Made by a program: the position numbers and the translations under genes. The notes under the pieces are model-generated. The model had not been told where the DNA came from. It searched no databases and worked only from the letters and a program-made list of their open reading frames with translations. A stretch of 64,000 bases of DNA from Halobacillus hunanensis. GTDB taxonomy: Bacteria > Bacillota > Bacilli > Bacillales > Halobacillaceae. Location: the NCBI RefSeq assembly GCF_900166655.1, contig NZ_FVZB01000007.1, positions 1,054,001 through 1,118,000 on the forward strand, written 5' to 3'. Each line of letters opens with the position of its first letter. Within the stretch, counting starts at the first letter, position 1. Positions 1 to 64,000 of the stretch are shown piece by piece.

Positions 1-322
1 CTAAAAATCCAAATAAAATCGCAGTTGCAATTCCTGTTGACGTTAATTCAAAAATACCAATCGCTACACCAATAAAACCGTGATCATCCGCTTGATCCAT
101 TGCCCCGTGCAGCAATGAATGTCCAAAGCTCGTGATAGGAATAGTCGCTCCGGCACCTGCAAACCGAATCAAATTATCGTACAAATCAAAGGCATCCAGG
201 ACGGCACCCGCCACTACAAAGGAGGACATAACATGAGCAGGAGTTAATTTAGCAACATCAAATAACAGCTGGCCAATTACACATATTCCGCCTCCAACGA
301 CGAAAGCCCAAAAAAATTCCAT
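1..322 (-). CDS. spoVAE: Stage V sporulation protein AE (SpoVAEb type), 3' end cut by window edge
   Basis: The ATG at 322 overlaps the spoVAD stop (TGATG), and about 107 codons are visible before the window edge. The translation begins [12 protein letters not shown] and is a small hydrophobic protein of the same family as SpoVAC. It shares the pattern of a glycine-rich first membrane segment, then [14 protein letters not shown] and a final helix. The usual length is about 116 residues, so only the last few are probably missing. SpoVA proteins sit in the spore inner membrane and move Ca-dipicolinate into the forespore and out at germination. It is the fifth gene of the spoVA operon. Confidence 0.9.
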
Positions 323-1332
323 CAGTTATCCTCCTTCGTAAGTACAACACCATGAGCGATACAGGGAATTGTTTCTTTTTGCTGAATCATCATCGGGTTC
401 ATTAAAGCACCCGTTGCAACAATAAGAATGCGCTTATACTTCCCTTGCTTTAAGTCATCTATTAATTTTGAATAGGTAACAACAGCGGAACAAGCACAGC
501 CGCTTCCTCCGCTAAAAACTGGCTGATCACTATGGTAAACCATAAGTCCACAATCATTATGGACTTCATCTACATCATAACCGTCATTCTTCAGCATATC
601 TCTCACAATAGGTGTTCCCACACTCGATAGATCCCCCGTCGCAATCACGTCATAGTCAGAAGGCATGCGTCCCATATCCTCTAAATGAGTTTTAATGGTG
701 CTCCACGCCGCCGGTGCCATCGCTGACCCGAGGTCAAAAGGATCGTTTGTTCCATAATCCATAACTCGCCCGATAGTCGCTGCCTCTATCCGGATCGGGG
801 ATGGTTGAGTAGATACAAGAGCAGCACCGCTCCCAGTCACGGTAAAGGTAGCTGTTTTCGGTTTTTGTCCTCCATATTCAGTTGGGTACCTGTATTGCCT
901 CTCCGCTGTAGCATTGTGTGAACTGACTGCTGCAATAGCCTGTTTAGCATAGCCAGATTCAATCAACGCTGCCGACAGCGCAAGAGTCTCCATTGAAGTT
1001 GAGCAAGCCCCAAACATCCCAAGTAAAGGAATTCCAAGTTGCCTTGCTACGTAGTTTCCTGTTACGTTTTGATTCAATAAATCGCCTGTTAACAAAAGGT
1101 CGATATCCGTTTGATCGATCCCCGCTTTTTGCAGACAATATCTTACAGATTCTGACATTAATTTTCGTTCTGCGAGTTCCCAGTTTGCCTCGCCACAATG
1201 CAAATCATCAAAGCTAAAATCAAATAAACTTTTTAGTGGACCTGCTCCTTCAAGCGGTCCGACGACAGTACCTGTCGATTGAATATAAACAGGTTTAGCG
1301 AATGTCCAAGTTTGTTTCCCTGCTTGTCCCAC
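322..1332 (-). CDS. spoVAD: Stage V sporulation protein AD (SpoVAD)
   Basis: 336 residues with a thiolase/ketoacyl-synthase-like fold. Cys110 lies in the [13 protein letters not shown] segment, where that fold carries its active cysteine. In the spoVA system this protein is thought to bind dipicolinic acid rather than act as a condensing enzyme. The start is GTG at 1332, placed eight bases after AGGAGG. Length and position between spoVAC and spoVAE match Bacillus. There is no signal peptide or membrane segment, so it should be a peripheral partner of the membrane SpoVA proteins, working in dipicolinate uptake and release. Confidence 0.95.
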
Positions 1333-1344
1333 ACGTCATTCCTC

Positions 1345-1797
1345 CTAAAATAGCAAATGCCAGAAATATCGAATAATCCCTAACACGTAAGCTGCCACAA
1401 CCCCAAAAACAATCACAGAGCCAGCAAGCTTGAAAAGATTTGTTGCGATCCCCAGTACAATACCTTCACTCTTGTGTTCTAAAGCAGCCGATGTAATGGA
1501 ATTCGCAAACCCAGTAATAGGTACAGCTGAACCCGCCCCGGCAAATTGTCCTAAACGATCGTATACCCCAAACCCTGTTGCAAGAGAGGCTAGGAGAATC
1601 ATCGTAGCAACTGTTGGATTACTTGCATCCTTTTCACTAAAGCCGAACCAGGATATATACATTTCCGATAAAAGCTGTCCAAAAGTACAAATTAAGCCCC
1701 CCACAATAAAAGCTTTTAAGCAATTCATAAAATAAGGGGGCTTCGGTTGATAATCCTTACTTTGTTGCTTGTAATTTTTAGCGTCAAATGATTGCAT
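1345..1797 (-). CDS. spoVAC: Stage V sporulation protein AC (SpoVAC)
   Basis: 150 residues with a charged, lysine-rich N-terminus (about 1-25) followed by several hydrophobic segments, including FIVGGLICTFGQLLSE and RLGQFAGAGSAVPITGF. It is paralogous to the SpoVAE protein downstream. In B. subtilis SpoVAC forms a mechanosensitive-type channel in the spore inner membrane needed for dipicolinate movement. A good ribosome site (GGAG) precedes ATG 1797. The short gaps on both sides, 12 bases to spoVAD and 14 to spoVAB, fit one operon. Confidence 0.95.
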   Translation of the reverse strand: MQSFDAKNYKQQSKDYQPKPPYFMNCLKAFIVGGLICTFGQLLSEMYISWFGFSEKDASNPTVATMILLASLATGFGVYDRLGQFAGAGSAVPITGFANSITSAALEHKSEGIVLGIATNLFKLAGSVIVFGVVAAYVLGIIRYFWHLLF

Positions 1798-1811
1798 GAT
1801 TTAATCTCCTT

Positions 1812-2222
1812 TTAACGTACAAAAATCACCCATTGAAATAGAGAGCCCGCGATTTTACCTAAGGCAAATGCCATAAGCAGGGGGAACAAGTACACTTCCA
1901 CTCCAATCCGTTTAAACAACAAGGGAAACACATTAATAACCTCTGTTAATGCCGCAGCCAGTAAACCAATAAATATTCCATGAAACAACCCCCAGATGAT
2001 CAGTCCAATAATAGGAATGCTAATGGAAAGGTCACCAAAAGATAGGTAGATCCCGAAAAAGACACCAGTCAAGATTGCTCCTTCGTACCACCGAATTTTA
2101 GATATAGAACGACTAAGCTGCATTAAACGTGGTACTACACCTAAAACGGTCAGAAAGGCTACAAATCCTGTTCCTACAGCAAAACCGGACGCAAGTCCAA
2201 TAACCGCTTCAATGATCCTCAT
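1812..2222 (-). CDS. spoVAB: Stage V sporulation protein AB (SpoVAB)
   Basis: Small integral membrane protein, about 136 residues from ATG 2222. I chose this start because AAGGTGG lies just upstream of it, while an in-frame ATG at 2243 has no ribosome site. Four or five hydrophobic helices are visible, beginning with VIGLASGFAVGTGFVAFLTVLG. It is a SpoVA channel component of the spore inner membrane. Its 5' end overlaps the spoVAA 3' end by 14 bases, which suggests translational coupling. Assignment rests on length, hydropathy and operon position. Confidence 0.9.
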   Translation of the reverse strand: MRIIEAVIGLASGFAVGTGFVAFLTVLGVVPRLMQLSRSISKIRWYEGAILTGVFFGIYLSFGDLSISIPIIGLIIWGLFHGIFIGLLAAALTEVINVFPLLFKRIGVEVYLFPLLMAFALGKIAGSLFQWVIFVR

Positions 2223-2826
2223 CTTTCTCCACCTTATTCTCATTTATGGCTACGTAGTGATCCAAGTCTTCTTGATATTTAAATACTTCTACTTCCATAG
2301 GGTTAGGCTCCTCATTGAATTTCTTATGGAACCAATGATTAAAAAACAAAATCATGCCCAACCCTAATCCTATAGAATAAGGGACCTGAATCCACAGAGG
2401 GTGCTCTTTCTCTTCCCCTGTTAACATGAAATGCAGCTTTTGTTGAACATCCTCCATACTGACATCGTAATGAAAGTTCATAATCGTCATGGCAGCTCCT
2501 ATAAACAGAAGTAACCAAATTGCGGCAATTAAGATTAGAGAAGGTTTCTTCGCCGGCTTCTTGTCTACATGAACCACGCATTGATTCGGTCCTAAGATTT
2601 CAAGTTCAATATGAGGAAATCGCTGGAGAATAAGTTCAATTAAAGGATGAATATCAATGATGACAATATTTTTATCCTTCTCCTTTATGCTATAAATGGC
2701 CATACTTTCAATGATTTGCTTATAACTGCTTGAACCGGCCACCTTTGCCACATCTTTGACACGAACTACATGATTGGTTGAGACACGAATTGACTGCCTC
2801 ATTCGGATATATACAGGAGTAGCCAT
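2209..2826 (-). CDS. spoVAA: Stage V sporulation protein AA (SpoVAA)
   Basis: 205 residues and first gene of the spoVA operon. The N-terminal half, about 1-110, is soluble (TPVYIRMRQSIRV ... VKDVAKV). Two membrane segments follow around 112-132 and 155-172, then a charged tail rich in Glu and Asp. It belongs to the membrane assembly that imports Ca-dipicolinate into the forespore. A near-perfect forespore promoter (2861-2889) and a strong ribosome site (GGGGGAGG) precede it. It starts 121 bases downstream of the sigF stop, so the operon has its own promoter besides possible readthrough. Confidence 0.93.
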   Translation of the reverse strand: MATPVYIRMRQSIRVSTNHVVRVKDVAKVAGSSSYKQIIESMAIYSIKEKDKNIVIIDIHPLIELILQRFPHIELEILGPNQCVVHVDKKPAKKPSLILIAAIWLLLFIGAAMTIMNFHYDVSMEDVQQKLHFMLTGEEKEHPLWIQVPYSIGLGLGMILFFNHWFHKKFNEEPNPMEVEVFKYQEDLDHYVAINENKVEKDEDH

Positions 2827-2860
2827 TTGTTGTACGCCTCCCCCGAAAGATTTCTTTTGT

Positions 2861-2889
2861 TAGTATGTGTGAAATAAAAAGAATCATAC
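2861..2889 (-). promoter_or_regulatory. sigma-G/sigma-F promoter of the spoVA operon
   Basis: On the minus strand GTATG (2889-2885) fits the forespore -35 consensus GHATR. CATACTA (2867-2861) fits the -10 consensus CATWHTA, and the spacer is exactly 17 bases. It lies about 35 bases upstream of the spoVAA start. The -35 box falls in the run that ends the sigF terminator. The B. subtilis spoVA operon is known to be sigma-G dependent; sigma-F and sigma-G consensus sites overlap and cannot be told apart here. Confidence 0.75.
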
Positions 2890-2923
2890 AAAAAAAGCTA
2901 CGCACGAAAGCGTAACTTTTTTC
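2888..2923 (-). terminator. Rho-independent terminator after sigF
   Basis: On the minus strand GTTACGC pairs with GCGTAGC across a six-base loop, followed by a run of seven T. It starts 23 bases after the sigF stop. The T-run merges with the -35 element of the spoVA promoter. Confidence 0.8.
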
Positions 2924-2946
2924 TTTAACTTATAGACAAAAGTTAT

Positions 2947-3696
2947 TTATTCATTCATGGTTTCTTTCATATGCTCAAGAATTTTCTTTTCCAATCTTGA
3001 GACTTGTACTTGGGATATACCCAATCTTTCAGCAACTTCGCTCTGAGTTTGATCTTTAAAATAACGCAAATAAATTATTAAGCGTTCCCGTTTTTCAAGT
3101 TTATTCATCATATCATGGAGTGTTAAATGCTCAAACCAGTGGGAATCTTCTTCAGCAATCTGATCCACAAGTGTGATCGGATCACCTTCACTTTCATAGA
3201 CCGTTTCATAAATGGATTGAGGGGACCGGCCCGCTTCTTCTGCTTGAACAACATCCTCTGCCGTGAGATCGAGAGAATCCGCTATCTCATTTACCGTTGG
3301 AGATCTCCCTAATTCCTTCAACAGCTCTTCTTTTTTTCCACGCACTTTATGGTACGTTTCCTTTAAACTTCGACTGACTTTCACACTACCATCATCTCTA
3401 ATAAACCGTTGAATTTCACCGATAATCATAGGAACGGCGTACGTTGAAAATTTCACCTCATAACTAAGGTCAAATTTATCGACTGATTTCAATAAGCCAA
3501 TACAGCCAATCTGGTACAAATCATCAGGGTCATAACCTCGCCTTAAATATCGTTGCACAACCGACCATACAAGCCTGGTATTGCGCTCAACTAAATAATG
3601 CCTTGCCTCTTGGTCTCCGGATTGACTCTTTTTTATTAACTCCCTTACTTCTTTATCGGATAGACGTTCTTTAGTAATATCTGTTTTCATACTCAT
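2947..3696 (-). CDS. sigF: RNA polymerase sporulation sigma factor sigma-F
   Basis: 249 residues. Region 2 is visible around 55-105 (DLYQIGCIGLLKSVDKFDLS ... KFSTYAVPMIIGEIQRFIRDD) and the region 4 helix-turn-helix around 217-240 (QSEVAERLGISQVQVSRLEKKI). Sigma-F is the first forespore-specific factor. The anti-sigma factor SpoIIAB holds it inactive until dephosphorylated SpoIIAA captures SpoIIAB. It is the third gene of the spoIIA operon, four bases after spoIIAB. ATG codons 1 and 3 are both possible starts. Length and sequence are ordinary for the family. Confidence 0.97.
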   Translation of the reverse strand: MSMKTDITKERLSDKEVRELIKKSQSGDQEARHYLVERNTRLVWSVVQRYLRRGYDPDDLYQIGCIGLLKSVDKFDLSYEVKFSTYAVPMIIGEIQRFIRDDGSVKVSRSLKETYHKVRGKKEELLKELGRSPTVNEIADSLDLTAEDVVQAEEAGRSPQSIYETVYESEGDPITLVDQIAEEDSHWFEHLTLHDMMNKLEKRERLIIYLRYFKDQTQSEVAERLGISQVQVSRLEKKILEHMKETMNE

Positions 3697-3700
3697 CGCC

Positions 3701-4141
3701 CTAATTAGCCAGTGCTCTTGTTGACGTGAGTTGTTTTACCATCCGGATGGTCGTGCCTTCCCCTTCATCTGATTTGATTTCGACTCTATCCATGAAATTC
3801 TCCATGATGGTAAATCCCATACCTGATCGTTCCCACTCGGGTTTCGAAGTAAAGAGGGGCTCTCGGGCTTGTTCGATATCTGTCATTCCAATCCCATTAT
3901 CTTTAATGATGATTTCGATCTGTTCATCTTCCATCGCACACTCGAGAGTTACGGTTTGATCAGGTTTATCTTCATAACCATGAATAATCGCATTCGTAAC
4001 AGCTTCTGATACAACTGTTTTTATGTCGGTGAGCTCATCCATAGTAGGGTTCATTTGACTAATAAAGGCAGCTACAGAAATTCGTGCGAGCGATTCGTTT
4101 TGGCTAACGCTTAAAAACTCGATTTTCATATGATTTTTCAT
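3701..4141 (-). CDS. spoIIAB: Anti-sigma-F factor / serine kinase SpoIIAB
   Basis: 146 residues, GHKL-type ATPase/kinase. The N box is intact with Glu46 and Asn50 in EAVTNAIIHGYE. The G1 motif DNGIG starts at Asp81, and the glycine-rich lid GMGF lies near 107-110. It binds sigma-F and also phosphorylates SpoIIAA on serine. Its ATG overlaps the spoIIAA stop by four bases (ATGA), the usual coupling that keeps partner amounts matched. Confidence 0.97.
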   Translation of the reverse strand: MKNHMKIEFLSVSQNESLARISVAAFISQMNPTMDELTDIKTVVSEAVTNAIIHGYEDKPDQTVTLECAMEDEQIEIIIKDNGIGMTDIEQAREPLFTSKPEWERSGMGFTIMENFMDRVEIKSDEGEGTTIRMVKQLTSTRALAN

Positions 4142-4491
4142 GACGCCACCCCCAGCATCTGCAAAGCAAAGTCTTCATTGTCAACCAATTTAACGATTTT
4201 AAACATTCCGGAAAGATCAAATAACCTGCGCACTTCTGGAGAAATGGAACAGATCACCATTTCACTGCCTGCTGCCTGAATTTCTTTATATCGTCCAAGC
4301 ATGACACCTAGACCAGAACTGTCCATAAACGATAATTTTTCTAAATTAACAATTACATTCCCTACATTATTCTGGGCAAGCTGTGCCTGCCATTCTTCAC
4401 GAAGACTTGTCGCCTCGTGATGATCCAGTTCTCCAGCTAACCTGACGAGCAGCACATTCTCTATTACAGCAAAATCTACATGAAGACTCAA
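4138..4491 (-). CDS. spoIIAA: Anti-anti-sigma factor SpoIIAA
   Basis: 117 residues, a STAS-domain protein. The phosphorylated serine is Ser58 in MDSSGLGVMLGRY, the same position as in B. subtilis. The dephosphorylated form (made by SpoIIE, not in this window) binds SpoIIAB and frees sigma-F. The start is TTG at 4491, eight bases after GAGGAGG; no ATG fits as well. It is the first gene of spoIIA, with a sigma-H-like promoter in the 92-base gap from dacF. Confidence 0.97.
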   Translation of the reverse strand: MSLHVDFAVIENVLLVRLAGELDHHEATSLREEWQAQLAQNNVGNVIVNLEKLSFMDSSGLGVMLGRYKEIQAAGSEMVICSISPEVRRLFDLSGMFKIVKLVDNEDFALQMLGVAS

Positions 4492-4529
4492 GTTCTCTTC
4501 CTCCTCTATCTTTTAGAGTCACTTAAGTC

Positions 4530-4557
4530 TTTCGTAGATTTCTTTGCTTTTTCCTTC
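4530..4557 (-). promoter_or_regulatory. Candidate sigma-H promoter of spoIIAA-spoIIAB-sigF
   Basis: On the minus strand GAAGGAAAA (4557-4549) matches the sigma-H -35 consensus RnAGGAwWW. After 12 bases comes TACGAAA (4536-4530), a partial match to the -10 RnnGAAT. It lies about 40 bases upstream of the TTG start. The B. subtilis spoIIA operon is sigma-H transcribed and Spo0A activated. I did not see a clean 0A box close by. Confidence 0.5.
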
Positions 4558-4583
4558 TTCAAAACAATACTAGTGGCATATCG

Positions 4584-5756
4584 CTAAAACTTCTGAAAAC
4601 TCGTCAAATTTCTGAAAGAGCGTTCGAACAACTCTAAAACATTTGCACGCGTAATCGGCTTTGTAGCCTCTAATCTGACTTTTGTTACTTCCTGTCCATT
4701 ATTTGTAATTACAACCCATCCGAAGTGATCTCCTTTTTCGACTGGCAGATCTAGTGACTTACGAACCTTAAGTGTTGCTTTATAATTTCCTTTTGGTTGA
4801 TTCTTTTTCTTTAGGACGACGACATCTTTTTCAGGTGCTAGAGGTAGGACTTTTGGTGTCCCTCTCGTAGTTTTCACTGAATGAAGAACATCATTATTCG
4901 CAAAAAGTTGAACCCCTTCATACTGACTAAACCCGTAATCGAGCATGCTCGTTACATCAGCATTACGTTTCTTCGGAGTTTCAGCTCCCATAACAACGGC
5001 AATCATATGAAGATCACCTTTCTTCGCAGAAGCTGTAAGGCAGTATTTTGCTTTATCTGTATAACCTGTTTTTAATCCGTCAACTCCAGGGTATGATTTA
5101 ATCAGCTTGTTAGTATTCACGAGCCAAAATTCATTTTCCTGTCCTTTACGTAAATAATCCTCATAGGTGCTCGTATATTCTGTAATCTTCTCATGTAATA
5201 ACAGTTCTCGTGCCATCACGGCCATGTCTCTTGCCGTACTATAATGTCCTTCTGCAGGAAGGCCTGTCGGATTTTCAAAGTGAGTATTTTTCAATCCCAA
5301 ACTTTTTGCCTTTTTGTTCATCTGTTTGACAAAAGCTTTTTCACTGCCGGCAATTCGTTCAGCCATAGCAACACTTGCATCGTTCCCAGAGGCAATGGCA
5401 ATGCCTTTGATAAGATCCTTGACAGTCATTTCTTCCCCAGCTTCAAGAAATATCTGGGATCCTCCCATCGATGCTGCGTTCTCACTGACTGTGACTTTTT
5501 CGTCTAATGAAATATTACCTTTCTCAAGCTCCTCCATGATCAGGAGAAGAGTCATAATTTTGGTCATACTGGCTGGGGGCAATTTTTTGTCTGCCTGCTT
5601 TTCGTATAACGTCATTCCACTGTTTTTCTCCATCAAAATAGCGGATGGTGCCGATTTAACCAGATCTTCAGCTGTTTCCTCTGCGTGTGCGTAGCTTGGT
5701 GTATACAACACTCCTAAAACAGTGATACATATTAGTAAGCTGAGCAATCGTTTCAT
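4584..5756 (-). CDS. dacF: D-alanyl-D-alanine carboxypeptidase DacF (penicillin-binding protein)
   Basis: 390 residues from ATG 5756, chosen because AAGAAGGTGGG lies just upstream and the protein then begins with a clean signal peptide (MKRLLSLLICITVLGV ... AYAHA). A longer in-frame start at 5807 lacks support. The serine-hydrolase motifs are in order: SMTK near 63-66, SGN near 123-125 and KTG near 229-231. It trims the stem-peptide D-Ala of peptidoglycan and in B. subtilis acts with DacB in setting spore cortex crosslinking. The location directly upstream of spoIIA is conserved. I found no convincing forespore promoter, although the family is usually sigma-F dependent. Confidence 0.95.
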   Translation of the reverse strand: MKRLLSLLICITVLGVLYTPSYAHAEETAEDLVKSAPSAILMEKNSGMTLYEKQADKKLPPASMTKIMTLLLIMEELEKGNISLDEKVTVSENAASMGGSQIFLEAGEEMTVKDLIKGIAIASGNDASVAMAERIAGSEKAFVKQMNKKAKSLGLKNTHFENPTGLPAEGHYSTARDMAVMARELLLHEKITEYTSTYEDYLRKGQENEFWLVNTNKLIKSYPGVDGLKTGYTDKAKYCLTASAKKGDLHMIAVVMGAETPKKRNADVTSMLDYGFSQYEGVQLFANNDVLHSVKTTRGTPKVLPLAPEKDVVVLKKKNQPKGNYKATLKVRKSLDLPVEKGDHFGWVVITNNGQEVTKVRLEATKPITRANVLELFERSFRNLTSFQKF

Positions 5757-5829
5757 ATGTTTCCCACCTTCTTCTTTAAGTGTTCCTATATTTCCCTGTA
5801 TGAACACTTCTATACGGTATATAGGACGT

Positions 5830-5866
5830 AAAAAAGAACCCTGCCGAGATGGCTAGGGTTCTTACC
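5830..5866 (-). terminator. Rho-independent terminator after pdp
   Basis: On the minus strand AAGAACCCT and AGGGTTCTT form a stem around a 12-base loop, followed by T residues. It starts about 18 bases after the pdp stop. It separates the nucleoside-salvage genes from dacF. Confidence 0.85.
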
Positions 5867-5881
5867 TATAACTTATTGTCG

Positions 5882-7183
5882 TTATTTGATAACTTTATGA
5901 ATCAATTGAGGAGCTTCTACTTTTTTATCCGAGATCACATAAGCTTGTTTAACTTTTTTGATCGATGAATCAGGATTCTTATCATCACTATGAAGAACCA
6001 CTAATGTTTCGCCTGCTTTTACTTGGTCACCGATTTTTTTCTTTAGTGTAATTCCGACACCGTGATTGATCAAATCATCTTTGGTAGACCGTCCAGCACC
6101 CAAATACATGGCTGCTACACCAATAGACTCTGCATCAATTTCAGCTATATATCCATTCTGTTCTGCGGTCACTTCAATGTGGTGTGAGGAACTAGGCAGT
6201 TTAGTTAAGTCATCCACCATAGACAGATCGCCATTTTGGGCTTGAATAAAGCCTCTAAAGGCCTCGAACGCCTTCCCATTTTCTAGATTTTCCTCTAGTG
6301 TTTCGTAAGCCTCTTCGTAACTTGAAAAGACTTCAGCGAGAACCGTCATATGAGAAGCCAATTCCAAAGATAGCTTTCTTAAATCTTCTACCTTTTCCCC
6401 TTGAAGGATTTCAGCCGCTTCTCTGATTTCGTTAGCATTCCCTACTTCAAATCCAAGCGGCTGGTTCATATCACTGATTACAGCAACTGTATTTCTGCCG
6501 AGATTGTTACCGATATTCACCATTTCACGAGCAAGTGACTCAGAATCTTCTAGCGTTTTCATAAAAGCGCCACTGCCAGTTTTAACATCAAGCACAATGC
6601 TATCTGCTCCGGAGGCTAATTTTTTACTCATGATCGAGCCAGCAATGAGCGGCAATGAATCAACCGTGCCTATAACATCCCTGAGCGCGTATAATTTCTT
6701 ATCAGCAGGGGCAAGGTTCCCGGTTTGACCAGCTACAGCTAATTTATGTTCATTTACGTTGTTAATAAATTCTTCCTTTTCCATTTCAATCTTCAGACCC
6801 TTAATGGATTCCAGTTTATCAAGGGTACCTCCTGTATGACCAAGCCCACGACCCGACATTTTAGCTACAGGCACACCGACTGAGGCTACGAGGGGGCCGA
6901 CAATAAAGGTAACTTTATCACCAACGCCCCCTGTAGAATGTTTATCCACCTTATGGCCATTTATCGCCGAGAGATCAATGGTTTCCCCAGAATCTACCAT
7001 CGCTTGAGTTAAGGTGGCGGTCTCTTCCTGTGTCATTCCTTGAAAATAAATGGCCATAGTAAAAGCAGCCGCCTGATAGTCAGGAATATCCCCTTTCGTG
7101 TATCCCTCAATAAAGTAATCAATCTCCTGCTTGGTTAACTCTCCACCATCTCTTTTTTTTACAATGATGTCGTACATTCTCAT
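5882..7183 (-). CDS. pdp: Pyrimidine-nucleoside phosphorylase
   Basis: 433 residues from ATG 7183. The GTG at 7192 lies inside the ribosome site GGGGTGG and is unlikely to be used. It splits uridine, thymidine and deoxyuridine with phosphate into base plus (deoxy)ribose-1-phosphate. The family signature KHSTGGVGDKVT, where the lysine and serines bind phosphate, lies near residue 80, followed by MSGRGLGHTGGTLDKLES. It is the last gene of the deoB-pupG-pdp cluster, so ribose-1-phosphates made here and by PupG can be isomerised by DeoB. Confidence 0.95.
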   Translation of the reverse strand: MRMYDIIVKKRDGGELTKQEIDYFIEGYTKGDIPDYQAAAFTMAIYFQGMTQEETATLTQAMVDSGETIDLSAINGHKVDKHSTGGVGDKVTFIVGPLVASVGVPVAKMSGRGLGHTGGTLDKLESIKGLKIEMEKEEFINNVNEHKLAVAGQTGNLAPADKKLYALRDVIGTVDSLPLIAGSIMSKKLASGADSIVLDVKTGSGAFMKTLEDSESLAREMVNIGNNLGRNTVAVISDMNQPLGFEVGNANEIREAAEILQGEKVEDLRKLSLELASHMTVLAEVFSSYEEAYETLEENLENGKAFEAFRGFIQAQNGDLSMVDDLTKLPSSSHHIEVTAEQNGYIAEIDAESIGVAAMYLGAGRSTKDDLINHGVGITLKKKIGDQVKAGETLVVLHSDDKNPDSSIKKVKQAYVISDKKVEAPQLIHKVIK

Positions 7184-7200
7184 ATTGTCCACCCCTATTT

Positions 7201-8022
7201 TTATGCTGGTAATGTTTTTAGTAAATCTTTTACAAACCCGAGAAAGTCCTCTCTTACTTTGGCAGTTGTTTCAATAACTTCATCATGGGTTAGAGGCTGA
7301 TCTAAGATCCCTGCAGCCATATTCGAGATACAGGAAATGCCCAGAACTCGAATGCCCATATGATTCGCTACAATAACTTCCGGAACGGTTGACATACCAA
7401 CTGCATCTCCTCCAAGGGTGCGGATCATCCGAACTTCAGCTGCCGTTTCGTAAGCAGGACCTGTATTTCCTACGTAAACGCCTTTTTGAATGTTCAAATT
7501 TAGCCGTTCAGCACTTTGCTCAGCATGGTGAATTAATGCACGATCGTAAGCTTCAGACATGTCAGGAAAACGGGGGCCTAATTCTTCATCATTAACTCCC
7601 ATTAACGGATTGTCTCCCATGTTGTTAATATGGTCAGTGATAACCATTAGGTTGCCAGCCTCAAATGATTGATTTACTCCACCCGCTGCGTTTGTAACAA
7701 ACAATGTTTCCACTCCTAGTTCTTTCATGACGCGAACAGGAAATGTTACTTGCTTCATATCATATCCCTCATAATAGTGGAACCGCCCTTGCATAGCGAT
7801 AACTTGACGGCCTTCAAGCTGGCCAATGACCAGCTGGCCTTTGTGGCCGGATACAGTTGATTCTGGAAAATGCGGGATCTCTTTATATGAAATCATGGTT
7901 GGATTTTCTATTTCATCGGCAAGCACGCCTAATCCTGACCCCAAAATAAGCCCTACTGTTGGTTCAACCTCTACCTTCTCCTGTATAAATGCTGCTGCTT
8001 CTTGACTTTCTTGTCTCATCAT
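7201..8022 (-). CDS. pupG: Purine-nucleoside phosphorylase (trimeric PNP type)
   Basis: About 272 residues (two adjacent ATG codons at the start). It cleaves guanosine, inosine and their deoxy forms with phosphate. Motifs of the trimeric PNP family are visible: LILGSGLG near the N-terminus (phosphate loop), STVSGHKGQLVIG, VTNAAGG, and GDAVGMSTVPEVIVANH. It sits 11 bases after deoB and 17 before pdp, in the conserved Bacillus order deoB-pupG-pdp. It is cytosolic. Confidence 0.95.
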   Translation of the reverse strand: MMRQESQEAAAFIQEKVEVEPTVGLILGSGLGVLADEIENPTMISYKEIPHFPESTVSGHKGQLVIGQLEGRQVIAMQGRFHYYEGYDMKQVTFPVRVMKELGVETLFVTNAAGGVNQSFEAGNLMVITDHINNMGDNPLMGVNDEELGPRFPDMSEAYDRALIHHAEQSAERLNLNIQKGVYVGNTGPAYETAAEVRMIRTLGGDAVGMSTVPEVIVANHMGIRVLGISCISNMAAGILDQPLTHDEVIETTAKVREDFLGFVKDLLKTLPA

Positions 8023-8033
8023 TGATTCTCCCC

Positions 8034-9212
8034 CTACTGAATATTTTTTAAGAAACTCTTTCCATGCTTCGGCATGTCAACTGAAAAGTTCTCTGCGACC
8101 GTTGCCCCGATATCAGCAAATGTCTGACGTTGTTCAAGCTCTTTCCCCTCATTTATACGATTGTGATAAACAAGCAATGGTACTAGTTCCCTTGTATGGT
8201 CTGTACCATGATGAATAGGATCATTGCCATGGTCAGCAGTAATAATTAATAAATCGTCATCATCAAGCTTATTGAGCACTTCTGGAAGACGGGCATCGTA
8301 GGCTTCAAGTGCCTCGCCATAACCTTTCGGATCGCGGCGATGGCCAAACTTAGCATCGAAATCCACTAGGTTCAAGAAGTTTAAACCAGTAAAGTTCTGG
8401 TCCATAGAGGCAACCAGCTGGTCCATGCCATCCATGTTATGTTTTGTGCGAATCGCTTCAGTGACACCTTCTCCATCATAAATATCAGATATTTTGCCTA
8501 AGGCAATGACATCATAATCAGCATCTTCTAACTCATTCATAACTGTTCTTCCGAAAGGCTTTAAAGCATAATCATGACGGTTTGACGTTCTTTCAAATTC
8601 CCCTGGTTTACCGATAAATGGCCGTGCGATCACCCGCCCTACCATATATTCATCAGCTTTAGTCAATTCACGTGCGTACTCACAAATTTCATAAAGTTCT
8701 TCCAACGGAACTACCTCTTCATGGGCAGCAATTTGCAGAACAGAATCAGCGGAAGTATAAACGATTAGATCGCCTGTATTTAAGTGGTGCTCCCCTAATT
8801 CTTTTATAATCTCAGTTCCTGAAGCTGGTTTGTTTCCAACAATCCCGCGTCCTGTTTTAGTCTTGATCTTATCGAGCAGTTCATCAGGAAAACCAGCTGG
8901 AAAAGTACGGAATGGCTGATCGATATACAGCCCCATGATCTCCCAATGTCCTGTCATCGTGTCCTTTCCGTTCGAGGCTTCTACCATAGTTGTATAATGT
9001 GCAGTTGGAGCGCTCACCTGGTTAATTCCTTGAACTGGTGCAATATTTCCAAGCCCCAGTCTCTCCATATTCGGCATGGTTAACCCATTCATATGTTCGG
9101 CAATGTGTCCGAGAGTATGGGCCCCTTTATCATTGAATTCGCCAGCATCTGGTGCCTCACCAATTCCAACTGAATCCATAACAATTAAAAATACTCTTTT
9201 AAATGATTTCAT
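8034..9212 (-). CDS. deoB: Phosphopentomutase
   Basis: 392 residues from ATG 9212, which follows AGGAGG by eight bases; the upstream in-frame start at 9254 has no such site. It belongs to the alkaline-phosphatase-type metalloenzymes. The N-terminal metal and nucleophile region [16 protein letters not shown] and the C-terminal [18 protein letters not shown] provide the two-metal site, with the nucleophilic threonine expected in KDTMTGHWE. It converts ribose-1-phosphate or deoxyribose-1-phosphate to the 5-phosphates and so links PupG and Pdp to central metabolism. Confidence 0.96.
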
Positions 9213-9307
9213 TATGTCATACCTCCTGAAATTTATTGTCTCAACTTCGCGCAAAACTATCTACCAAATAAAGATGTAGGATGTCAGACAACTAAAAACA
9301 AAAAAGA

Positions 9308-10195
9308 TTACGCCCGTGGGTGAAACGAGCGATAAACATCGTTAAGCCTTGTTTTGGTAACATGTGTATAAACTTGAGTCGTTGAAATATCCGCATGTCC
9401 AAGCATTTCCTGAACAGCTCGTAAATCGGCGCCATTTTCAAGTAAATGAGTAGCAAACGAATGACGTAAAGTGTGCGGGGTTATTTCTTTATTGACTCCC
9501 GCTTCAACAGCAACCGCTTTCAATATTTTCCAAAATCCTTGTCTTGACAATGGTTTTCCATGATGATTGACAAACAACTCGTCAACCTTTTTGTGTTTAA
9601 CCAATTTCCCTCGCGAACTATCCAAGTAACTTTCTACAGCTGCTTTAGCGAGTTCACCAAGTGGAATGATCCTCTCCTTAGACCCTTTTCCCATACAGCG
9701 AACGAACCCCATGGTTAAATGCAGATCGCTTACTTTTAATGTGATAAGCTCTGTGACACGCAATCCTGTGGCATAAAGCATTTCGAGCATTGCCTTATTT
9801 CTGGATGACAGCGGATCATGAGCTCTTATATTCAGAAGCTTCTCTACATCTTCTGAAGAAAGAATTTTAGGAAGTCTGCGCTCCTTCTTCGGTGTCTCTA
9901 TATGTAAGCTGGGATCCTGATTAGACACTTTTTCCCGAACCAGAAACTGATGAAAGAGCCGAATCGAAGAAAGCAAACGTGCTAGTGTTGCAGACGAACG
10001 ACCTTTGTCATTTAGTTCATACAAATATTTCATGATATGAGCACGAGAAACATAGTCCCAATCAGTTATATTTTCCTTCGTTTGTAAAAAAGTTTGGTAT
10101 TGTTGTAAATCCCGTTGATAAGACTGTATCGTATTTGGAGATAATCCTCGTTCTACAGTTAAAAAGTGATAGAAATCCTCCAAAGCAAATTTCAT
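9308..10195 (-). CDS. xerD: Site-specific tyrosine recombinase XerD
   Basis: 295 residues. The N-terminal SAM-like core-binding domain (about 1-90) is followed by the catalytic domain. Catalytic residues are visible: Arg146 (ATGLRVTEL), the GKGSKER hairpin lysine near 172, His241 and Arg244 ([12 protein letters not shown]), His267 ([10 protein letters not shown]) and nucleophile Tyr276. With XerC it resolves chromosome dimers at dif. The conserved position next to yqzK and fur, and the lack of mobile neighbours, mark it as the housekeeping XerD rather than a phage integrase. Confidence 0.95.
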
Positions 10196-10199
10196 GCTC

Positions 10200-10418
10200 C
10201 TACTCTCCTAATCGAAAGAAAATTGAAAGCCGATCTGTCCATTCTGATTCTAGTGGACTGGCAACCTTAACAGCTGTACCGTCAGGCGGATCATAACGGT
10301 GCTGCCGCTCATACTCCTGATGTATCATTCGTATGGCTGCATAAAAAACACAGGTACATACAGTAAATACAATAAGAACCTTTATTAAATCCTGAAAGCT
10401 TCGTTTGATCTTAGACAT
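10200..10418 (-). CDS. yqzK: YqzK-like small membrane protein (DUF4227)
   Basis: 72 residues, with one membrane helix near 12-30 ([21 protein letters not shown]) after a basic start and a short outside domain rich in charged residues. I recognise it by sequence style and its invariable place between fur and xerD in Bacillaceae. Its function is unknown. It ends four bases before the xerD start, so the two are likely co-transcribed. A possible extended -10 (TGTTATAAA, minus strand) lies about 25 bases upstream of the start. Confidence 0.8.
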
Positions 10419-10603
10419 AGTTGTCCCCCTTATTGTACAACCTTTTATAACAGGGTATGCCTAAAATCAATGCAAATATACATAAGATTTCCATCTATAC
10501 TTCAAACCTACATGATTTTTATTTATTTGTAAATAGAAAGGCACAGGAACGTCAATGAACCTTACGATTCCCCAAGCGATCGTCATACCTCGACCTAAAT
10601 AGG

Positions 10604-10640
10604 TAAAACCGCTATAAAGATAGATTCATAGCGGCTTCAT
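10604..10640 (-). terminator. Terminator after fur
   Basis: On the minus strand GCCGCTAT and ATAGCGG form a seven-pair stem with a 12-base loop, followed by TTTTA. It begins about 23 bases after the fur stop. The rest of 10419-10603 shows no further gene. Confidence 0.7.
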
Positions 10641-10659
10641 TGGATTCAATTTCATTCAC

Positions 10660-11124
10660 TTAAGAAGAACTGTTTGCAGGTATAACAGTTTCCTGGCAGA
10701 CACGACAAATCCCATGAAAAGTTAGACGATGGTCTTTAACTTGAAATTTCCATTGCCCTTCTATCAACTTCTCTACATCACCCAATAAATCCTCTTCAAT
10801 TTCTTCTACAGATCCACATTCAATACAGACGAGATGATGATGAAAATGCTCAGCCCCTTCTTTACGAAGGTCGTAGCGTGATACTCCATCACCAAAGTTT
10901 ATTTTATCCACAACCTTAAGCTCAGAAAGTAATTCTAGGGTACGATATACCGTAGCAAGACCAATCTCAGGCGCTTTCTCTTTTACGAGGAGGTAAACGT
11001 CTTCGGCACTTAAATGATCTTCTTCATTTTCCAGAAGCACTCTCACTGTGGCTTCTCGTTGTGGCGTCAGTTTATAACTTTGGGAATGTAATTGCTTCTT
11101 TATACGTTCAATGCGATGCTCCAT
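10660..11124 (-). CDS. fur: Ferric uptake regulator Fur
   Basis: 154 residues. A winged helix (about 15-80; LTPQREATVRVL, GLATVYRTLELL) is followed by a metal-binding dimerisation domain. The latter has the His cluster 93-97 (EHFHHHLVC) and two CxxC pairs, Cys100/103 and Cys140/143, for structural zinc. Sequence and location beside spoIIM and yqzK point to Fur proper rather than PerR or Zur. It represses siderophore and iron uptake genes when Fe(II) is sufficient. Upstream lie a near-perfect PerR box and a Fur-like palindrome, so peroxide stress and iron may both act on it. Confidence 0.93.
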   Translation of the reverse strand: MEHRIERIKKQLHSQSYKLTPQREATVRVLLENEEDHLSAEDVYLLVKEKAPEIGLATVYRTLELLSELKVVDKINFGDGVSRYDLRKEGAEHFHHHLVCIECGSVEEIEEDLLGDVEKLIEGQWKFQVKDHRLTFHGICRVCQETVIPANSSS

Positions 11125-11186
11125 CTCGTTCGTCCCTCCCTCGTAATTCCAATTTCATTATAAGCAGAGACAGAACGAGTGTCAAA

Positions 11187-11201
11187 TTAAAATAATTATA
11201 A
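11187..11201. promoter_or_regulatory. PerR box upstream of fur
   Basis: Read on the minus strand the 15 bases are TTATAATTATTTTAA. This differs from the B. subtilis PerR consensus TTATAATTATTATAA at one position. It lies 63-77 bases upstream of the fur start. In B. subtilis fur is a PerR target, so the site and its role agree with known biology. Confidence 0.75.
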
Positions 11202-11204
11202 AGT

Positions 11205-11223
11205 GTTAATGATAATCATTCTA
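11205..11223. promoter_or_regulatory. Fur-like palindrome upstream of fur
   Basis: The 19 bases contain AATGATAATCATT, a near-perfect palindrome matching the core of the classical Fur box (GATAATGATAATCATTATC). It lies four bases from the PerR box and 12 bases from the spoIIM stop. It could give iron-dependent autoregulation of fur. Confidence 0.55.
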
Positions 11224-11235
11224 AATAACTATTTA

Positions 11236-11874
11236 TTAGTTGTATATCCATTTTACCACTACTTCAAGAATGGGGTTCGCAATAAATACCTCTACAACCG
11301 AAGCTCCCATTAAGATTACTAAAAGCACGCCAAACATGGCACTGTAGCGAGCAAAAGCCTGGATAATCGGTTGATGAACCCGGCGAATAAACAGTTGTTT
11401 GCACAAGGTTAGTGAGAAAATCAGCGCCAGCGCCCCTGCGACTAAATAGACAGGAATAATCAATAAATTTTGCGGGGCAATGGAAGCCGAAGAGAGCAGC
11501 AACCCATACCAGCCCATTTGATTGACGAGAAATCCTACAGAGAATCCAACGACAAGGCCTTTGATAAACAAAAGAACTGTAATAATCGGCATGCCTACGA
11601 TCGAAATCCCCAACAAAAAAAGTAACAGCATATATTTAATATGATAGAGGATACTGTCCCTTAAAAGTGTCGATTTGGACTGGCCTTCTGCCCCTATCAT
11701 TTGTTCAAAGAATTGCTTTAAATAAAAAAACAAATCCTGTTTTTGAACGAAATTCATACTGTTGACAATCACAGCCCCAAAAATCATACCCATGATAAAT
11801 AGAACGAAAATAAACACGAATATGCTCATATGATTATTAACATCTTTTCTTACCATTTTTGCGCCCTGTCGCAT
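11236..11874 (-). CDS. spoIIM: Stage II sporulation protein M (SpoIIM)
   Basis: 212 residues with five hydrophobic segments: about 16-40 (SIFVFIFVLFIMGMIFGAVIV), 75-100, 100-125, 130-160 and 180-205. SpoIIM is part of the D-M-P peptidoglycan-degrading machine that drives engulfment of the forespore. Position next to fur is conserved. ATG 11874 has AGGATG eight bases upstream; an in-frame ATG at codon 7 is an alternative. It is probably transcribed by sigma-E in the mother cell, but I did not identify its promoter. Confidence 0.93.
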   Translation of the reverse strand: MRQGAKMVRKDVNNHMSIFVFIFVLFIMGMIFGAVIVNSMNFVQKQDLFFYLKQFFEQMIGAEGQSKSTLLRDSILYHIKYMLLLFLLGISIVGMPIITVLLFIKGLVVGFSVGFLVNQMGWYGLLLSSASIAPQNLLIIPVYLVAGALALIFSLTLCKQLFIRRVHQPIIQAFARYSAMFGVLLVILMGASVVEVFIANPILEVVVKWIYN

Positions 11875-11943
11875 GGATTCTCATCCTTTCTCATAAACGA
11901 TCTATGATTAATCTATGATGAAAGAATGGAAAATAGACCAGGT

Positions 11944-13122
11944 TTACGAGAGTTTTGGCTGTACTTTTCCGTACACCCCTCCTCCTCCTTCCGCAATAGT
12001 CAAATCACCTGCTCTCATGGCGAGAATGGAAGCTGCTACGTCCTTAGGTACAATCTCTATCATTTCTTCAAAGCTTGCTTCATGAATGATAGACATTTCT
12101 GTCCCAAAGGCATCCAATATTTTTTCATACGTCTTCTTCCCGACTCCCGGTAGATAGTCCAAAGGAACTTGATAGATATAGTCAGGGCGGGCCGGGAGAG
12201 CAGTATCGTTGGTACTCAATTCTTCAATTCGATCTGCTACACCTTTCACCATCTTTCTTGATCCACACGCTTCACAAGACCTGTCATCAGGAGAACCAGG
12301 ATGGAAGCAAGCGGCACAAACTGTTCTGTGATATTTGCCCAATTTTGGATTCATGCCGAAGTTTTTTCTAATGCCTCTGTCATCTGACTGTCTAAGGGCT
12401 TTGCCAAATTCTAAAAAAGTAGGTTCTTTCACCTCGACAAGCTGATATTCTCTTGCCAGTCTGATCGCTGAATGAGCATCTGAATTTGTAACAAAGGGAT
12501 ACTCATGAAGTTCTTCAATTTGATCAGCCATGTCGGAATCAGAACTGAGTCCCAGTTCAATTCCATCTATAAGGTCAGGGTGAAATACTTCTTTTAGACT
12601 ATTCTTTACTCCTTTGCCATACATACTCTTAAATGGGGTAAATACATGGGCTGGAATGAACCATCCTCCATGAGAATGAACATATTCTTGCAGTTCTCTT
12701 CCTGTTCCGTAGAATCGCTGTGAACTTAAGTTGATATTGGTCATCTTATAAGATATCCAATCCGTGAAGGCCTTCATTTTCTCAAGGGATGGAAAATAAC
12801 AAAGCACGTGAATCGGCCCATTGCAGGCCGCATCATAAATTTCAATTTCAGAGCCGAGAATTAGCACTGTTTCTTCAAAACGAATCCCGCCATCTTTAAG
12901 TTCTTCAGCACCGCCTTCCTTTATCAGGTAAACAAGTTCCTCCTGCACAGCTGGAACATGAGCATCAATTACCCCCACAATATCAAGCCCTTTTCTCCTA
13001 CTGGCTTCCTCAAGAATAGCTGTGATTGTCAATGACTTTGATCCGGTAATTTTCACAGGATTTCCATGCCAATCACATCCTACATGAACATGAAGATCGA
13101 CGAAACATTCTTGTAAGTTCAT
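11944..13122 (-). CDS. Endonuclease Q-like protein (PHP-family, TIGR00375 type)
   Basis: 392 residues. An N-terminal PHP metallophosphoesterase domain has DLHVH at 9-13 and NSDAH at 213-217. A zinc ribbon follows, with Cys269, Cys272, Cys283 and Cys286. A helix-hairpin-helix (YLPGVGKKTYEKIL, about 328-341) closes the protein. This order is that of archaeal endonuclease Q and its Bacillus homologues, which nick DNA 5' of deaminated bases. It occupies the B. subtilis yqxK region beside nudF and overlaps the nudF stop by four bases. A role in repair of uracil or hypoxanthine is inferred from the family; no experiment supports it here. Confidence 0.75.
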   Translation of the reverse strand: MNLQECFVDLHVHVGCDWHGNPVKITGSKSLTITAILEEASRRKGLDIVGVIDAHVPAVQEELVYLIKEGGAEELKDGGIRFEETVLILGSEIEIYDAACNGPIHVLCYFPSLEKMKAFTDWISYKMTNINLSSQRFYGTGRELQEYVHSHGGWFIPAHVFTPFKSMYGKGVKNSLKEVFHPDLIDGIELGLSSDSDMADQIEELHEYPFVTNSDAHSAIRLAREYQLVEVKEPTFLEFGKALRQSDDRGIRKNFGMNPKLGKYHRTVCAACFHPGSPDDRSCEACGSRKMVKGVADRIEELSTNDTALPARPDYIYQVPLDYLPGVGKKTYEKILDAFGTEMSIIHEASFEEMIEIVPKDVAASILAMRAGDLTIAEGGGGVYGKVQPKLS

Positions 13123-13679
13123 ATAGCTGTTCCTTTCAGTTTTAAATAGAGTAATGCATAAGCTGTCTTGGCATCGTGAATTCGCTGCTCATTGGCAAGC
13201 TGTTCCGCTTCTGCTAACGTCAACTCCCTCATTTCAACAAACTCATCATCATCTAAATCTGCCATTTCTTTTAGCGGCTTCAGTTGGTCTGTATAATAGA
13301 GGTGTACAAGCTCATCAGCAAACCCTGGGGACGTATAAAAGGAAGTGATTAATTCCAATTGATCTGTAGAGTAACCTGTTTCTTCCTCTAGTTCACGTAA
13401 CGCGGTCACTTCCGGCTTTTCTCCGCTCTCAAGCTTTCCTGCTGGGATTTCGAAAATGCTCTTTTCAAGCGCTTTACGATATTGTTCTACAAATACAATT
13501 TTACCTTCTTCCGTTAAGGCTATAATGGCTACAGCCCCTGGATGTTTAATTAATTCCCGTTTGGATGTTTGTCCATCGGGTAAAGTAACACTATCAACTT
13601 GTAATTGTACGATCTTACCTTTATATATAATTTCTGTGTGAGTTGTTTTTTCTTCAAATTTATTCAAAATCTTGGTCAT
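13119..13679 (-). CDS. nudF: ADP-ribose pyrophosphatase NudF (Nudix hydrolase)
   Basis: 186 residues with a full Nudix box at 81-103 (GKLESGEKPE ... REL.EE.GY). It hydrolyses ADP-ribose to AMP and ribose-5-phosphate, clearing a toxic NAD-turnover product. The flanking elements ELIKHPGAVAI and FVEQYRKALEKSIFEIPAG are typical of the ADP-ribose group. Its stop overlaps the start of the endonuclease Q-like gene (ATGA), so the two are translated together. yqkF is divergent, 88 bases away. Confidence 0.92.
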   Translation of the reverse strand: MTKILNKFEEKTTHTEIIYKGKIVQLQVDSVTLPDGQTSKRELIKHPGAVAIIALTEEGKIVFVEQYRKALEKSIFEIPAGKLESGEKPEVTALRELEEETGYSTDQLELITSFYTSPGFADELVHLYYTDQLKPLKEMADLDDDEFVEMRELTLAEAEQLANEQRIHDAKTAYALLYLKLKGTAI

Positions 13680-13767
13680 CCTCTCTTCTATCTTTATGTT
13701 AGTTTAACATAGAGGGAAATATACTCTGCAAAACTATATCATCTACATTAATTGAAAGGGAGATAAT

Positions 13768-14688
13768 ATGAATAAACGTCAACTAGGAACTTCCAATTTA
13801 TATGTTTCGGAAATCAGCTTAGGCTGTATGTCACTTGGACAGGATAAACACCACGCTAAATCCATTATAGACAAGGCTTTAGATGCTGGGATTAACTACT
13901 TAGATACAGCCGACCTTTATGATTTCGGTATGAATGAAGAAATAATAGGTGAGGCCATTCAAGGCCGCAGAGAGGATCTACTGCTTGGCACAAAAGCAGG
14001 CAACCATTTCAAGCAAGGAGAAGAAGGATGGTCATGGGATCCGTCTAAGTCTCATATCAAAACGGCCGTCAAAGACAGCCTGCAGCGTTTGAAAACAGAT
14101 TATATTGATCTATACCAGCTGCACGGAGGCACTATTGATGACCCAATTAATGAAACGATTGAAGCGTTTGAAGAGTTAAAACAAGAAGGGTTGATTCGTG
14201 AATACGGTATTTCTTCTATTCGACCGAATGTAATCCGGGAGTATGTGGAAAAATCAAATATAGTCAGCGTGATGATGCAATATAATGCATTAGACAGAAG
14301 GCCTGAAGAAGGGATTCTTGATCTCTTGAAAGATAATCAGATCAGTGTTTTAGCACGGGGGCCACTTGCAAAAGGTATGCTCTCCTCTGAAGGAAAAGAA
14401 GTAGCCCGAATGAAAGCTAAAGACGGATTTCTGGATTACAGTTATGATGAAGTACTCACCATTTCAGAGAAATGGCAACAGTTGGCGAATGACAAACGTT
14501 CAGCATCCGCTCTCGCCCTTGGTTACATTTTACACCACCCCGCTGTAGCTACAACTGTATTTGGTGCAAGTTCCATAGAACAGTTGAACGAGAACCTAAG
14601 TTACCTTGAGTCATTACCGCTTACGAAACACTTGTATGAAGACATACAGGCGTTGACAAAGCCCATTACTTACCAGAAGCATCGGTAA
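13768..14688 (+). CDS. yqkF: Aldo/keto reductase (YqkF-like)
   Basis: 306 residues, TIM-barrel aldo/keto reductase. The catalytic tetrad is intact: Asp46, Tyr51, Lys76 and His119 (YQLHGG). It reduces carbonyls with NADPH; the physiological substrate cannot be told from sequence. GAAAGGGAG precedes the ATG. It is the only plus-strand gene in this stretch, divergent from nudF and convergent with yqkE, with which it shares a bidirectional terminator. Confidence 0.88.
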   Translation: MNKRQLGTSNLYVSEISLGCMSLGQDKHHAKSIIDKALDAGINYLDTADLYDFGMNEEIIGEAIQGRREDLLLGTKAGNHFKQGEEGWSWDPSKSHIKTAVKDSLQRLKTDYIDLYQLHGGTIDDPINETIEAFEELKQEGLIREYGISSIRPNVIREYVEKSNIVSVMMQYNALDRRPEEGILDLLKDNQISVLARGPLAKGMLSSEGKEVARMKAKDGFLDYSYDEVLTISEKWQQLANDKRSASALALGYILHHPAVATTVFGASSIEQLNENLSYLESLPLTKHLYEDIQALTKPITYQKHR

Positions 14689-14705
14689 ACCTTTCCAGGT
14701 TAACG

Positions 14706-14742
14706 AAAAAACGCCCACCTTATAAGGATGGGCGTTTATTTC
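14706..14742. terminator. Bidirectional terminator between yqkF and yqkE
   Basis: AAACGCCCA and TGGGCGTTT form a nine-pair stem around an 11-base loop, flanked by A-rich and T-rich tracts, so it can work on both strands. The yqkE stop codon (14736-14738) lies inside its right flank. Confidence 0.85.
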
Positions 14743-14960
14743 TTAAACGATTTCCAATCAAGTTCACTTTCATTTAGCAGTTGTTCGAAACTTTTGTTTT
14801 CTTCTTTTCTTTTTCTTTCCTCCGCTCTCCGCAGCTGCTCTTGTTCCAGCTTTTCTTCTTCTACATGTTTGAGCTCAGACTTTTTGGCTCGAAGCTTATC
14901 AAGAACATCCTGATTAAGATGCTCACTAACTGAATCTTGCTGCTTTTTTTTATTACTCAT
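14736..14960 (-). CDS. yqkE: YqkE-like small charged protein (DUF3886)
   Basis: 74 residues, almost wholly Lys, Glu, Gln and Arg, with heptad-like spacing through 18-70 that suggests one long helix or coiled coil. There is no membrane segment and no known activity. It overlaps the yqkB-like stop by four bases (ATGA), so the two are coupled. Recognition rests on neighbourhood (yqkB-yqkE-yqkF-nudF as in B. subtilis) and composition. Confidence 0.75.
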   Translation of the reverse strand: MSNKKKQQDSVSEHLNQDVLDKLRAKKSELKHVEEEKLEQEQLRRAEERKRKEENKSFEQLLNESELDWKSFKK

Positions 14961-15295
14961 AGCGGCACCTCATTTTTGATTGTACCAGTAGGGATAATTG
15001 GATTTAGAATGCCTTCCGGGCTGCTTAAACGAAAGAACCCCTTACTCGTGAAATCCAATTTCATATCAGCTTTAAAAAACGTAGCCTGCTGCCGGTCAAT
15101 GATCACCTTAAAGTTTTCATTCTCAATTGTTTTATCGGTATCCTCATACATAGTATCCGTTAACCTGACCGTTGGCTGCCCATTTGCTCCGCAGCCTAAT
15201 CCGTCTGTATCATAAAATAATCGCAGAAATGAATGTTTTCCCTCTTGTAACTGGTCAAGCTGTTGATTTGCGGCATTTGTTATGGTTAACTTCAT
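14957..15295 (-). CDS. yqkB: HesB/IscA-like-fold protein, YqkB family
   Basis: 112 residues resembling the iron-sulfur biosynthesis fold of the YqkB/YneR type: a short N-terminal helix (ITNAANQQLDQL), then FYDTDGLGCGANG and a strand-rich end. Only one cysteine (in GLGCG) is present, and the C-terminal CxC of true IscA scaffolds is missing, so cluster delivery is doubtful. It is co-transcribed with yqkE. The 141 bases upstream carry small hairpins but no clear gene. Confidence 0.7.
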   Translation of the reverse strand: MKLTITNAANQQLDQLQEGKHSFLRLFYDTDGLGCGANGQPTVRLTDTMYEDTDKTIENENFKVIIDRQQATFFKADMKLDFTSKGFFRLSSPEGILNPIIPTGTIKNEVPL

Positions 15296-15436
15296 CTTCT
15301 ATTCCTCCCACTTGTCTTTATCGTAAGAAAAACGTCTTGGGTTTTGCAATGGATTTGCCTTTAATACCACTTTTTTTATGAACTGAAGGGAGTTCATACA
15401 ATCACTATAAGGGGAGTCAGCCAAAGAAGAGCTGAT

Positions 15437-16231
15437 TTATTTTTTACTAAATTGCCGTTTAAGAGCATGTTCGACCAGCCCTGGTGCTAATTGATAAGCT
15501 TTACTGCCTGAATCCATCCAGGCGGGCAAATTGATTTCTCTACGCGGAGTAAATAACTGTTTTACAACAGTAAGGCCTACCTTATTAGGATCCAGCATCA
15601 TGTTCTCAACGGCTTTCTCATAACCTCCTGAAGGGTCAGCCGACTTAAAGAAATTAGTTCGTACAGGTCCGAGGTTTACTGAAGTCACATAAACACCGTC
15701 TTTTTCAACTTCCATCCGAAGTGCATTTGTAAATCCAATGACCGCATGCTTTGACGCTGAATAAACAGATGATTTGGGAGTAGCTATTTTACCTGCCTGA
15801 GAAGCAATATTTATAATGTGTCCTTGCTTTCGACTTAAAAACCTCGGTAAAAGCTGGTGGGTAGTTCTAATGAGTGACTTTACATTTACAGCGAGCATTC
15901 GATCAATATCCTGCCATTTCGCTTCAGAAACATAATCAAAAACAGCCATTCCAGCATTATTTATAAGGGCATCTATCGGTCCGTGCTCAAAACAAATCCT
16001 ATCGATGACGTCTTTCCAGTCAGCATCATTCGATAAGTCCGCCTCATACCAATAGCATGGCACCTCAAACGCCTGTTGAACATGATGTGAAATAATTCGC
16101 AGGCGATCTACTGATCGTGCAGCAAGGATTGGAGTACCTCCTCTCCTTGCAACGTGGATAGCTAAATACATTCCGATTCCGCCAGAAGCTCCGGTTATTA
16201 GAATTTTTCTCCCTGCTAATTGTCTTTCCAT
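15437..16231 (-). CDS. yqjQ: Short-chain dehydrogenase/reductase (YqjQ-like)
   Basis: 264 residues, classical SDR. The cofactor loop TGASGGIG lies at 13-20, NNAGMA near 91-96, and the catalytic Ser144, Tyr157 and Lys161 (YSASK) are present. Arg residues after the second strand (AARSVDRL) favour NADPH. The C-terminus is basic with a short hydrophobic stretch, as in DltE-like members. The substrate is unknown. It follows the metallo-hydrolase yqjP by four bases, so they form one unit. Confidence 0.87.
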   Translation of the reverse strand: MERQLAGRKILITGASGGIGMYLAIHVARRGGTPILAARSVDRLRIISHHVQQAFEVPCYWYEADLSNDADWKDVIDRICFEHGPIDALINNAGMAVFDYVSEAKWQDIDRMLAVNVKSLIRTTHQLLPRFLSRKQGHIINIASQAGKIATPKSSVYSASKHAVIGFTNALRMEVEKDGVYVTSVNLGPVRTNFFKSADPSGGYEKAVENMMLDPNKVGLTVVKQLFTPRREINLPAWMDSGSKAYQLAPGLVEHALKRQFSKK

Positions 16232-16235
16232 ACAA

Positions 16236-17201
16236 TCACCTGTTTACATAATATATTTTTTGTCTATCTTCAATAGTCGTTTGAACGAGTTGCTGGTGTT
16301 CTAAATAATCTAGCTGGCCAATCGTTTCTGACATGGTCAATCCGAATTGACTTTCTATCTGTTTCGGAAACAGTTTTTCACAAACTTCATAGGCACATAA
16401 AGGCCTTGATTGAACCATTCCAAGCACTTTATAAGCACGTTCAACCTGTCTGCTTAAACGCCTATGGACAAGGTCCATAACCTGATCAAAAGTCTTACCG
16501 TGCCCTGGATAAACGGTATGAACATGATAATCGGCTATCTTTTCCATAGACTCCCTGTATTGTAATAAAGGTCTGGGGCGTTCTTCCCCTTCTATGTAAG
16601 AAGGCTCAAGCAATGGATTGGATGAAATATGTGCAAGTAAATGATCTCCTCCCAGTAAAGCACCATCCGTTTCTCTTACGAATGACAAATGTGATTGAGC
16701 ATGACCGGGAGTTTCAATCACCTGCCAATCCTCATGTCCTGGCAATTGGTCTCCTTCGAGCAATTCTTGTGTCAAGATCCCTTTCGAACTTAGCTTCAAA
16801 GGCTTGCGTAACCCCTTCAGGAAACTGAAATACTGTGATGGAACACCGGATTCCACATACATTTTTTCAAAGAACTTTTCATACCTGATGAAGAATTGTT
16901 CCTCTCTCTCCAGCCACGGCCGAACTTTAGCATGAGCAGCCACGTTTTGAACTCGAGGTAGATACTCAATGAGCCCCATGTGATCAGGATGATGATGGGT
17001 CAGTATAACTTGTTCAATATCCTTTGGACTAAAGCCTAATTGCTTTAATTGTGTCTGTAAAGCCTGCCAGGCCTCATCCGTTTTCACTCCTGCATCCACA
17101 AGAGAGAGCAGGTCGCCTGCTATCAAATAAGTATGAACATCGCCGACTGCGTATGGCGTCGGCAATGTAAGTTTGTGTATTGTATCTTTCAGGGTTTTCA
17201 T
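16236..17201 (-). CDS. yqjP: Metallo-beta-lactamase-fold hydrolase (YqjP-like)
   Basis: 321 residues. The zinc motif THHHPDHMGL spans 68-77; further ligands are visible in ETPGHAQSHLS and YPGHG. The C-terminal 60 residues form a winged-helix-like region (YEVCEKLFPKQIESQFGLTMSETIGQLDYL), as in the LACTB2-like group, whose members hydrolyse thioesters or nucleic acids. The exact substrate is unknown. A perfect 7-4-7 inverted repeat stands 17 bases upstream of its start and may be an operator for yqjP-yqjQ. Confidence 0.85.
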   Translation of the reverse strand: MKTLKDTIHKLTLPTPYAVGDVHTYLIAGDLLSLVDAGVKTDEAWQALQTQLKQLGFSPKDIEQVILTHHHPDHMGLIEYLPRVQNVAAHAKVRPWLEREEQFFIRYEKFFEKMYVESGVPSQYFSFLKGLRKPLKLSSKGILTQELLEGDQLPGHEDWQVIETPGHAQSHLSFVRETDGALLGGDHLLAHISSNPLLEPSYIEGEERPRPLLQYRESMEKIADYHVHTVYPGHGKTFDQVMDLVHRRLSRQVERAYKVLGMVQSRPLCAYEVCEKLFPKQIESQFGLTMSETIGQLDYLEHQQLVQTTIEDRQKIYYVNR

Positions 17202-17217
17202 AAATCATCCTCCACAT

Positions 17218-17235
17218 AATGAATCACTATTCATT
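17218..17235. promoter_or_regulatory. Perfect inverted repeat upstream of yqjP (candidate operator)
   Basis: AATGAAT, four bases, ATTCATT: a perfect 18-bp dyad directly before the yqjP ribosome site. The layout resembles operators of TetR-family repressors, and the half-site is close to but not in register with the B. subtilis FadR consensus. The regulator is unknown. Confidence 0.5.
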
Positions 17236-17305
17236 TACTCTTTAATTGTAGCATGATTTAAAAGTACATTCACCAGAATGCACTTCTCATACATTTCTGT
17301 GGATT

Positions 17306-18922
17306 CTAAGACCGAAAAAAGTAGTGAATGGTTTCCGTTACTATTTGGGGAAGTTGCTCAAAACTATAAGGAAGTTGTAATCGTTCTGTCCATTGATGTG
17401 CATCCTTGCCCAATGGACCAATGTTAATAATAGGCATCGTCAACGATTCCATGACGTTCGCTGGCAGGTTAAATCCCTTCCCTTGGATCGGCATCTGTCT
17501 CAGCAGTTCTTCTAAAGGAGATTGCCGGGAAGCCGGTCCGATGAAACTTAAGTCAGACAAGCCGGGAAAATACTCCTGCTCAGACACAACTACACCAAAC
17601 TCTTTTTCAGCAAATGAGATCGCCTGTTTAGCAGCCCTTTGAATAAACGGATCCTCACTGGAGGAGACTGCCGGATAAAAAGGCGGACTGTAAAACAGGA
17701 CAATCATGGGAGTAATGTCTTTACACAAAGAGGCTAATTGCTGGACAAGTAACGTAGAAAAGTCACGATCCCCTTTATCACGCTGTTTGATCAATAAATT
17801 TTGCCGCCGCTCCACCTCAGATTTTCCATGACGCTGAACAGCCTCGTTATACAATTGATCGTAAGTGAAAATATGAATCGACGGATCAAACGAGGACGTC
17901 TGTGACGTCTGCAAGTAATAAGAGGCCTGTCTAGCATAATGTGAAATAATATTTTTCTTAGCCCTTTCCGCAGCCTGAAGCAATTTATCATTCAGCTCGC
18001 TGATGGTTTGCTTCATATAAAGAACGTTATACATCGTCACAGCAGCTTGAGGGGTCTGAACAGAATATTCTTCTTTGAGATCCCGTTGCATTAAACTGAT
18101 AGGAGGCGGCGTCCTCTCCCCATTCACTTCCTCTATAAACATCTCGTTTAATTCTAATTCTTTTGCCAAATAACTAATCATCAGATTAGCATTCAGACCT
18201 CCGAATGGCTCTCCGGCATGAGTTTCTTTTCCATAACATAAAAAACCAGGAAGCACTTTCCCTATAGAGCCAGTGTAAAGGTAATACGATGGATCACCCG
18301 GATATTTACTAAACATAGGTTCACCGTTAATAGTTGCCTTATATTCCAAACCCTCTTCCTGTTTGATTTTTTCGAGTACAGGAAGAGCTGTCAGCATGCC
18401 TTTCGAATTCACTTCTTCATCCGGAACAGCTAAAAGCAGCAGATTTCCCTCAAATTCACCATTCATCGCCTTTTCAAGTAATGATAAATGAACGACAAGC
18501 CCCGCCTTCATATCCATTGTGCCTCGACCAAATAACCAATCACCAGTTTCTAAATCATAAGCAGCATCTTCAGGAAGCTCATCGAGATCTTTCCGAAATT
18601 CCTGAGTCAGTTCCTTCGGGTAAAAAGCCAGGTTTTCCCATGAACCATAATCCTGAACAGATACTACATCAGCATGAGAGAGAAGGACAATCGTTTCTTT
18701 GGCATCCCCACTTTTCACTAATGCTGTTAGAAGCTGACGTCCATCATCTAACGGATGAAGGGTAAGATGCGATGGGTTGTTTTTATAATAATCATGATCT
18801 TCTAAAATATAATATAAGTATTCAAAGATTGCGATTTCGGCTTTAGTCCCTGTAACACTCGGGTACTCCACTAGAGAACAAAGAAGATCGGTTAATTGCT
18901 GCTTCGTCTGCCATTTGTTCAT
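17306..18922 (-). CDS. yqjN: M20-family peptidase, RocB-like (YqjN group)
   Basis: 538 residues. The M20 catalytic signature is visible: LSHADVVSV (metal His/Asp near 82-90), then GRGTMDMKAGL near 131-141 (bridging Asp) and AVPDEEVNSKG near 164-174 (catalytic Glu pair). The long insert and C-terminal half follow the RocB pattern, a group linked with arginine degradation whose precise reaction is unresolved. It stands alone between yqjP and the divergent phosphodiesterase gene. Confidence 0.82.
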   Translation of the reverse strand: MNKWQTKQQLTDLLCSLVEYPSVTGTKAEIAIFEYLYYILEDHDYYKNNPSHLTLHPLDDGRQLLTALVKSGDAKETIVLLSHADVVSVQDYGSWENLAFYPKELTQEFRKDLDELPEDAAYDLETGDWLFGRGTMDMKAGLVVHLSLLEKAMNGEFEGNLLLLAVPDEEVNSKGMLTALPVLEKIKQEEGLEYKATINGEPMFSKYPGDPSYYLYTGSIGKVLPGFLCYGKETHAGEPFGGLNANLMISYLAKELELNEMFIEEVNGERTPPPISLMQRDLKEEYSVQTPQAAVTMYNVLYMKQTISELNDKLLQAAERAKKNIISHYARQASYYLQTSQTSSFDPSIHIFTYDQLYNEAVQRHGKSEVERRQNLLIKQRDKGDRDFSTLLVQQLASLCKDITPMIVLFYSPPFYPAVSSSEDPFIQRAAKQAISFAEKEFGVVVSEQEYFPGLSDLSFIGPASRQSPLEELLRQMPIQGKGFNLPANVMESLTMPIINIGPLGKDAHQWTERLQLPYSFEQLPQIVTETIHYFFRS

Positions 18923-19004
18923 ATGCTCATACTCCTTTTTTTATTGACTTTTCTTAAAGAATAAACCACAATCAAAACGTAACTACTAGAAGAGGTGACT
19001 GTCT

Positions 19005-19748
19005 ATGACCAGAACCATGATTTATGCTCATAGAGGCGCAAGTAAGCTAGCTCCAGAAAATACAATGCCTGCCTATGAAATAGCTAGTGAATCTGGAGCC
19101 GATGGACTTGAGATTGATGTTCAGCTGACAAAAGATAACATTCCAGTATTGATTCATGATGAAAATGTACGCCGTACTACCAATGGTACAGGCTTCGTGC
19201 AGGATTATACATACGATGAAATAAAGAGATTAGATGCCGGAAGCTGGTTCTCTTCTAAATTTTCTGATTGTTCCATTGTAACACTTGATTACTTTTTGCG
19301 CTGGTTTAAGAACCAGTCTATGAAGTTGAATGTTGAGTTAAAAACGAACGTAATTGAATATAAGGACATTGAACAAATGGTCTATGATCGTTTAAGCTTT
19401 CATCGGATGCTGGAACACACTGTGATTTCAAGCTTCAATTTATCAAGTGTAGAAAAAGTCACAGCAATTGATCCAAATGTACAAACAGCTTTTCTAACCT
19501 CAACTAAAAGACGGCACCTCCCAAAATTTGCCCACACCCACGGAGCTTCCTCCCTGCATGTAAAATACCGTATGCTTGATAAGAATCTTGTGAAACAATG
19601 TCATCATCATCGTATGCCCTTACGAGTATACACAGTAAATCGTCCAAGCTGGATGACAAAATGCTTCAAACTCGGTTGTGAAGGTATTTTTACTGATGTC
19701 CCGCACGAAGCTGTGGAATATCGAAAGTTATTTGAGTCGAAAAAGTAG
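19005..19748 (+). CDS. Glycerophosphodiester phosphodiesterase (YqiK-like, cytosolic)
   Basis: 247 residues, TIM-barrel phosphodiesterase. The catalytic HRGA (His8), PENT, GLEIDVQLTKD and LIHDE motifs are all present in the first 60 residues, with NVELKTN near 104. It hydrolyses glycerophosphodiesters to glycerol-3-phosphate and an alcohol. No signal peptide is seen, so it acts inside the cell. AAGAGGTG precedes the ATG and a strong terminator follows. Confidence 0.9.
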   Translation: MTRTMIYAHRGASKLAPENTMPAYEIASESGADGLEIDVQLTKDNIPVLIHDENVRRTTNGTGFVQDYTYDEIKRLDAGSWFSSKFSDCSIVTLDYFLRWFKNQSMKLNVELKTNVIEYKDIEQMVYDRLSFHRMLEHTVISSFNLSSVEKVTAIDPNVQTAFLTSTKRRHLPKFAHTHGASSLHVKYRMLDKNLVKQCHHHRMPLRVYTVNRPSWMTKCFKLGCEGIFTDVPHEAVEYRKLFESKK

Positions 19749-19790
19749 TTTTATCCTGTCAAACTCGGAACGAATAGAATATAAACCTGC

Positions 19791-19836
19791 ACAACACCGA
19801 TAAATGGAAGGGCCTGTTTATCGGTGTTGTTATTTA
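19791..19836 (+). terminator. Terminator after the glycerophosphodiesterase gene
   Basis: ACAACACCGATAAA and TTTATCGGTGTTGT form a perfect 14-pair stem with a 12-base loop, followed by a T-rich tract. Confidence 0.85.
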
Positions 19837-20083
19837 TTTCAATTCTAAATTCGATTAAGGTTCCTCCAATCCTTAATTCAAATTATTAGCGCACCCGCAC
19901 TTCTTTTGGTATTTTGTTAATATGGTTTGTTAAAAGTTTCCGATTTCACTTCTGGCGCTGACCAGTTGGAGAGTGAAACAAAAAACGAGAGATTCCGGTT
20001 CACTTGTCCTTTTCCTACATAAAAAATTCACGTGTATCCATTAAAATCAGATGGTATGATGAGAAGGAAAGGAGGTCTTTTAT
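19837..20083. other. Gene-free stretch between terminator and rnz
   Basis: Nothing coding is seen. It holds a small inverted repeat (ATTAAGG at 19854-19860 and CCTTAAT at 19871-19877) and, just before rnz, an extended -10-like TGGTATGAT near 20051-20059 without a good -35. The rnz ribosome site is AAGGAGG. Confidence 0.4.
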
Positions 20084-21010
20084 ATGGAGTTGTTTTTTCT
20101 TGGAACAGGTTCAGGCGTTCCTTCAAAAAAGCGAAATGTGTCGTCATTAGTGTTAAGAATGCTAGAAGAGCGTGGAACGATATGGGTCTTTGATTGCGGG
20201 GAAGCAACCCAACATCAAATTTTACATACAACAATTCGTCCACGTCGAATTGAAACGATATTTATCACACATTTACATGGCGATCACTTATATGGACTTC
20301 CGGGGTTGTTAAGCAGCCGTTCATTTCAAGGTGGAGAAACACCCGTTACCGTTTACGGTCCTAAAGGGCTGAAGGAATATATAGATATCAGTTTAAAGGT
20401 CAGCGGTACCCGCTTACGTTACTCTTTGCAGGTAGTCGAAGTTTCCGAAGGGATCCTTTTTGAAGATGAAAAATTTATCGTCCATGCAATAAAGCTTAAC
20501 CATGGATTAGAAAGCTATGGCTATCTTATTAAAGAGAAAGATAAGCCCGGCGAACTGCTGCCTGATAAGCTTAAAAAACTTGGTATCCAGCCAGGTCCGG
20601 TATACCAGCAGATTAAGGAAAATAAGGTTACAACTTTAGAAAATGGACAAATCATTAAACGTGAAGACGTAATTGGTCCTCCTAAACGAGGAAGGAAAAT
20701 TGCGATCTTAGGTGATACCAGATACGTACCTGAGTTAAGTAAACAATTGCACGGTGTTGATACACTTGTCCATGAGGCCACCTTTGCAAGCGAAGAAGAA
20801 ACAATGGCCTATGATTATTTTCATTCCACTGTCAGTCAAGCCGCAACACTGGCCAAGAAAGCTGGTGTTGGAGAACTGATCTTAAATCATATATCCTCTA
20901 GATACCACGGGACAGCTATCAAACAACTCGAGCAGGAGGCAAGGGCCATTTTTCCAAGGACAACCATTGCCTCTGACCTGTATCAGCACTCAATTGAGCG
21001 GACTGATTAA
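20084..21010 (+). CDS. rnz: Ribonuclease Z (tRNase Z, short form)
   Basis: 308 residues, metallo-beta-lactamase fold. The metal motif THLHGDH has His63, His65, Asp67 and His68. The start [21 protein letters not shown] is typical of the family, as are GPPKRGRK (flexible-arm side) and ILNHISSRY. It cuts tRNA precursors lacking an encoded CCA at the 3' side of the discriminator base. It is a single gene with its own ribosome site. Confidence 0.95.
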
Positions 21011-21364
21011 GAGACCCTCAATAGATAAACTCAGGGTGGCAGCCTGAGTTATGGCAGAGTAACCAGGGAAGATATGAACGAGCTGGCATACAGGCGAGCT
21101 GGGAACGAGTTCTTTGCGGGTAACGAGATATTAGACCCTACTCTTCCTTTGATGCCATTTGATACAATACAAGCAGTAAGCAACGTATCCAGACCACTGA
21201 ATTGAAATCGATTATCTAGTCCTTCAATATTGATAATTAATCAAGAGATTGTTAGAGTAACTAATTAAAATGCGACGAACCTGAGAGTGGAATTTCTTAG
21301 GGGTCGTGTTTTTTGTTTGAATGCAGATCATAATGGTCTTCGATTTCGGGAGGAGGTAAGCTTC
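21011..21364. other. 354-base gene-free region between rnz and the YczE-like gene
   Basis: I find no credible coding frame. A stem AACTCAGG/CCTGAGTT (about 21030-21052) lies 20-40 bases after rnz but lacks a T-run. The next 80 bases repeat short words: AACGAG three times and GAGCTGG twice. The rest is AT-rich. It could be a structured leader, a decayed gene or plain spacer. Confidence 0.4.
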
Positions 21365-22018
21365 ATGCAAGACACTATACGCAGGATGATATTTTACTTT
21401 TCAGGAATTATCATATTAACATTCGGTATCGCGTTAACGATCCAATCGAAGTTGGGCACTTCTCCTTTTGATGCCCTTCTCGTTGGATTGTTTCGAACGT
21501 TCGGACTGACCGTGGGCAGCTGGGAAATCGTTGTTGGTCTCACCATGATCTTGTGCAATGCGCTGGCAGAAAAGCGCCGTCCGGAATATTTGGCTTTGCT
21601 CACATCTTTAATTACAGGTGTATCGATAGATGGATGGCTGTTTGCCATAGATGAATGGGCGGTACCCGAAACACTGTTAACTCAGTCTATTTGCTTAGGT
21701 ATTGGTATCGTTTTCAGCGCACTAGGAATAGCGGTCAATTTACAAGCTGATTTCGCACCTAACCCATTTGATCGTTCTATGCTAGTAGTCAGAAATTTAA
21801 CTGGCTGGAATGTTTCTGTATCGCGGGCAGTTATCAGTATAGTTCTCGTCTTGCTTGCCGCCATGTTTAACGGAGCTATCGGAGTAGGTACAATCATCAT
21901 TACCTTTATAAGTGGTGTGCTTATCCATCTGTTTACTCCTTATGTTGCGCGGGCAAATCAATTTTTTGCAAATCGTCATGGATATACGAAGAGGCTGGGA
22001 CATAACAAAATATTTTAA
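21365..22018 (+). CDS. YczE/YitT-like integral membrane protein
   Basis: About 217 residues from ATG 21365, chosen for GGAGGAGG eight bases upstream; a longer frame from 21287 has no such site. Five or six membrane helices are visible, starting MIFYFSGIIILTFGIALTIQSKLG. The repeated TSPFDALLVGL / APNPFDRSMLVV blocks mark an internal duplication seen in YczE and related proteins. Its function is unknown (B. subtilis YczE affects surfactin and lipopeptide production). The last nine residues (KRLGHNKIF) are encoded by the left arm of an inverted-repeat element, so the C-terminus was probably altered by that element. Confidence 0.75.
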   Translation: MQDTIRRMIFYFSGIIILTFGIALTIQSKLGTSPFDALLVGLFRTFGLTVGSWEIVVGLTMILCNALAEKRRPEYLALLTSLITGVSIDGWLFAIDEWAVPETLLTQSICLGIGIVFSALGIAVNLQADFAPNPFDRSMLVVRNLTGWNVSVSRAVISIVLVLLAAMFNGAIGVGTIIITFISGVLIHLFTPYVARANQFFANRHGYTKRLGHNKIF

Positions 22019-22143
22019 GTGAAAAGACGAACGACATGCAGTTGGAGCGAAGTATATTTTCGTAGCGGTTTAAATGCACCAATCATAATTTCTACTTAGT
22101 TCGGATTTTCATCTGATAAAAACACTTTTGTCCCAGCCTCTTC
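21988..22143. repeat. 156-bp element bounded by 15-bp perfect inverted repeats
   Basis: GAAGAGGCTGGGACA (21988-22002) is repeated inverted as TGTCCCAGCCTCTTC (22129-22143). The interior is AT-rich and non-coding. The element fills the space between two convergent genes, supplying the last codons of the YczE-like gene and ending two bases before the ABC permease stop. GAGGCTGGGACA is a motif I recall from dispersed intergenic repeats in Staphylococcus and other Bacillales. It may serve as a two-way terminator or be a non-autonomous mobile repeat. Confidence 0.7.
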
Positions 22144-22144
22144 T

Positions 22145-24394
22145 TTAGTCTTGCTGTTTTTTCAGAGCTTCCTGAAGTGACACATTTTTTAATTTTCGTT
22201 TAGAAAAATAGAGCGACAGCCAATAGGTACCCATCATGATAACAAACCCGAGAATAGTCATGCCCCAGTTCAAATCAACTGGCATTAAAAAGCCTGTTTG
22301 TTCAACAAGAGAGTCCATCATCCCTCTAATCGCCATTATCCCAATAGGAATAGCAACGAAATAGAAAATGACCACAAGTGGTGTGTACACATTTAAAACG
22401 AGTTTCGCTATCTCATCGTCGAAATAGCCGAGCACTTTAAATAATGAAATCGAAGGAGTGTTCTCCTCTACGATAAGATTCGTCAATAAAGTTAAGACAA
22501 TAACACCGATTAGAACAGCGAAAAACGCCATTATAAAAATGGAGTAACGTGTAGGTTTGGACATCGTTTCAAAACTATCAGTCACCTTTTGTTTGTTCTC
22601 AATTTTATAAATGTGGCGAGTATTAACAGGCTTTTCATTTTGCCAGACAGCAGAGTAGGAGTCTTCAGGATATCCTAAAAATTCGGCCATTGCGGCTCTT
22701 GATAAGTAGACATTAGTGCCAATATAAATATCGGTTATCCCTGCAATGCTCACTTGAAGTTCCTGGTCATTTAATGGATTCGTTAATGTAATGCTGTCAC
22801 CTGTCGAGACATCTAGAACAGATGCTGCAGGCTCACTAATGATAACTCCTTCTGAGAGCTGTTTGTTCAACTTCTCCTCACCATTGAATAATTGAACATG
22901 TGTGGTTTGTTCTTCCATTCCAAATCCAGTCAGATTAACCTCTTCTCCCTCCACAGAAAGTTCGGACACTAGAAATGGACTTTGATTGCCACTTACCTCT
23001 CCTGTACGAATGGATTGATAATAGACTGCATAGTCATAGGTCAATATCTTTTTATATGTTGTATCAACCAAATCATCCATGGCCTGGGCCATAGTAAAAC
23101 CAAATAAAAGCAAAATCGTTGAAAACATTACTCCAAGAAACATGTAAAACACTCTTGCTTTCCTTCTAAACAGAAGTCTTAGACGAAATTTATTCACAAA
23201 CCTCAGACGCTTAAAAAATGGAAGCTGTTCAAACAAGGATTTTTTACCACTGGCAACTCCCTTTGAATCTAATAATGAAAGAGGCGAAACTTGCAAACTT
23301 CTGTTAACCACTGCAAAAGTAACTAGTAATAATAACAGAACAGGGATGACAAACCCGATAACTAGAACCATTGAATTCCAGTCAAATAAGGTGATCGCCG
23401 GTAAATTAAAATACGTTCCATAAAGGTCAGTAATAGGGATAGAAAGTACTCCGCCTGCCAACAGGCCAAGAGTTGAGCCTGTAAAACTGACGAACAATGC
23501 GTAACCTATATAATGAAGACTGAGTACTTTTCTTCTATACCCTAAGGCCATCAAAGTCCCAATTTCTTTGCGTTGCATATCCATAAGACGTTTCATTAAT
23601 ATAAGAATCATAATAATTGACAATCCAAGAATAAATAAAGGAAGTGCGGTAACTGTCGCACGCGCTGCCTCAATTTCAGACTCTACAAATTGAATGCGAG
23701 CATTTTCACCGCTGGGAACAAATTGCAAAAGCGATACATCATTAGTTATGGCAGAACGAAAGTTTTCTGGAACCTTACCATCCTCAGTTAGTCCTAAAAC
23801 CTCTGTTCGCAATGCTTCAGAAAAGTGCTGTAAGGCATTCTCAGCCGTGACCCCAACACCAAATTGCTTACGATTACTTAGGATATCTGTTTGTTGTTTT
23901 ATCATATAAATGTAATCAGGTAAAAAAACGTATCCAGTAACTGTCGCTTCTTTAGAGCCTATTTTAATTTGATCGCCGATTTCAATTCCATGTGTGGAAG
24001 CATATCCATCTGCGATCGCAATTTCTCCAGGTTGATCAGGACGTTCCCCTTTAGAATAATAAGGAATGTTAATCTGATCTGTCGATTCAAATAGTCTCAA
24101 CGTCGATTCTGCTACTTTAAAATCATGGTACTGTCTTGTTTCCAAGGCAACGTCAAATTCTTCTTCCCATTTATCGATCAGATCATATGATAATGACTCA
24201 CCAGGAACAAAATGAAAGCTCTCCTGGTTATGTTCAGAAGAAAACTGCTTATTTCTATTTTCTAATGTCGAAATCGCCATCGACAACGAAACATAAAGCA
24301 TAACAGATAAAAACAATAACAGGATCGCACCACTATACTGCCATTTCCGCTGCTTAAGATTGCGTGGAATCGATTTTCGTAAAATCATGCCCAT
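22145..24394 (-). CDS. FtsX-family ABC transporter permease
   Basis: 749 residues; ATG codons at 24394 and 24388 are both possible, the second being better spaced from AAGGTG. The first membrane helix lies near 19-38, a large outside loop follows to about 245, then a helix bundle (about 250-370). A second copy of the module starts near 410 with another loop and bundle (about 610-735), the two-FtsX-domain layout of lipid or peptide exporters. It overlaps its ATPase gene by a few bases. Substrate unknown; no two-component system is adjacent, which argues against a typical BceAB-type peptide detoxifier. Confidence 0.85.
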   Translation of the reverse strand: MGMILRKSIPRNLKQRKWQYSGAILLLFLSVMLYVSLSMAISTLENRNKQFSSEHNQESFHFVPGESLSYDLIDKWEEEFDVALETRQYHDFKVAESTLRLFESTDQINIPYYSKGERPDQPGEIAIADGYASTHGIEIGDQIKIGSKEATVTGYVFLPDYIYMIKQQTDILSNRKQFGVGVTAENALQHFSEALRTEVLGLTEDGKVPENFRSAITNDVSLLQFVPSGENARIQFVESEIEAARATVTALPLFILGLSIIMILILMKRLMDMQRKEIGTLMALGYRRKVLSLHYIGYALFVSFTGSTLGLLAGGVLSIPITDLYGTYFNLPAITLFDWNSMVLVIGFVIPVLLLLLVTFAVVNRSLQVSPLSLLDSKGVASGKKSLFEQLPFFKRLRFVNKFRLRLLFRRKARVFYMFLGVMFSTILLLFGFTMAQAMDDLVDTTYKKILTYDYAVYYQSIRTGEVSGNQSPFLVSELSVEGEEVNLTGFGMEEQTTHVQLFNGEEKLNKQLSEGVIISEPAASVLDVSTGDSITLTNPLNDQELQVSIAGITDIYIGTNVYLSRAAMAEFLGYPEDSYSAVWQNEKPVNTRHIYKIENKQKVTDSFETMSKPTRYSIFIMAFFAVLIGVIVLTLLTNLIVEENTPSISLFKVLGYFDDEIAKLVLNVYTPLVVIFYFVAIPIGIMAIRGMMDSLVEQTGFLMPVDLNWGMTILGFVIMMGTYWLSLYFSKRKLKNVSLQEALKKQQD

Positions 24395-25086
24395 GTCACC
24401 TTCTCCGGATCAATCGGGCTGTCATTTTCTACCTTCTCTACGATTTCACCGCTCTTCATTTTGATTGTAATATCAGCCATGTCCCCTATCCCTTGGTTAT
24501 GAGTAATAATTAATACAGACGTCCCGAACTGTTCATTGGCTCTTTTAAGTAATTTTAGAATCATCTTACCTGTCTCTTCATCCAATGCTCCTGTTGGTTC
24601 ATCACATAACAAGAAGTCAGGGTTTTTAATTAACGCTCGGGCAATGGCTACTCGCTGTTGTTCCCCTCCGCTGAGCTGATAAGGAAACTTATCTTTTTTA
24701 TCCCACATTCCCACCTCTTCCAGCATTTCTTTAAGCCCAAGCGGATGCTCACTTAACTCTCTCCCCACTTCTACATTTTCTTCAACGGTCAATGTTGGGA
24801 TTAAATTATATTGTTGAAAAATAAACCCTGCATACTTTCTGCGAAATTCAGTTAACTGTTTATTCGTTAAAGTTTCAAGCTGCCGTCCATCTATTTCAAC
24901 TTCACCAGATTGATGCCGATCAATTCCCCCTATTACGTTCAGTAAAGTCGATTTCCCAGAACCAGAAGGCCCCATTATTGTAACAACCTTATGGTCAGGA
25001 ATTGTAAAATTAGCGTCCCGGAGAGCTGATATGGTTACTTCTCCACTCTTATACGTTTTATCCACTCCTTGTACTCGGATCCCCAT
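24385..25086 (-). CDS. ABC transporter ATP-binding protein (LolD/MacB-like)
   Basis: 233 residues from ATG 25086; the GTG at 25095 overlaps the ribosome site AAAGGAG and is rejected. Walker A GPSGSGKST (near 39-47), Q-loop FIFQQYNL, signature LSGGEQQRVAIARAL, Walker B FLLCDEPTGALDE and the H-loop ITHNQ are all intact. It energises the FtsX permease encoded next. A near-palindrome 23 bases upstream of the start may be its operator. Confidence 0.9.
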   Translation of the reverse strand: MGIRVQGVDKTYKSGEVTISALRDANFTIPDHKVVTIMGPSGSGKSTLLNVIGGIDRHQSGEVEIDGRQLETLTNKQLTEFRRKYAGFIFQQYNLIPTLTVEENVEVGRELSEHPLGLKEMLEEVGMWDKKDKFPYQLSGGEQQRVAIARALIKNPDFLLCDEPTGALDEETGKMILKLLKRANEQFGTSVLIITHNQGIGDMADITIKMKSGEIVEKVENDSPIDPEKVTWA

Positions 25087-25108
25087 TCCACTCACTCCTT
25101 TAAATTAT

Positions 25109-25132
25109 GAAACATTTATTATTAAATATTTC
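25109..25132. promoter_or_regulatory. AT-rich near-palindrome before the ABC operon (candidate operator)
   Basis: A 24-bp stretch running GAAACATTTA ... TAAATATTTC matches its own reverse complement at 20 of 24 positions. A second site with GAAATA/TATTTC arms lies about 55 bases further upstream (about 25186-25209). Two related dyads before an exporter operon suggest repressor binding. No regulator gene is adjacent. Confidence 0.4.
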
Positions 25133-25350
25133 ATTTCTATGTTTATCTTACATGACAAATGCGTCCACTACAAATATTTTTTGAAATAATTCATGTATTA
25201 TATTTCATTTCTGATCTATTGAATCTTACTAAGCTCGTATAACAAATATAATCTTTTCCTTCCAACTAGAATATTTTAAAAAATTCATAAGAAGTAAAGC
25301 TTTTACACAAAATAACGAGGAACGAATAATAACGGTAAAGGGTGTATATC

Positions 25351-26982
25351 ATGAAAGTTGCAGAATTACTTGTAAAGTGTCTCGAAAATGAAGGTGTAGA
25401 ATATATTTTCGGGGTCCCTGGAGAAGAAAATATCGATCTTATGGACGCCCTTCTTGGATCAAAGATCGAGTTTATTGTTACTCGCCATGAAACAAGTGCT
25501 GCCTTTATGGCAGGGACATACGGAAAGTTAACAGGAAAACCGGGCGTCTGTCTCGCCACGCTTGGTCCTGGTGCGACGAACTTATTAACCGGTGTGGCCA
25601 ATGCAAATATGGATCATTGTCCATTGATTGCGATAACCGGGCAAGCTGGCATGAATCGTCAGCATAAGATTTCCCATCAATATTACGACCTTGTCGATAT
25701 TTATGAGCCTGTCACGAAGTGGAATGCACAAATTAAGACGGCAGAAATTGTCCCTGAAGTTGTGAGAAAAGCCTACCAAGTGGCGGGCCAAGAAAAGCCT
25801 GGTGCCACACATATTGATCTGCCTGAGGATATTGCAGGAATGGAAGTAGATGCAGAACCACTTCTCATTACAGGTCATGCAATTCCTCAATCAGACGAAA
25901 AAGTGATCCAGGTAGCAGCTGCTCTCATTAACGAAGCCAAATATCCACTTATTCTTGCTGGTGACGGTATTACACGAGCCCAAGCTACGGATCTGTTCCG
26001 CAAATTTGTGAAAGAAACTCAAATTCCTGTCGTACACTCCTTCATGGGAAAAGGCTCTCTTTCATGGAAAGAAAATTTAAGCTTGATGACCGCAGGGATA
26101 AGCGGCAAGGACTATATTACATGTGGGTTTGATCGCTCAGATTTAATTATTTGTATCGGATTTGACATGGCTGAGACGCCGCCAAGAAATTGGAATCCCG
26201 ATGGAGCTACAAAGATCTTACACATTGATACAGAAGAAGCTGAAATTGATTCCTGTTACCCAGTAGCCTTAAATGTCGTTGGAAATATTAAGGAAAACAT
26301 TGAAGAACTATCAAAAGTTGTGTCCCACAAAGAAAGGGATCTTGATTGGGTTTCCACCATAAGAACTCAAATCTTAGATGAGTTTGAACATTATAAGCAG
26401 GATGATGGTTTTCCCATCAAACCACAAAAAATTATTGCTGACCTCCGTGATGTGTTAGGTGATCAAGACATAGCAATTTCGGATGTAGGAGCACATAAGA
26501 TGTGGATGGCACGAATGTATCACACAGCTGAACCAAACACTTGTCTCATATCGAATGGCCTAGCCTCCATGGGAGTAGCCGTTCCAGGGGCAATTGGTGC
26601 AAAGATGGCTCTGCCTGATAGAAATGTTGTCGCAGTCTGTGGAGACGGTGCCTTTCAAATGACCGGGGCAGAATTAGAGACAGCCGTCCGGCTTAAACTC
26701 CCTATCGTCATTTTGTTGTGGAGAGATGACGGCTATGGACTGATTGAATGGCATCAAATGAAGAAGTTCGAGCGCGCATCCCATATTAGCTTCGGCAATC
26801 CTGATTTTGTCCAGCTTGCAAAATCGTACGGATTTGAAGCAATGAAGATTGAGAAAACTAAGGAATTGAAACTAACACTGGAACAAGCCATAGCAATGAA
26901 CAAGCCTGTATTGATTGATTGTCCGGTTGATTATGGTGAAAACATGAAACTGACTAAGAAACTGAAAAACATTAAATGCTAA
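25351..26982 (+). CDS. Acetolactate synthase-like thiamine diphosphate enzyme
   Basis: 543 residues from ATG 25351. The activating Glu47 (RHETSAAFMAGTYG) and the C-terminal cofactor motif GDGAFQM ... LKLPIVILLWRDDGYG are present; the latter resembles catabolic AlsS more than FAD-dependent IlvB. No small regulatory subunit is adjacent. It would join two pyruvates to acetolactate, or act on another 2-oxoacid or aldehyde. It is paired with an aldehyde dehydrogenase 12 bases downstream rather than with acetolactate decarboxylase, so a catabolic module is as likely as acetoin formation. Function is uncertain beyond the family. Confidence 0.7.
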   Translation: MKVAELLVKCLENEGVEYIFGVPGEENIDLMDALLGSKIEFIVTRHETSAAFMAGTYGKLTGKPGVCLATLGPGATNLLTGVANANMDHCPLIAITGQAGMNRQHKISHQYYDLVDIYEPVTKWNAQIKTAEIVPEVVRKAYQVAGQEKPGATHIDLPEDIAGMEVDAEPLLITGHAIPQSDEKVIQVAAALINEAKYPLILAGDGITRAQATDLFRKFVKETQIPVVHSFMGKGSLSWKENLSLMTAGISGKDYITCGFDRSDLIICIGFDMAETPPRNWNPDGATKILHIDTEEAEIDSCYPVALNVVGNIKENIEELSKVVSHKERDLDWVSTIRTQILDEFEHYKQDDGFPIKPQKIIADLRDVLGDQDIAISDVGAHKMWMARMYHTAEPNTCLISNGLASMGVAVPGAIGAKMALPDRNVVAVCGDGAFQMTGAELETAVRLKLPIVILLWRDDGYGLIEWHQMKKFERASHISFGNPDFVQLAKSYGFEAMKIEKTKELKLTLEQAIAMNKPVLIDCPVDYGENMKLTKKLKNIKC

Positions 26983-26994
26983 AGAGGTGATCAT

Positions 26995-28437
26995 ATGAAA
27001 ATTGGTTCCATTATAAACGGCCAAGAATACAAAGAAGAGCATCGTGAAACATTATCTGTCTTCAATCCTTATAATCAAGAAAAAGTAGCTGAAATTGCTC
27101 TAGCAGGCGTCGAAGATGTGAATAAAGCAATCGATCAAGGCTTTGAAACCTTTCATAGCACAATGAAGACCATGCCTGCCTACCAAAGGTCGAATATATT
27201 ACTCACAACCGCAAACCTGCTTGAAGACAGAAAGGAATCCTTTGCCGAAACCATAGCTAAAGAAGCGGGGAAGCCGCTGAAATACAGTCGTGGTGAAGTA
27301 GATCGTGCTGTACAAGTGCTTCGTTTTGCTTCAGAAAATGCGAAACACATTTATAGTGAAGTTATTCCTATGGATGCAGCTGTTGGAGGGGAAAACCGCT
27401 TAGGATTTACTAAACGGACTCCCCTCGGAGTTGTCTCGGCGATCACTCCGTTTAACTTCCCGCTTAATCTATCCCTTCACAAACTGGCACCTGCTATAGC
27501 TGCCGGCAACGTAGTGATATTTAAGCCAGCTGAAAAAACGCCTGTTTCAGCTTATATGCTTGTGCAACTGTTCCATGAGGCCGGTCTTCCAACAGGGGCG
27601 TTGAACCTTATTATGGGCAAAGGTGAAGTCGTCGGCGACGCGCTTGTACAACATGACAAAGTTCAGAAAGTTACCTTTACCGGGAGCCTGCCTGTAGGGA
27701 AGAATATACGAAAAAAGGCAGGGTTTAAGAAAGTTACCTTAGAACTAGGCTCCAATTCTCCAAATATTCTATTTGATGATGCAGATATGAAGCAAGCAGT
27801 TGAAGACCTGGTAAAAGGGGCGTTTGCTTTTTCCGGTCAAGTTTGTATATCAGCTCAGCGAATCTATGTTCACCATTCCCTTTATGATTCGTTCCTAAAG
27901 GAATATGTTAAGCAAACTGAAGCACTGACGGTAGGCGATCCGCTTAATGAAAATACTGATTTTGGACCTATGATCAATAAGGAAGCAGCAGAAAGAGCCA
28001 AAACATGGATCGATGATGCTGTATCGAATGGAGCAAGAATTGCCACTGGCGGGGAACTGAATGAAACGATGTTGGCACCTACTATCATGACTGACGTAAA
28101 AAGCGATATGAAAATTATTGCTGATGAGGTTTTTGCCCCCATAGTTTCAGTCATTCCATTTGAAATAGAAGAAGAAGTCGTTAAGCATTCAAATGATTCC
28201 GTTTACGGCTTGCAAGCGGGCGTGTTTACAAAGGATATCAACCGTGCTCTCCGCGTTGCGGATAAACTGGAGATGGGCGGTGTGTGGATTAATGAAATTT
28301 CAACGTATCGCCAGGACAATCACCCATACGGAGGCGTGAAACAAAGTGGTATCGGACGTGAAGGCGTCAAATATGCTATAGAGGATATGACAGAACTAAA
28401 ATTCATTGGCATTAACTTGAATGAAAAAAGACTATGA
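26995..28437 (+). CDS. NAD(P)-dependent aldehyde dehydrogenase
   Basis: 480 residues. Catalytic Cys284 (SGQVCISAQRI), general base Glu250 (LELGSNSPN), Asn154 (PFNFPLN) and Lys177 (FKPAEKTP) are all present. The FSGQVC form and overall pattern place it near the lactaldehyde/glyceraldehyde-type group rather than methylmalonate-semialdehyde dehydrogenase. It follows the thiamine-diphosphate enzyme by 12 bases and ends in a terminator, forming a two-gene operon. Substrate unknown. Confidence 0.85.
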   Translation: MKIGSIINGQEYKEEHRETLSVFNPYNQEKVAEIALAGVEDVNKAIDQGFETFHSTMKTMPAYQRSNILLTTANLLEDRKESFAETIAKEAGKPLKYSRGEVDRAVQVLRFASENAKHIYSEVIPMDAAVGGENRLGFTKRTPLGVVSAITPFNFPLNLSLHKLAPAIAAGNVVIFKPAEKTPVSAYMLVQLFHEAGLPTGALNLIMGKGEVVGDALVQHDKVQKVTFTGSLPVGKNIRKKAGFKKVTLELGSNSPNILFDDADMKQAVEDLVKGAFAFSGQVCISAQRIYVHHSLYDSFLKEYVKQTEALTVGDPLNENTDFGPMINKEAAERAKTWIDDAVSNGARIATGGELNETMLAPTIMTDVKSDMKIIADEVFAPIVSVIPFEIEEEVVKHSNDSVYGLQAGVFTKDINRALRVADKLEMGGVWINEISTYRQDNHPYGGVKQSGIGREGVKYAIEDMTELKFIGINLNEKRL

Positions 28438-28462
28438 CAACAACGTCATAGTCTTTTTCGTT
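28427..28462 (+). terminator. Terminator after the aldehyde dehydrogenase gene
   Basis: AAGACTATGAC and GTCATAGTCTT form an 11-pair stem with a six-base loop, then a T-run. The stem includes the stop codon of the dehydrogenase gene. It may also end the convergent glutamate dehydrogenase transcript. Confidence 0.85.
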
Positions 28463-28464
28463 AC

Positions 28465-29799
28465 TCATTTCATGTCATTATGGTTGGCTTCCATGTCAGA
28501 GTCTTTAATCCATCCCCGTGCCTCCATCGCCTTGACGAGGTGATTAATCCCCACCATATAAGCCGCATCCCTCATACGGCATTTTTTATCATTTTTCATT
28601 TCCAGTACTTTCTCAAAACCAAACAGCATATGTTCCTCCAGCTTTTGGTTCACTTCTTTCTCTTTCCAATAATAGTTCATCGTATTTTGAACCCATTCAA
28701 AATACGATACTGTAACTCCACCTGCATTACAAAGGATATCAGGAATCACGAATACTCCTTTTTCTTCAAGAATCTTATCTCCATCAGGAGTCGTTGGACC
28801 ATTGGCCGCTTCCGCTAGGATTTTCGCTTGAATATTTTTGGCTGTCTTTTTCGTAACTTGATTTTCAATAGCTGCAGGAATAAGGATATCAATCGGAAGA
28901 CCGAACATTTTTTCATTTGTGATCGATTCTGCATTGGAAAAATCAGAGGCATAATTGCTACCGTCTTTCACAAATTCAAGTAATGCTGGAATATCGATCC
29001 CCTCTTCGTTATATATTCCTCCCCGGGCATCTGTAACGGCTACAATCTTGACTCCTAATTCATGTAAAAATTTTGCGGTCATGCTTCCTACATTACCGAA
29101 ACCTTGAAGAGCAGCTGTAGACTTACTTAAATCAAGATCTAATACTTTAGCAGCTTCACGAATCGTAAAAACTACACCCCGCCCTGTAGCCTCCAGGCGT
29201 CCTAGAGAACCACCAATAATAACCGGTTTACCGGTAATCATCCCAGGAATATTATAGCCGCGCAGCTGATCAAATTCATCAATCATCCACCCCATAACTT
29301 CTGGACTTGTATTAACATCAGGAGCAGGAATATCTTTTTGGGGTCCAATGATCGGTGTAATTTTTCGAATGTACGTACGGCTTAGTGTTTCCAGTTCCTG
29401 TACAGAAAGTTTTTCGGGGTCGACAATAACCCCTCCTTTCCCGCCGCCAAACGGAATATCCACGATCGCTGTTTTTAGAGACATCCAGATCGAAAGGGCT
29501 TTAACTTCATCTACGTTAACATTTGGATGGAACCTGATTCCACCTTTCGTTGGCCCAAGAATATCAATGTGCTGGGAGCGAATACCTGTGAAGTTTTGAA
29601 TTGTCCCATCATCCATTCGAATCGGAAGTGATACTTCCAGAACTCTCAAGGGCTTTTTTAGTACATGATAAACATTATCGTCTAACCCAAGTGTTTCAAC
29701 AGATTCCCGAATTAATCCTTTCACAATATCATATGGATTGTGGTCATGTGTGGTAATATCTGATTCTGCTTTGTCTTGATTTTGCTTTTCCATGTCCAA
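28465..29799 (-). CDS. Glutamate dehydrogenase (RocG/GudB type)
   Basis: About 444 residues. The glutamate-binding motif PFGGGKGGVIVDP with its active lysine lies near 115-127, followed by the NAD-fold (LQGFGNVGSMTAKFLHELG, near 235-253). Length and sequence are those of the catabolic NAD-dependent enzymes of Bacillus. It deaminates glutamate to 2-oxoglutarate, a step shared by arginine, proline and branched-chain amino acid breakdown. No in-frame repeat of the cryptic-gudB kind is evident by eye. RocG and GudB cannot be told apart from this window. Confidence 0.92.
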   Translation of the reverse strand: MDMEKQNQDKAESDITTHDHNPYDIVKGLIRESVETLGLDDNVYHVLKKPLRVLEVSLPIRMDDGTIQNFTGIRSQHIDILGPTKGGIRFHPNVNVDEVKALSIWMSLKTAIVDIPFGGGKGGVIVDPEKLSVQELETLSRTYIRKITPIIGPQKDIPAPDVNTSPEVMGWMIDEFDQLRGYNIPGMITGKPVIIGGSLGRLEATGRGVVFTIREAAKVLDLDLSKSTAALQGFGNVGSMTAKFLHELGVKIVAVTDARGGIYNEEGIDIPALLEFVKDGSNYASDFSNAESITNEKMFGLPIDILIPAAIENQVTKKTAKNIQAKILAEAANGPTTPDGDKILEEKGVFVIPDILCNAGGVTVSYFEWVQNTMNYYWKEKEVNQKLEEHMLFGFEKVLEMKNDKKCRMRDAAYMVGINHLVKAMEARGWIKDSDMEANHNDMK

Positions 29800-29909
29800 T
29801 CACACCCCTAAACTATAAACTCTCTTTCTAAAATTCCAATAAGTTCATCTTTTTATACCAAAAACGGGTTAAAAGAAAGGAAAGCAAATCAATGGTTTGC
29901 ATCTTCAGA

Positions 29910-31157
29910 TTATTTATTTTTGAAGTCATCTAAAAAATCTTTCTGAAAACTGGTCGTCACTCTGGCATCTGATGGATTTTTCAATTTTTGAAAAGGATTA
30001 TGTCCGTACTTCTCTGTTAGTGTATCAATCACTTGATACAGCTTTTCCTTGCCAGCATGCTGCTGGTAGCTAAATAAGTCGAGTTGCTGGGTGACCTCAG
30101 CTTGCTCCACTAAATCCTGGGCCGTGATACCAAGTAGTCTGATAGGCTGTTGGTTCCAATGCTCATCAAACTGGTGATAAGCTGCTTGAAAAAGTTCGTC
30201 TGCCGTTTCTATAAAGTCAGGAAGCTGGCGGCTTCTCGTTATCGTTTTACGATCGTGATAGCGGATCATCAGTTGCACATTTCGAGCCAGCACACTCTTT
30301 TTCTTCATTCGTGCCTCTACCTTTGCTGCCAGCCTTCTCAGAACTTGTCGCACTTCAACTTCGTCCGTTGTGTCATGAGGCAGTGTAGTCGAAGTGCCAA
30401 TACTTTTAAACTCATGAACCGCTTCCGGGTCTACTGGGCGATTGTCAATCCCATTCGCTCTATTCTGTAACCGCTCTCCATTAATCCCAAGCACAGTTTT
30501 CAGTTCAATCACTTGATGACTGGCAAGATCACCAATTGTCTCCACTTCCATTTTTCTAAGCTTACCTGCCGTTTTCTCTCCAACTCCGTACATCTCTTCA
30601 ATTGGCAGCGGCCAAAGCTTATTAGAAAGGTCTCTCTTACGTAAAATGGTGATCCCCATCGGTTTTTTCATATCTGAAGCCATCTTAGCTAAGAATTTAT
30701 TGGGCGCAATTCCAATACTGCAAGGTAAATCAAGCTCATCTTTTATCCTTGATTGAATTCGATTCGCAATTTCAGGCGGTGTTCCCTGTTCATGACAGGC
30801 TGTAATATCCATATATCCTTCATCAATGGAGACAGGCTGAATCATATCCGTCACTTCGGCAAGAATCTTAAACATTTCCTTCGAAGCTGCACGATACCTT
30901 TCGAATGTAGGAGACATCACAATTAAGTCTTTGCAAAGCCGTCTTGCTTCCCCTACCGGCATGGTCGTTTTTACACCGTATTTCCTGGCTTCATAGCTGC
31001 TTGTAACGACAATGCCGCGACGTTCTTCAGGATTCCCAGCAATCGCAAGCGGCCTACCTTTCAGAGAAGGGTCAAAAGCCATTTCAACCGATGCATAAAA
31101 ACTATTCATATCGACATGAAAAATAACCCGGCCATTTTTAGGGTACCACTTTGACAT
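29910..31157 (-). CDS. dinB: DNA polymerase IV (Y-family, YqjH-like)
   Basis: 415 residues from ATG 31157, which follows AAGGAAGGA; an upstream in-frame start at 31205 is not supported. Palm motifs FHVDMNSFYASVE (metal Asp) and SIDEGYMDIT (Asp-Glu) are intact. A little-finger domain follows, and the tail contains QLDLF, a sliding-clamp binding motif. It carries out error-prone lesion bypass. The place near yqjE and yqjD matches B. subtilis polY1. Confidence 0.94.
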   Translation of the reverse strand: MSKWYPKNGRVIFHVDMNSFYASVEMAFDPSLKGRPLAIAGNPEERRGIVVTSSYEARKYGVKTTMPVGEARRLCKDLIVMSPTFERYRAASKEMFKILAEVTDMIQPVSIDEGYMDITACHEQGTPPEIANRIQSRIKDELDLPCSIGIAPNKFLAKMASDMKKPMGITILRKRDLSNKLWPLPIEEMYGVGEKTAGKLRKMEVETIGDLASHQVIELKTVLGINGERLQNRANGIDNRPVDPEAVHEFKSIGTSTTLPHDTTDEVEVRQVLRRLAAKVEARMKKKSVLARNVQLMIRYHDRKTITRSRQLPDFIETADELFQAAYHQFDEHWNQQPIRLLGITAQDLVEQAEVTQQLDLFSYQQHAGKEKLYQVIDTLTEKYGHNPFQKLKNPSDARVTTSFQKDFLDDFKNK

Positions 31158-31205
31158 AAAAATCCTTCCTTTTCGAACGGTTGTTCTTACAGTATACCAT
31201 AACAA

Positions 31206-31236
31206 AAGACAGCCATGGTTTACATGGCTGTCTGAC
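31206..31236 (-). terminator. Terminator after the M20 peptidase gene
   Basis: AGACAGCCATG and CATGGCTGTCT form a perfect 11-pair stem with a five-base loop; on the minus strand TTTTGTT follows. It lies about 20 bases after the peptidase stop and just before dinB. Confidence 0.85.
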
Positions 31237-31250
31237 TTCCTGACATTTTA

Positions 31251-32378
31251 TTATTTTGCTGCTTCATCAATAATCGCTGTTACAAACTCAGCAATTTTGA
31301 CTAGCTCTCCAACAGGCATTCTTTCGTTGGTTGTGTGAATTTCCTCATAGCCTACTGCTAAATTAACCGTCGGAATATTGTGGCCGGCAATGATGTTTGC
31401 ATCACTTCCGCCGCCGCTCGTTAGTAATTTGCTTTCACGACCAATTTGTTTGGCAGCTGTCCGGGCCACTTCTACCACATGATCGCCTTCCTGCTGTTTA
31501 AAACCAGGGTACATAATATCAACTTGAAGTTCTACTTCTCCGCCCATCTCCTCAGCTGTTTGAATAAAAGCCTGTTTCATTTTTTCTACTTGCGCATTCA
31601 TTTTGTCCGGCACAAGTGAACGGGCTTCTGCCAAGATTTCAACATGGTCGCAAACGATATTGGTTTGTTTTCCGCCTTCGAAACGACCAATATTTGCTGT
31701 CGTTTCTTCATCAATACGACCGAGCGGCATTTTAGCTATCGCTTTAGAAGCAAGCGTAATAGCCGATACGCCTTTCTCCGGCGCGAGACCTGCATGAGCT
31801 GTACGCCCTTTGACAGTCGCATTAATTTTCGCCTGGGTAGGAGCAGCTACGATAATATTTCCTACTTCTCCATTGCTATCGATCGCGTACCCATACTTTG
31901 CCTTTAAGTGAGAAGGATCAAGAGCCTTCGCCCCAACCAGTCCGCTTTCCTCTCCGACTGTAATAATAAATTGCAGATCACCGTGCTCAACATGTTGTTC
32001 TTTGATCAAACGAATGGCTTCCAATATTGCAGCTAAACCAGCTTTATCATCTGCCCCGAGAATGGTTGTTCCATCAGTCACGATATAGTCACCTTCAATA
32101 ATTGGCTTCACCTGGTTGCCCGGAACAACCGTATCCATATGAGAGGTGAAGTAAATCGTGTCGGCACCCTCTTTTGTTCCTTTTAAATTACAAATTAAGT
32201 TTCCGGCCCCATGTCCTGTCTTATCTTTCGCATCATCTTCGAACACCTCAAGACCAAGGTCCTCGAATTTTTTTGTCAATACTCCAGCAATAGTTGCTTC
32301 ATTTTTTGTTTCGGAATCAACTTGAACGAGTTCAAGAAATTCCTCAATTAAACGATCTTTATTCACAGCTGCCATCAT
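31251..32378 (-). CDS. yqjE: M20 peptidase, tripeptidase T-like (YqjE group)
   Basis: About 375 residues (two adjacent ATG codons follow GGAGG). Di-metal motifs are in order: TSHMDTVVPG near 79-88, GTTILGADDKAGLAA near 109-123 and VGEESGLVGAKAL near 143-155, then a lid domain and GGGSDANI near the end. It is a cytosolic aminopeptidase for small peptides. B. subtilis yqjE has the same neighbour (yqjD). Confidence 0.88.
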   Translation of the reverse strand: MMAAVNKDRLIEEFLELVQVDSETKNEATIAGVLTKKFEDLGLEVFEDDAKDKTGHGAGNLICNLKGTKEGADTIYFTSHMDTVVPGNQVKPIIEGDYIVTDGTTILGADDKAGLAAILEAIRLIKEQHVEHGDLQFIITVGEESGLVGAKALDPSHLKAKYGYAIDSNGEVGNIIVAAPTQAKINATVKGRTAHAGLAPEKGVSAITLASKAIAKMPLGRIDEETTANIGRFEGGKQTNIVCDHVEILAEARSLVPDKMNAQVEKMKQAFIQTAEEMGGEVELQVDIMYPGFKQQEGDHVVEVARTAAKQIGRESKLLTSGGGSDANIIAGHNIPTVNLAVGYEEIHTTNERMPVGELVKIAEFVTAIIDEAAK

Positions 32379-32452
32379 CTCTACCTCCCAGTGTATCTAT
32401 GTAAAAACTTATTCCCTCTAGTACGTTAGCGCAAATTGCGGCAAAGTGTCAA

Positions 32453-34000
32453 TTAGAGAGGAATATTTCCATGTTTTTTATAAGGCCGGTCTTCATGTTT
32501 ATTTTTTAGCATGTCAAGCGCCTTAATTAGGGTTGATCTTGTTTCTCTTGGATCTATCACATCGTCAACCATCCCGAGACCTGCCGCTACATAGGGATTT
32601 GCAAAACGCTCTCGATATTCATTGATTTTGTTCTGTCTAGTTTCTTCAGGATTATCGCTGTCTTTTATATCTTTCGCAAAAATAATATTAGCCGCTCCTT
32701 CTGGACCCATCACGGCAATTTCTGCATTTGGCCAAGCATAAACTAGATCAGCTCCAATTGATTTGCTATTTAAGGCCACGTAAGCTCCGCCATACGCCTT
32801 TCGTGTGATAACCGTTAACTTGGGTACCGTAGCCTCAGAGTAGGCATATAAAATTTTGGCCCCATGTCTAATAATTCCCCCATGCTCTTGCTTAATGCCG
32901 GGGAAAAATCCAGTAACATCCTCAAAAGTAATGAGAGGAATATTAAAGGAATCACAAAAGCGAATAAACCGAGCAGCTTTATCACTCGAATCAATATCCA
33001 AACCGCCTGCCATATACTTAGGTTGGTTACAAACGAGCCCTATTGTCTGCCCCTTCAGCCGGGCAAAACCTACAACGATATTTTTAGCAAAATCACTGTG
33101 GATTTCAAAAAAAGACTCCCTATCGACTACCTCTTCGATAACGACTCGGACATCATAAGGCCTGATTGGATCGAAAGGGATTTTATCCGTTAAATCCGGA
33201 CGATAATCCTCTTCGTCAGCTATCTCAATGGGTTCTGGTTTCTCTTTATTGTTGGCTGGTAAATAACGGACTAAATCTCGAACAGCATCTAGAGCAGATG
33301 CTTCATCCTCTGTCTTAATATGAGCATTTCCGCTCAATGTGTTGTGGACATCGGCTCCACCCAAATCCTCTGCTGAGATTTGTTCACCGGTTACCGTCTC
33401 AATCACTTTTGGTCCCGTAATGAACATTTGCGATGTTTTTTCTACCATAATGACAAAATCAGTGATAGCTGGAGAATACACAGCTCCACCTGCACAAGGA
33501 CCCATAATGACTGAAATTTGCGGAATTACTCCAGAATAAATCGAGTTACGATAGAAAACTTGTCCATAGCCATCAAGTGAAGATACACCTTCCTGAATGC
33601 GAGCGCCGCCAGAGTCATTTAATCCTATGAAAGGGGTGCCATTTTTAGCGGCGAGATCCATCACTGCAGCGATTTTTTTCGCATGCATTTCACCAAGCGC
33701 TCCCCCATACACAGTAAAGTCCTGAGCGAATAAATAAATATCCCGTCCTTCTACTTTTCCAAAGCCGGTCACCACCCCTTCTCCAGGAGCATCATTCCCA
33801 TTCATGCCAAAATCACTTTGACGATGCTCAATAAAGGGATTAAGTTCAATAAAGCTGCCCTCATCTACTAAATATTCGATTCGTTCCCTGGCGGTCCATT
33901 TCCCTTTGTCGTGCTGTTTACTGATTCGTTCATCACCGCCGCCAAGTTCGGACTGTCTTCGTTTATCATAAAGTTCGTTAATTTTATCATAAATGTCCAT
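32453..34000 (-). CDS. yqjD: Acyl-CoA carboxylase carboxyltransferase subunit (propionyl/methylmalonyl-CoA type, YqjD-like)
   Basis: 515 residues, two crotonase-like halves. The first half has FIGLNDSGGARIQEGVSSLDGYG and the oxyanion-type PCAGGAVYSPAITDF. The second has DVTGFFPGIKQEHGGIIRHGAKILYAYSEATVPK and KAYGGAYVALNS. It moves carboxyl between biotin carrier and propionyl-CoA, forming or consuming methylmalonyl-CoA. No biotin carboxylase or carrier gene is in the window, so partners must lie elsewhere. It follows the mutase genes directly. Confidence 0.9.
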   Translation of the reverse strand: MDIYDKINELYDKRRQSELGGGDERISKQHDKGKWTARERIEYLVDEGSFIELNPFIEHRQSDFGMNGNDAPGEGVVTGFGKVEGRDIYLFAQDFTVYGGALGEMHAKKIAAVMDLAAKNGTPFIGLNDSGGARIQEGVSSLDGYGQVFYRNSIYSGVIPQISVIMGPCAGGAVYSPAITDFVIMVEKTSQMFITGPKVIETVTGEQISAEDLGGADVHNTLSGNAHIKTEDEASALDAVRDLVRYLPANNKEKPEPIEIADEEDYRPDLTDKIPFDPIRPYDVRVVIEEVVDRESFFEIHSDFAKNIVVGFARLKGQTIGLVCNQPKYMAGGLDIDSSDKAARFIRFCDSFNIPLITFEDVTGFFPGIKQEHGGIIRHGAKILYAYSEATVPKLTVITRKAYGGAYVALNSKSIGADLVYAWPNAEIAVMGPEGAANIIFAKDIKDSDNPEETRQNKINEYRERFANPYVAAGLGMVDDVIDPRETRSTLIKALDMLKNKHEDRPYKKHGNIPL

Positions 34001-34002
34001 TT

Positions 34003-34815
34003 TTACTGCTCTCCCTTCGGATTTGTTAATTCAAAGAGGACACCGCCGGAAGCCTTCGGATGTAGAAAGGCGATTTGACTATCGTGTGCTCCTTGCTTCG
34101 GTTCCGTATTAATCAACGGGATACCTTCCTCTTGATACTGCTGAAGACGCTTAGAAATGTCGTTTACTTCTAAAGCAATGTGGTGAATTCCTTCGCCTTT
34201 TTTTGAAATGAACTTACGAATAGGAGATTCATCGCTCAGCGGTTCAAGCAATTCGATCCGCGTCTCTCCGATAGGAAGAAAAGCAACTCTGACCTGCTCT
34301 GAAGTTACTTCTTCCACGGCTTCCACTTCAAGCCCAAGTGTATGTTGATAAAAAGCTAAGGATTGTTCGATATTTTCGACAGCAATCCCTATATGTGACA
34401 CCTTCCCTGGGGCAGATCTTGTTTCCCGATTCATTAGCTGCTTAATATAGATGGCCGTGGCATCAGTTGGAGCCCCGCTTGTGAATATTTTCTTAACACC
34501 CTGCGCCTCCAAATTAGGGATATCCTCAGCAGGAATTACCCCGCCGCCGATGACGGGGATGTCAGAAGCTCCTTCTTTTTCAAGAGCCGCAACCACCTTT
34601 GGAAAAAGTGAATTGTGAGCACCTGACAAGGAAGAAAGGCCGATTACATCCACATCCTCCTGTACAGCAGCACGGGCAATTTGCACTGGGGATTGGCGTA
34701 ACCCAGTATAGATGACTTCCATTCCATGATCTCTTAAAGCCTGAGCAATAATCAGCGCTCCTCTGTCGTGTCCATCCAGTCCTGGTTTAGCGATCAGTAC
34801 GCGTATAGGTTTCAT
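34003..34815 (-). CDS. Fusion: cobalamin-binding subunit of methylmalonyl-CoA mutase + methylmalonyl-CoA epimerase
   Basis: 270 residues with two domains. Residues 1-130 form a B12-binding domain with DGHDRG (Asp14, His16, Gly19), SLSGAHN and GGGVIPAED; the histidine is the lower cobalt ligand. Residues 137-270 form a vicinal-oxygen-chelate epimerase with likely metal ligands His141, Glu188, His212 and Glu262. The catalytic mutase subunit upstream (34831-36486) ends before any B12 domain, so this protein should complete it. Joining the epimerase to the B12 subunit would hand methylmalonyl-CoA directly between steps. The frame is open throughout, so this is not an assembly join by eye. Confidence 0.88.
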   Translation of the reverse strand: MKPIRVLIAKPGLDGHDRGALIIAQALRDHGMEVIYTGLRQSPVQIARAAVQEDVDVIGLSSLSGAHNSLFPKVVAALEKEGASDIPVIGGGVIPAEDIPNLEAQGVKKIFTSGAPTDATAIYIKQLMNRETRSAPGKVSHIGIAVENIEQSLAFYQHTLGLEVEAVEEVTSEQVRVAFLPIGETRIELLEPLSDESPIRKFISKKGEGIHHIALEVNDISKRLQQYQEEGIPLINTEPKQGAHDSQIAFLHPKASGGVLFELTNPKGEQ

Positions 34816-34830
34816 TTTCCATCATCCTTC

Positions 34831-36486
34831 CTACATTCCTGTATACTCTCCAAATTCCTCGCGAAGTACGTTAGCTATTTCACCTACTGTTGCGTACACC
34901 TTCACAGCTTCAACGATATGTGGCATAACATTATCATTCGCCTTGGCCGCCTGTCGAAGCTCTGCAAGACAACGCTCTACAACAGCTGCATCACGAGTAT
35001 GGCGAATTTCCTGGGTCTTGTTAATCTGACCGGCCTCAAGCGCTTCATCGACTCGCAGCAAATCAGGGTTCACCTCTTCTTCCAGCTTATACTCATTTAA
35101 ACCCACCACAATATCTTCATTTGATTCAATACGTTTCTGAGCTTCGTAAGCTGTTTGATGAATTTCTCTTTGCATGAACCCTTCCTCTACAGCTTGCACT
35201 GCTCCGCCCAATTCTCTGATTCGCTCAAGATATTTGTTGACTTCGGTTTCAATTTCATCGGTTAATGCTTCGACATAATGAGATCCGCCCAGCGGATCAA
35301 TCGTATCGGCTACACCACTTTCCTGAGCGATAATCTGCTGAGTTCTTAAAGCAATCCTTGCCGAGTCTTCTGTTGGCAGAGCTAACGCTTCATCACGGGA
35401 GTTCGTATGTAAGCTTTGTGTACCCCCCATCACAGCGGATAGAGCTTGAACTGTCACACGTACGATATTGTTATCAGGCTGTTGGGCTGTTAATGTGCTG
35501 CCACCTGTTTGTGTATGAAAACGCAGTTTCCAGCTTTTCGGATTTTCCGCTTTGTAATGATCCTTCATTATTTTTGCCCAAATACGCCTGGCTGCACGAA
35601 ACTTTGCTGCTTCTTCGAAAAACTGGTTGTGAGCATTGAAGAAGAAAGCCAGCCTTGGAGCAAATTGATCTACCTCGAGTCCTGATTCAATCGCTGCATC
35701 CACATAAGCCATCCCATTGGCAATCGTAAAAGCTACCTCTTGAACGGCTGTCGAACCAGCTTCGCGAATATGATACCCGGAAATACTGATGGTGTTAAAT
35801 TTAGGTAAATGCTCATGGCAGTAACCAAAAATATCAGTGATAAGTCTCATGGACGGTTTCGGTGGGTAAATATATGTACCACGCGCAATATATTCCTTTA
35901 ATATGTCATTTTGAATCGTTCCCGTTAACTTTTCTGGACTAACTCCTTGTTTCTCGCCCACGGCAATATACATCGCTAGTAGAATAGACGCGGGGGCATT
36001 AATTGTCATAGAGGTACTTACTTGATCGAGCGGAATCTGATCAAAGAGCTGCTCCATGTCAGCCAGTGAATCAATCGCCACTCCCACCTTGCCAACCTCC
36101 CCTTCCGCCATCGGGTCATCCGAATCATATCCAATTTGTGTAGGAAGATCAAAGGCTACAGACAAACCGGTTTGCCCTTGGTTTAATAAATATCTAAAGC
36201 GCTGGTTTGTTTCCTCAGCAGAACCGAACCCCGCGTACTGGCGCATCGTCCAATACCTGCTTCGATACATGGTAGGCTGAATTCCCCTTGTATAAGGAAA
36301 TTGACCCGGGAAACCAAGATTCTCCGTATATGTTATATCCGGTTCGGTCGGCGTATATAATTGATCAATTTCAATTTCTGAACTTGTAGTAAAGGTTTGT
36401 TTGCGTTCAGGGAAACGCTTTTCTGTCTTTTTCACATCTTGTTTCCACTTTTCTTTAATCTGTTGAAAATTATTTTGATCCTTCAC
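34831..36486 (-). CDS. Methylmalonyl-CoA mutase, catalytic subunit without B12 domain
   Basis: 551 residues, covering only the TIM-barrel part. Recognisable blocks include PFTRGIQ-like [65 protein letters not shown] and [25 protein letters not shown]. Full-length bacterial mutases exceed 700 residues; here the cobalamin domain is on the next gene, as in two-part archaeal types. It interconverts methylmalonyl-CoA and succinyl-CoA. It is the first gene of the cassette and ends 15 bases before the fusion gene. Confidence 0.93.
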
Positions 36487-36598
36487 TTTTCGTTTCCTCC
36501 TCCTTAAGAACCTTCCTCTCTAGCATACCAAAAATAAAGCGCTTACGTTTCTTAAAATTACTGGAATTCACAATTATATTGTAAATGATTTTCTTTCC

Positions 36599-36627
36599 TT
36601 GTCCAAAACTAGGATTGCATGTAAAAT
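36599..36627 (+). promoter_or_regulatory. sigma-A-type promoter of the Prli42-like gene
   Basis: TTGTCC (36599-36604), a 17-base spacer and TAAAAT (36622-36627), ending about 35 bases before the small gene. I saw no sigma-B-like pair here. Confidence 0.5.
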
Positions 36628-36662
36628 AATTAAAGGAGATTGTAAAAAGGAGGTTATATACC

Positions 36663-36782
36663 TTGGCTCATTCTAAGAAAAAGAAATCCAAGCGCGAGCG
36701 CCGTATGAAAGTTGTCATCTACTTGATGATTCTTTCCATGGTTCTCTCCTCTCTTCTTGCTGGAGCGTCTTTCTTTATGTAA
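36663..36782 (+). CDS. prli42: Prli42-like stressosome-associated membrane miniprotein
   Basis: 39 codons from TTG 36663, seven bases after a strong AAAAGGAGG. The N-terminus is very basic (AHSKKKKSKRERRMK), then one membrane helix VVIYLMILSMVLSSLLAGAS and a short FFM end. The pattern KVV.YLM...MVLSSLLAG is that of Prli42, the miniprotein that anchors the stressosome to the membrane in Listeria and has Bacillus homologues. It has its own promoter and terminator, and lies among minus-strand genes. Identification is from remembered family pattern, not a search. Confidence 0.75.
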   Translation: MAHSKKKKSKRERRMKVVIYLMILSMVLSSLLAGASFFM

Positions 36783-36788
36783 TATAAC

Positions 36789-36833
36789 AAAGCCGCAAGT
36801 TAAGTGAACAAAACTTAACTTGCGGCTTTTTCT
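36789..36833. terminator. Strong terminator after the Prli42-like gene
   Basis: AAAGCCGCAAGTTAAG pairs with CTTAACTTGCGGCTTT around a nine-base loop, then TTTT. It begins seven bases after the stop codon. The opposite strand also gives a T-rich end, so it may serve the convergent L,D-transpeptidase transcript. Confidence 0.88.
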
Positions 36834-36851
36834 TATAATAAAATTGTTTAA

Positions 36852-37367
36852 CTAATTTAGATATTGGGAGAGCTTCTCTTTCACCCAATGTTCATACATG
36901 TCGACGAAGGAAAGCGAAGAGTCATCAACGATGATGATTTCTGTTCCTTCCTCGACAAGTTGGTAGAGCTGCTCGACTCGCTCATTTGTCAAGCGAATGC
37001 ACCCAGCTGAGACAGCTTTGCCTATGGACTCCGGCTGATTCGTTCCATGGACACCAAAAATTCGCCCGTCAGTACCGTTTGCATCAAACCCTATCCATCT
37101 ACTTCCAAGAGGATTTTCAGGGACTCCTCCTGGGATATCTTTTTTCCGATAATAAGGATCTTTAGCCTTGACACGTATAGTGAAATGTCCTTCCGGCGTT
37201 AGCTCTTTTGTTTTGCCTGTAGCCACCTTTGAATGAAAAATTTCTTTTCCGGACTGGAACACTGTAATTTCATGGGATGATTTATTGACAAATACGACCG
37301 GTTCTTCTGTTATGGCAGAGGGTAGAAATGTACTCATCATCATGACAAATATTGCAATTAGCTGCAT
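36852..37367 (-). CDS. L,D-transpeptidase (YkuD domain), secreted
   Basis: 171 residues. A signal peptide covers about 1-20 (MQLIAIFVMMMSTFLPSAIT). The YkuD domain then shows His107 (FGVHGTNQP) and the active site SAGCIRL with Cys123 and Arg125. It forms 3-3 crosslinks in peptidoglycan or acts on spore cortex. No LysM domain is present, so binding must rely on the catalytic domain. It sits between the Prli42-like gene and yqjA. Confidence 0.88.
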   Translation of the reverse strand: MQLIAIFVMMMSTFLPSAITEEPVVFVNKSSHEITVFQSGKEIFHSKVATGKTKELTPEGHFTIRVKAKDPYYRKKDIPGGVPENPLGSRWIGFDANGTDGRIFGVHGTNQPESIGKAVSAGCIRLTNERVEQLYQLVEEGTEIIIVDDSSLSFVDMYEHWVKEKLSQYLN

Positions 37368-37411
37368 AGCCTGTCATCCTTTTTTCTAAGTTTCCCCGCT
37401 GACAGAATTCC

Positions 37412-38362
37412 CTATACATCACTCTTCTTAAAAGACCTTTTTATAATCAGATAGTCCTCGATCTCATTTAATAGATGAAATAAACTTGCCCGTTCTTCAA
37501 ACTCTTCTCTCGTAGCAGGCAGTTCATCATTTCGAAATTCTTCTTTCATGTCCTTTAACCGGTCCAAATAAAGAACTGCGGTATTTCCTGGATGAATTCC
37601 CTCAGCTAATTCCTCGAAAAATTCCCCAATCTTCAGAGCATGTTTATTAGGACCGGAAATTCGTGTAACGAGAGGCAGCATTCGCTCCAGTAATTCGAAC
37701 TGTTTTGTCCGCATATGGAAATAATGATAATAAGGGCTATGTGTGCGAAGTAAGTGATTTTCTACATCACGAAATGACAGTGATTTAGCTTTTTCTAATA
37801 AGGCAGCTGTATCCGTTAACTCTTTACCTGTCCACCCTTCATTATTATCCCTAAGGAAGCCTGCCAGCTCCTGTAGTATGATCGCAAAGTTATCTTCAAT
37901 TTGACGCTGAAAACCTTCCAGCTTCCCTTCAAGGCTTGGCATGTATACATTTAACAGCAATGCAGTCCCTATCCCGACGACCATCAGCAGCAATTCATTC
38001 CAAATCAGAGAGCTAGTAATTCCACCCGATCCATATAAGTGCAGAATGATTACAGAACTGGTAACAATACCTGGGGTAATTTTCAGCCACACTGCAGTGG
38101 GAATAAATACGAAAAGCATTAATCCGATTGCGAATGGATGATAACCAATTAATTCAAAGAAAACAAAAGAAAAAACCATGGCCACTAAACAGGCCGCTAA
38201 TCGATTCCAAGCCGATAAAAATGACCGTTTCCTCGTAATTTGAATGCACAGTATGGTAAGAATCCCAGCAGAAGCATAGTTTTCGACATGAAGAAGCTGA
38301 GCAATCCATATAGCAAAAGGTGTTCCTACAGCTGTTTTAATCGTACGGTATCCTATTTTCAC
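37412..38362 (-). CDS. yqjA: YqjA-like membrane protein (DUF939, aromatic acid exporter family)
   Basis: 316 residues. The first half holds about six short hydrophobic segments (for example FAIWIAQLLHVENYASAGILTIL and LAACLVAMVFSFVFFELIG). The second half, about 160-316, is a soluble helical domain rich in Glu and Leu. This layout fits the FusC/ArAE-like transporter family. The substrate is unknown. Its place upstream of brxB agrees with B. subtilis yqjA-yqiW. Confidence 0.82.
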   Translation of the reverse strand: MKIGYRTIKTAVGTPFAIWIAQLLHVENYASAGILTILCIQITRKRSFLSAWNRLAACLVAMVFSFVFFELIGYHPFAIGLMLFVFIPTAVWLKITPGIVTSSVIILHLYGSGGITSSLIWNELLLMVVGIGTALLLNVYMPSLEGKLEGFQRQIEDNFAIILQELAGFLRDNNEGWTGKELTDTAALLEKAKSLSFRDVENHLLRTHSPYYHYFHMRTKQFELLERMLPLVTRISGPNKHALKIGEFFEELAEGIHPGNTAVLYLDRLKDMKEEFRNDELPATREEFEERASLFHLLNEIEDYLIIKRSFKKSDV

Positions 38363-38395
38363 GACACGGTCACCTCAAGCAATACATTTCTATGT

Positions 38396-38433
38396 AAAAA
38401 AAAGGATCTTTGACGTGAGCAAAGACCCTTTAT
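38396..38433 (-). terminator. Terminator after brxB
   Basis: On the minus strand AAAGGGTCTTTG pairs with CAAAGATCCTTT (one G-U pair) around a seven-base loop, followed by a run of T. It lies a few bases after the brxB stop. Confidence 0.8.
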
Positions 38434-38441
38434 CCCATTCA

Positions 38442-38873
38442 TTATACTTCTTCACAATATTCCTCAAAACTGCGCTGCAGCTTACCGATGACCTCCATCG
38501 GTTCAAATCCTTCAATATCATGCCGCTCAACCATTGTTTGAATCTTCCCGTCTTTCATAAGAGCAAATGACGGAGAAGAAGGAGGATATCCTTCGAAAAA
38601 CTGACGAGCTCTTTCTGTAGCCTCACGATCTTGTCCGGCAAAAACCGTAACCAAATGATCTGGACGCTTGTCGTAATGGATGGCATGGGAAGCAGCAGGA
38701 CGAGCGATTCCACCAGCACAGCCGCAAACCGAATTAATCATCACTAACGTGGTTCCTTCTTTTGCTAATGCCTCTTCCACTTGGTCAGGAGTCGTTAACT
38801 CTGAATATCCGGCATTGGTAATCTCATCACGTGCCTGGGTAACGACGTCATTCATATAAATATTGAAATCCAT
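38442..38873 (-). CDS. brxB: Bacilliredoxin BrxB (YqiW)
   Basis: 143 residues from ATG 38873, which lies eight bases after GGAG; a longer frame from 39008 runs through a repeat array and is rejected. It is a DUF1094 protein with the CGC active site at Cys50-Gly-Cys52 ([15 protein letters not shown]). It removes bacillithiol from S-bacillithiolated proteins after oxidative stress. A consensus sigma-A promoter and an unusual TTGCA array lie upstream. It is a one-gene unit ended by a terminator. Confidence 0.93.
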
Positions 38874-38904
38874 ATACATGGCTCCTTTTCTAAGTATTAT
38901 CAAC

Positions 38905-38933
38905 ATTTTACCAAGTTTTACGTGGTCTTTCAA
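38905..38933 (-). promoter_or_regulatory. sigma-A promoter of brxB
   Basis: On the minus strand TTGAAA (38933-38928), exactly 17 bases, then TAAAAT (38910-38905). The -10 lies about 31 bases from the ATG. The TTGCA array begins six bases upstream of the -35. Confidence 0.7.
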
Positions 38934-39070
38934 TGAAGTTGCAATTTGCTTGTTGTGATTGCATATATTTTTTATAGAATTGCACATATCAAGCAGATTT
39001 GCACACAAAAAGTGTTAATTGCATAAAACATTGAAGAATTGCACATAAAACATGATAGTGCATTTTTGAC
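38931..39070. repeat. Seven-unit array with 20-bp period upstream of brxB (TTGCA iterons)
   Basis: TTGCA occurs at 38939, 38959, 38980, 38999, 39019 and 39039, with a weaker GTGCA at 39058. Spacings are 20, 21, 19, 20, 20 and 19 bases. The fuller unit is roughly gaaTTGCAcataaaa; flanks drift more than the core. The array starts just upstream of the brxB -35 box and ends before the bkdB terminator. Two helical turns per unit would place all cores on one face of the DNA. Confidence 0.8.
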
Positions 39071-39105
39071 AGAAAAGAAGCCCCAGCATTGAACTGAGGC
39101 TTCTC
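39071..39105 (-). terminator. Terminator at the end of the bkd operon
   Basis: On the minus strand GAAGCCTCAG pairs with CTGGGGCTTC (one wobble) around a seven-base loop, followed by TTTTC. It lies about ten bases after the bkdB stop. Confidence 0.85.
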
Positions 39106-39113
39106 ATTTAATC

Positions 39114-40424
39114 TTAATAAACAGAGGTATGCTCTTTGGACATGTTTTCAAGAATTTCTTTAACACGGGCAAGGAAGTTTCCAGCTACGAGACCGTCGAG
39201 AACTCTGTGGTCCAGAGATAAACATAGATTTACCATATCACGTGGTCCAAACATGCCATCCTGATACACAGGCTTTTTCACAATGGACTCAACTTGCAAG
39301 ATAGCTGATTGAGGGTGATTAATAACTCCCATTGACTGGATAGAACCGAAGGAACCGGTATTGTTCACTGTGAACGTTCCGCCTTCCATATCCTTCGAAG
39401 TCAATTTGCCTTGTCGAGCTTTGCCGGCAAGGTCGGTAATGTCTCGGGCAATTCCCTTAATGCTTTTCTCATCCGCATCTTTAATAACAGGTACGAAAAG
39501 CTCGTCATCTTTGGCAACGGCAATATTCAGGTTGATAGCCTTGCGCTGAATGATCTTGTCACCTGCCCAGGTGCTGTTAAGCTCAGGATAGTCTTTCAAC
39601 GCCTGAGCTACTGCTTTAACAAAGAAAGAGAAGAAAGTTAGACTGTACCCCTCTTTTTCTTTAAATTGTTTCTTAAGTGAATTTCGAAGTTCTACTAAAT
39701 TGGTGACATCAACTTCAACCATCATCCAGGCGTGCGGGATTTCGGTAGTTGATTTCACCATATTTTGTGCGATTGCTTTTCTCACACCCGTAACAGGAAT
39801 CTCGACATCTCCTTCACCAGCTTGTACATTAGGTGCAGCCGGAGCAGGTTTAGTGCTTTGCTGTTTCGGTGTCGATTCAACTGACGGCTGGTCAGGTGCT
39901 TCTGTTGATTCTTTAGCAGCAGGTATCTCTCCGCTTTCAATAATTTTCTCGATATCCTTACGGGTAATTCGTCCGCCACGTCCGGAGCCTTCAACCTGAT
40001 TCAAGTCGATCTCATGTTCCTGAGCTAGTGTCATCACAGCTGGAGAGAAACGTTTTTTGCTCCCTTTTTCCTGCTGTGGTTTATTTTCCTTAGATGCTGG
40101 AGCTTCTTGCTTAGGTGCTTCATCCTTAGAAGGCTCCTCGGTCTTTTCTTCACTTTCTGTACCTGCTTCTGCAGATCCAGCGCCTTCCACCTCGATGTAA
40201 CACATTAACTCACCGACTTCTATCGTATCACCTTCTTGGGCGATAAGCTCTTTGATGGTTCCCGTAAAAGAGGATGGAACCTCTGCATTTACTTTATCTG
40301 TCATAACCTCTGCAATTGGATCGTATTTGTTGATTTGATCTCCTGGCTGTACGAGCCAGGAATTGATCGTCCCCTCAGTGACACTTTCACCAAGCTGGGG
40401 CATGTTGATTTTTTCTAATCCCAC
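39114..40424 (-). CDS. bkdB: Branched-chain 2-oxoacid dehydrogenase E2 (dihydrolipoamide acyltransferase)
   Basis: 436 residues. The lipoyl domain (1-80) has the modified Lys44 in MTDKVNAEVP. A Glu/Lys/Pro linker follows, then the E3/E1-binding domain (about 125-162, RFSPAVMTLAQEHEIDL ... GRGGRITRKDIE). A second Ala/Pro linker leads to the catalytic domain, ending in DHRVLDG (405-411). It forms the core of the complex and passes the acyl group to CoA. It is the last gene of the bkd operon, 18 bases after bkdAB. Confidence 0.95.
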   Translation of the reverse strand: MGLEKINMPQLGESVTEGTINSWLVQPGDQINKYDPIAEVMTDKVNAEVPSSFTGTIKELIAQEGDTIEVGELMCYIEVEGAGSAEAGTESEEKTEEPSKDEAPKQEAPASKENKPQQEKGSKKRFSPAVMTLAQEHEIDLNQVEGSGRGGRITRKDIEKIIESGEIPAAKESTEAPDQPSVESTPKQQSTKPAPAAPNVQAGEGDVEIPVTGVRKAIAQNMVKSTTEIPHAWMMVEVDVTNLVELRNSLKKQFKEKEGYSLTFFSFFVKAVAQALKDYPELNSTWAGDKIIQRKAINLNIAVAKDDELFVPVIKDADEKSIKGIARDITDLAGKARQGKLTSKDMEGGTFTVNNTGSFGSIQSMGVINHPQSAILQVESIVKKPVYQDGMFGPRDMVNLCLSLDHRVLDGLVAGNFLARVKEILENMSKEHTSVY

Positions 40425-40442
40425 AAAGAACTCCTCCTCTAA

Positions 40443-41426
40443 TTAAAATTCCGCTAAATCCCGCATAGCTTTTTCAACTTTATCAGGATTCATCATAAAG
40501 TATTTCTCCATCGTTGGAGCATAAGGCATAGAAGGGACATCAGGACCAGCTAAACGTTTGACAGGTGCGTCCAGATCAAACAAGCAATTCTCACTAATCA
40601 CAGCGGACACTTCAGAAATAATTCCGCCTTCTTTATTGTCTTCTGTGATAAGTAAAACTTTTCCAGTTTTTGAGACTGCTTCGATAATAGCTTCCTGATC
40701 AAGTGGATAAACCGTTCTTAAATCGAGAATATGAGCATCAATGCCTTCTTCGGCCAATTTCTCTGCAGCTTGCAAAGCAAAGTGCACACAAAGTCCATAC
40801 GTAATTACTGTAATATCTGAGCCTTCACGTTTTACATCAGCTTTGCCAAGGGGAAGAGTGTAATCCTCTTCAGGCACCTCACCTTTGATCAATCGATATG
40901 CACGCTTGTGCTCGAAGAAAAGGACTGGATCATTATCACGAATAGAGGCTTTAAGCAGGCCTTTTACATCGTAAGGAGTAGAAGGCATTACAATTTTAAG
41001 CCCCGGCTGGTTCGCAAACACCGCTTCTACAGATTGAGAGTGATAAAGTGCACCATGTACTCCGCCGCCATACGGGGCACGAATGGTCATAGGTACATTC
41101 CAGTCGTTATTTGAACGATAACGGGTCTTGGCGGCTTCTGAAATAATTTGGTTTACAGCTGGCATTATAAAATCAGCAAATTGCATTTCCGCAACAGGTC
41201 GCATGCCGTACATCGCAGCACCGATCCCTACCCCTGCAATGGCTGATTCAGCCAGAGGAGTATCTAATACTCGATCTTCTCCAAATTGATCATATAAACC
41301 ATCAGTAGCACGGAACACGCCGCCACGCTTACCGACGTCTTCGCCCAGAACAAATACTTTCTCATCACGTTCCATTTCTTCTTTCAATGCTTGGGTTACA
41401 GCTTGAATATAAGATATGACTGCCAT
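40443..41426 (-). CDS. bkdAB: Branched-chain 2-oxoacid dehydrogenase E1 beta subunit
   Basis: 327 residues, transketolase-like pyrimidine-binding and C-terminal domains. Landmarks are VFVLGEDVGKRGGVFRATDGL, DTPLAESAIAGVGIGAA (Glu assisting thiamine diphosphate) and RAPYGGGVHGALYHSQSVEA. It pairs with BkdAA to decarboxylate the 2-oxoacids of Leu, Ile and Val and load the lipoyl arm of BkdB. It is 18 bases from each neighbour in the operon. Confidence 0.95.
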   Translation of the reverse strand: MAVISYIQAVTQALKEEMERDEKVFVLGEDVGKRGGVFRATDGLYDQFGEDRVLDTPLAESAIAGVGIGAAMYGMRPVAEMQFADFIMPAVNQIISEAAKTRYRSNNDWNVPMTIRAPYGGGVHGALYHSQSVEAVFANQPGLKIVMPSTPYDVKGLLKASIRDNDPVLFFEHKRAYRLIKGEVPEEDYTLPLGKADVKREGSDITVITYGLCVHFALQAAEKLAEEGIDAHILDLRTVYPLDQEAIIEAVSKTGKVLLITEDNKEGGIISEVSAVISENCLFDLDAPVKRLAGPDVPSMPYAPTMEKYFMMNPDKVEKAMRDLAEF

Positions 41427-41444
41427 TTTTAACGCTCCCCCTCC

Positions 41445-42437
41445 TTACTCTTCATATACATAGTGCAATGCGGATTCAGCTTCAGCATATGCAGCATTTT
41501 CAGCATAATCTGTTGCTTCATTGACTAGTTTGTTCAGCTCTTCGTTCATTTCAGTTTCTTTTTCTTCTGTTAAAATGTTTTGTTCTCGCAAATAGTTCGC
41601 AAAGGTGACGATCGAATCTTTTTTCTTTGCCTCATCCACCTCATCGCGTTCTCGGTAAGTACGATCATCATCGTCACTTGAGTGCGGAGTCAACCGATAG
41701 GAAACCGCTTCAATCAGTGTTGGGCCATCCCCATTGCGACCGCGATCTGCTGCTTCTTTAACTGCTTCATAAACTGCAAGCGGATCATTTCCATCCACTG
41801 TATAGCCAGGCATGCCATAGCCTACGGCACGATCAGATACTTTCTCACAAGCAAGTTGCTTCTGAACAGGGACCGAAATAGCATACTTATTATTTTCCAC
41901 CATAAAAATTACAGGTAATTTATGAACTCCGGCAAAGTTCGCACCTTCATGGAAATCTCCCTGATTTGATGAGCCTTCCCCAAATGTAACGAAGGAAACA
42001 AAATCTTTTTTCTCCATTTTTCCTGCCAACGCAATGCCTACAGCGTGAGGAACTTGCGTTGTAACTGGTGAAGACCCTGTTACAATGCGGTTTTTCTTTT
42101 GACCAAAATGACCTGGCATTTGACGTCCACCAGAGTTTGGATCCTCCGCTTTAGCAAACCCGGAAAGCATTAAATCTTTTACCGTCATGCCAAAAGAGAG
42201 CACAACACCCATATCACGATAGTAAGGCAGGGCATAATCCTTCTCACGGTCGAGTGCATAAGATGCGCCCACTTGAGCTGCTTCCTGACCTTGACAGGAA
42301 ATGACAAAAGGGACCTTTCCAGCTCGGTTTAGCAGCCACATACGTTCGTCAATTTTTCTTGCTAACATCATGGTTCGGAACATGTCTAACACTTGCTCAT
42401 CAGATAATCCTAATGATTTATGGCGATTTTCAGCCAC
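41445..42437 (-). CDS. bkdAA: Branched-chain 2-oxoacid dehydrogenase E1 alpha subunit
   Basis: 330 residues. The thiamine diphosphate motif runs from GEGSSNQGDFHEG to ENNKYAIS (about 152-186). The serine-rich loop RLTPHSSDDDDRTYR matches the branched-chain E1 phosphorylation loop region. The branched-chain identity, rather than pyruvate, follows from the operon with ptb, bcd and buk. Its products are branched acyl-CoA primers for iso and anteiso fatty acids, and later propionyl- and acetyl-CoA. Confidence 0.95.
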   Translation of the reverse strand: MAENRHKSLGLSDEQVLDMFRTMMLARKIDERMWLLNRAGKVPFVISCQGQEAAQVGASYALDREKDYALPYYRDMGVVLSFGMTVKDLMLSGFAKAEDPNSGGRQMPGHFGQKKNRIVTGSSPVTTQVPHAVGIALAGKMEKKDFVSFVTFGEGSSNQGDFHEGANFAGVHKLPVIFMVENNKYAISVPVQKQLACEKVSDRAVGYGMPGYTVDGNDPLAVYEAVKEAADRGRNGDGPTLIEAVSYRLTPHSSDDDDRTYRERDEVDEAKKKDSIVTFANYLREQNILTEEKETEMNEELNKLVNEATDYAENAAYAEAESALHYVYEE

Positions 42438-42457
42438 GTGAATCCCTCCTTTTATAT

Positions 42458-43879
42458 TTATCCATGTATTTGATTGCCGTCTACAGCCATTGCCGCCTCG
42501 CCAATCGCTTCTGAAAGTGTTGGGTGCGGATGGATACTTTCAGCAATTTCCCACGGAGTAGCATCAAGTACTTTAGCAAGCCCGGCTTCTGAAATCATAT
42601 CCGTCACATGCGGACCGATCATGTGAACACCAAGCAAATCATCATTCTCCTTATTAGCAATTATTTTCACAAAACCATCCGTCTCCCCAAATACAAGCGC
42701 CTTGCCAATAGCTTGAAACGGAAACTTCCCGACTTTCACCGTAAAGCCTTCCTCTTTCGCTTGTTGTTCAGTCAGCCCGACACTGGCGACTTCTGGATTT
42801 GAATAAATGCAAGTTGGCACCTGTTCTGCAATCATTGGATGTGGGTGTTGATCTGCCATATGCTCGACAGCAATTATGCCTTCATGTGAAGCTACGTGGG
42901 CTAGCTGCATACCGCCTATGACATCACCAATCGCATAAATATGACTTTCTTTCGTTTGATAATTCGCATTGGTTTTAATAAAACCATTTTCTACCTCGAT
43001 ATCAGTATTTTCTAATCCTATGTTGGTAACATTAGCATTTCGTCCGACAGAGACAAGCATTTTCTCTGCCTCATACGTTACCGTTTCCCCATTCAATTCT
43101 GCCTGGATCGTTACGCCTTCACCAGTTTGAAGAGTTTCCGAAAGTACCTTTGCCTCGGTGACGATCTCAACACCCTTCTTCTTCATTTGTTTTACCATCT
43201 CTTTAGAAATGTCCTGGTCTTCAGTAGGTAAAATGTGCGGCAAGTATTCCAACACCGTCACTTTCACACCAAAGTCAGCTAGCATAGATGCCCACTCGAT
43301 TCCAATAACGCCTCCACCAACAATAATAATGGAAGCTGGCAGCTCATCCATATGAAGAGCTTCATCTGACGTCATGACAAATTCGCCATCGACTTCTAAG
43401 CCTGGCAGTGATTTAGGACTGGAACCTGTAGCAACTAATACATTTTTCGGTACCAGCATTTCATTTTCTTCTCCATTGTTCATTTCAACAGATATCGTTC
43501 CAGCCGTTGGTGAAAAAATAGAGGGGCCTAAAATCCTGCCAAATCCCTCGATGACATCAATTTTTCCTTTTTTCATCAACCCCTGAACGCCCTTATGTAA
43601 GGTCTCAACAATAGATTGTTTACGTTGTTGAACCTTGGTAAAGTTTAAAGTTGGTTCTGATGTAGTAACGCCAAAATCCTCTGCTTCTTTTGTCTGACGA
43701 AATACTTCTGCACTTCGTAAAAGTGCCTTAGAGGGGATACACCCGCGATGCAAGCACGTTCCTCCTAATTCCCGCTTCTCAACTATCGCAACCTTCAATC
43801 CTAGTTTAGAAGCACGTATGGCAGCAACATATCCGCCAGTGCCGCCGCCTAATACGACTAAATCATATTCTTCAGCCAT
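42458..43879 (-). CDS. lpdV: Dihydrolipoamide dehydrogenase E3 of the branched-chain complex
   Basis: 473 residues. FAD-binding GGGTGGYVAA near the start, redox disulfide Cys42/Cys47 (GGTCLHRGCIPSK), NAD motif VGGGVIGIEWASMLADFG, and the C-terminal His-Glu region HPHPTLSEAIGEA are all visible. It reoxidises the lipoyl arm and passes electrons to NAD. Its place inside the bkd operon makes it the dedicated E3, distinct from the pyruvate-complex copy. Confidence 0.95.
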   Translation of the reverse strand: MAEEYDLVVLGGGTGGYVAAIRASKLGLKVAIVEKRELGGTCLHRGCIPSKALLRSAEVFRQTKEAEDFGVTTSEPTLNFTKVQQRKQSIVETLHKGVQGLMKKGKIDVIEGFGRILGPSIFSPTAGTISVEMNNGEENEMLVPKNVLVATGSSPKSLPGLEVDGEFVMTSDEALHMDELPASIIIVGGGVIGIEWASMLADFGVKVTVLEYLPHILPTEDQDISKEMVKQMKKKGVEIVTEAKVLSETLQTGEGVTIQAELNGETVTYEAEKMLVSVGRNANVTNIGLENTDIEVENGFIKTNANYQTKESHIYAIGDVIGGMQLAHVASHEGIIAVEHMADQHPHPMIAEQVPTCIYSNPEVASVGLTEQQAKEEGFTVKVGKFPFQAIGKALVFGETDGFVKIIANKENDDLLGVHMIGPHVTDMISEAGLAKVLDATPWEIAESIHPHPTLSEAIGEAAMAVDGNQIHG

Positions 43880-43895
43880 ACCTGTTTACTCCCTT

Positions 43896-44981
43896 CTATT
43901 CCACAAAGTTTGGGTATTGTTTTGGAATTTCCTCGTTTTGCAGCACTCGAAGTGTCCCTTCGTTCAAAGCCTCTAACTCGTTTTCGCCAGGATAGACGAG
44001 AACATCTGCAATCCAGTCAATTCGTTTAGAAATTTCACTTATAAACGCCTTCCCATAAGCGAGCCCGCCTGTTAAAGCGATCGCGTCCACTTTTCCTTCA
44101 AGAACAATACTCATGCTCCCGATCTCTTTAGCAATTTGATAGGCCATGGCCTCATAAACTAGCTTTGCTTTTTTATCACCATGCTCGACCATCTTTTCTA
44201 CTTCGACTGCATCATTTGTATCTAGATATGCCATCAATCCGCCTTGTCCAACAAGCTTTTTCATTACTTCGTCACGGTAAAATTGACCAGAATAACAAAG
44301 AGAAACCAGATCTCCAGCAGGTACAGTTCCCGCACGTTCTGGAGAAAAAGGCCCGTCCCCATGAAGACCGTTGTTCACATCAATAACCCGGCCGTTAATA
44401 TGAGCTCCCACTGTAATCCCCCCACCCATATGAGTGACTAACAAGCGGGAGTCTTTATAGGTTTGTCCAAGGTCTGCTGCTGCCCTTCTGGCTACAGCCT
44501 TCTGATTCAGAGCATGAAAAATACTTTTTCGCGGGATTTCTGGGACCCCGGAGATACGAGCCAGATCATGTAATTCGTCAACGACAACAGGATCAACAAT
44601 ATAAGCTCCGATATTTAAACCTTTAGCAATTTCAGATGCGATAATCCCACCTAAATTAGAGGCATGTTCCCCGTTGTATCCTTCTTTTAAGTCGGCAATC
44701 ATCGCTTCATTCACTTCATAAGTACCGCCTTCAATTGGACGAAGCAACCCGCCACGTCCACAGACGGCACTCAATTTACTAATGTTAATGCCTTCTTCGT
44801 CAAGCACACTTAGAATTACATGCTTACGAAATTCATATTGGTCGATGATCCTTTTATATTGATTAATCTCTTCTGGTTTATGGCGAATCGTCTTTTCCAA
44901 GACAACTTGTTTATTGTCAAACACACCAATTTTCGTTGATGTTGAACCAGGATTAATAACAAGTATTCGGTGTAATTGCAA
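43896..44981 (-). CDS. buk: Butyrate kinase
   Basis: 361 residues, acetokinase/ASKHA fold. [13 protein letters not shown] (phosphate-1) near 10-22, [34 protein letters not shown] and ALTGGLAYG are present. With Ptb it converts (branched) acyl-CoA through acyl-phosphate to free acid plus ATP, or the reverse to activate imported short branched acids. It lies 20 bases after bcd and 16 before lpdV. Confidence 0.95.
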
Positions 44982-45001
44982 AATCTTTGACCTCCGTTAT
45001 T

Positions 45002-46096
45002 CTATCTTCTACTTAAAATGTGATGACCGTTTTGCAGAAACTGGCTGCGAGATTTGCGCATTTGTTCAATTCGCTCTTCAGCCATTCGATCTGCAGCTAC
45101 ATAAGATGGAATATTGTCGCGTCGGGAGATCTCAAATACCCCCGCTACATTAGCGTAAATTGTCTCTACACGCTTCATCGCACGCTCTTCATTGTATCCA
45201 TTCAGTTCGTCAGCCACATTAATAACTCCGCCAGCATTAATGACATAGTCAGGTGTATAAACGACACCTTTTTCATGCAGGATATCTCCGTGTCTCGTTT
45301 CTTTTAATTGATTATTTGCTGCGCCAGCAATTACTTTTGCTTTAATTTGCGGAATTGTATCATCATTAATGGTTGCTCCTAATGCGCAAGGTGCATAAAT
45401 ATCACAATCGACACTGTAAATTTCATCTGTGCCAACAGCTTTTGCCCCAAATTCATCAACTGCACGCTGAACAGCCTCTTCATTAATATCTGTTACGATT
45501 AAATTCGCACCTTCTTCATGTAAATGACGACATAGGTTGAACGCTACGTTGCCCACGCCTTGAACGGCAACCGTTTTACCTTCTAATGAATCAGTTCCAA
45601 ACCCTTCTTTAGCAGCAGCTTTCATACCACGATACACACCATAAGCGGTTACAGGTGATGGGTTTCCGGAAGAACCAAATGCTTCTGAAATGCCAGTAAC
45701 ATAATCAGTCTCTTCATGGATAAGATCCATATCCTGAACCGTCGTCCCCACATCCTCCGCTGTAATATAACGGCCGTTGAGTCCTTGGATAAAGCGTCCA
45801 AACGCTCTGAATAAGCCTTCATTTTTAACTGTTTTAGGATCACCGATGATAACAGTTTTCCCTCCTCCAAGATTTAGACCGGCAGCCGCATTTTTATAGG
45901 TCATTCCCTTAGCAAGACGAAGCGCATCTTCGATGGCTTCCGCCTCTGTTTCATATTGCCAAATTCGCGTTCCGCCTAAAGCAGGTCCAAGAGTCGTATC
46001 ATGGATAGCGATGATCGCCTTTAGACCTGATTGTTCATCTTGACAAAAAAGTAATTGCTCATAATCATATTTAGTCATATACTTAAAAATTTCCAT
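45002..46096 (-). CDS. bcd: Leucine (branched-chain amino acid) dehydrogenase
   Basis: 364 residues from ATG 46096, eight bases after GGAGG; an in-frame TTG at 46111 lies in the ribosome site. The catalytic lysine is in [14 protein letters not shown] (about residue 80). The NAD domain starts [17 protein letters not shown]. It deaminates Leu, Ile and Val to the 2-oxoacids used by the complex encoded downstream. Operon position between ptb and buk is as in B. subtilis. Confidence 0.95.
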
Positions 46097-46111
46097 TGTT
46101 GATTCCTCCAA

Positions 46112-47011
46112 TTATTTGCTTGTTTGTAACGCTAGTGCTAATGAATATACTTTACTCTGAGCAGAATCAGCTCGAGATGTTAATACAATCGGAGCTTTAG
46201 CCCCGCTTATGACTGCCGCCACTTTTGCGCCGGCAAAATACATGAATGATTTGTATAGAGCGTTTGCTACCTCAATTGTAGGCACAACGAGAATATCAGC
46301 TTCCCCAGCAACCTCTGAAGTAATTCCTTTTTGATCTGCTGCCTGTCGGTCTACTGCATTGTCAAATGCCAACGGCCCGTCTACAATGCAATGTTTAATT
46401 TGACCGCGACGATTCATTTGGGTCAGAAGAGCTGCGTCCTGTGTAGCTGGCATGGATGAATTAACGACCTCAACAGCTGCTAGCGGGGTAACCTTTGGCA
46501 TCTTCCATCCTGCCTTGACTGCCACTTCTACAGCATTGTTAATAATGTGAACTTTTTCATCCAAAGTTGGGGTAATATTCATCGCAGCATCTGTTAAAAA
46601 GATAAGCCGGTCCTGATTTGGAACTTCAAATAAAGCAACATGCGACAAGACGCGATTTGTCCGCAATCCGAATTGTTTATTCAACACGGCTTTCAGTAAC
46701 TGTTTCGTGTCGATCTGTCCCTTCATCACCACATGTGCTTCCCCGTTCCTGACAGCCTTAACAGCTTCTTCGGCAGCCAGACCCGCTTCACTATGCTTAA
46801 GTCGAACCCCTTGTTGAGACAAATCAAGTTCTATCTGTTCTGCAAGACTCTTAATTTCAGGCTGATCGCCCACCAGCAGGAAATGCCCAATGTTTAGTTG
46901 CAAGGCATGTTTAACGGCTCTCAGGACTTCTTTGTCAGCAGCCTGAGCAACAGCTACTACCTTTAGATTTTTCTGATCGATCTTATGAAGCAACTCATCT
47001 AAGGTCTTCAA
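46112..47011 (-). CDS. ptb: Phosphate butyryltransferase
   Basis: 299 residues from TTG 47011, placed six bases after GAGGTG. The longer in-frame start at 47038 would add nine residues not seen in the family, and the TTG start gives the usual MKTLDELL beginning. It exchanges CoA for phosphate on butyryl- and branched acyl-CoA. Motifs AVNSS-like VEVVNSSMPATQDAALL and VDGPLAFDNAVD are present. It is the first gene of the bkd operon. A palindrome shared with the bkdR leader lies 34-47 bases upstream. Confidence 0.93.
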   Translation of the reverse strand: MKTLDELLHKIDQKNLKVVAVAQAADKEVLRAVKHALQLNIGHFLLVGDQPEIKSLAEQIELDLSQQGVRLKHSEAGLAAEEAVKAVRNGEAHVVMKGQIDTKQLLKAVLNKQFGLRTNRVLSHVALFEVPNQDRLIFLTDAAMNITPTLDEKVHIINNAVEVAVKAGWKMPKVTPLAAVEVVNSSMPATQDAALLTQMNRRGQIKHCIVDGPLAFDNAVDRQAADQKGITSEVAGEADILVVPTIEVANALYKSFMYFAGAKVAAVISGAKAPIVLTSRADSAQSKVYSLALALQTSK

Positions 47012-47044
47012 TCTGTTCACCTCTAATTCATAAATCATAAACCA

Positions 47045-47058
47045 TGCAATATTTTGCA
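47045..47058. promoter_or_regulatory. Palindrome TGCAATATTTTGCA in the ptb leader
   Basis: Perfect dyad TGCAA-TATT-TTGCA in the 49-base gap between bkdR and ptb. Thirteen of its bases recur exactly in the bkdR leader (49143-49155). On the minus strand it ends in TTGCA, like a sigma-54 -12 element, but the required GG at -24 is missing. Confidence 0.55.
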
Positions 47059-47060
47059 GG

Positions 47061-49130
47061 TTATTTAACTCGTTCCTTATCTAGCTTATATTTATCAAGC
47101 TTGTAATAAAGATTTCTAATCGAAATACCTAATGCCTTTGCCGTTTTTGTTTTGTTAAAATTGTGGGAGCGAAAGGCATCGGCCAATAGGTCCTTCTCAT
47201 AATCATCAACAGCATCCTGTAGTGTACCGCCAAGCCATACTGCCTCTTCTACAGGGATGTCTGAAAAAGCAGATTCGTGATTGACAAGAGAAGGAATATG
47301 TTTCTTTTCAATTACATCCTGGTAATTCTCCATGTAAATCATAGCCCTTCCGATTATGTTCTCAAGTTCGCGAACATTTCCAGGCCAATCATAATCCATC
47401 AGTTTGTCTAATGCTTCATTATGGATAGTTCCAACTATTCTTCCATAATCCTCATTCAGTTTTTGAATAAGATGCTTCGACAAAGGTATAATATCTTCTT
47501 TTCTTTCTCTTAGAGGGGGAATGTAAATAGGTAATCGATTCAAACGATAATATAAGTCTTCCCGGAAGGTTTTTTTCATAATTGCTTTCTCTAAATTAAT
47601 ATGAGTTGCTGCAATCACGCGCACATCTACATGTACGGGTTTCGTCCCTCCAACCCGCACAATCTCCTGATCCTGCAAAACACGCAGGAGTTTGGCTTGC
47701 ATAGTTAGTGGGAGTTCACCGATCTCATCCAAAAAAATGCTGCCATGCTTGGCTTCTTCGAACAATCCCTTCCTGCCATCCCGCTTCGCTCCTGAGAACG
47801 TTCCATCTTCATATCCGAACAGTTCGCTCTCAAGTAACGGTTCTGCAATGGCTGCACAATTAACCCGAATAAATTTATTGTGTCTCCGCCTACTTTCATT
47901 ATGAATTGCATGAGCAAAAAGCTCCTTACCAGTTCCCGATTCACCGCGCAGCAGTACTGTAGCAGGTGTTCTTGCTCCGACTTTTGCCTGTTCAAGAGCC
48001 AAAGTCATCTCTTGTGAGTCTCCAATGATGTCATCAAATGTGTACTTCGCTTCCAGGTTTCTTATAATTTGCCGCGCTCGTTTTAACTCACTCGTCAGTG
48101 ACTGAATCTCAGATACATCATGTAAAACCCCAACACTTCCCTTTAGCTTTCCATCTACAATGACGGGAGCTACATTGACGAGGACCTCTTTCTCAGCTGG
48201 CCCTACCTTCATTCTTACCCCACGCACGGCGCGCCTCGTTTTAAGTACTTTCATATGCATACTTTCACCTTCGGAAATGTCCACAGTTGCGGGCTTGCCG
48301 ACAATTTCCTTTTCTTTAAGCCCCGTTATGCGGGTGTAAGCGGGATTAACCATTAATCCGTTTCCATTTTCATCTACCACAGAAATCGCTTCATCCGAAG
48401 ATTGAATAATCGCTTCAAGCATTGTTTTAACTTCTTTTAAATCGGTATTCTCTTCTGCTAAATCAACGACTTCTGTAATATCTTTAAAAACTGCATAAGC
48501 TCCGATCACTTGCTGGTCTTTGCCGATAATCGGGATCCGTGTGGTGATTACTTTGTATCCGCTTTCAAGTTTAAGCTTCTGGTTTACTTCTTTACGTTTA
48601 GACTTTAACACTTGGGGAAGTCTGGAATCTGAAATAATATGCCGTACATACTTGCCCACAACCTCACTCTTATTCTGTCCTAGGATACGTTCTGCACTTT
48701 TGTTCATAAACGAAACTTGTTCACTTTCATCAATGACAATCATTCCGTCGTGAATACTATTTAATATCAATGTTTGGTTATCTGTTTGCTGCTTTATTTC
48801 GGTAAGTAAAGATTCCTTCTCCTCTAACAGTTCGGATGTGATGTAAGCTACGTCACCTGGAATTAATACTGTGTGACTTGAACGCTCTGCACGAACCTGC
48901 TGGAAAACCTGATCACTGCCTGTAGCTTCTATAACAATGTCTATATCTTTATGTATAAAATTACGCCAGTCCTCACCTGTCTCGATCCCCCATAAGGACG
49001 CCTGTTTTAGTCCTTCTGCATTAGGATTCACGTCTGTCATAGCAACAACCATCATACGATCGGTTTCTTTCAATAACCGTAATAATGCCATTCCGCCTTT
49101 ACCTGCTCCGATAATGAGTACACGTTTCAT
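47061..49130 (-). CDS. bkdR: Sigma-54-dependent transcriptional activator BkdR
   Basis: 689 residues. An N-terminal Rossmann-like segment ([10 protein letters not shown], to about 105) is followed by PAS domains near 120-225 and 235-345. The AAA+ domain has Walker A GESGTGKE (396-403), Walker [11 protein letters not shown] (464-473) and the sigma-54 contact loop written GTFSGA (443-448) instead of GAFTGA. A Fis-type helix-turn-helix ([20 protein letters not shown]) ends the protein. It should activate the ptb-bkdB operon with sigma-54 in response to branched-chain amino acids or oxoacids. It lies directly upstream of ptb on the same strand. Confidence 0.93.
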
Positions 49131-49142
49131 TTCATCACACCT

Positions 49143-49156
49143 TGCAATATTTTGCG
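49143..49156. promoter_or_regulatory. Second copy of the ptb-type palindrome, in the bkdR leader
   Basis: TGCAATATTTTGCG: identical to the ptb site except for the last base. It abuts the bkdR ribosome site (AAGGTG), so a bound protein could block expression of bkdR itself. Confidence 0.5.
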
Positions 49157-49267
49157 CACTTACATCGTATCCTATTCTGCATAATTTAGCAAGGGAGGAG
49201 TCTATTTTCAGTTCACACTTGATTTGATATACTATACAAGCATTGAATAATAAAGGAGAACAGGTTT

Positions 49268-49501
49268 ATGCGTATCATCGCGTTATTATTATTGGTTACC
49301 CCCGGGGTAATTGCCGTGATTGGAATAAAGTTAATTCGTGACGCTCTGTTTAATGTTTTTCATCCCATATTTTTTCACGTTGCGATTCAGGGGATTGTAG
49401 GATTGCTGTTTGTCGTAGGTGGAGTAGCTTTTATAGGAGGTTTTATACTTCACAGAGACCGAAAGCGAAATTTGACAAAAGGACGTTTCAAAAAGAAGTA
49501 G
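49268..49501 (+). CDS. yqzF: YqzF-like small membrane protein (DUF2627)
   Basis: 77 residues: two membrane helices (about 3-22, LLLLVTPGVIAVIGIKLI, and 38-62, IAIQGIVG-like VAIQGIVGLLFVVGGVAFIGGFIL) and a very basic tail (HRDRKRNLTKGRFKKK) that should face the cytoplasm. Function unknown. It is divergent from bkdR, as in B. subtilis. AAAGGAGAA precedes the ATG and a terminator overlaps its stop. Confidence 0.85.
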   Translation: MRIIALLLLVTPGVIAVIGIKLIRDALFNVFHPIFFHVAIQGIVGLLFVVGGVAFIGGFILHRDRKRNLTKGRFKKK

Positions 49502-49523
49502 AGCCGGATGCTCTGCTTTTTTT
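49498..49523 (+). terminator. Terminator after yqzF
   Basis: GTAGAGC and GCTCTGC (one wobble) form a seven-pair stem with a five-base loop, followed by seven T. The stem includes the TAG stop codon. Confidence 0.8.
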
Positions 49524-49598
49524 AATCATAAATGGGCAATCTTATAGAATGTAAGAACTGATAAAAATCGCACCTATTTAGTAAAAGGAGTGCTGCTA

Positions 49599-51506
49599 GT
49601 GAACGACCCCGTAGAATTTTACCGAAGTCAATATCCATTTGATTTACTAACAGATCATGAGTTTAATGAAGTTTTCAGCAAAGCAGAAGTTAAAGAATAC
49701 AGCAGTAATGAGTTTGTTATCCATGAAGACGAGAGTGATGAAAGCATAGATATCCACTTCCTCATTTCAGGTTTGGCTAAAAATATCATGCACCGTTCAA
49801 ACGGAAAGCAGCTTTCTGTTCGCTTTTATTATCCTGGGGATTTAGTTGGAGTCATGATTCTTTTAACAAGCGGAGAAATGAGGTTCTCTGTACAAGCACT
49901 TGAGCCTGTAAAAACACTCCGCTTTAAACGTTCTACTTTTCTTGAAGTCATGTCGAACAATACCCAATTTTCAAAAGTCGTCATGGATGGAATCAGCCAT
50001 CTTATGAAAAGCCTATATGACGAGATTAAATATAAAAGTTCAACCGATGAACAAGATGACCGAGAACTTTATAAAAAAAGAGCGGGAGCCTACATGGAGC
50101 CGCCCGCATTTATCCATCCAGCCGAATCAATTGAGAAAGCAGCTCGAATGTTACAACAAAAGAAGATCGAGGCTCTAATAGTGAGCGAAGATAATAAAAA
50201 TCTGCTCGGAATGGTAGGATACGGAGATCTACTGCAAGCTTATTTCGAAAACAGGCATAAAGATTCGGTGAAAAACCATATGTCAGAGGAATCCTATTCC
50301 ATCAGTGACCAGGAGTTCATATACGATGCTTTAAGCTATTTAAAACATCATCCAACAGAAATTATACCTGTACACCATAAGGATAAAATTGTCGGGATCC
50401 TTAGACAATCCTCCTTTTTTACAATTAAGAACTCGGTGTATTTTGATTTAACGTACCGTATTTCTAACGCTACGAATCTTGAGGAAATTCAAACACTATC
50501 TCCTGTTTATAATAGCCGTTTTCAAGACTTTGTCGCGAGTCTGATTGAAGATCAAATGTTTGCTTATGATATTGCGGAATTGATTACCAACTATAATGAC
50601 CGTATTCACAAACAAATCATTCAAATCGCTGAAGATGAGATGGTCGCTGAAGGTTACGGCACACCGCCTATCAACTATTGCTTTCTCGTAATGGGAAGTG
50701 AAGGACGAAAAGAACAGGCCTTTTCTACAGACCAGGACAATGGAATGATTCTCGCCGACTATGAACAATCAAAGAATAAGCAGCACATCGAGCAGTATTT
50801 TCGCTATTTTTCCGAGAAAATTAATGCCATGCTGGATCAGTGTGGTTTTCCTTACTGCAAAGGGGATATTATGGCAAAGGTAGATAAATGGAGACAGCAA
50901 ACGAGTCAATGGCGTCAAAGTATTAATTCATGGATTGAAAAAATGGATGCTGAAGAAATTAGGGACTTCACGATATTTGCAGACTTCCGCCCGATTTTTG
51001 GTGATTTTTCACTGGCATATGATTTAAAAAAGTACGTCACTCAACGGGTTGAGAAATCACTTGGATTACATCAGCTGCTCATGAAAGATACACTCAGGTT
51101 CAGAGTGCCTGTTCAACCATTTGGCCGTATTTCAGGGGTAGGGAAAAAACGCACCCTAAATATTAAAAAATCAGCCATTATGCAGATCGTCAATGCCATT
51201 CGAATATACAGTATGAAGTATGGGGTAGAAGCGATCAATACAGTGAACCGTCTGGAAGCCTTGGCAGAACAGGAGCGTTTTCACCCAAGGGATGTAGAAA
51301 ATGCCAAACTTGCTCTCCATCGGCTAATGCTTTTTCGGATAAAAGAAAACTTGAACCAGATGCAAACGGATCAGTCTCTCTCAAATGAGTTACCCTTAAA
51401 TAAGTTAAATAAATCTGAGCGACGTTCTTTAAAAGATGCTTTACTTATTGCGAAACGATTACAACAGGTACTTGAACTTAGTTATAATCGAAATCGGGTG
51501 ATGTAA
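49599..51506 (+). CDS. cNMP-binding/CBS/DUF294 nucleotidyltransferase-like protein
   Basis: 635 residues from GTG 49599, eight bases after AAGGAG; the GTG at 49590 overlaps that site. A cyclic-nucleotide-binding-like beta-roll covers about 15-135 (EFVIHEDESDESIDIHFLISG ... YYPGDLVGV). A CBS pair follows at about 170-285. The DUF294 nucleotidyltransferase region holds GSEGRKEQAFSTDQDNG (about 366-382), with the two Asp expected for metal binding. A helical substrate-binding-like domain ends the protein. The order matches GlnD-related proteins of unknown substrate. It overlaps the exonuclease gene by one base. Confidence 0.82.
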   Translation: MNDPVEFYRSQYPFDLLTDHEFNEVFSKAEVKEYSSNEFVIHEDESDESIDIHFLISGLAKNIMHRSNGKQLSVRFYYPGDLVGVMILLTSGEMRFSVQALEPVKTLRFKRSTFLEVMSNNTQFSKVVMDGISHLMKSLYDEIKYKSSTDEQDDRELYKKRAGAYMEPPAFIHPAESIEKAARMLQQKKIEALIVSEDNKNLLGMVGYGDLLQAYFENRHKDSVKNHMSEESYSISDQEFIYDALSYLKHHPTEIIPVHHKDKIVGILRQSSFFTIKNSVYFDLTYRISNATNLEEIQTLSPVYNSRFQDFVASLIEDQMFAYDIAELITNYNDRIHKQIIQIAEDEMVAEGYGTPPINYCFLVMGSEGRKEQAFSTDQDNGMILADYEQSKNKQHIEQYFRYFSEKINAMLDQCGFPYCKGDIMAKVDKWRQQTSQWRQSINSWIEKMDAEEIRDFTIFADFRPIFGDFSLAYDLKKYVTQRVEKSLGLHQLLMKDTLRFRVPVQPFGRISGVGKKRTLNIKKSAIMQIVNAIRIYSMKYGVEAINTVNRLEALAEQERFHPRDVENAKLALHRLMLFRIKENLNQMQTDQSLSNELPLNKLNKSERRSLKDALLIAKRLQQVLELSYNRNRVM

Positions 51507-52249
51507 TGCTTCCTACTGACTTGCAAATTTTAAAGTATATCTTTATTGAAAAACCAATTTACTATACTAAAATACGGCAGCAAATGAATTGGGTGACATA
51601 CCAGAAACTCCAGGAAAAACTAAAAGCTTTTAAAAATGACCCTGATATAAGAAAATCTAACCTGCTTGACCTGGATTACACAATATTTGATTTAGAAACG
51701 ACTGGGTTCATCCCAGAAATTGGCCATGAAATTATTTCTATTGGTGCTGTACGGAATCACGGACTCGATTCATGCCATATCGATACTTTTCACCAGATTG
51801 TCCGACCGATCAGACCTGTTTCTTCCGCCACTCTCAATCTAACCGGTTTAACACGGGACCAGTTAGCAAATGGACGAACTTTTGTGAACAGCTTGAAGCA
51901 TTTCCTTGATTTCAGCAGAGGATCTGTCCTTGTAGCCCATCCCGCAAAATTTGATGTGCGTTTCCTCCAAACGATGCTTAAACGCTGGAAATTGCCTGAA
52001 TTCAACCCAGCAGTCATTGATTCACAAGTAATGGCTGAGTGGTTATTTCCTTCATTGAAGCCTCAACTGGATCCGCTTATAAAACAGTTTAAAATCGAAC
52101 AAAGAGAACGTCACCATGCTTTGAATGATGCTATGATGACGTCTGAACTGTTTTGTAAGTTACTTGATTATGCTATAAAGCGTGATATTCGAACATTTGA
52201 TGAATTACATCAGGTGTTACTTCAATCAAAACAAGCGAGAAAGTCTTAG
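51506..52249 (+). CDS. DEDDh 3'-5' exonuclease (DNA polymerase III epsilon-like)
   Basis: 247 residues. Exo I has Asp62 and Glu64 (TIFDLETTGFIPEIGHEI). Exo II lies in VAHPAKFDVRFLQ, and Exo III in RERHHALNDAMMTSELF with the His and Asp of the DEDDh type. About 55 extra N-terminal residues precede the domain. The start ATG shares its A with the previous TAA stop. The same pairing of a DUF294 protein with an epsilon-like exonuclease is known from other bacteria, so they probably act together, but the process is unknown. Confidence 0.85.
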   Translation: MLPTDLQILKYIFIEKPIYYTKIRQQMNWVTYQKLQEKLKAFKNDPDIRKSNLLDLDYTIFDLETTGFIPEIGHEIISIGAVRNHGLDSCHIDTFHQIVRPIRPVSSATLNLTGLTRDQLANGRTFVNSLKHFLDFSRGSVLVAHPAKFDVRFLQTMLKRWKLPEFNPAVIDSQVMAEWLFPSLKPQLDPLIKQFKIEQRERHHALNDAMMTSELFCKLLDYAIKRDIRTFDELHQVLLQSKQARKS

Positions 52250-52273
52250 TAGAAACTTTCTCGCTTGTTTTGT
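52228..52273. terminator. Terminator between the exonuclease and aspartokinase genes
   Basis: AAAACAAGCGAGAAAGT pairs with ACTTTCTCGCTTGTTTT in a perfect 17-pair stem around a ten-base loop. The exonuclease stop codon is in the loop. A- and T-rich flanks suit both strands; the aspartokinase stop lies directly to the right. Confidence 0.88.
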
Positions 52274-53622
52274 TACATGAAAAATGTACGATAAAGGGAG
52301 CGGACAGCCGGTTCTAACCCGCTGGATTTAATCCCGAACATCATGGACACTTCTGATGACCCCTGATTAATCATCTCAATGTTAACATTCGCATGTTGAA
52401 ATGCCGTTGCAGCTTGGCTCGCAATCCCAACTGTTTCATTCATGCCTTCCCCAACAAGCATGATCATCGCCATATCTCTTTCCACCGTTATCGTATCAAC
52501 CTTTAATTCCTCTGCAATTCGATTGGTTACGATCGTTTCTTTTGCTTTTGGTAATTGATGTTCACGAATAATGACAGACATATCATCAATTCCCGAAGGT
52601 GCATGTTCAAATGATATGCCTTCATCTTCTAATATTTGAAGCAGTCTACGGCCAAAACCAAGCTCTCGGTTCATTAAATATTTACTTACATATAAGTTTA
52701 AAAATCCTGAATCACTTGCTATCCCTTTTACATGTCCCTCTTCCGCTTCTCTAACGGAAACGATCATGGTACCGTCTCCATCCGGGTTATTCGTGTTTTT
52801 AATACAGACTGGAATCTTTTCCTTAAAAGCCGGGATCAAAGCCTCGTCATGAAATACCGAGAATCCAGCATATGAAAGTTCTCTCATTTCTTTGTATGTC
52901 AACGTTGTCAGCTTCATTGGATTATCGACAATTGTAGGGTTTACACAGAAAACAGAATCAACATCAGTAAAGTTTTCATATAAATCAGCTTTCACACCAG
53001 CCGCAACAATTGATCCTGTAATGTCCGAACCACCGCGCGAAAACGTTACGAGCTCTCCTTCGGGGGTATACCCAAAGAATCCTGGAATCACAAGGATCTC
53101 CTTCTTTTTTCTAAGTTCATATAGATGATCAAAACTTTCATCGAGAACTAATGCTCCTCCTAGTTCATCACGTACAAGGATCCCCGCTTCCTTCGGGTTT
53201 ACATAAGATGATTCCTGTCCACTAGATCGTAGATAAGCACTCAATATCAGTGCCGTTCCATCTTCACCACAAGACTTTAAACGATTCATCCCTGACTTAT
53301 AATCTTTTTCAGTGTGTTCACACGCTTCATTAATACGGCTCTGAATCGTATCAAGAACTTCTTCTGAGATTTGCAAATCCCTCACAATAGACGCAAAGCG
53401 CTCAATTACTCTGTCATAGGCTAGTTCATCCCTTGCTCCATTATAAATGGAGTCTCCTAATGTAATTAATAGGTCCGTCGTTTTTGTGTCATCAGAGTGC
53501 CTTTTTCCAGGGGCTGACACGACAATTACTCTTCTATCATGGTCTGAAGTAATAATATTTGTCACTTTTTTAATTTGATTTGAATCTGCTACAGAACTTC
53601 CACCAAACTTAACAACCTTCAT
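52273..53622 (-). CDS. Aspartokinase (monofunctional, YclM-like class)
   Basis: 449 residues from ATG 53622 (MKVVKFGGSSVAD). The kinase domain shows KFGGSS, the GEDGTALILSAYL segment and FSRGGSDITGSIVA (aspartate/ATP site near 205-218). Two ACT domains follow from about 300 (FLNLYVSKYL ... MIMLVGEGMNETVGIA). The length and KFGGSSVAD start match the aspartokinase III-like YclM enzyme rather than DapG or LysC. It makes aspartyl-phosphate for Lys, Met and Thr; ACT domains imply feedback control. It stands alone before spo0A. Confidence 0.9.
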   Translation of the reverse strand: MKVVKFGGSSVADSNQIKKVTNIITSDHDRRVIVVSAPGKRHSDDTKTTDLLITLGDSIYNGARDELAYDRVIERFASIVRDLQISEEVLDTIQSRINEACEHTEKDYKSGMNRLKSCGEDGTALILSAYLRSSGQESSYVNPKEAGILVRDELGGALVLDESFDHLYELRKKKEILVIPGFFGYTPEGELVTFSRGGSDITGSIVAAGVKADLYENFTDVDSVFCVNPTIVDNPMKLTTLTYKEMRELSYAGFSVFHDEALIPAFKEKIPVCIKNTNNPDGDGTMIVSVREAEEGHVKGIASDSGFLNLYVSKYLMNRELGFGRRLLQILEDEGISFEHAPSGIDDMSVIIREHQLPKAKETIVTNRIAEELKVDTITVERDMAMIMLVGEGMNETVGIASQAATAFQHANVNIEMINQGSSEVSMMFGIKSSGLEPAVRSLYRTFFM

Positions 53623-53689
53623 TATGTACAACTCCCCAATTCGATTAATAATTTAGAATTGTATCATAAACACATCCTTTTTGAAAATT

Positions 53690-53722
53690 AAAAATCCCTC
53701 ACCTAAAAGTGGTGAGGGATGG
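53690..53722 (-). terminator. Terminator after spo0A
   Basis: ATCCCTCACC and GGTGAGGGAT form a ten-pair stem (loop about seven bases); on the minus strand TTTTTAATTTT follows. It lies about ten bases after the spo0A stop. Confidence 0.85.
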
Positions 53723-53730
53723 CTTTTCAA

Positions 53731-54504
53731 TTAACTAGCTTTATGTTCAAGACGCAGACGATCAGCAACCATCGCGATAAACTCGCTATTTGTCGGTTTT
53801 GCTTTTGTGGAAGAAATTGTATATCCAAATAAGGACGAGATCGCATCAATGTTACCACGATTCCATGCTACTTCGATTGCATGGCGAATTGCACGTTCAA
53901 CTCGAGAGGCTGTGGTATTATATTTTGTAGCAATATCCGGATATAAAACTTTTGTAATGGATCCTAGGAGTTCAAGATCATTATAAACCATTGTGATGGC
54001 TTCCCTTAAGTACAAATATCCTTTAATGTGGGCTGGTACGCCTACTTCATGGATAATATGTGTAATGCTTGTATCTAGATCAGGTTTTTTCGGTTTAGTA
54101 TAGCTGCTGCCAACTGCACGATTAATTGGGTCGCCTGCGTGTTTAATTTGTCTGACCTGCTCACTGAGGTGATCCAAATCAAAAGGTTTCATCATAAAAT
54201 AAGCTGCACCTAGCTCGACGGCTTTCTTGGTAACTTCTTCTTGACCAAAAGCAGTAAGCATAATAACTTCTGGTGGGTTTTCAAATTCTCTAACTTGCTG
54301 CAGGACAGCAAGTCCATCAACATGCGGCATAATAATGTCTAATATCAGTACATCCGGCTTTTTAGTAGCTAGCATGTCCAAACAATCCCTGCCATTATAT
54401 GCTGCACCAATCACTTCAATATCCTGGGTATCAGAAAAATGCTCCTCAAGAAGTTTTACTAATTCACGATTATCATCTGCTAAACAAACTTGCACCTTTT
54501 CCAT
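53731..54504 (-). CDS. spo0A: Sporulation master regulator Spo0A
   Basis: 257 residues. The receiver domain has Asp10, Asp11 and the phosphorylated Asp56 ([15 protein letters not shown]), with Lys108 region FMMKPFDL. A short hinge (about 120-145) leads to the DNA-binding domain (about 150-257) containing the recognition helix [19 protein letters not shown] and the sigma-contact region. Phosphorylation through the phosphorelay lets it bind 0A boxes (TGTCGAA). It is downstream of spoIVB as in all endospore formers. The 230-base leader has three 0A boxes, a vegetative-type and a sigma-H-type promoter. Confidence 0.97.
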
Positions 54505-54548
54505 TACAATTCCTCCTCACAAAATATTCCTATTCTTCCACTAAACCT

Positions 54549-54575
54549 ATTCGACATTTAAAAAAAGAACCCTTT
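54549..54575 (-). promoter_or_regulatory. sigma-H promoter (Ps-like) of spo0A with overlapping 0A box
   Basis: On the minus strand AAAGGGTTC (54575-54567) fits sigma-H -35 RnAGGAwWW with one or two differences. After 11 bases, GTCGAAT (54555-54549) fits -10 RnnGAAT exactly. The -10 lies within a 0A box TGTCGAA (54556-54550), so phospho-Spo0A could control this promoter directly. Confidence 0.65.
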
Positions 54576-54577
54576 TT

Positions 54578-54586
54578 ATTATAACA
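54578..54586 (-). promoter_or_regulatory. Vegetative (sigma-A) extended -10 of spo0A
   Basis: On the minus strand TGTTATAAT: a consensus TATAAT with the TGn extension, about 75 bases upstream of the ATG. The -35 region is weak. This resembles Pv, but here it lies only a few bases upstream of the sigma-H site. Confidence 0.5.
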
Positions 54587-54672
54587 AATAAATCTGAAAT
54601 ATTTAATATTATCTTTAAAATGCTTCTTATTGCTCTTATTTTCTTTAAAATTCGATAAAAAGCAACATGGTT

Positions 54673-54689
54673 TGTCGAATTTTGTCGAA
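54673..54689. promoter_or_regulatory. Tandem 0A boxes upstream of spo0A
   Basis: TGTCGAA at 54673-54679 and again at 54683-54689, ten bases apart and in the same orientation. The exact consensus spaced by one helical turn fits binding of a Spo0A dimer. They lie 100-120 bases upstream of the sigma-H -35. Confidence 0.7.
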
Positions 54690-54690
54690 T

Positions 54691-54733
54691 TGAAAAAGGG
54701 TGTTCAAAAGTTTCTTTTGACACACCCTTTTTC
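54691..54733. terminator. Terminator after spoIVB
   Basis: AAAAAGGGTGT and ACACCCTTTTT form an 11-pair stem, with an inner TCAAAAG/CTTTTGA pairing. It begins right after the spoIVB stop and both strands end in T-runs. Confidence 0.8.
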
Positions 54734-54734
54734 A

Positions 54735-56000
54735 TTAACCAGCTTTATTTAATTCTTGTTTTTCACTTTTATAGATATCAATTCCTGCTTCTTTCAGCAT
54801 CCATTCGATATGAACCCCATAACCTGAGGTAGGATCGTTTACAAAAACGTGAGTAACAGCACCAATAATTTTACCGTTTTGAATGATTGGACTCCCGCTC
54901 ATACCTTGTACAATCCCGCCTGTTTTCTTCAACAGTTCAGGGTCAGTTATCTTTACAATCATTCCCTTTGTTACAGGCTTATCTTTGGGCATATTACTGA
55001 CGATCTCAACATCGAATTCCTGGAGCTTCTCGCCTTCAAGTACTGTTAAAATTTTTGCCGGACCTTCTTCGACCTGTTCTGAGTAACCAACAGGTAACCC
55101 ATCCGGATACTTCTGATTGATAATTCCTTCGTCTAATTTGCCGAAGATACCGAACGGACTATTTTCCGTGATCGTTCCTATTCGGTCTTCTTTCAGAGAA
55201 AATTCAGCTCTCTTTTCCCCAGGAACACCTTGGCTTCCTTTTTCAATTGAGGTTACATTGGATTCAACAATAGTCCCTTTGTTGATTTCAATTGGCTGCT
55301 TCGTGTCCATATCTGCAATGACATGGCCAAGAGCACCATATTTACCGGAGTCAGGATGATAAAAAGTCATCGTCCCTATCCCAGCTGCTGAATCACGAAC
55401 GTAGAGACCAATTTGGTATTGGTCATCTTTTTTATTTAACGATGGAGTAAGTGACGTTTGGAACGTTTCTTCGCCTCTTTTTACTGTTAGTTCTACTGGT
55501 TCACTTTGATCTCCAGACTTATCCACTATCTCGGAAAGCTCCTCCATACTGTTCAATTCTTCTCCATTTCCTTTGAGAAGAATATCTCCGACTTGAATGT
55601 CTGCTTTCTCTCCCGGTGAAGTCGACTCTTCTTTATTTTCATTAACAAGATGATGTCCGACTACAAGAACACCTTTCGTTTGGAGTTGAACTCCAACCGA
55701 ATGACCGCCAGGAACTAAACGAATATCCTTCATTTTTCTAACATCCGTTTTCTTTAAAGGAATTCCTGCAAATTCATGAAATACCTCACTAGTGTTTGGT
55801 TCGACACTGTCAGAAGAAAAAGCTGTTCTTGCTTCATCTGTTTGACTCCAAACTTGAGAAGATTCAATTGGTTTGGAAGTACTGATACGAAGTTCTGTAG
55901 GGATGGATAAATATTCTTGAAATGGGCTAAATAAAGGTAAAGCGAGCATCAACAACAGGAGAACGGAGCCACATATATATCGGAATTTAAAATGGAACAC
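54735..56000 (-). CDS. spoIVB: SpoIV B serine peptidase (S55 family)
   Basis: 421 residues from GTG 56000. One N-terminal membrane helix (about 8-28, CGSVLLLLMLALPLFS) acts as uncleaved signal. A PDZ domain follows around 105-200 (GVLVVGHHLVNE ... IQVGDILLKGNGEELNSMEELSEIV). The S55 peptidase domain has the likely histidine in GALGHVIADMD and nucleophile Ser370 in QGMSGSPIIQNG. Made in the forespore, it crosses to the intermembrane space and cuts SpoIVFA, triggering pro-sigma-K processing. A perfect forespore -10 (CATTATA, about 56046-56052) lies upstream without a good -35. It is conserved between recN and spo0A. Confidence 0.94.
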   Translation of the reverse strand: MFHFKFRYICGSVLLLLMLALPLFSPFQEYLSIPTELRISTSKPIESSQVWSQTDEARTAFSSDSVEPNTSEVFHEFAGIPLKKTDVRKMKDIRLVPGGHSVGVQLQTKGVLVVGHHLVNENKEESTSPGEKADIQVGDILLKGNGEELNSMEELSEIVDKSGDQSEPVELTVKRGEETFQTSLTPSLNKKDDQYQIGLYVRDSAAGIGTMTFYHPDSGKYGALGHVIADMDTKQPIEINKGTIVESNVTSIEKGSQGVPGEKRAEFSLKEDRIGTITENSPFGIFGKLDEGIINQKYPDGLPVGYSEQVEEGPAKILTVLEGEKLQEFDVEIVSNMPKDKPVTKGMIVKITDPELLKKTGGIVQGMSGSPIIQNGKIIGAVTHVFVNDPTSGYGVHIEWMLKEAGIDIYKSEKQELNKAG

Positions 56001-56216
56001 TGTTAAACACTCCCTCTCACTCCTGTGCCAATGAATTGGCTTACTTATAATGTGGTCCTCAACTGCTGTTTTTAAACGAGCATAATCACAGAAATTATAG
56101 GATGCTTTGCCTTAGAAAGAAACATTCTCCAATCTGAAAGTAACAGGATTGAATACGGAAGTAAAGATTGAAGCAAATCTGATTCATAAAGCATAGTCAA
56201 GAAAGTTGTATCCATA

Positions 56217-56248
56217 TAAAAAACGTATGGAAAGCCATACGTTTTTTC
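56217..56248 (-). terminator. Terminator after recN
   Basis: AAAAACGTATGG and CCATACGTTTTT form a 12-pair stem with a four-base loop and T-runs. It begins a few bases after the recN stop. The rest of 56001-56216 shows no gene. Confidence 0.88.
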
Positions 56249-56251
56249 ATT

Positions 56252-57979
56252 CTAAGCATTTTGTTTATATTTAGTGGCCAGGGTTAACAACTCTTTTGCA
56301 TGTTCGATCGTTGTATCTGTCAGCTCGGCACCCGAAATCATTCTGGAAATTTCATCAGCTTTATCGTTTTCGGATAACTCGGTAACTACAGTTGATGTCC
56401 GATCGTTTGTAACATCTTTTTCAATTCTAATATGCGTATCAGCCATAGCTGCAACCTGTGGCAAATGTGATATGCACAAGACTTGTGAGTCACTTGAAAT
56501 TCCTTGAATCTTCTCTGCAATAGCCTGGGCTACACGACCGCTGACACCTGTATCCACTTCGTCAAAAATGACACTTGTTATCCCTTGATGGCGTGAAAAG
56601 ATACGTTTCAAGGCAAGCATAATTCGAGACATTTCTCCGCCTGAGGCAACTTTGTGCAGGTTCTTCAGCGGCTCACCGGGATTCGTAGTAATTAAGAAAG
56701 TAACGGTATCAAATCCCCGGGAATGTAAGCGTACACGCTTCCCTTCAAATTCAGGGTCATCTGGTCGGCCCTCTTTTATTTCTACATTCGTCTGAAATGA
56801 GGCTTTTTCCAGATATAGATCTGTTAACTCTTCGTGAATCAGGTTGGCTAAATGTTTAGATGCTTTTGTTCGAATATCGTGTATATTCTTTGCCTCAAGA
56901 GCGGCATCTTTACCAAGTTCCGTAATCTGCTCTTCCAATTTACTGAGGTGGGAATCTTTATTTTTAATCTCGTCTATCTCTTCTTCAATTTTCGAAGCAT
57001 ACTCCAGCATATCCTCTACGGTTTGTCCGTATTTCTTTTTTAATCGATTTAGTTCGCTTAACCTTGATTCAATATCATTTAAACGTTCTGGATCAAATTC
57101 AAGTTCAGCCATCTGAGTACTTAACTGAAAAGTCAGTTCCTCCATAACATAATAACTGTTGGACATTTCTTCTGAGAGCTTCCGTATTTGATTGTCATAA
57201 TCTGATGTATTCTCTAAAGAGGTCATCGCCAAACTCAGCCAGTCTAAACCTTTTTGTTCACCATATAACGCGTTGTAGGCATCATGAATCCCCTGATATA
57301 CCTTTTCATAATTCATGAGCTTTTTTCGCTCTTCTTCAAGCTCTTCGTCTTCAAACGGTTGTAAATCTGCCTCATGAAGCTCTCGCAGTTGAAACTCAAG
57401 CAAATCCAATCGCTGCGCCACTTCCTGTTCATTTTCACTAAGTTCATTATACCTTTTTTTGACCGTTTGATAATTTGTATATAACTGATCATACTCCTCT
57501 AAAGAAGGGGTCAGCTCGTCTATAATAAACATGTCAAGAAGGTCGATATGATGCTCCGGGTCCATCAAGGATTGAGTTTCATGTTGACTGTGAATATCAA
57601 TTAAGGTTGAACCAAATTCTCTTAAAATTCCCAGTGTAACGAGCTTGCCATTTACCCGGCAAATACTTTTGCCTTGGCGAGTGATCACTCTTTGCAAGAC
57701 AACCATGCCGTCTTCACTAATTTCAACCCCGAATTGCCTGCCTTTTTGATATACTGGATGAGTTGCTTCAACTGTAAATAACCCCTCAATTTCTGCTTTA
57801 TCAGTACCATGACGGACAAACTCAACAGAACCACGACCTCCTGACAAGAGCTGTATGGCATCTATGATAATGGACTTACCTGCGCCGGTCTCTCCTGTAA
57901 GTACTGTAAGTCCTTCTTTAAATGTGATGGATACTTGATTAATGATAGCAAAGTCCTTTATCGATAATTCAGTTAACAT
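56252..57979 (-). CDS. recN: DNA repair protein RecN (SMC-like)
   Basis: 575 residues. Walker A GETGAGKS lies near 29-36. Coiled-coil arms extend over about 160-360 (long runs of Glu, Leu, Lys and Arg), interrupted by a head-proximal hinge-like turn. Signature SGGEMSRIMLALK and Walker B VIFDEVDTGVSG follow near 440-485. It gathers at double-strand breaks and tethers DNA ends. It lies 15 bases after argR, in the usual argR-recN order. Confidence 0.96.
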   Translation of the reverse strand: MLTELSIKDFAIINQVSITFKEGLTVLTGETGAGKSIIIDAIQLLSGGRGSVEFVRHGTDKAEIEGLFTVEATHPVYQKGRQFGVEISEDGMVVLQRVITRQGKSICRVNGKLVTLGILREFGSTLIDIHSQHETQSLMDPEHHIDLLDMFIIDELTPSLEEYDQLYTNYQTVKKRYNELSENEQEVAQRLDLLEFQLRELHEADLQPFEDEELEEERKKLMNYEKVYQGIHDAYNALYGEQKGLDWLSLAMTSLENTSDYDNQIRKLSEEMSNSYYVMEELTFQLSTQMAELEFDPERLNDIESRLSELNRLKKKYGQTVEDMLEYASKIEEEIDEIKNKDSHLSKLEEQITELGKDAALEAKNIHDIRTKASKHLANLIHEELTDLYLEKASFQTNVEIKEGRPDDPEFEGKRVRLHSRGFDTVTFLITTNPGEPLKNLHKVASGGEMSRIMLALKRIFSRHQGITSVIFDEVDTGVSGRVAQAIAEKIQGISSDSQVLCISHLPQVAAMADTHIRIEKDVTNDRTSTVVTELSENDKADEISRMISGAELTDTTIEHAKELLTLATKYKQNA

Positions 57980-57994
57980 GGCGAATCACCTCAG

Positions 57995-58444
57995 CTATAA
58001 CATATTTAACAATTGTTCACTGATGCTTTCGGTTTGTTCTTTACTCCTGCAAATTATCAAACAAGTGTCATCGCCACAGATGGTTCCCATAATTTCTTCC
58101 CAATCAAGGTTGTCAATAAGGGCCCCTACTGCATTAGCATTTCCCGGCAATGTCTTTAAAATTATAAAGTGACCCGCTTGATCAATACTAACGAAAGCAT
58201 CCATCATAAGACGTTTTAATTTTTCTAATGGGTTAAAACGCTGGTCTGCAGGTAAACTGTATTTATATCGGCCATCGAGCATAGGAACTTTTACAAGATG
58301 TAATTCTTTTATATCCCTTGAAATTGTTGCTTGTGTGACATCATAGTCCATTGCCTTCAACCGATTCACTAACTCATCCTGTGTCTCAATATCATCGTTC
58401 GTGATTAACTCGCGAATCTTAATATGCCGCTGTCCTTTATTCAT
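57995..58444 (-). CDS. argR: Arginine repressor ArgR/AhrC
   Basis: 149 residues. The N-terminal winged helix (1-70) shows [24 protein letters not shown] and [16 protein letters not shown]. The C-terminal hexamer and arginine-binding domain (80-149) has [33 protein letters not shown], with the Asp pair that binds arginine. With arginine it represses biosynthetic arg genes and activates rocABC/DEF. A terminator-like hairpin separates it from tlyA. Confidence 0.95.
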
Positions 58445-58458
58445 ATCGATCCTCCCAT

Positions 58459-58484
58459 AACAAAAGGGCTAAATAGTAGCCCTT
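58459..58484 (-). terminator. Hairpin between tlyA and argR
   Basis: On the minus strand AAGGGCTA and TAGCCCTT form an eight-pair stem with a five-base loop, followed by TTGTTAT. The T-run is broken, so termination may be partial and let transcripts reach argR. Confidence 0.6.
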
Positions 58485-58502
58485 GAATGTCATCTATATA
58501 AC

Positions 58503-59321
58503 CTATTTTCGATGCGCCTCGTGCGCTTCTGCCACCACACTATCCACTTCGACATCATCCGCTATATCTCCTGCTTCTTCGCCTGTCCAATATAAATGAA
58601 CGAGAAATTCGATATTTCCGTCGCCTCCGGTTATCGGTGAAAAAGTCAAGTTCTTTACCGAAAAACCCAACTGGCTTGCGAAGTCGAGAATTCTTCGGAT
58701 CACCAAATTGTGGATCGCAGCATCTCTAATAATCCCTTTTCTGCCGACCTGTTCCCGTCCTGCTTCAAACTGGGGTTTGATTAAGGCCACTACATCACTG
58801 TTTACATTCAGCAATTCGGTTAACACAGGCAGGATCAAACGCAGTGAAATAAACGAAACGTCAATGCTGGCAAATTGTGGCTTTCCTTCTGTCAAATCAT
58901 CTGGCGTCACATACCGAAAATTTGTTCGTTCCATAACAACTACTTGAGGATGATTTCTAAGCTTCCAGTCCAGCTGGTTGTAGCCAACATCGATTGCATA
59001 GCTAAGACGAGCACCATTTTGTAAGGCACAATCAGTAAATCCGCCTGTCGATGAGCCAATATCGATCATTGTCTTCCCCTTCAGGTCCAACGCGAACTTG
59101 TCTAGAGCTTTTTCAAGTTTCAACCCGCCCCTGCTTACATAAGGAATAGCGCTCCCTTTGACAGTAAGTTCGATCGTTTCGTCAACTTTTTGTCCAGGCT
59201 TATCAAGACGATGATTTCTTTCGAAAACAAGACCAGCCATTATGGTACGTTTAGCCTTTTCCCTCGTCTCAATCAATCCTCGTTCAACCATTAATAAATC
59301 CAATCGCACTTTTCTTCCCAT
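58503..59321 (-). CDS. tlyA: TlyA-family rRNA methyltransferase (YqxC)
   Basis: 272 residues. An S4 RNA-binding domain covers about 3-65 (VRLDLLMVERGLIETREKAKRTIMAGLV). The FtsJ-like methyltransferase domain has the SAM loop MIDIGSSTGGFTDCALQNGA near 90-110 and later LIKPQFEAGREQVG. It would 2'-O-methylate rRNA as in Mycobacterium TlyA; hemolysin naming in old annotations is not supported by the domain content. It follows dxs by three bases. Confidence 0.92.
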   Translation of the reverse strand: MGRKVRLDLLMVERGLIETREKAKRTIMAGLVFERNHRLDKPGQKVDETIELTVKGSAIPYVSRGGLKLEKALDKFALDLKGKTMIDIGSSTGGFTDCALQNGARLSYAIDVGYNQLDWKLRNHPQVVVMERTNFRYVTPDDLTEGKPQFASIDVSFISLRLILPVLTELLNVNSDVVALIKPQFEAGREQVGRKGIIRDAAIHNLVIRRILDFASQLGFSVKNLTFSPITGGDGNIEFLVHLYWTGEEAGDIADDVEVDSVVAEAHEAHRK

Positions 59322-59324
59322 AAT

Positions 59325-61214
59325 TTAGGCCCTCTGTTGCTTTTCAGGTATAATCTCTTTAATGTTCTTTATCACGTTGTCTTCCGTCAGTCCGATTTCG
59401 TCCCATAGTTCAGGGACGCTGCCGTGTTCAATAAATCGGTCAGGTACACCAAGTCGATTCACCCAGGAAAGATAGTTGTGCTCTTCTTTAAACTCCAGAA
59501 CACTAGAGCCAAACCCTCCCTGGAGCACCGCTTCTTCGACAGTTAATATAGGGAGCTTGTCCTTCATGATATCATGAAGCATCGCTTCATCCATCGGTTT
59601 AATGAATCGAGCGTTAACGACACGTACGGATAGTCCTTCTTTACTAAGCCGTTCGCTTGCAGCCATGGCCATAGGAATGGTGGTACCGAATGTTAAAATA
59701 ACAGCATCTGTACCGTCTTTTAGTAAATCCCAGCTGCCAATCGGTATCGTTTTCAGGTCATCACTCATCTTGACTCCTAATCCATTTCCTCGAGGATAGC
59801 GGATAGCAATCGGTCCATCATTATAGGTGACAGCTGTATGAACGAGATGCTGTCCTTCATCTTCGTCCTTCGGCATGGCAACCACCATGTTTGGAACAGA
59901 GCGGAGAAATGCCACATCAAACACTCCCTGATGAGTCTCCCCATCAGCTCCAACCAATCCTGCTCGGTCCACTCCGAATACGACATTTAGATTTTGTCTT
60001 GCCACATCGTGAATCACCTGGTCATATCCTCGTTGTAAGAAGGTTGAATAAATAGCGAGGAACGGTTTCATTCCTTGAGTTGCCAATCCAGCTGATAAGG
60101 TGGTAGCATGCTGCTCAGCGATCCCGACATCGAACAAACGATCCGGAAATTCTTCACCAAATTTTTCGAGCTTAGACCCCAATACCATTGCTGGTGTAAC
60201 CGCTACAACTCTTTTATCGATACGAGCCTCCTTCCTAAGCGTTTCGCTTATTACCTCACTCCACGCTGGAGGAGCATCAGCGGGTTTAATTTTTTCTCCA
60301 GATTCAATTTTATAAGGGCCGACACCGTGCCATTTGTCCTTATTATCTGTCTCGGCTGGATGATAACCCTTTCCCTTTTGGGTGATGACATGTACGATTA
60401 CAGGACCACTCGTCTTCTTAGCATAGTTTAAGTTCTCAAATAAATCATGATAATCATGACCATCTACAGGACCATAATAGGTAAAGCCTAATTCTTCAAA
60501 AAACATTCCAGGCAGCACAAAATACTTCATACTGTCTTTCAGTCTTTCAGCGGCCTGCGCTAATCTTCCCCCGACAGCAGGAATACGCTTAAGAATCCAT
60601 TCTAAATCGTCCTTTGCCCGGTTATATTTCCCAGCACTTCTCATGCGTCCTAATGCTCCATGTAAAGCACCAACATTTCTGGCAATTGACATTTCGTTAT
60701 CATTTAGGATAACGGTTACATTCTTTTTCTCATCACCGATATGATTAAGTGCTTCAAGAGCCATACCTCCAGTGAGAGCCCCGTCCCCGATAATAGGCAC
60801 AATAGAATGCGATTCATTCTTCAAATCGCGGGCAATCGCCATACCCATGGCTGCTGACAATGACGTTGAACTATGTCCAGTCTCCCAAATATCGTGCTCA
60901 CTTTCATTTCGTTTCGGAAAACCACACAACCCTTTATATTGTCTCAATGTATCAAATTGGCCGGCACGTCCTGTTAATATTTTATGAATATAAGACTGAT
61001 GTCCGACATCAAACAGCAAACGATCCTTTGGGCTTTCAAACACTTTGTGCAAAGCTAACGTAAGCTCTACGACACCGAGGTTTGCACCTAAATGCCCTCC
61101 TGTACCTGACAAATTTTCTATAAGAAACTTGCGCATATCTAATGAAAGTGCTTCTAATTGACCAATCGACATTTCCTTCATAAATGAAGGTTCTTTAATC
61201 TTGTACAGATCCAT
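59325..61214 (-). CDS. dxs: 1-deoxy-D-xylulose-5-phosphate synthase
   Basis: 629 residues. The thiamine diphosphate motif [18 protein letters not shown] ... LNDNEMSI lies near 145-178. Catalytic His and Glu regions ([30 protein letters not shown]) and the C-terminal transketolase domain are complete. It joins pyruvate and glyceraldehyde-3-phosphate in the first step of the MEP isoprenoid pathway, whose later product IspA handles. It lies 12 bases after oapA, so dxs probably shares the transcript that carries OLE RNA. Confidence 0.96.
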
Positions 61215-61226
61215 TAAAGGACCCCC

Positions 61227-61826
61227 TTAGCGTGATTTTCTAGCATGATTTGATGCGCTAGAAAGAATATTGATTTTTGTTTTATCTTCTACCCAGGCAA
61301 TGAGGCGGGCAGTTGTAAAAATGACTTTAGTGGAAGAATGGATGGCAAAGTATTTCCCAAGAGCTTTGCCCCCGACCGTTAAAGCCGCCACCACACTCGT
61401 TACGAACACTGAAAAAACAAGCTGAAAGGTAGAGCCGTCGTCGTGTCCCAGAACATTAACAATTTGAAGAACTACGACAGTCGAAGCTGTTCCACTCACT
61501 ATACCAGATATATCCCCGATTACATCGTTACAGAAACTTGCAAATCGATCAGCATTCCTAACGATGATAATCGCTTCCTTAGCTCCTCTAATTTTCTCAG
61601 AAGCCATAGAATGAAATGGGGTCTCCTGAGCCGCCGTCGCAGCTATTCCTAGCATATCAAAAATAACCCCTATAAATACAATAGCCAGTACAATTAAAAT
61701 CCCAGCTACCCATATAACACCACTTAAAGCAGATGTTGAAATAACTGAAAAAATAGCCGCTAACACAAATGTGATAACGGCAATACTCAAACTAAATTTC
61801 ACTGATTTTTTAAATTGATTATCCAT
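61227..61826 (-). CDS. oapA: OLE-associated membrane protein OapA
   Basis: 199 residues from ATG 61826 (GAGGTT just upstream; an in-frame ATG at 61838 lacks a site). Four hydrophobic segments: about 9-31, 35-60, 110-130 and 137-155. The stretch FIGVIFDMLGIAATAAQETPFHSMA ... VRNADRFASFCNDVIGDISGIVSG resembles the DUF21/CNNM membrane family. Basic residues are plentiful, fitting RNA contact. It lies directly downstream of a large structured RNA and upstream of dxs, the arrangement known for OLE RNA and OapA. Identification rests on that context plus sequence style. Confidence 0.85.
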   Translation of the reverse strand: MDNQFKKSVKFSLSIAVITFVLAAIFSVISTSALSGVIWVAGILIVLAIVFIGVIFDMLGIAATAAQETPFHSMASEKIRGAKEAIIIVRNADRFASFCNDVIGDISGIVSGTASTVVVLQIVNVLGHDDGSTFQLVFSVFVTSVVAALTVGGKALGKYFAIHSSTKVIFTTARLIAWVEDKTKINILSSASNHARKSR

Positions 61827-61879
61827 TTTCAACCTCATTATTTAAATACATTCGTATGTAGGAAAGGAATGGTCATGAA

Positions 61880-62500
61880 AAAGGTAAAAATTACGGCTTA
61901 GGTCTAGTAGGTTTTCCCAATCAGATACCGAGTGTCACCACTCTGGCGGTTCCCCTTTAAATCCGACTCAGCCCCGTCTCCGGAAACTGGACTAGATTGC
62001 CACTGAGTCCGTACTATAATTCCCTTTTCATGTCCGTCCTAGAACAGTCTAGGGGATTTCCCCGACAGCCTTTGACCGTTCCTTAGCCTCTTTTGCAGTT
62101 CCGATTTCATATAGCGCAAGCCTTCATTCTCCAGTGGCCATCCGAAGATGTGACTGCCCCATGACTATAATCCCCTCGACCCCACTCAAGGCAGGCTACG
62201 CTGCTCATACAGTAAATTAAACCATATAAAGCAGGTTCATACCCCATTTCATAAGAATCTCCGGCGGGAGATACTCTTACAAAGATGGGCCTCCGCGGAA
62301 GAAGGGTCAACGCCCACATGCCTTTGTGGATCGCCCTGCCACCTTAACTCCCAGCACCGACCCAAGGCTGGGCGCCTCAAGCCGGCACAAGGAACTTCAT
62401 CGATGTGCCCTTTGGCGGATTTTTAGGCCCGCCTTCAGGAACGGAGGACCGACTAGAATACTGCACCATCCCTTTTGTAATTTTAATAATACCATATTCC
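61880..62500 (-). ncRNA. ole: OLE RNA (ornate, large, extremophilic RNA)
   Basis: A 694-base gap between ispA and oapA, markedly GC-richer and more structured than other gaps, with no conserved reading frame. Read on the minus strand it is full of GC-rich hairpins, for example GGCGGGCC/GGATTTTTAGGCCCGCC-type pairing near 62420-62440 and TCTCCCGCCGGAGA near 62262-62275. The ends can pair: CTAGTCGG (62456-62449) with CCTACTAG (61911-61904), one mismatch. Size (about 0.6 kb), location inside the ispA-dxs isoprenoid operon and the adjacent OapA gene match OLE RNA of extremophilic Firmicutes. Ends are approximate. Known OLE RNA sits at the membrane with OapA and affects tolerance to cold, alcohols and Mg2+. 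Confidence 0.85.
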
Positions 62501-62532
62501 TTAAGGTTGCTCAATAAATATCCTTTAGACCT

Positions 62533-63414
62533 TTATCGATCCCTCGTGCTTAAGAAATCAACCAGTGCAGCTAAAAAAGTATCATTCAATCCAGTTTGTT
62601 CTAGAGATTGTAAGGCCACATCCATATACCCGTTCATCTCCCTGATCGCTCCTTCAATGCCCAACAATTGCGGATAGGTGCTTTTATCGTTTCCTTCGTC
62701 ACTGCCAACCGGTTTACCGATAGCATCGGCATCTCCTAAAACATCTAAAATATCATCCTGTATTTGAAATATAAGACCAAGGACGTTTGCCATGTTCTCG
62801 ATTTTCTGAAAGGTTTCAGAAGTAGTATGACTAAGAAAAGCACCCGCCACAATAGCAAAGGAAAGCAACTGTCCCGTTTTATTCATGTGAATAGATTTTA
62901 ATTCATCTATCGAGACCTGTTTCCCTTCACTTCGCATATCCTGCATTTGTCCATCCACCATTCCAGCCCCGCCACTTGACCTGGAAAGCTCGCGGATCAG
63001 AAACACTTTTTCATCACTAGTCAAATTGGAGTCTTCGGAAATCACTTGAAAGCTTAGTGTGAGGAGAGCATCCCCCGCAAGAATTGCCGTAGCTTCATCA
63101 TATGCCTTATGAATAGTTGGCTGACCTCTTCTCATGTCATCATTATCCATTGCAGGAAGATCATCATGAATTAAAGAGTATGTATGGACCATCTCCAAGG
63201 CACATGCTGCTGTGTATCCGCGAGTGTAATCAACCCCAAACGCCTCCATTGTTGAAAGAAGTAGTATTGGTCGAACACGCTTTCCTCCAGCCTCAATGGA
63301 ATGAACAATAGCATCTCGTACTCGCCCAGGGTTAATGTGCTTGTTGACGTATCCCAACAATTTTTCATTTATAGTTTGTTGATAATCCCTCAGATGTTCT
63401 TGAAATGCCTCCAC
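62533..63414 (-). CDS. ispA: Farnesyl diphosphate synthase (YqiD)
   Basis: 293 residues from GTG 63414, which shares one base with the xseB TAG stop. The first Asp-rich motif is HDDLPAMDNDDMRRG (about 82-96) and the second FQIQDDILDVLGD (about 222-234). GGKRVRPILL near 44-53 is the usual basic site. Small residues before the first motif fit a C15 product. It condenses IPP and DMAPP made through the pathway begun by Dxs. OLE RNA follows in the same direction. Confidence 0.95.
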   Translation of the reverse strand: MEAFQEHLRDYQQTINEKLLGYVNKHINPGRVRDAIVHSIEAGGKRVRPILLLSTMEAFGVDYTRGYTAACALEMVHTYSLIHDDLPAMDNDDMRRGQPTIHKAYDEATAILAGDALLTLSFQVISEDSNLTSDEKVFLIRELSRSSGGAGMVDGQMQDMRSEGKQVSIDELKSIHMNKTGQLLSFAIVAGAFLSHTTSETFQKIENMANVLGLIFQIQDDILDVLGDADAIGKPVGSDEGNDKSTYPQLLGIEGAIREMNGYMDVALQSLEQTGLNDTFLAALVDFLSTRDR

Positions 63415-63650
63415 TATTCCTCCTCCTGAACTTCGTAAGGTTCAAATTCTCCGTGTTCATTTAAAATTTGCTGCATTTGATCTTCCACAAGATTAAGCTT
63501 TCCATTACAAAGCTTTGAAAGCTTCATGCCTTCCTGATAATACTGGATCGCTTCCTCCAGAGGAACATCACCTTCCTCGAGCTTTTCAACAAGTTTTTCC
63601 AATTGTTCCATGGCCTGCTCAAAAGTGAGTTCTTTTTCTTGATTTGTCAT
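63414..63650 (-). CDS. xseB: Exodeoxyribonuclease VII small subunit
   Basis: 78 residues, highly acidic and helical, with the family core [35 protein letters not shown]. It forms coiled-coil partners for XseA in the ATP-independent exonuclease that trims single-stranded DNA. It overlaps xseA by four bases (ATGA) and ispA by one, so these genes are coupled in one operon. Confidence 0.95.
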
Positions 63651-64000
63651 GATTGCTCCTCCTCAATATCATTTACAATACAATGCAGGCTGCCGTTGTG
63701 AAGCTTTACCGTCAATGAATGGCCGGGCTCTGTTTGATGAACACTTTTTAGTACCTTTCCTTTTTCTGTATAAGGAATGGCATAACCTCTTTTCATTATG
63801 TCTAGAGGATTTAATAGTCCCAATTTATCTATGACAGCATGAAATTGATCTTTTTTCGCACGGACCTGCCTGTTAATGCTTATCGTTAATTGCTTTGTTT
63901 GTTTATCCAAGAGTTTTCGATTCATTTGAAATTCCTCTTGTGGATGCTGTTGAATTAAGCGCTTCTCCAAGTATGATAAACGTTCTTTTTTCTGCTTATA
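63647..64000 (-). CDS. xseA: Exodeoxyribonuclease VII large subunit, C-terminal fragment (window edge)
   Basis: The frame is open from the window edge through about 117 codons to the stop at 63647. The visible part is the helical C-terminal region ([40 protein letters not shown]) and the final beta segment [22 protein letters not shown] ... [14 protein letters not shown], which is typical of XseA. The catalytic part lies outside the window. A start placed at 63970 would be artificial; translation clearly continues upstream. Confidence 0.92.

Follow-up and report, generated by a model that had tools for sequence, protein, structure and literature searches.

In this work we identified a UACAUA hexamer at the 3' border of an OLE RNA, which is conserved among Bacillaceae and matches the site cut by the B. 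subtilis toxin EndoA (MazF). The conserved hexamer at this border is a new observation, while the class of locus is known: the window (the whole 64-kb stretch of DNA analysed here) contains a standard OLE–oapA locus, which is almost certainly a functional OLE RNA gene, an assignment that we grade apart from the EndoA step discussed below. As for that step, the sequence suggests, with a confidence a little short of even, that OLE has a built-in EndoA cut site after its closing helix and that the toxin, when freed by stress, would cut OLE from the oapA mRNA.

Identity and setting of the OLE RNA gene

OLE is a large bacterial RNA bound to the membrane, which contributes to survival under stress. 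OLE (Rfam RF01071) is the sole Rfam family matched in the 64-kb window when the whole of it is scanned at gathering thresholds. The match lies on the minus strand (61853..62485), is full-length (model 1–616, all 616 positions) and scores 503.4 bits (E 1e-144) against a gathering score of 50, which answers the covariance-model search proposed in the first-pass annotation. That annotation had assigned OLE to 61839–62532, the 694-base gap between ispA and oapA. The gap does run from the end of the ispA ORF (62533) to the first in-frame ATG of oapA (61838), and the locus is correctly placed, but the limits of the RNA are not, as the OLE model spans 62485–61853. Other properties read from the gap were found again: it is GC-richer than other windows of the 55000–64000 region (0.50–0.51 versus 0.35–0.48), and its minus strand folds strongly, with a minimum free energy (MFE) of -233.9 kcal/mol (z -5.35), whereas a set of 20 dinucleotide-shuffled sequences gives -206.5 +/- 5.1. 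It was also said to hold no credible gene, and a coding gene was rejected here, since of the overlapping ORFs two were compared with Pfam and NCBIfam (62319–62107, minus; 62405–62677, plus) and neither matches any family of these collections at E 0.1. OLE is present as a single copy in the host genome (3.98 Mb).

The genes around the RNA are in the order ispA, OLE, oapA and dxs, all on the minus strand, which together with the full-length match bears out the arrangement known for OLE RNA. The isoprenoid operon setting is supported by family matches, with ispA (farnesyl diphosphate synthase, 62533..63414; NF045485, 375.9 bits) upstream and dxs (59325..61214; TIGR00204, 918.6 bits) after oapA; argR/ahrC (57995..58444, minus; NF003281, 272 bits) belongs to the same cluster. 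Downstream of oapA we find dxs, tlyA, argR, recN and spoIVB, a neighbourhood of the kind that PMC12265935 describes for ole, with argR and genes for isoprenoids, DNA repair and sporulation. The same paper names ArgR as an OLE partner, from its authors' unpublished data. The window OLE shares with that of H. halodurans C-125 (RF01071) membership of the full-length class and the position of ole adjoining oapA, and 2,822 members of the class were counted in one survey (PMC11332333).

The oapA gene adjoins OLE and encodes 199 amino acids when read from its second ATG (61227..61826, minus). The first in-frame ATG, at 61838, overlaps a likely ribosome-binding site, and GAGG at 61836–61833 precedes the second ATG at 61826, which looks the better and, judging from these letters, is the likelier start. 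The product had been described as a DUF21-like membrane protein. A weak DUF21/CNNM likeness is detected (PF01595, 22.7 bits), but it stays below the 28.4 cut-off, and OapA has no other Pfam match and no NCBIfam match at E 0.1; weak CNNM similarity is also the published state for OapA (PMC11332333). Residues D101 and D105, kept in 97% or more of the 81 sequences, match D100 and D104, the aspartates mutated in PM1 (PMC9723947), so that the window protein has in common with known OapA the adjoining OLE, the weak CNNM similarity and the conserved aspartate pair. Among the matches listed (best 80 of 547 relatives), the closest are from Halobacillus and Thalassobacillus, with up to 77% identity, reached by a Halobacillus homologue. 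Halobacillus and Thalassobacillus are halophiles, in keeping with the extremophilic host that the locus had been taken to hint at.

Two other readings of the gap were weighed. It lies directly upstream of oapA and no intrinsic terminator for OLE was found in 61200–63700, as would be expected of a long structured oapA leader (riboswitch-like or attenuator) rather than a free RNA. We regard such a leader as very improbable, given that the gap matches OLE over its full length and that the H. halodurans OLE is a separate RNA of ~630 nt (PMC9723947). Even less credible is a degenerate copy: 503.4 bits is among the lower scores of the host's family (range 490.6–530.6, 43 genomes), but nothing is broken in its conserved blocks, in P1 and P3, in the A-rich loop or in the promoter, and oapA is intact too. 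A functional OLE RNA gene is thus the best explanation of the locus.

Distribution of OLE and of its partners

OLE was detected in 43 of the 44 genomes of the host's family. The only genome without a match, G020, is made of 1000 contigs with 6% contamination, so its missing OLE is possibly an assembly gap. Taking the best 80 of 547 OapA relatives, OLE lies upstream of oapA in all 80, with 71.5–88.0% identity; Rfam confirmed 19 of the 19 tried, and the other 61 were recognised by blastn to the window OLE. These 80 loci, fetched by OapA similarity, form with the window the 81-sequence alignment used throughout.

The host also encodes three further proteins of interest. OapB is matched over 95 residues by the solved structure of 'OLE-associated protein B' (7k9b, E 2.5e-31) and its gene is located between map and infA, OapC matches YbxF (E 3.9e-22 and 5e-22) and its gene is located between rpoC and rpsL (gene names from reading the ORFs), and bS21 is present in the genome. 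A broken OapC was considered and rejected, as the single TAA flagged by the family search is the gene's own stop. The partners named as proven in papers, which are common but not universal in the OLE class, are therefore encoded by the host, and OapB, OapC and bS21 presumably bind OLE there.

Folding, dimer-bridge loops and promoter

The end-to-end pairing noticed at first reading corresponds to helix P1, which is present in the MFE structure. Its 5' strand (62465..62473, minus) pairs with its 3' strand (61873–61865; 61865..61873, minus) in both the MFE structure and the 81-sequence alignment, where 97.9% of cells are paired and five of the nine pairs show changes on both sides. The 5' strand of P3/P3.1 (62437..62451, minus) was assigned by position from PMC12265935, which draws on two cryo-EM studies to argue that this helix crosses the membrane, and the 3' strand (62066..62083, minus) was taken from the 81-sequence alignment; 11 of its 13 pairs are changed on both sides. 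P1 and P3/P3.1 are the long-range helices left unpaired in the Rfam match line. Jointly, 98.4% of their cells pair and 16 of their 22 pairs are changed on both sides over the 81 sequences, counts that are biased towards the P1/P3 structure, since some of its pairs were derived from this very alignment. When the two helices are slid, pairing drops to 28.6–59.9%, and the observed covariation was reached by none of 500 shuffles on four of five measures and by one of 500 on the fifth. RNAalifold run on the 81-locus alignment gives 186 pairs; for 98 of them, one or more sequences differ at both partner positions.

Two loops described as dimer bridges are both recognisable by sequence in the window OLE, the A-rich L4 and the palindromic L9. 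The hairpin with the A-rich loop (62414..62433, minus) would be P4 and, by its description in PMC12286853, dimer bridge B1, a name assigned in this analysis. The A-rich loop letters CTAAAAAT (62426–62419) are invariant in 81/81 loci, and the letters CUAAAAAU of this same loop likewise show no variation across all 81 aligned loci. The palindrome GGCC in the P9 loop (62136..62139, minus) would be the kissing-loop bridge B3, again by description and with its role taken from PMC12286853.

Just upstream of the RNA lies a putative extended -10 element, TG-n-TATTAT (62486..62491, minus). TGnTA, followed by a T after a further three or four bases, is found in 81/81 aligned loci, and T52, G53, T55, A56 and T61 are invariant. 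In the region 62514–62486 (minus; columns 1–100 of alignment A1) the extended -10 is kept in all 81 loci though the surrounding spacer has diverged. A -35-like hexamer, TTGAGC (62509..62514, minus), precedes it with a spacer of 17, giving 9/12 matches and a TG before the -10, and TTGA occurs 16–17 nt before TGnTA in 56 of the 81 loci. Promoter-like sites are no commoner in 61200–63700 than in shuffles (5 versus 5.2), and the case for this promoter therefore rests on conservation. An own promoter, next to the operon setting, has already been published for the H. halodurans C-125 OLE (PMC9723947), and the window locus fits that picture.

A conserved hexamer at the 3' border in Bacillaceae

Four bases after P1, the minus strand reads UACAUA (61855..61860), for which the predicted EndoA cut falls between 61860 and 61859. 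In the 81 Bacillaceae loci, UACAUA is found in the gap between P1 and oapA in 77, compared with a mean of 6.8 and a maximum of 16 in 300 dinucleotide shuffles, and it stands there among letters that have otherwise diverged. In 74 loci UACAU begins after 1–7 bases counted from P1, in four it lies at a greater distance, and three (L042, L053 and L060) do not have it; between it and the start of oapA (starts picked by a simple rule) there are anywhere from 14 to 104 nt. The motif thus stays near P1 at varying distances from oapA, and belongs to the end of the RNA and not to the start of the gene. In random windows of equal length taken elsewhere in the loci, TACAT is present in 645 of 13,027, and UACAU is followed by A at 78 of the 79 sites in the Bacillaceae gaps. 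The same hexamer is present near the 3' end of the H. halodurans C-125 OLE, at nt 619–624, in the reverse complement of the OLE1-637 reverse primer KH014 (PMC12054373, Table 1).

Within the body of the RNA, the hexamer occurs once in the 81 Bacillaceae sequences, fewer times than in any of 60 dinucleotide shuffles (6.4, minimum 2). A depletion of the OLE body was not retained, as it is weak in the phylum set (6 versus 11.1, minimum 3, dinucleotide shuffles, with one misplaced locus, L261, included in the phylum body counts); a mononucleotide figure of 20.3 overstates the effect. On the minus strand of the window UACAUA is no rarity in itself, occurring 12 times for 13.3 expected. One of these copies lies in ispA, in the same transcript direction (63184–63179, minus), and EndoA acting on the operon could cut there too.

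UACAUA is unpaired in the MFE structure of the full-length form, which stops at 61853. In a 251-nt fragment devoid of the 5' strand of P1, the MFE structure pairs four of the six bases in a weak helix and the centroid leaves them open. We rejected the possibility that the motif is a -10 box for oapA, since no conserved -35 is seen at a fixed distance when the alignment is read by eye. In one locus (L041, Salirhabdus euzebyi) the gap has no hexamer next to P1 and contains instead the inverted repeat TTGACC..GGCCAA with a run of T after it (by eye); this looks like an intrinsic terminator, and OLE may end differently there.

The hexamer across the phylum

OLE was detected in 284 of 398 sampled genomes of the phylum, and 3' ends were read in 227 loci (228 were fetched besides the window's own, L103 was dropped as it meets a contig end, and 55 OLE-positive genomes stayed outside the set). 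For the 168 loci fetched by region, orientations were checked against the listed strands and none differed. UACAU starts between -16 and +2 of the Rfam OLE end in 57 of the 227 loci, compared with 4–7 in six downstream windows of equal size and 0–1 in three windows inside the RNA. UACAUA is the commonest hexamer there, with a count of 52 compared with a mean of 2.8 in the controls, and A follows UACAU in 52 of the 57 cases versus 16 of 38 in the downstream controls. The motif-positive loci span 27 family codes (read by eye). In the other 170 loci UACAU is not at the border, and in family f35 none of the loci read has it, with or without MazF. On the OLE tree the motif requires 30 parsimony changes, versus 50.5 with shuffled labels; it is therefore inherited, but was also gained or lost many times.

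These observations leave very little room for the idea that UACAUA is inherited baggage or a chance product of AT-rich DNA, with no function. AT-rich gaps and kinship among the Bacillaceae loci speak for it, but the shuffles account for few of the 77 motif-bearing gaps, the other gap letters have diverged, and elsewhere in the phylum the motif is again found at this position, with the tree distribution just described. A functional signal at the 3' end of OLE is the reading that we follow below.

EndoA as a candidate enzyme

The window hexamer is identical to U/ACAUA, the sequence cut by B. subtilis EndoA (MazF), which requires A as the sixth base (PMC11780869); according to a review, the cut is made ahead of the first U (PMC6562991). 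The same hexamer is preferred by the Symbiobacterium MazF (PMC10893535), whereas that of Desulforudis cuts UACAAA, so that not all Bacillota MazF proteins cut UACAUA (PMC8634880). The EndoA of the host aligns over its full length with the B. subtilis protein (4mdx, E 2.1e-63), and EndoA is 82–96% identical in all 50 relatives' genomes checked, out of 80. These 50 include all seven genomes whose loci, among the 81, have no UACAU within 7 nt of P1. The host has a second protein of the PemK/MazF family (L096, G000:C1:758532-758840, 86.4 bits). With respect to the B. subtilis EndoA/NdoA site, the window thus has an identical hexamer, just outside a closing helix, in a host with a full-length EndoA. 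B. subtilis EndoA is known from mRNA cleavage, whereas the candidate site described here is at the border of a structural non-coding RNA. No conserved EndoA site at such a border was found in the literature searched, nor any paper linking OLE with EndoA; the one paper retrieved for OLE with MazF is a phage paper in which the words are unrelated. An earlier mapping of the exact 3' end is possible.

At the level of the phylum, the motif is found in 1 of 23 MazF-negative genomes and in 56 of the 204 others (Fisher P 0.011). The MazF-negative set was drawn by eye from two tables (24 genomes, 23 after the genome of L103 was left out) and is more GC-rich; stratification by AT content gives P 0.027. 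When the association is modelled on the OLE tree (two-state model), P rises to 0.13 (0.07 when conditioned on the total), and we therefore make no claim that MazF presence predicts the motif.

OLE is presumably processed, and its 3' end is described as processed (PMC9723947; PMC11332333). RNase P can cut it (PMC11332333), and the RNA is reported to be abundant in unstressed H. halodurans cells (PMC9723947), which implies that EndoA could act only under stress, be more active in H. halodurans or be irrelevant. Given the match of site and toxin, EndoA is in our opinion the likeliest enzyme to act at the OLE 3' end under stress, a proposal that we make tentatively and at not quite even confidence. 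There is a substantial chance, though one clearly below one half, that UACAUA is not an EndoA site and serves another purpose at the 3' end, such as binding a protein, directing another nuclease, or acting as a pause or anti-terminator for oapA. The tie of the motif to P1 and not to the gene start agrees with this alternative, as do the non-significance of the motif's scarcity in MazF-negative genomes once phylogeny is modelled and the report that wild-type B. subtilis shows no U/ACAUA cleavage, which was seen only in exonuclease-deficient strains (PMC11780869). The exact match over six bases, including the A after UACAU that prevails in both the Bacillaceae and the phylum sets, and the rank of UACAUA as the commonest hexamer at the site argue against it. 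We know of no other Bacillota factor that uses a UACAUA hexamer.

The following sequence of events can be proposed. RNA polymerase would start at the extended -10 just after ispA, and read-through of the operon, as reported in H. halodurans, would also transcribe OLE. The RNA, of ~620 nt, would have its ends closed by P1 and form a dimer through its conserved loops. With OapA, OapB, OapC and bS21, it would then form a membrane-bound stress RNP, as shown in other species and as the complete parts list suggests here. The 3' end would be cut out of the OLE–oapA transcript, for which UACAUA is the likeliest signal; if EndoA is the enzyme, it would cut U/ACAUA under stress and the folded OLE body would survive. 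A cut between 61860 and 61859 would leave a P1-closed RNA of ~620 nt, if its start is that deduced from the promoter, close to the ~630 nt of the H. halodurans RNA (PMC9723947), and would leave an oapA mRNA with its ribosome-binding site.

Implications for OLE biology

The host encodes two MpfA-type proteins with CNNM, CBS and CorC_HlyC domains (L087, 817–2151, C6:515983; L088, 1480–2826, C2:680921), and 44/44 genomes of the family have one or more CNNM proteins that exceed the Pfam cut-off, the full domain set having been checked for the host's two. An anticorrelation between OLE and MpfA has been reported, in which a typical OLE host has one MpfA at most, and H. halodurans is described as having no mpfA (PMC11332333), in contrast with the two CNNM-CBS-CorC proteins of the window host. 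With both OLE and CNNM proteins, the host's family is a natural setting for testing whether OLE and MpfA are redundant, as has been proposed.

The locus itself is one more host for a class with thousands of members, and its useful part is the 3' border. As the site is found in 77 of 81 gaps and in the genetically tractable model H. halodurans, the separation of OLE from oapA becomes a one-gene, one-site test. If EndoA does act there, OLE maturation and the balance between OLE and OapA would be wired to a toxin–antitoxin system, and such wiring would help to explain how one RNP answers many stresses.
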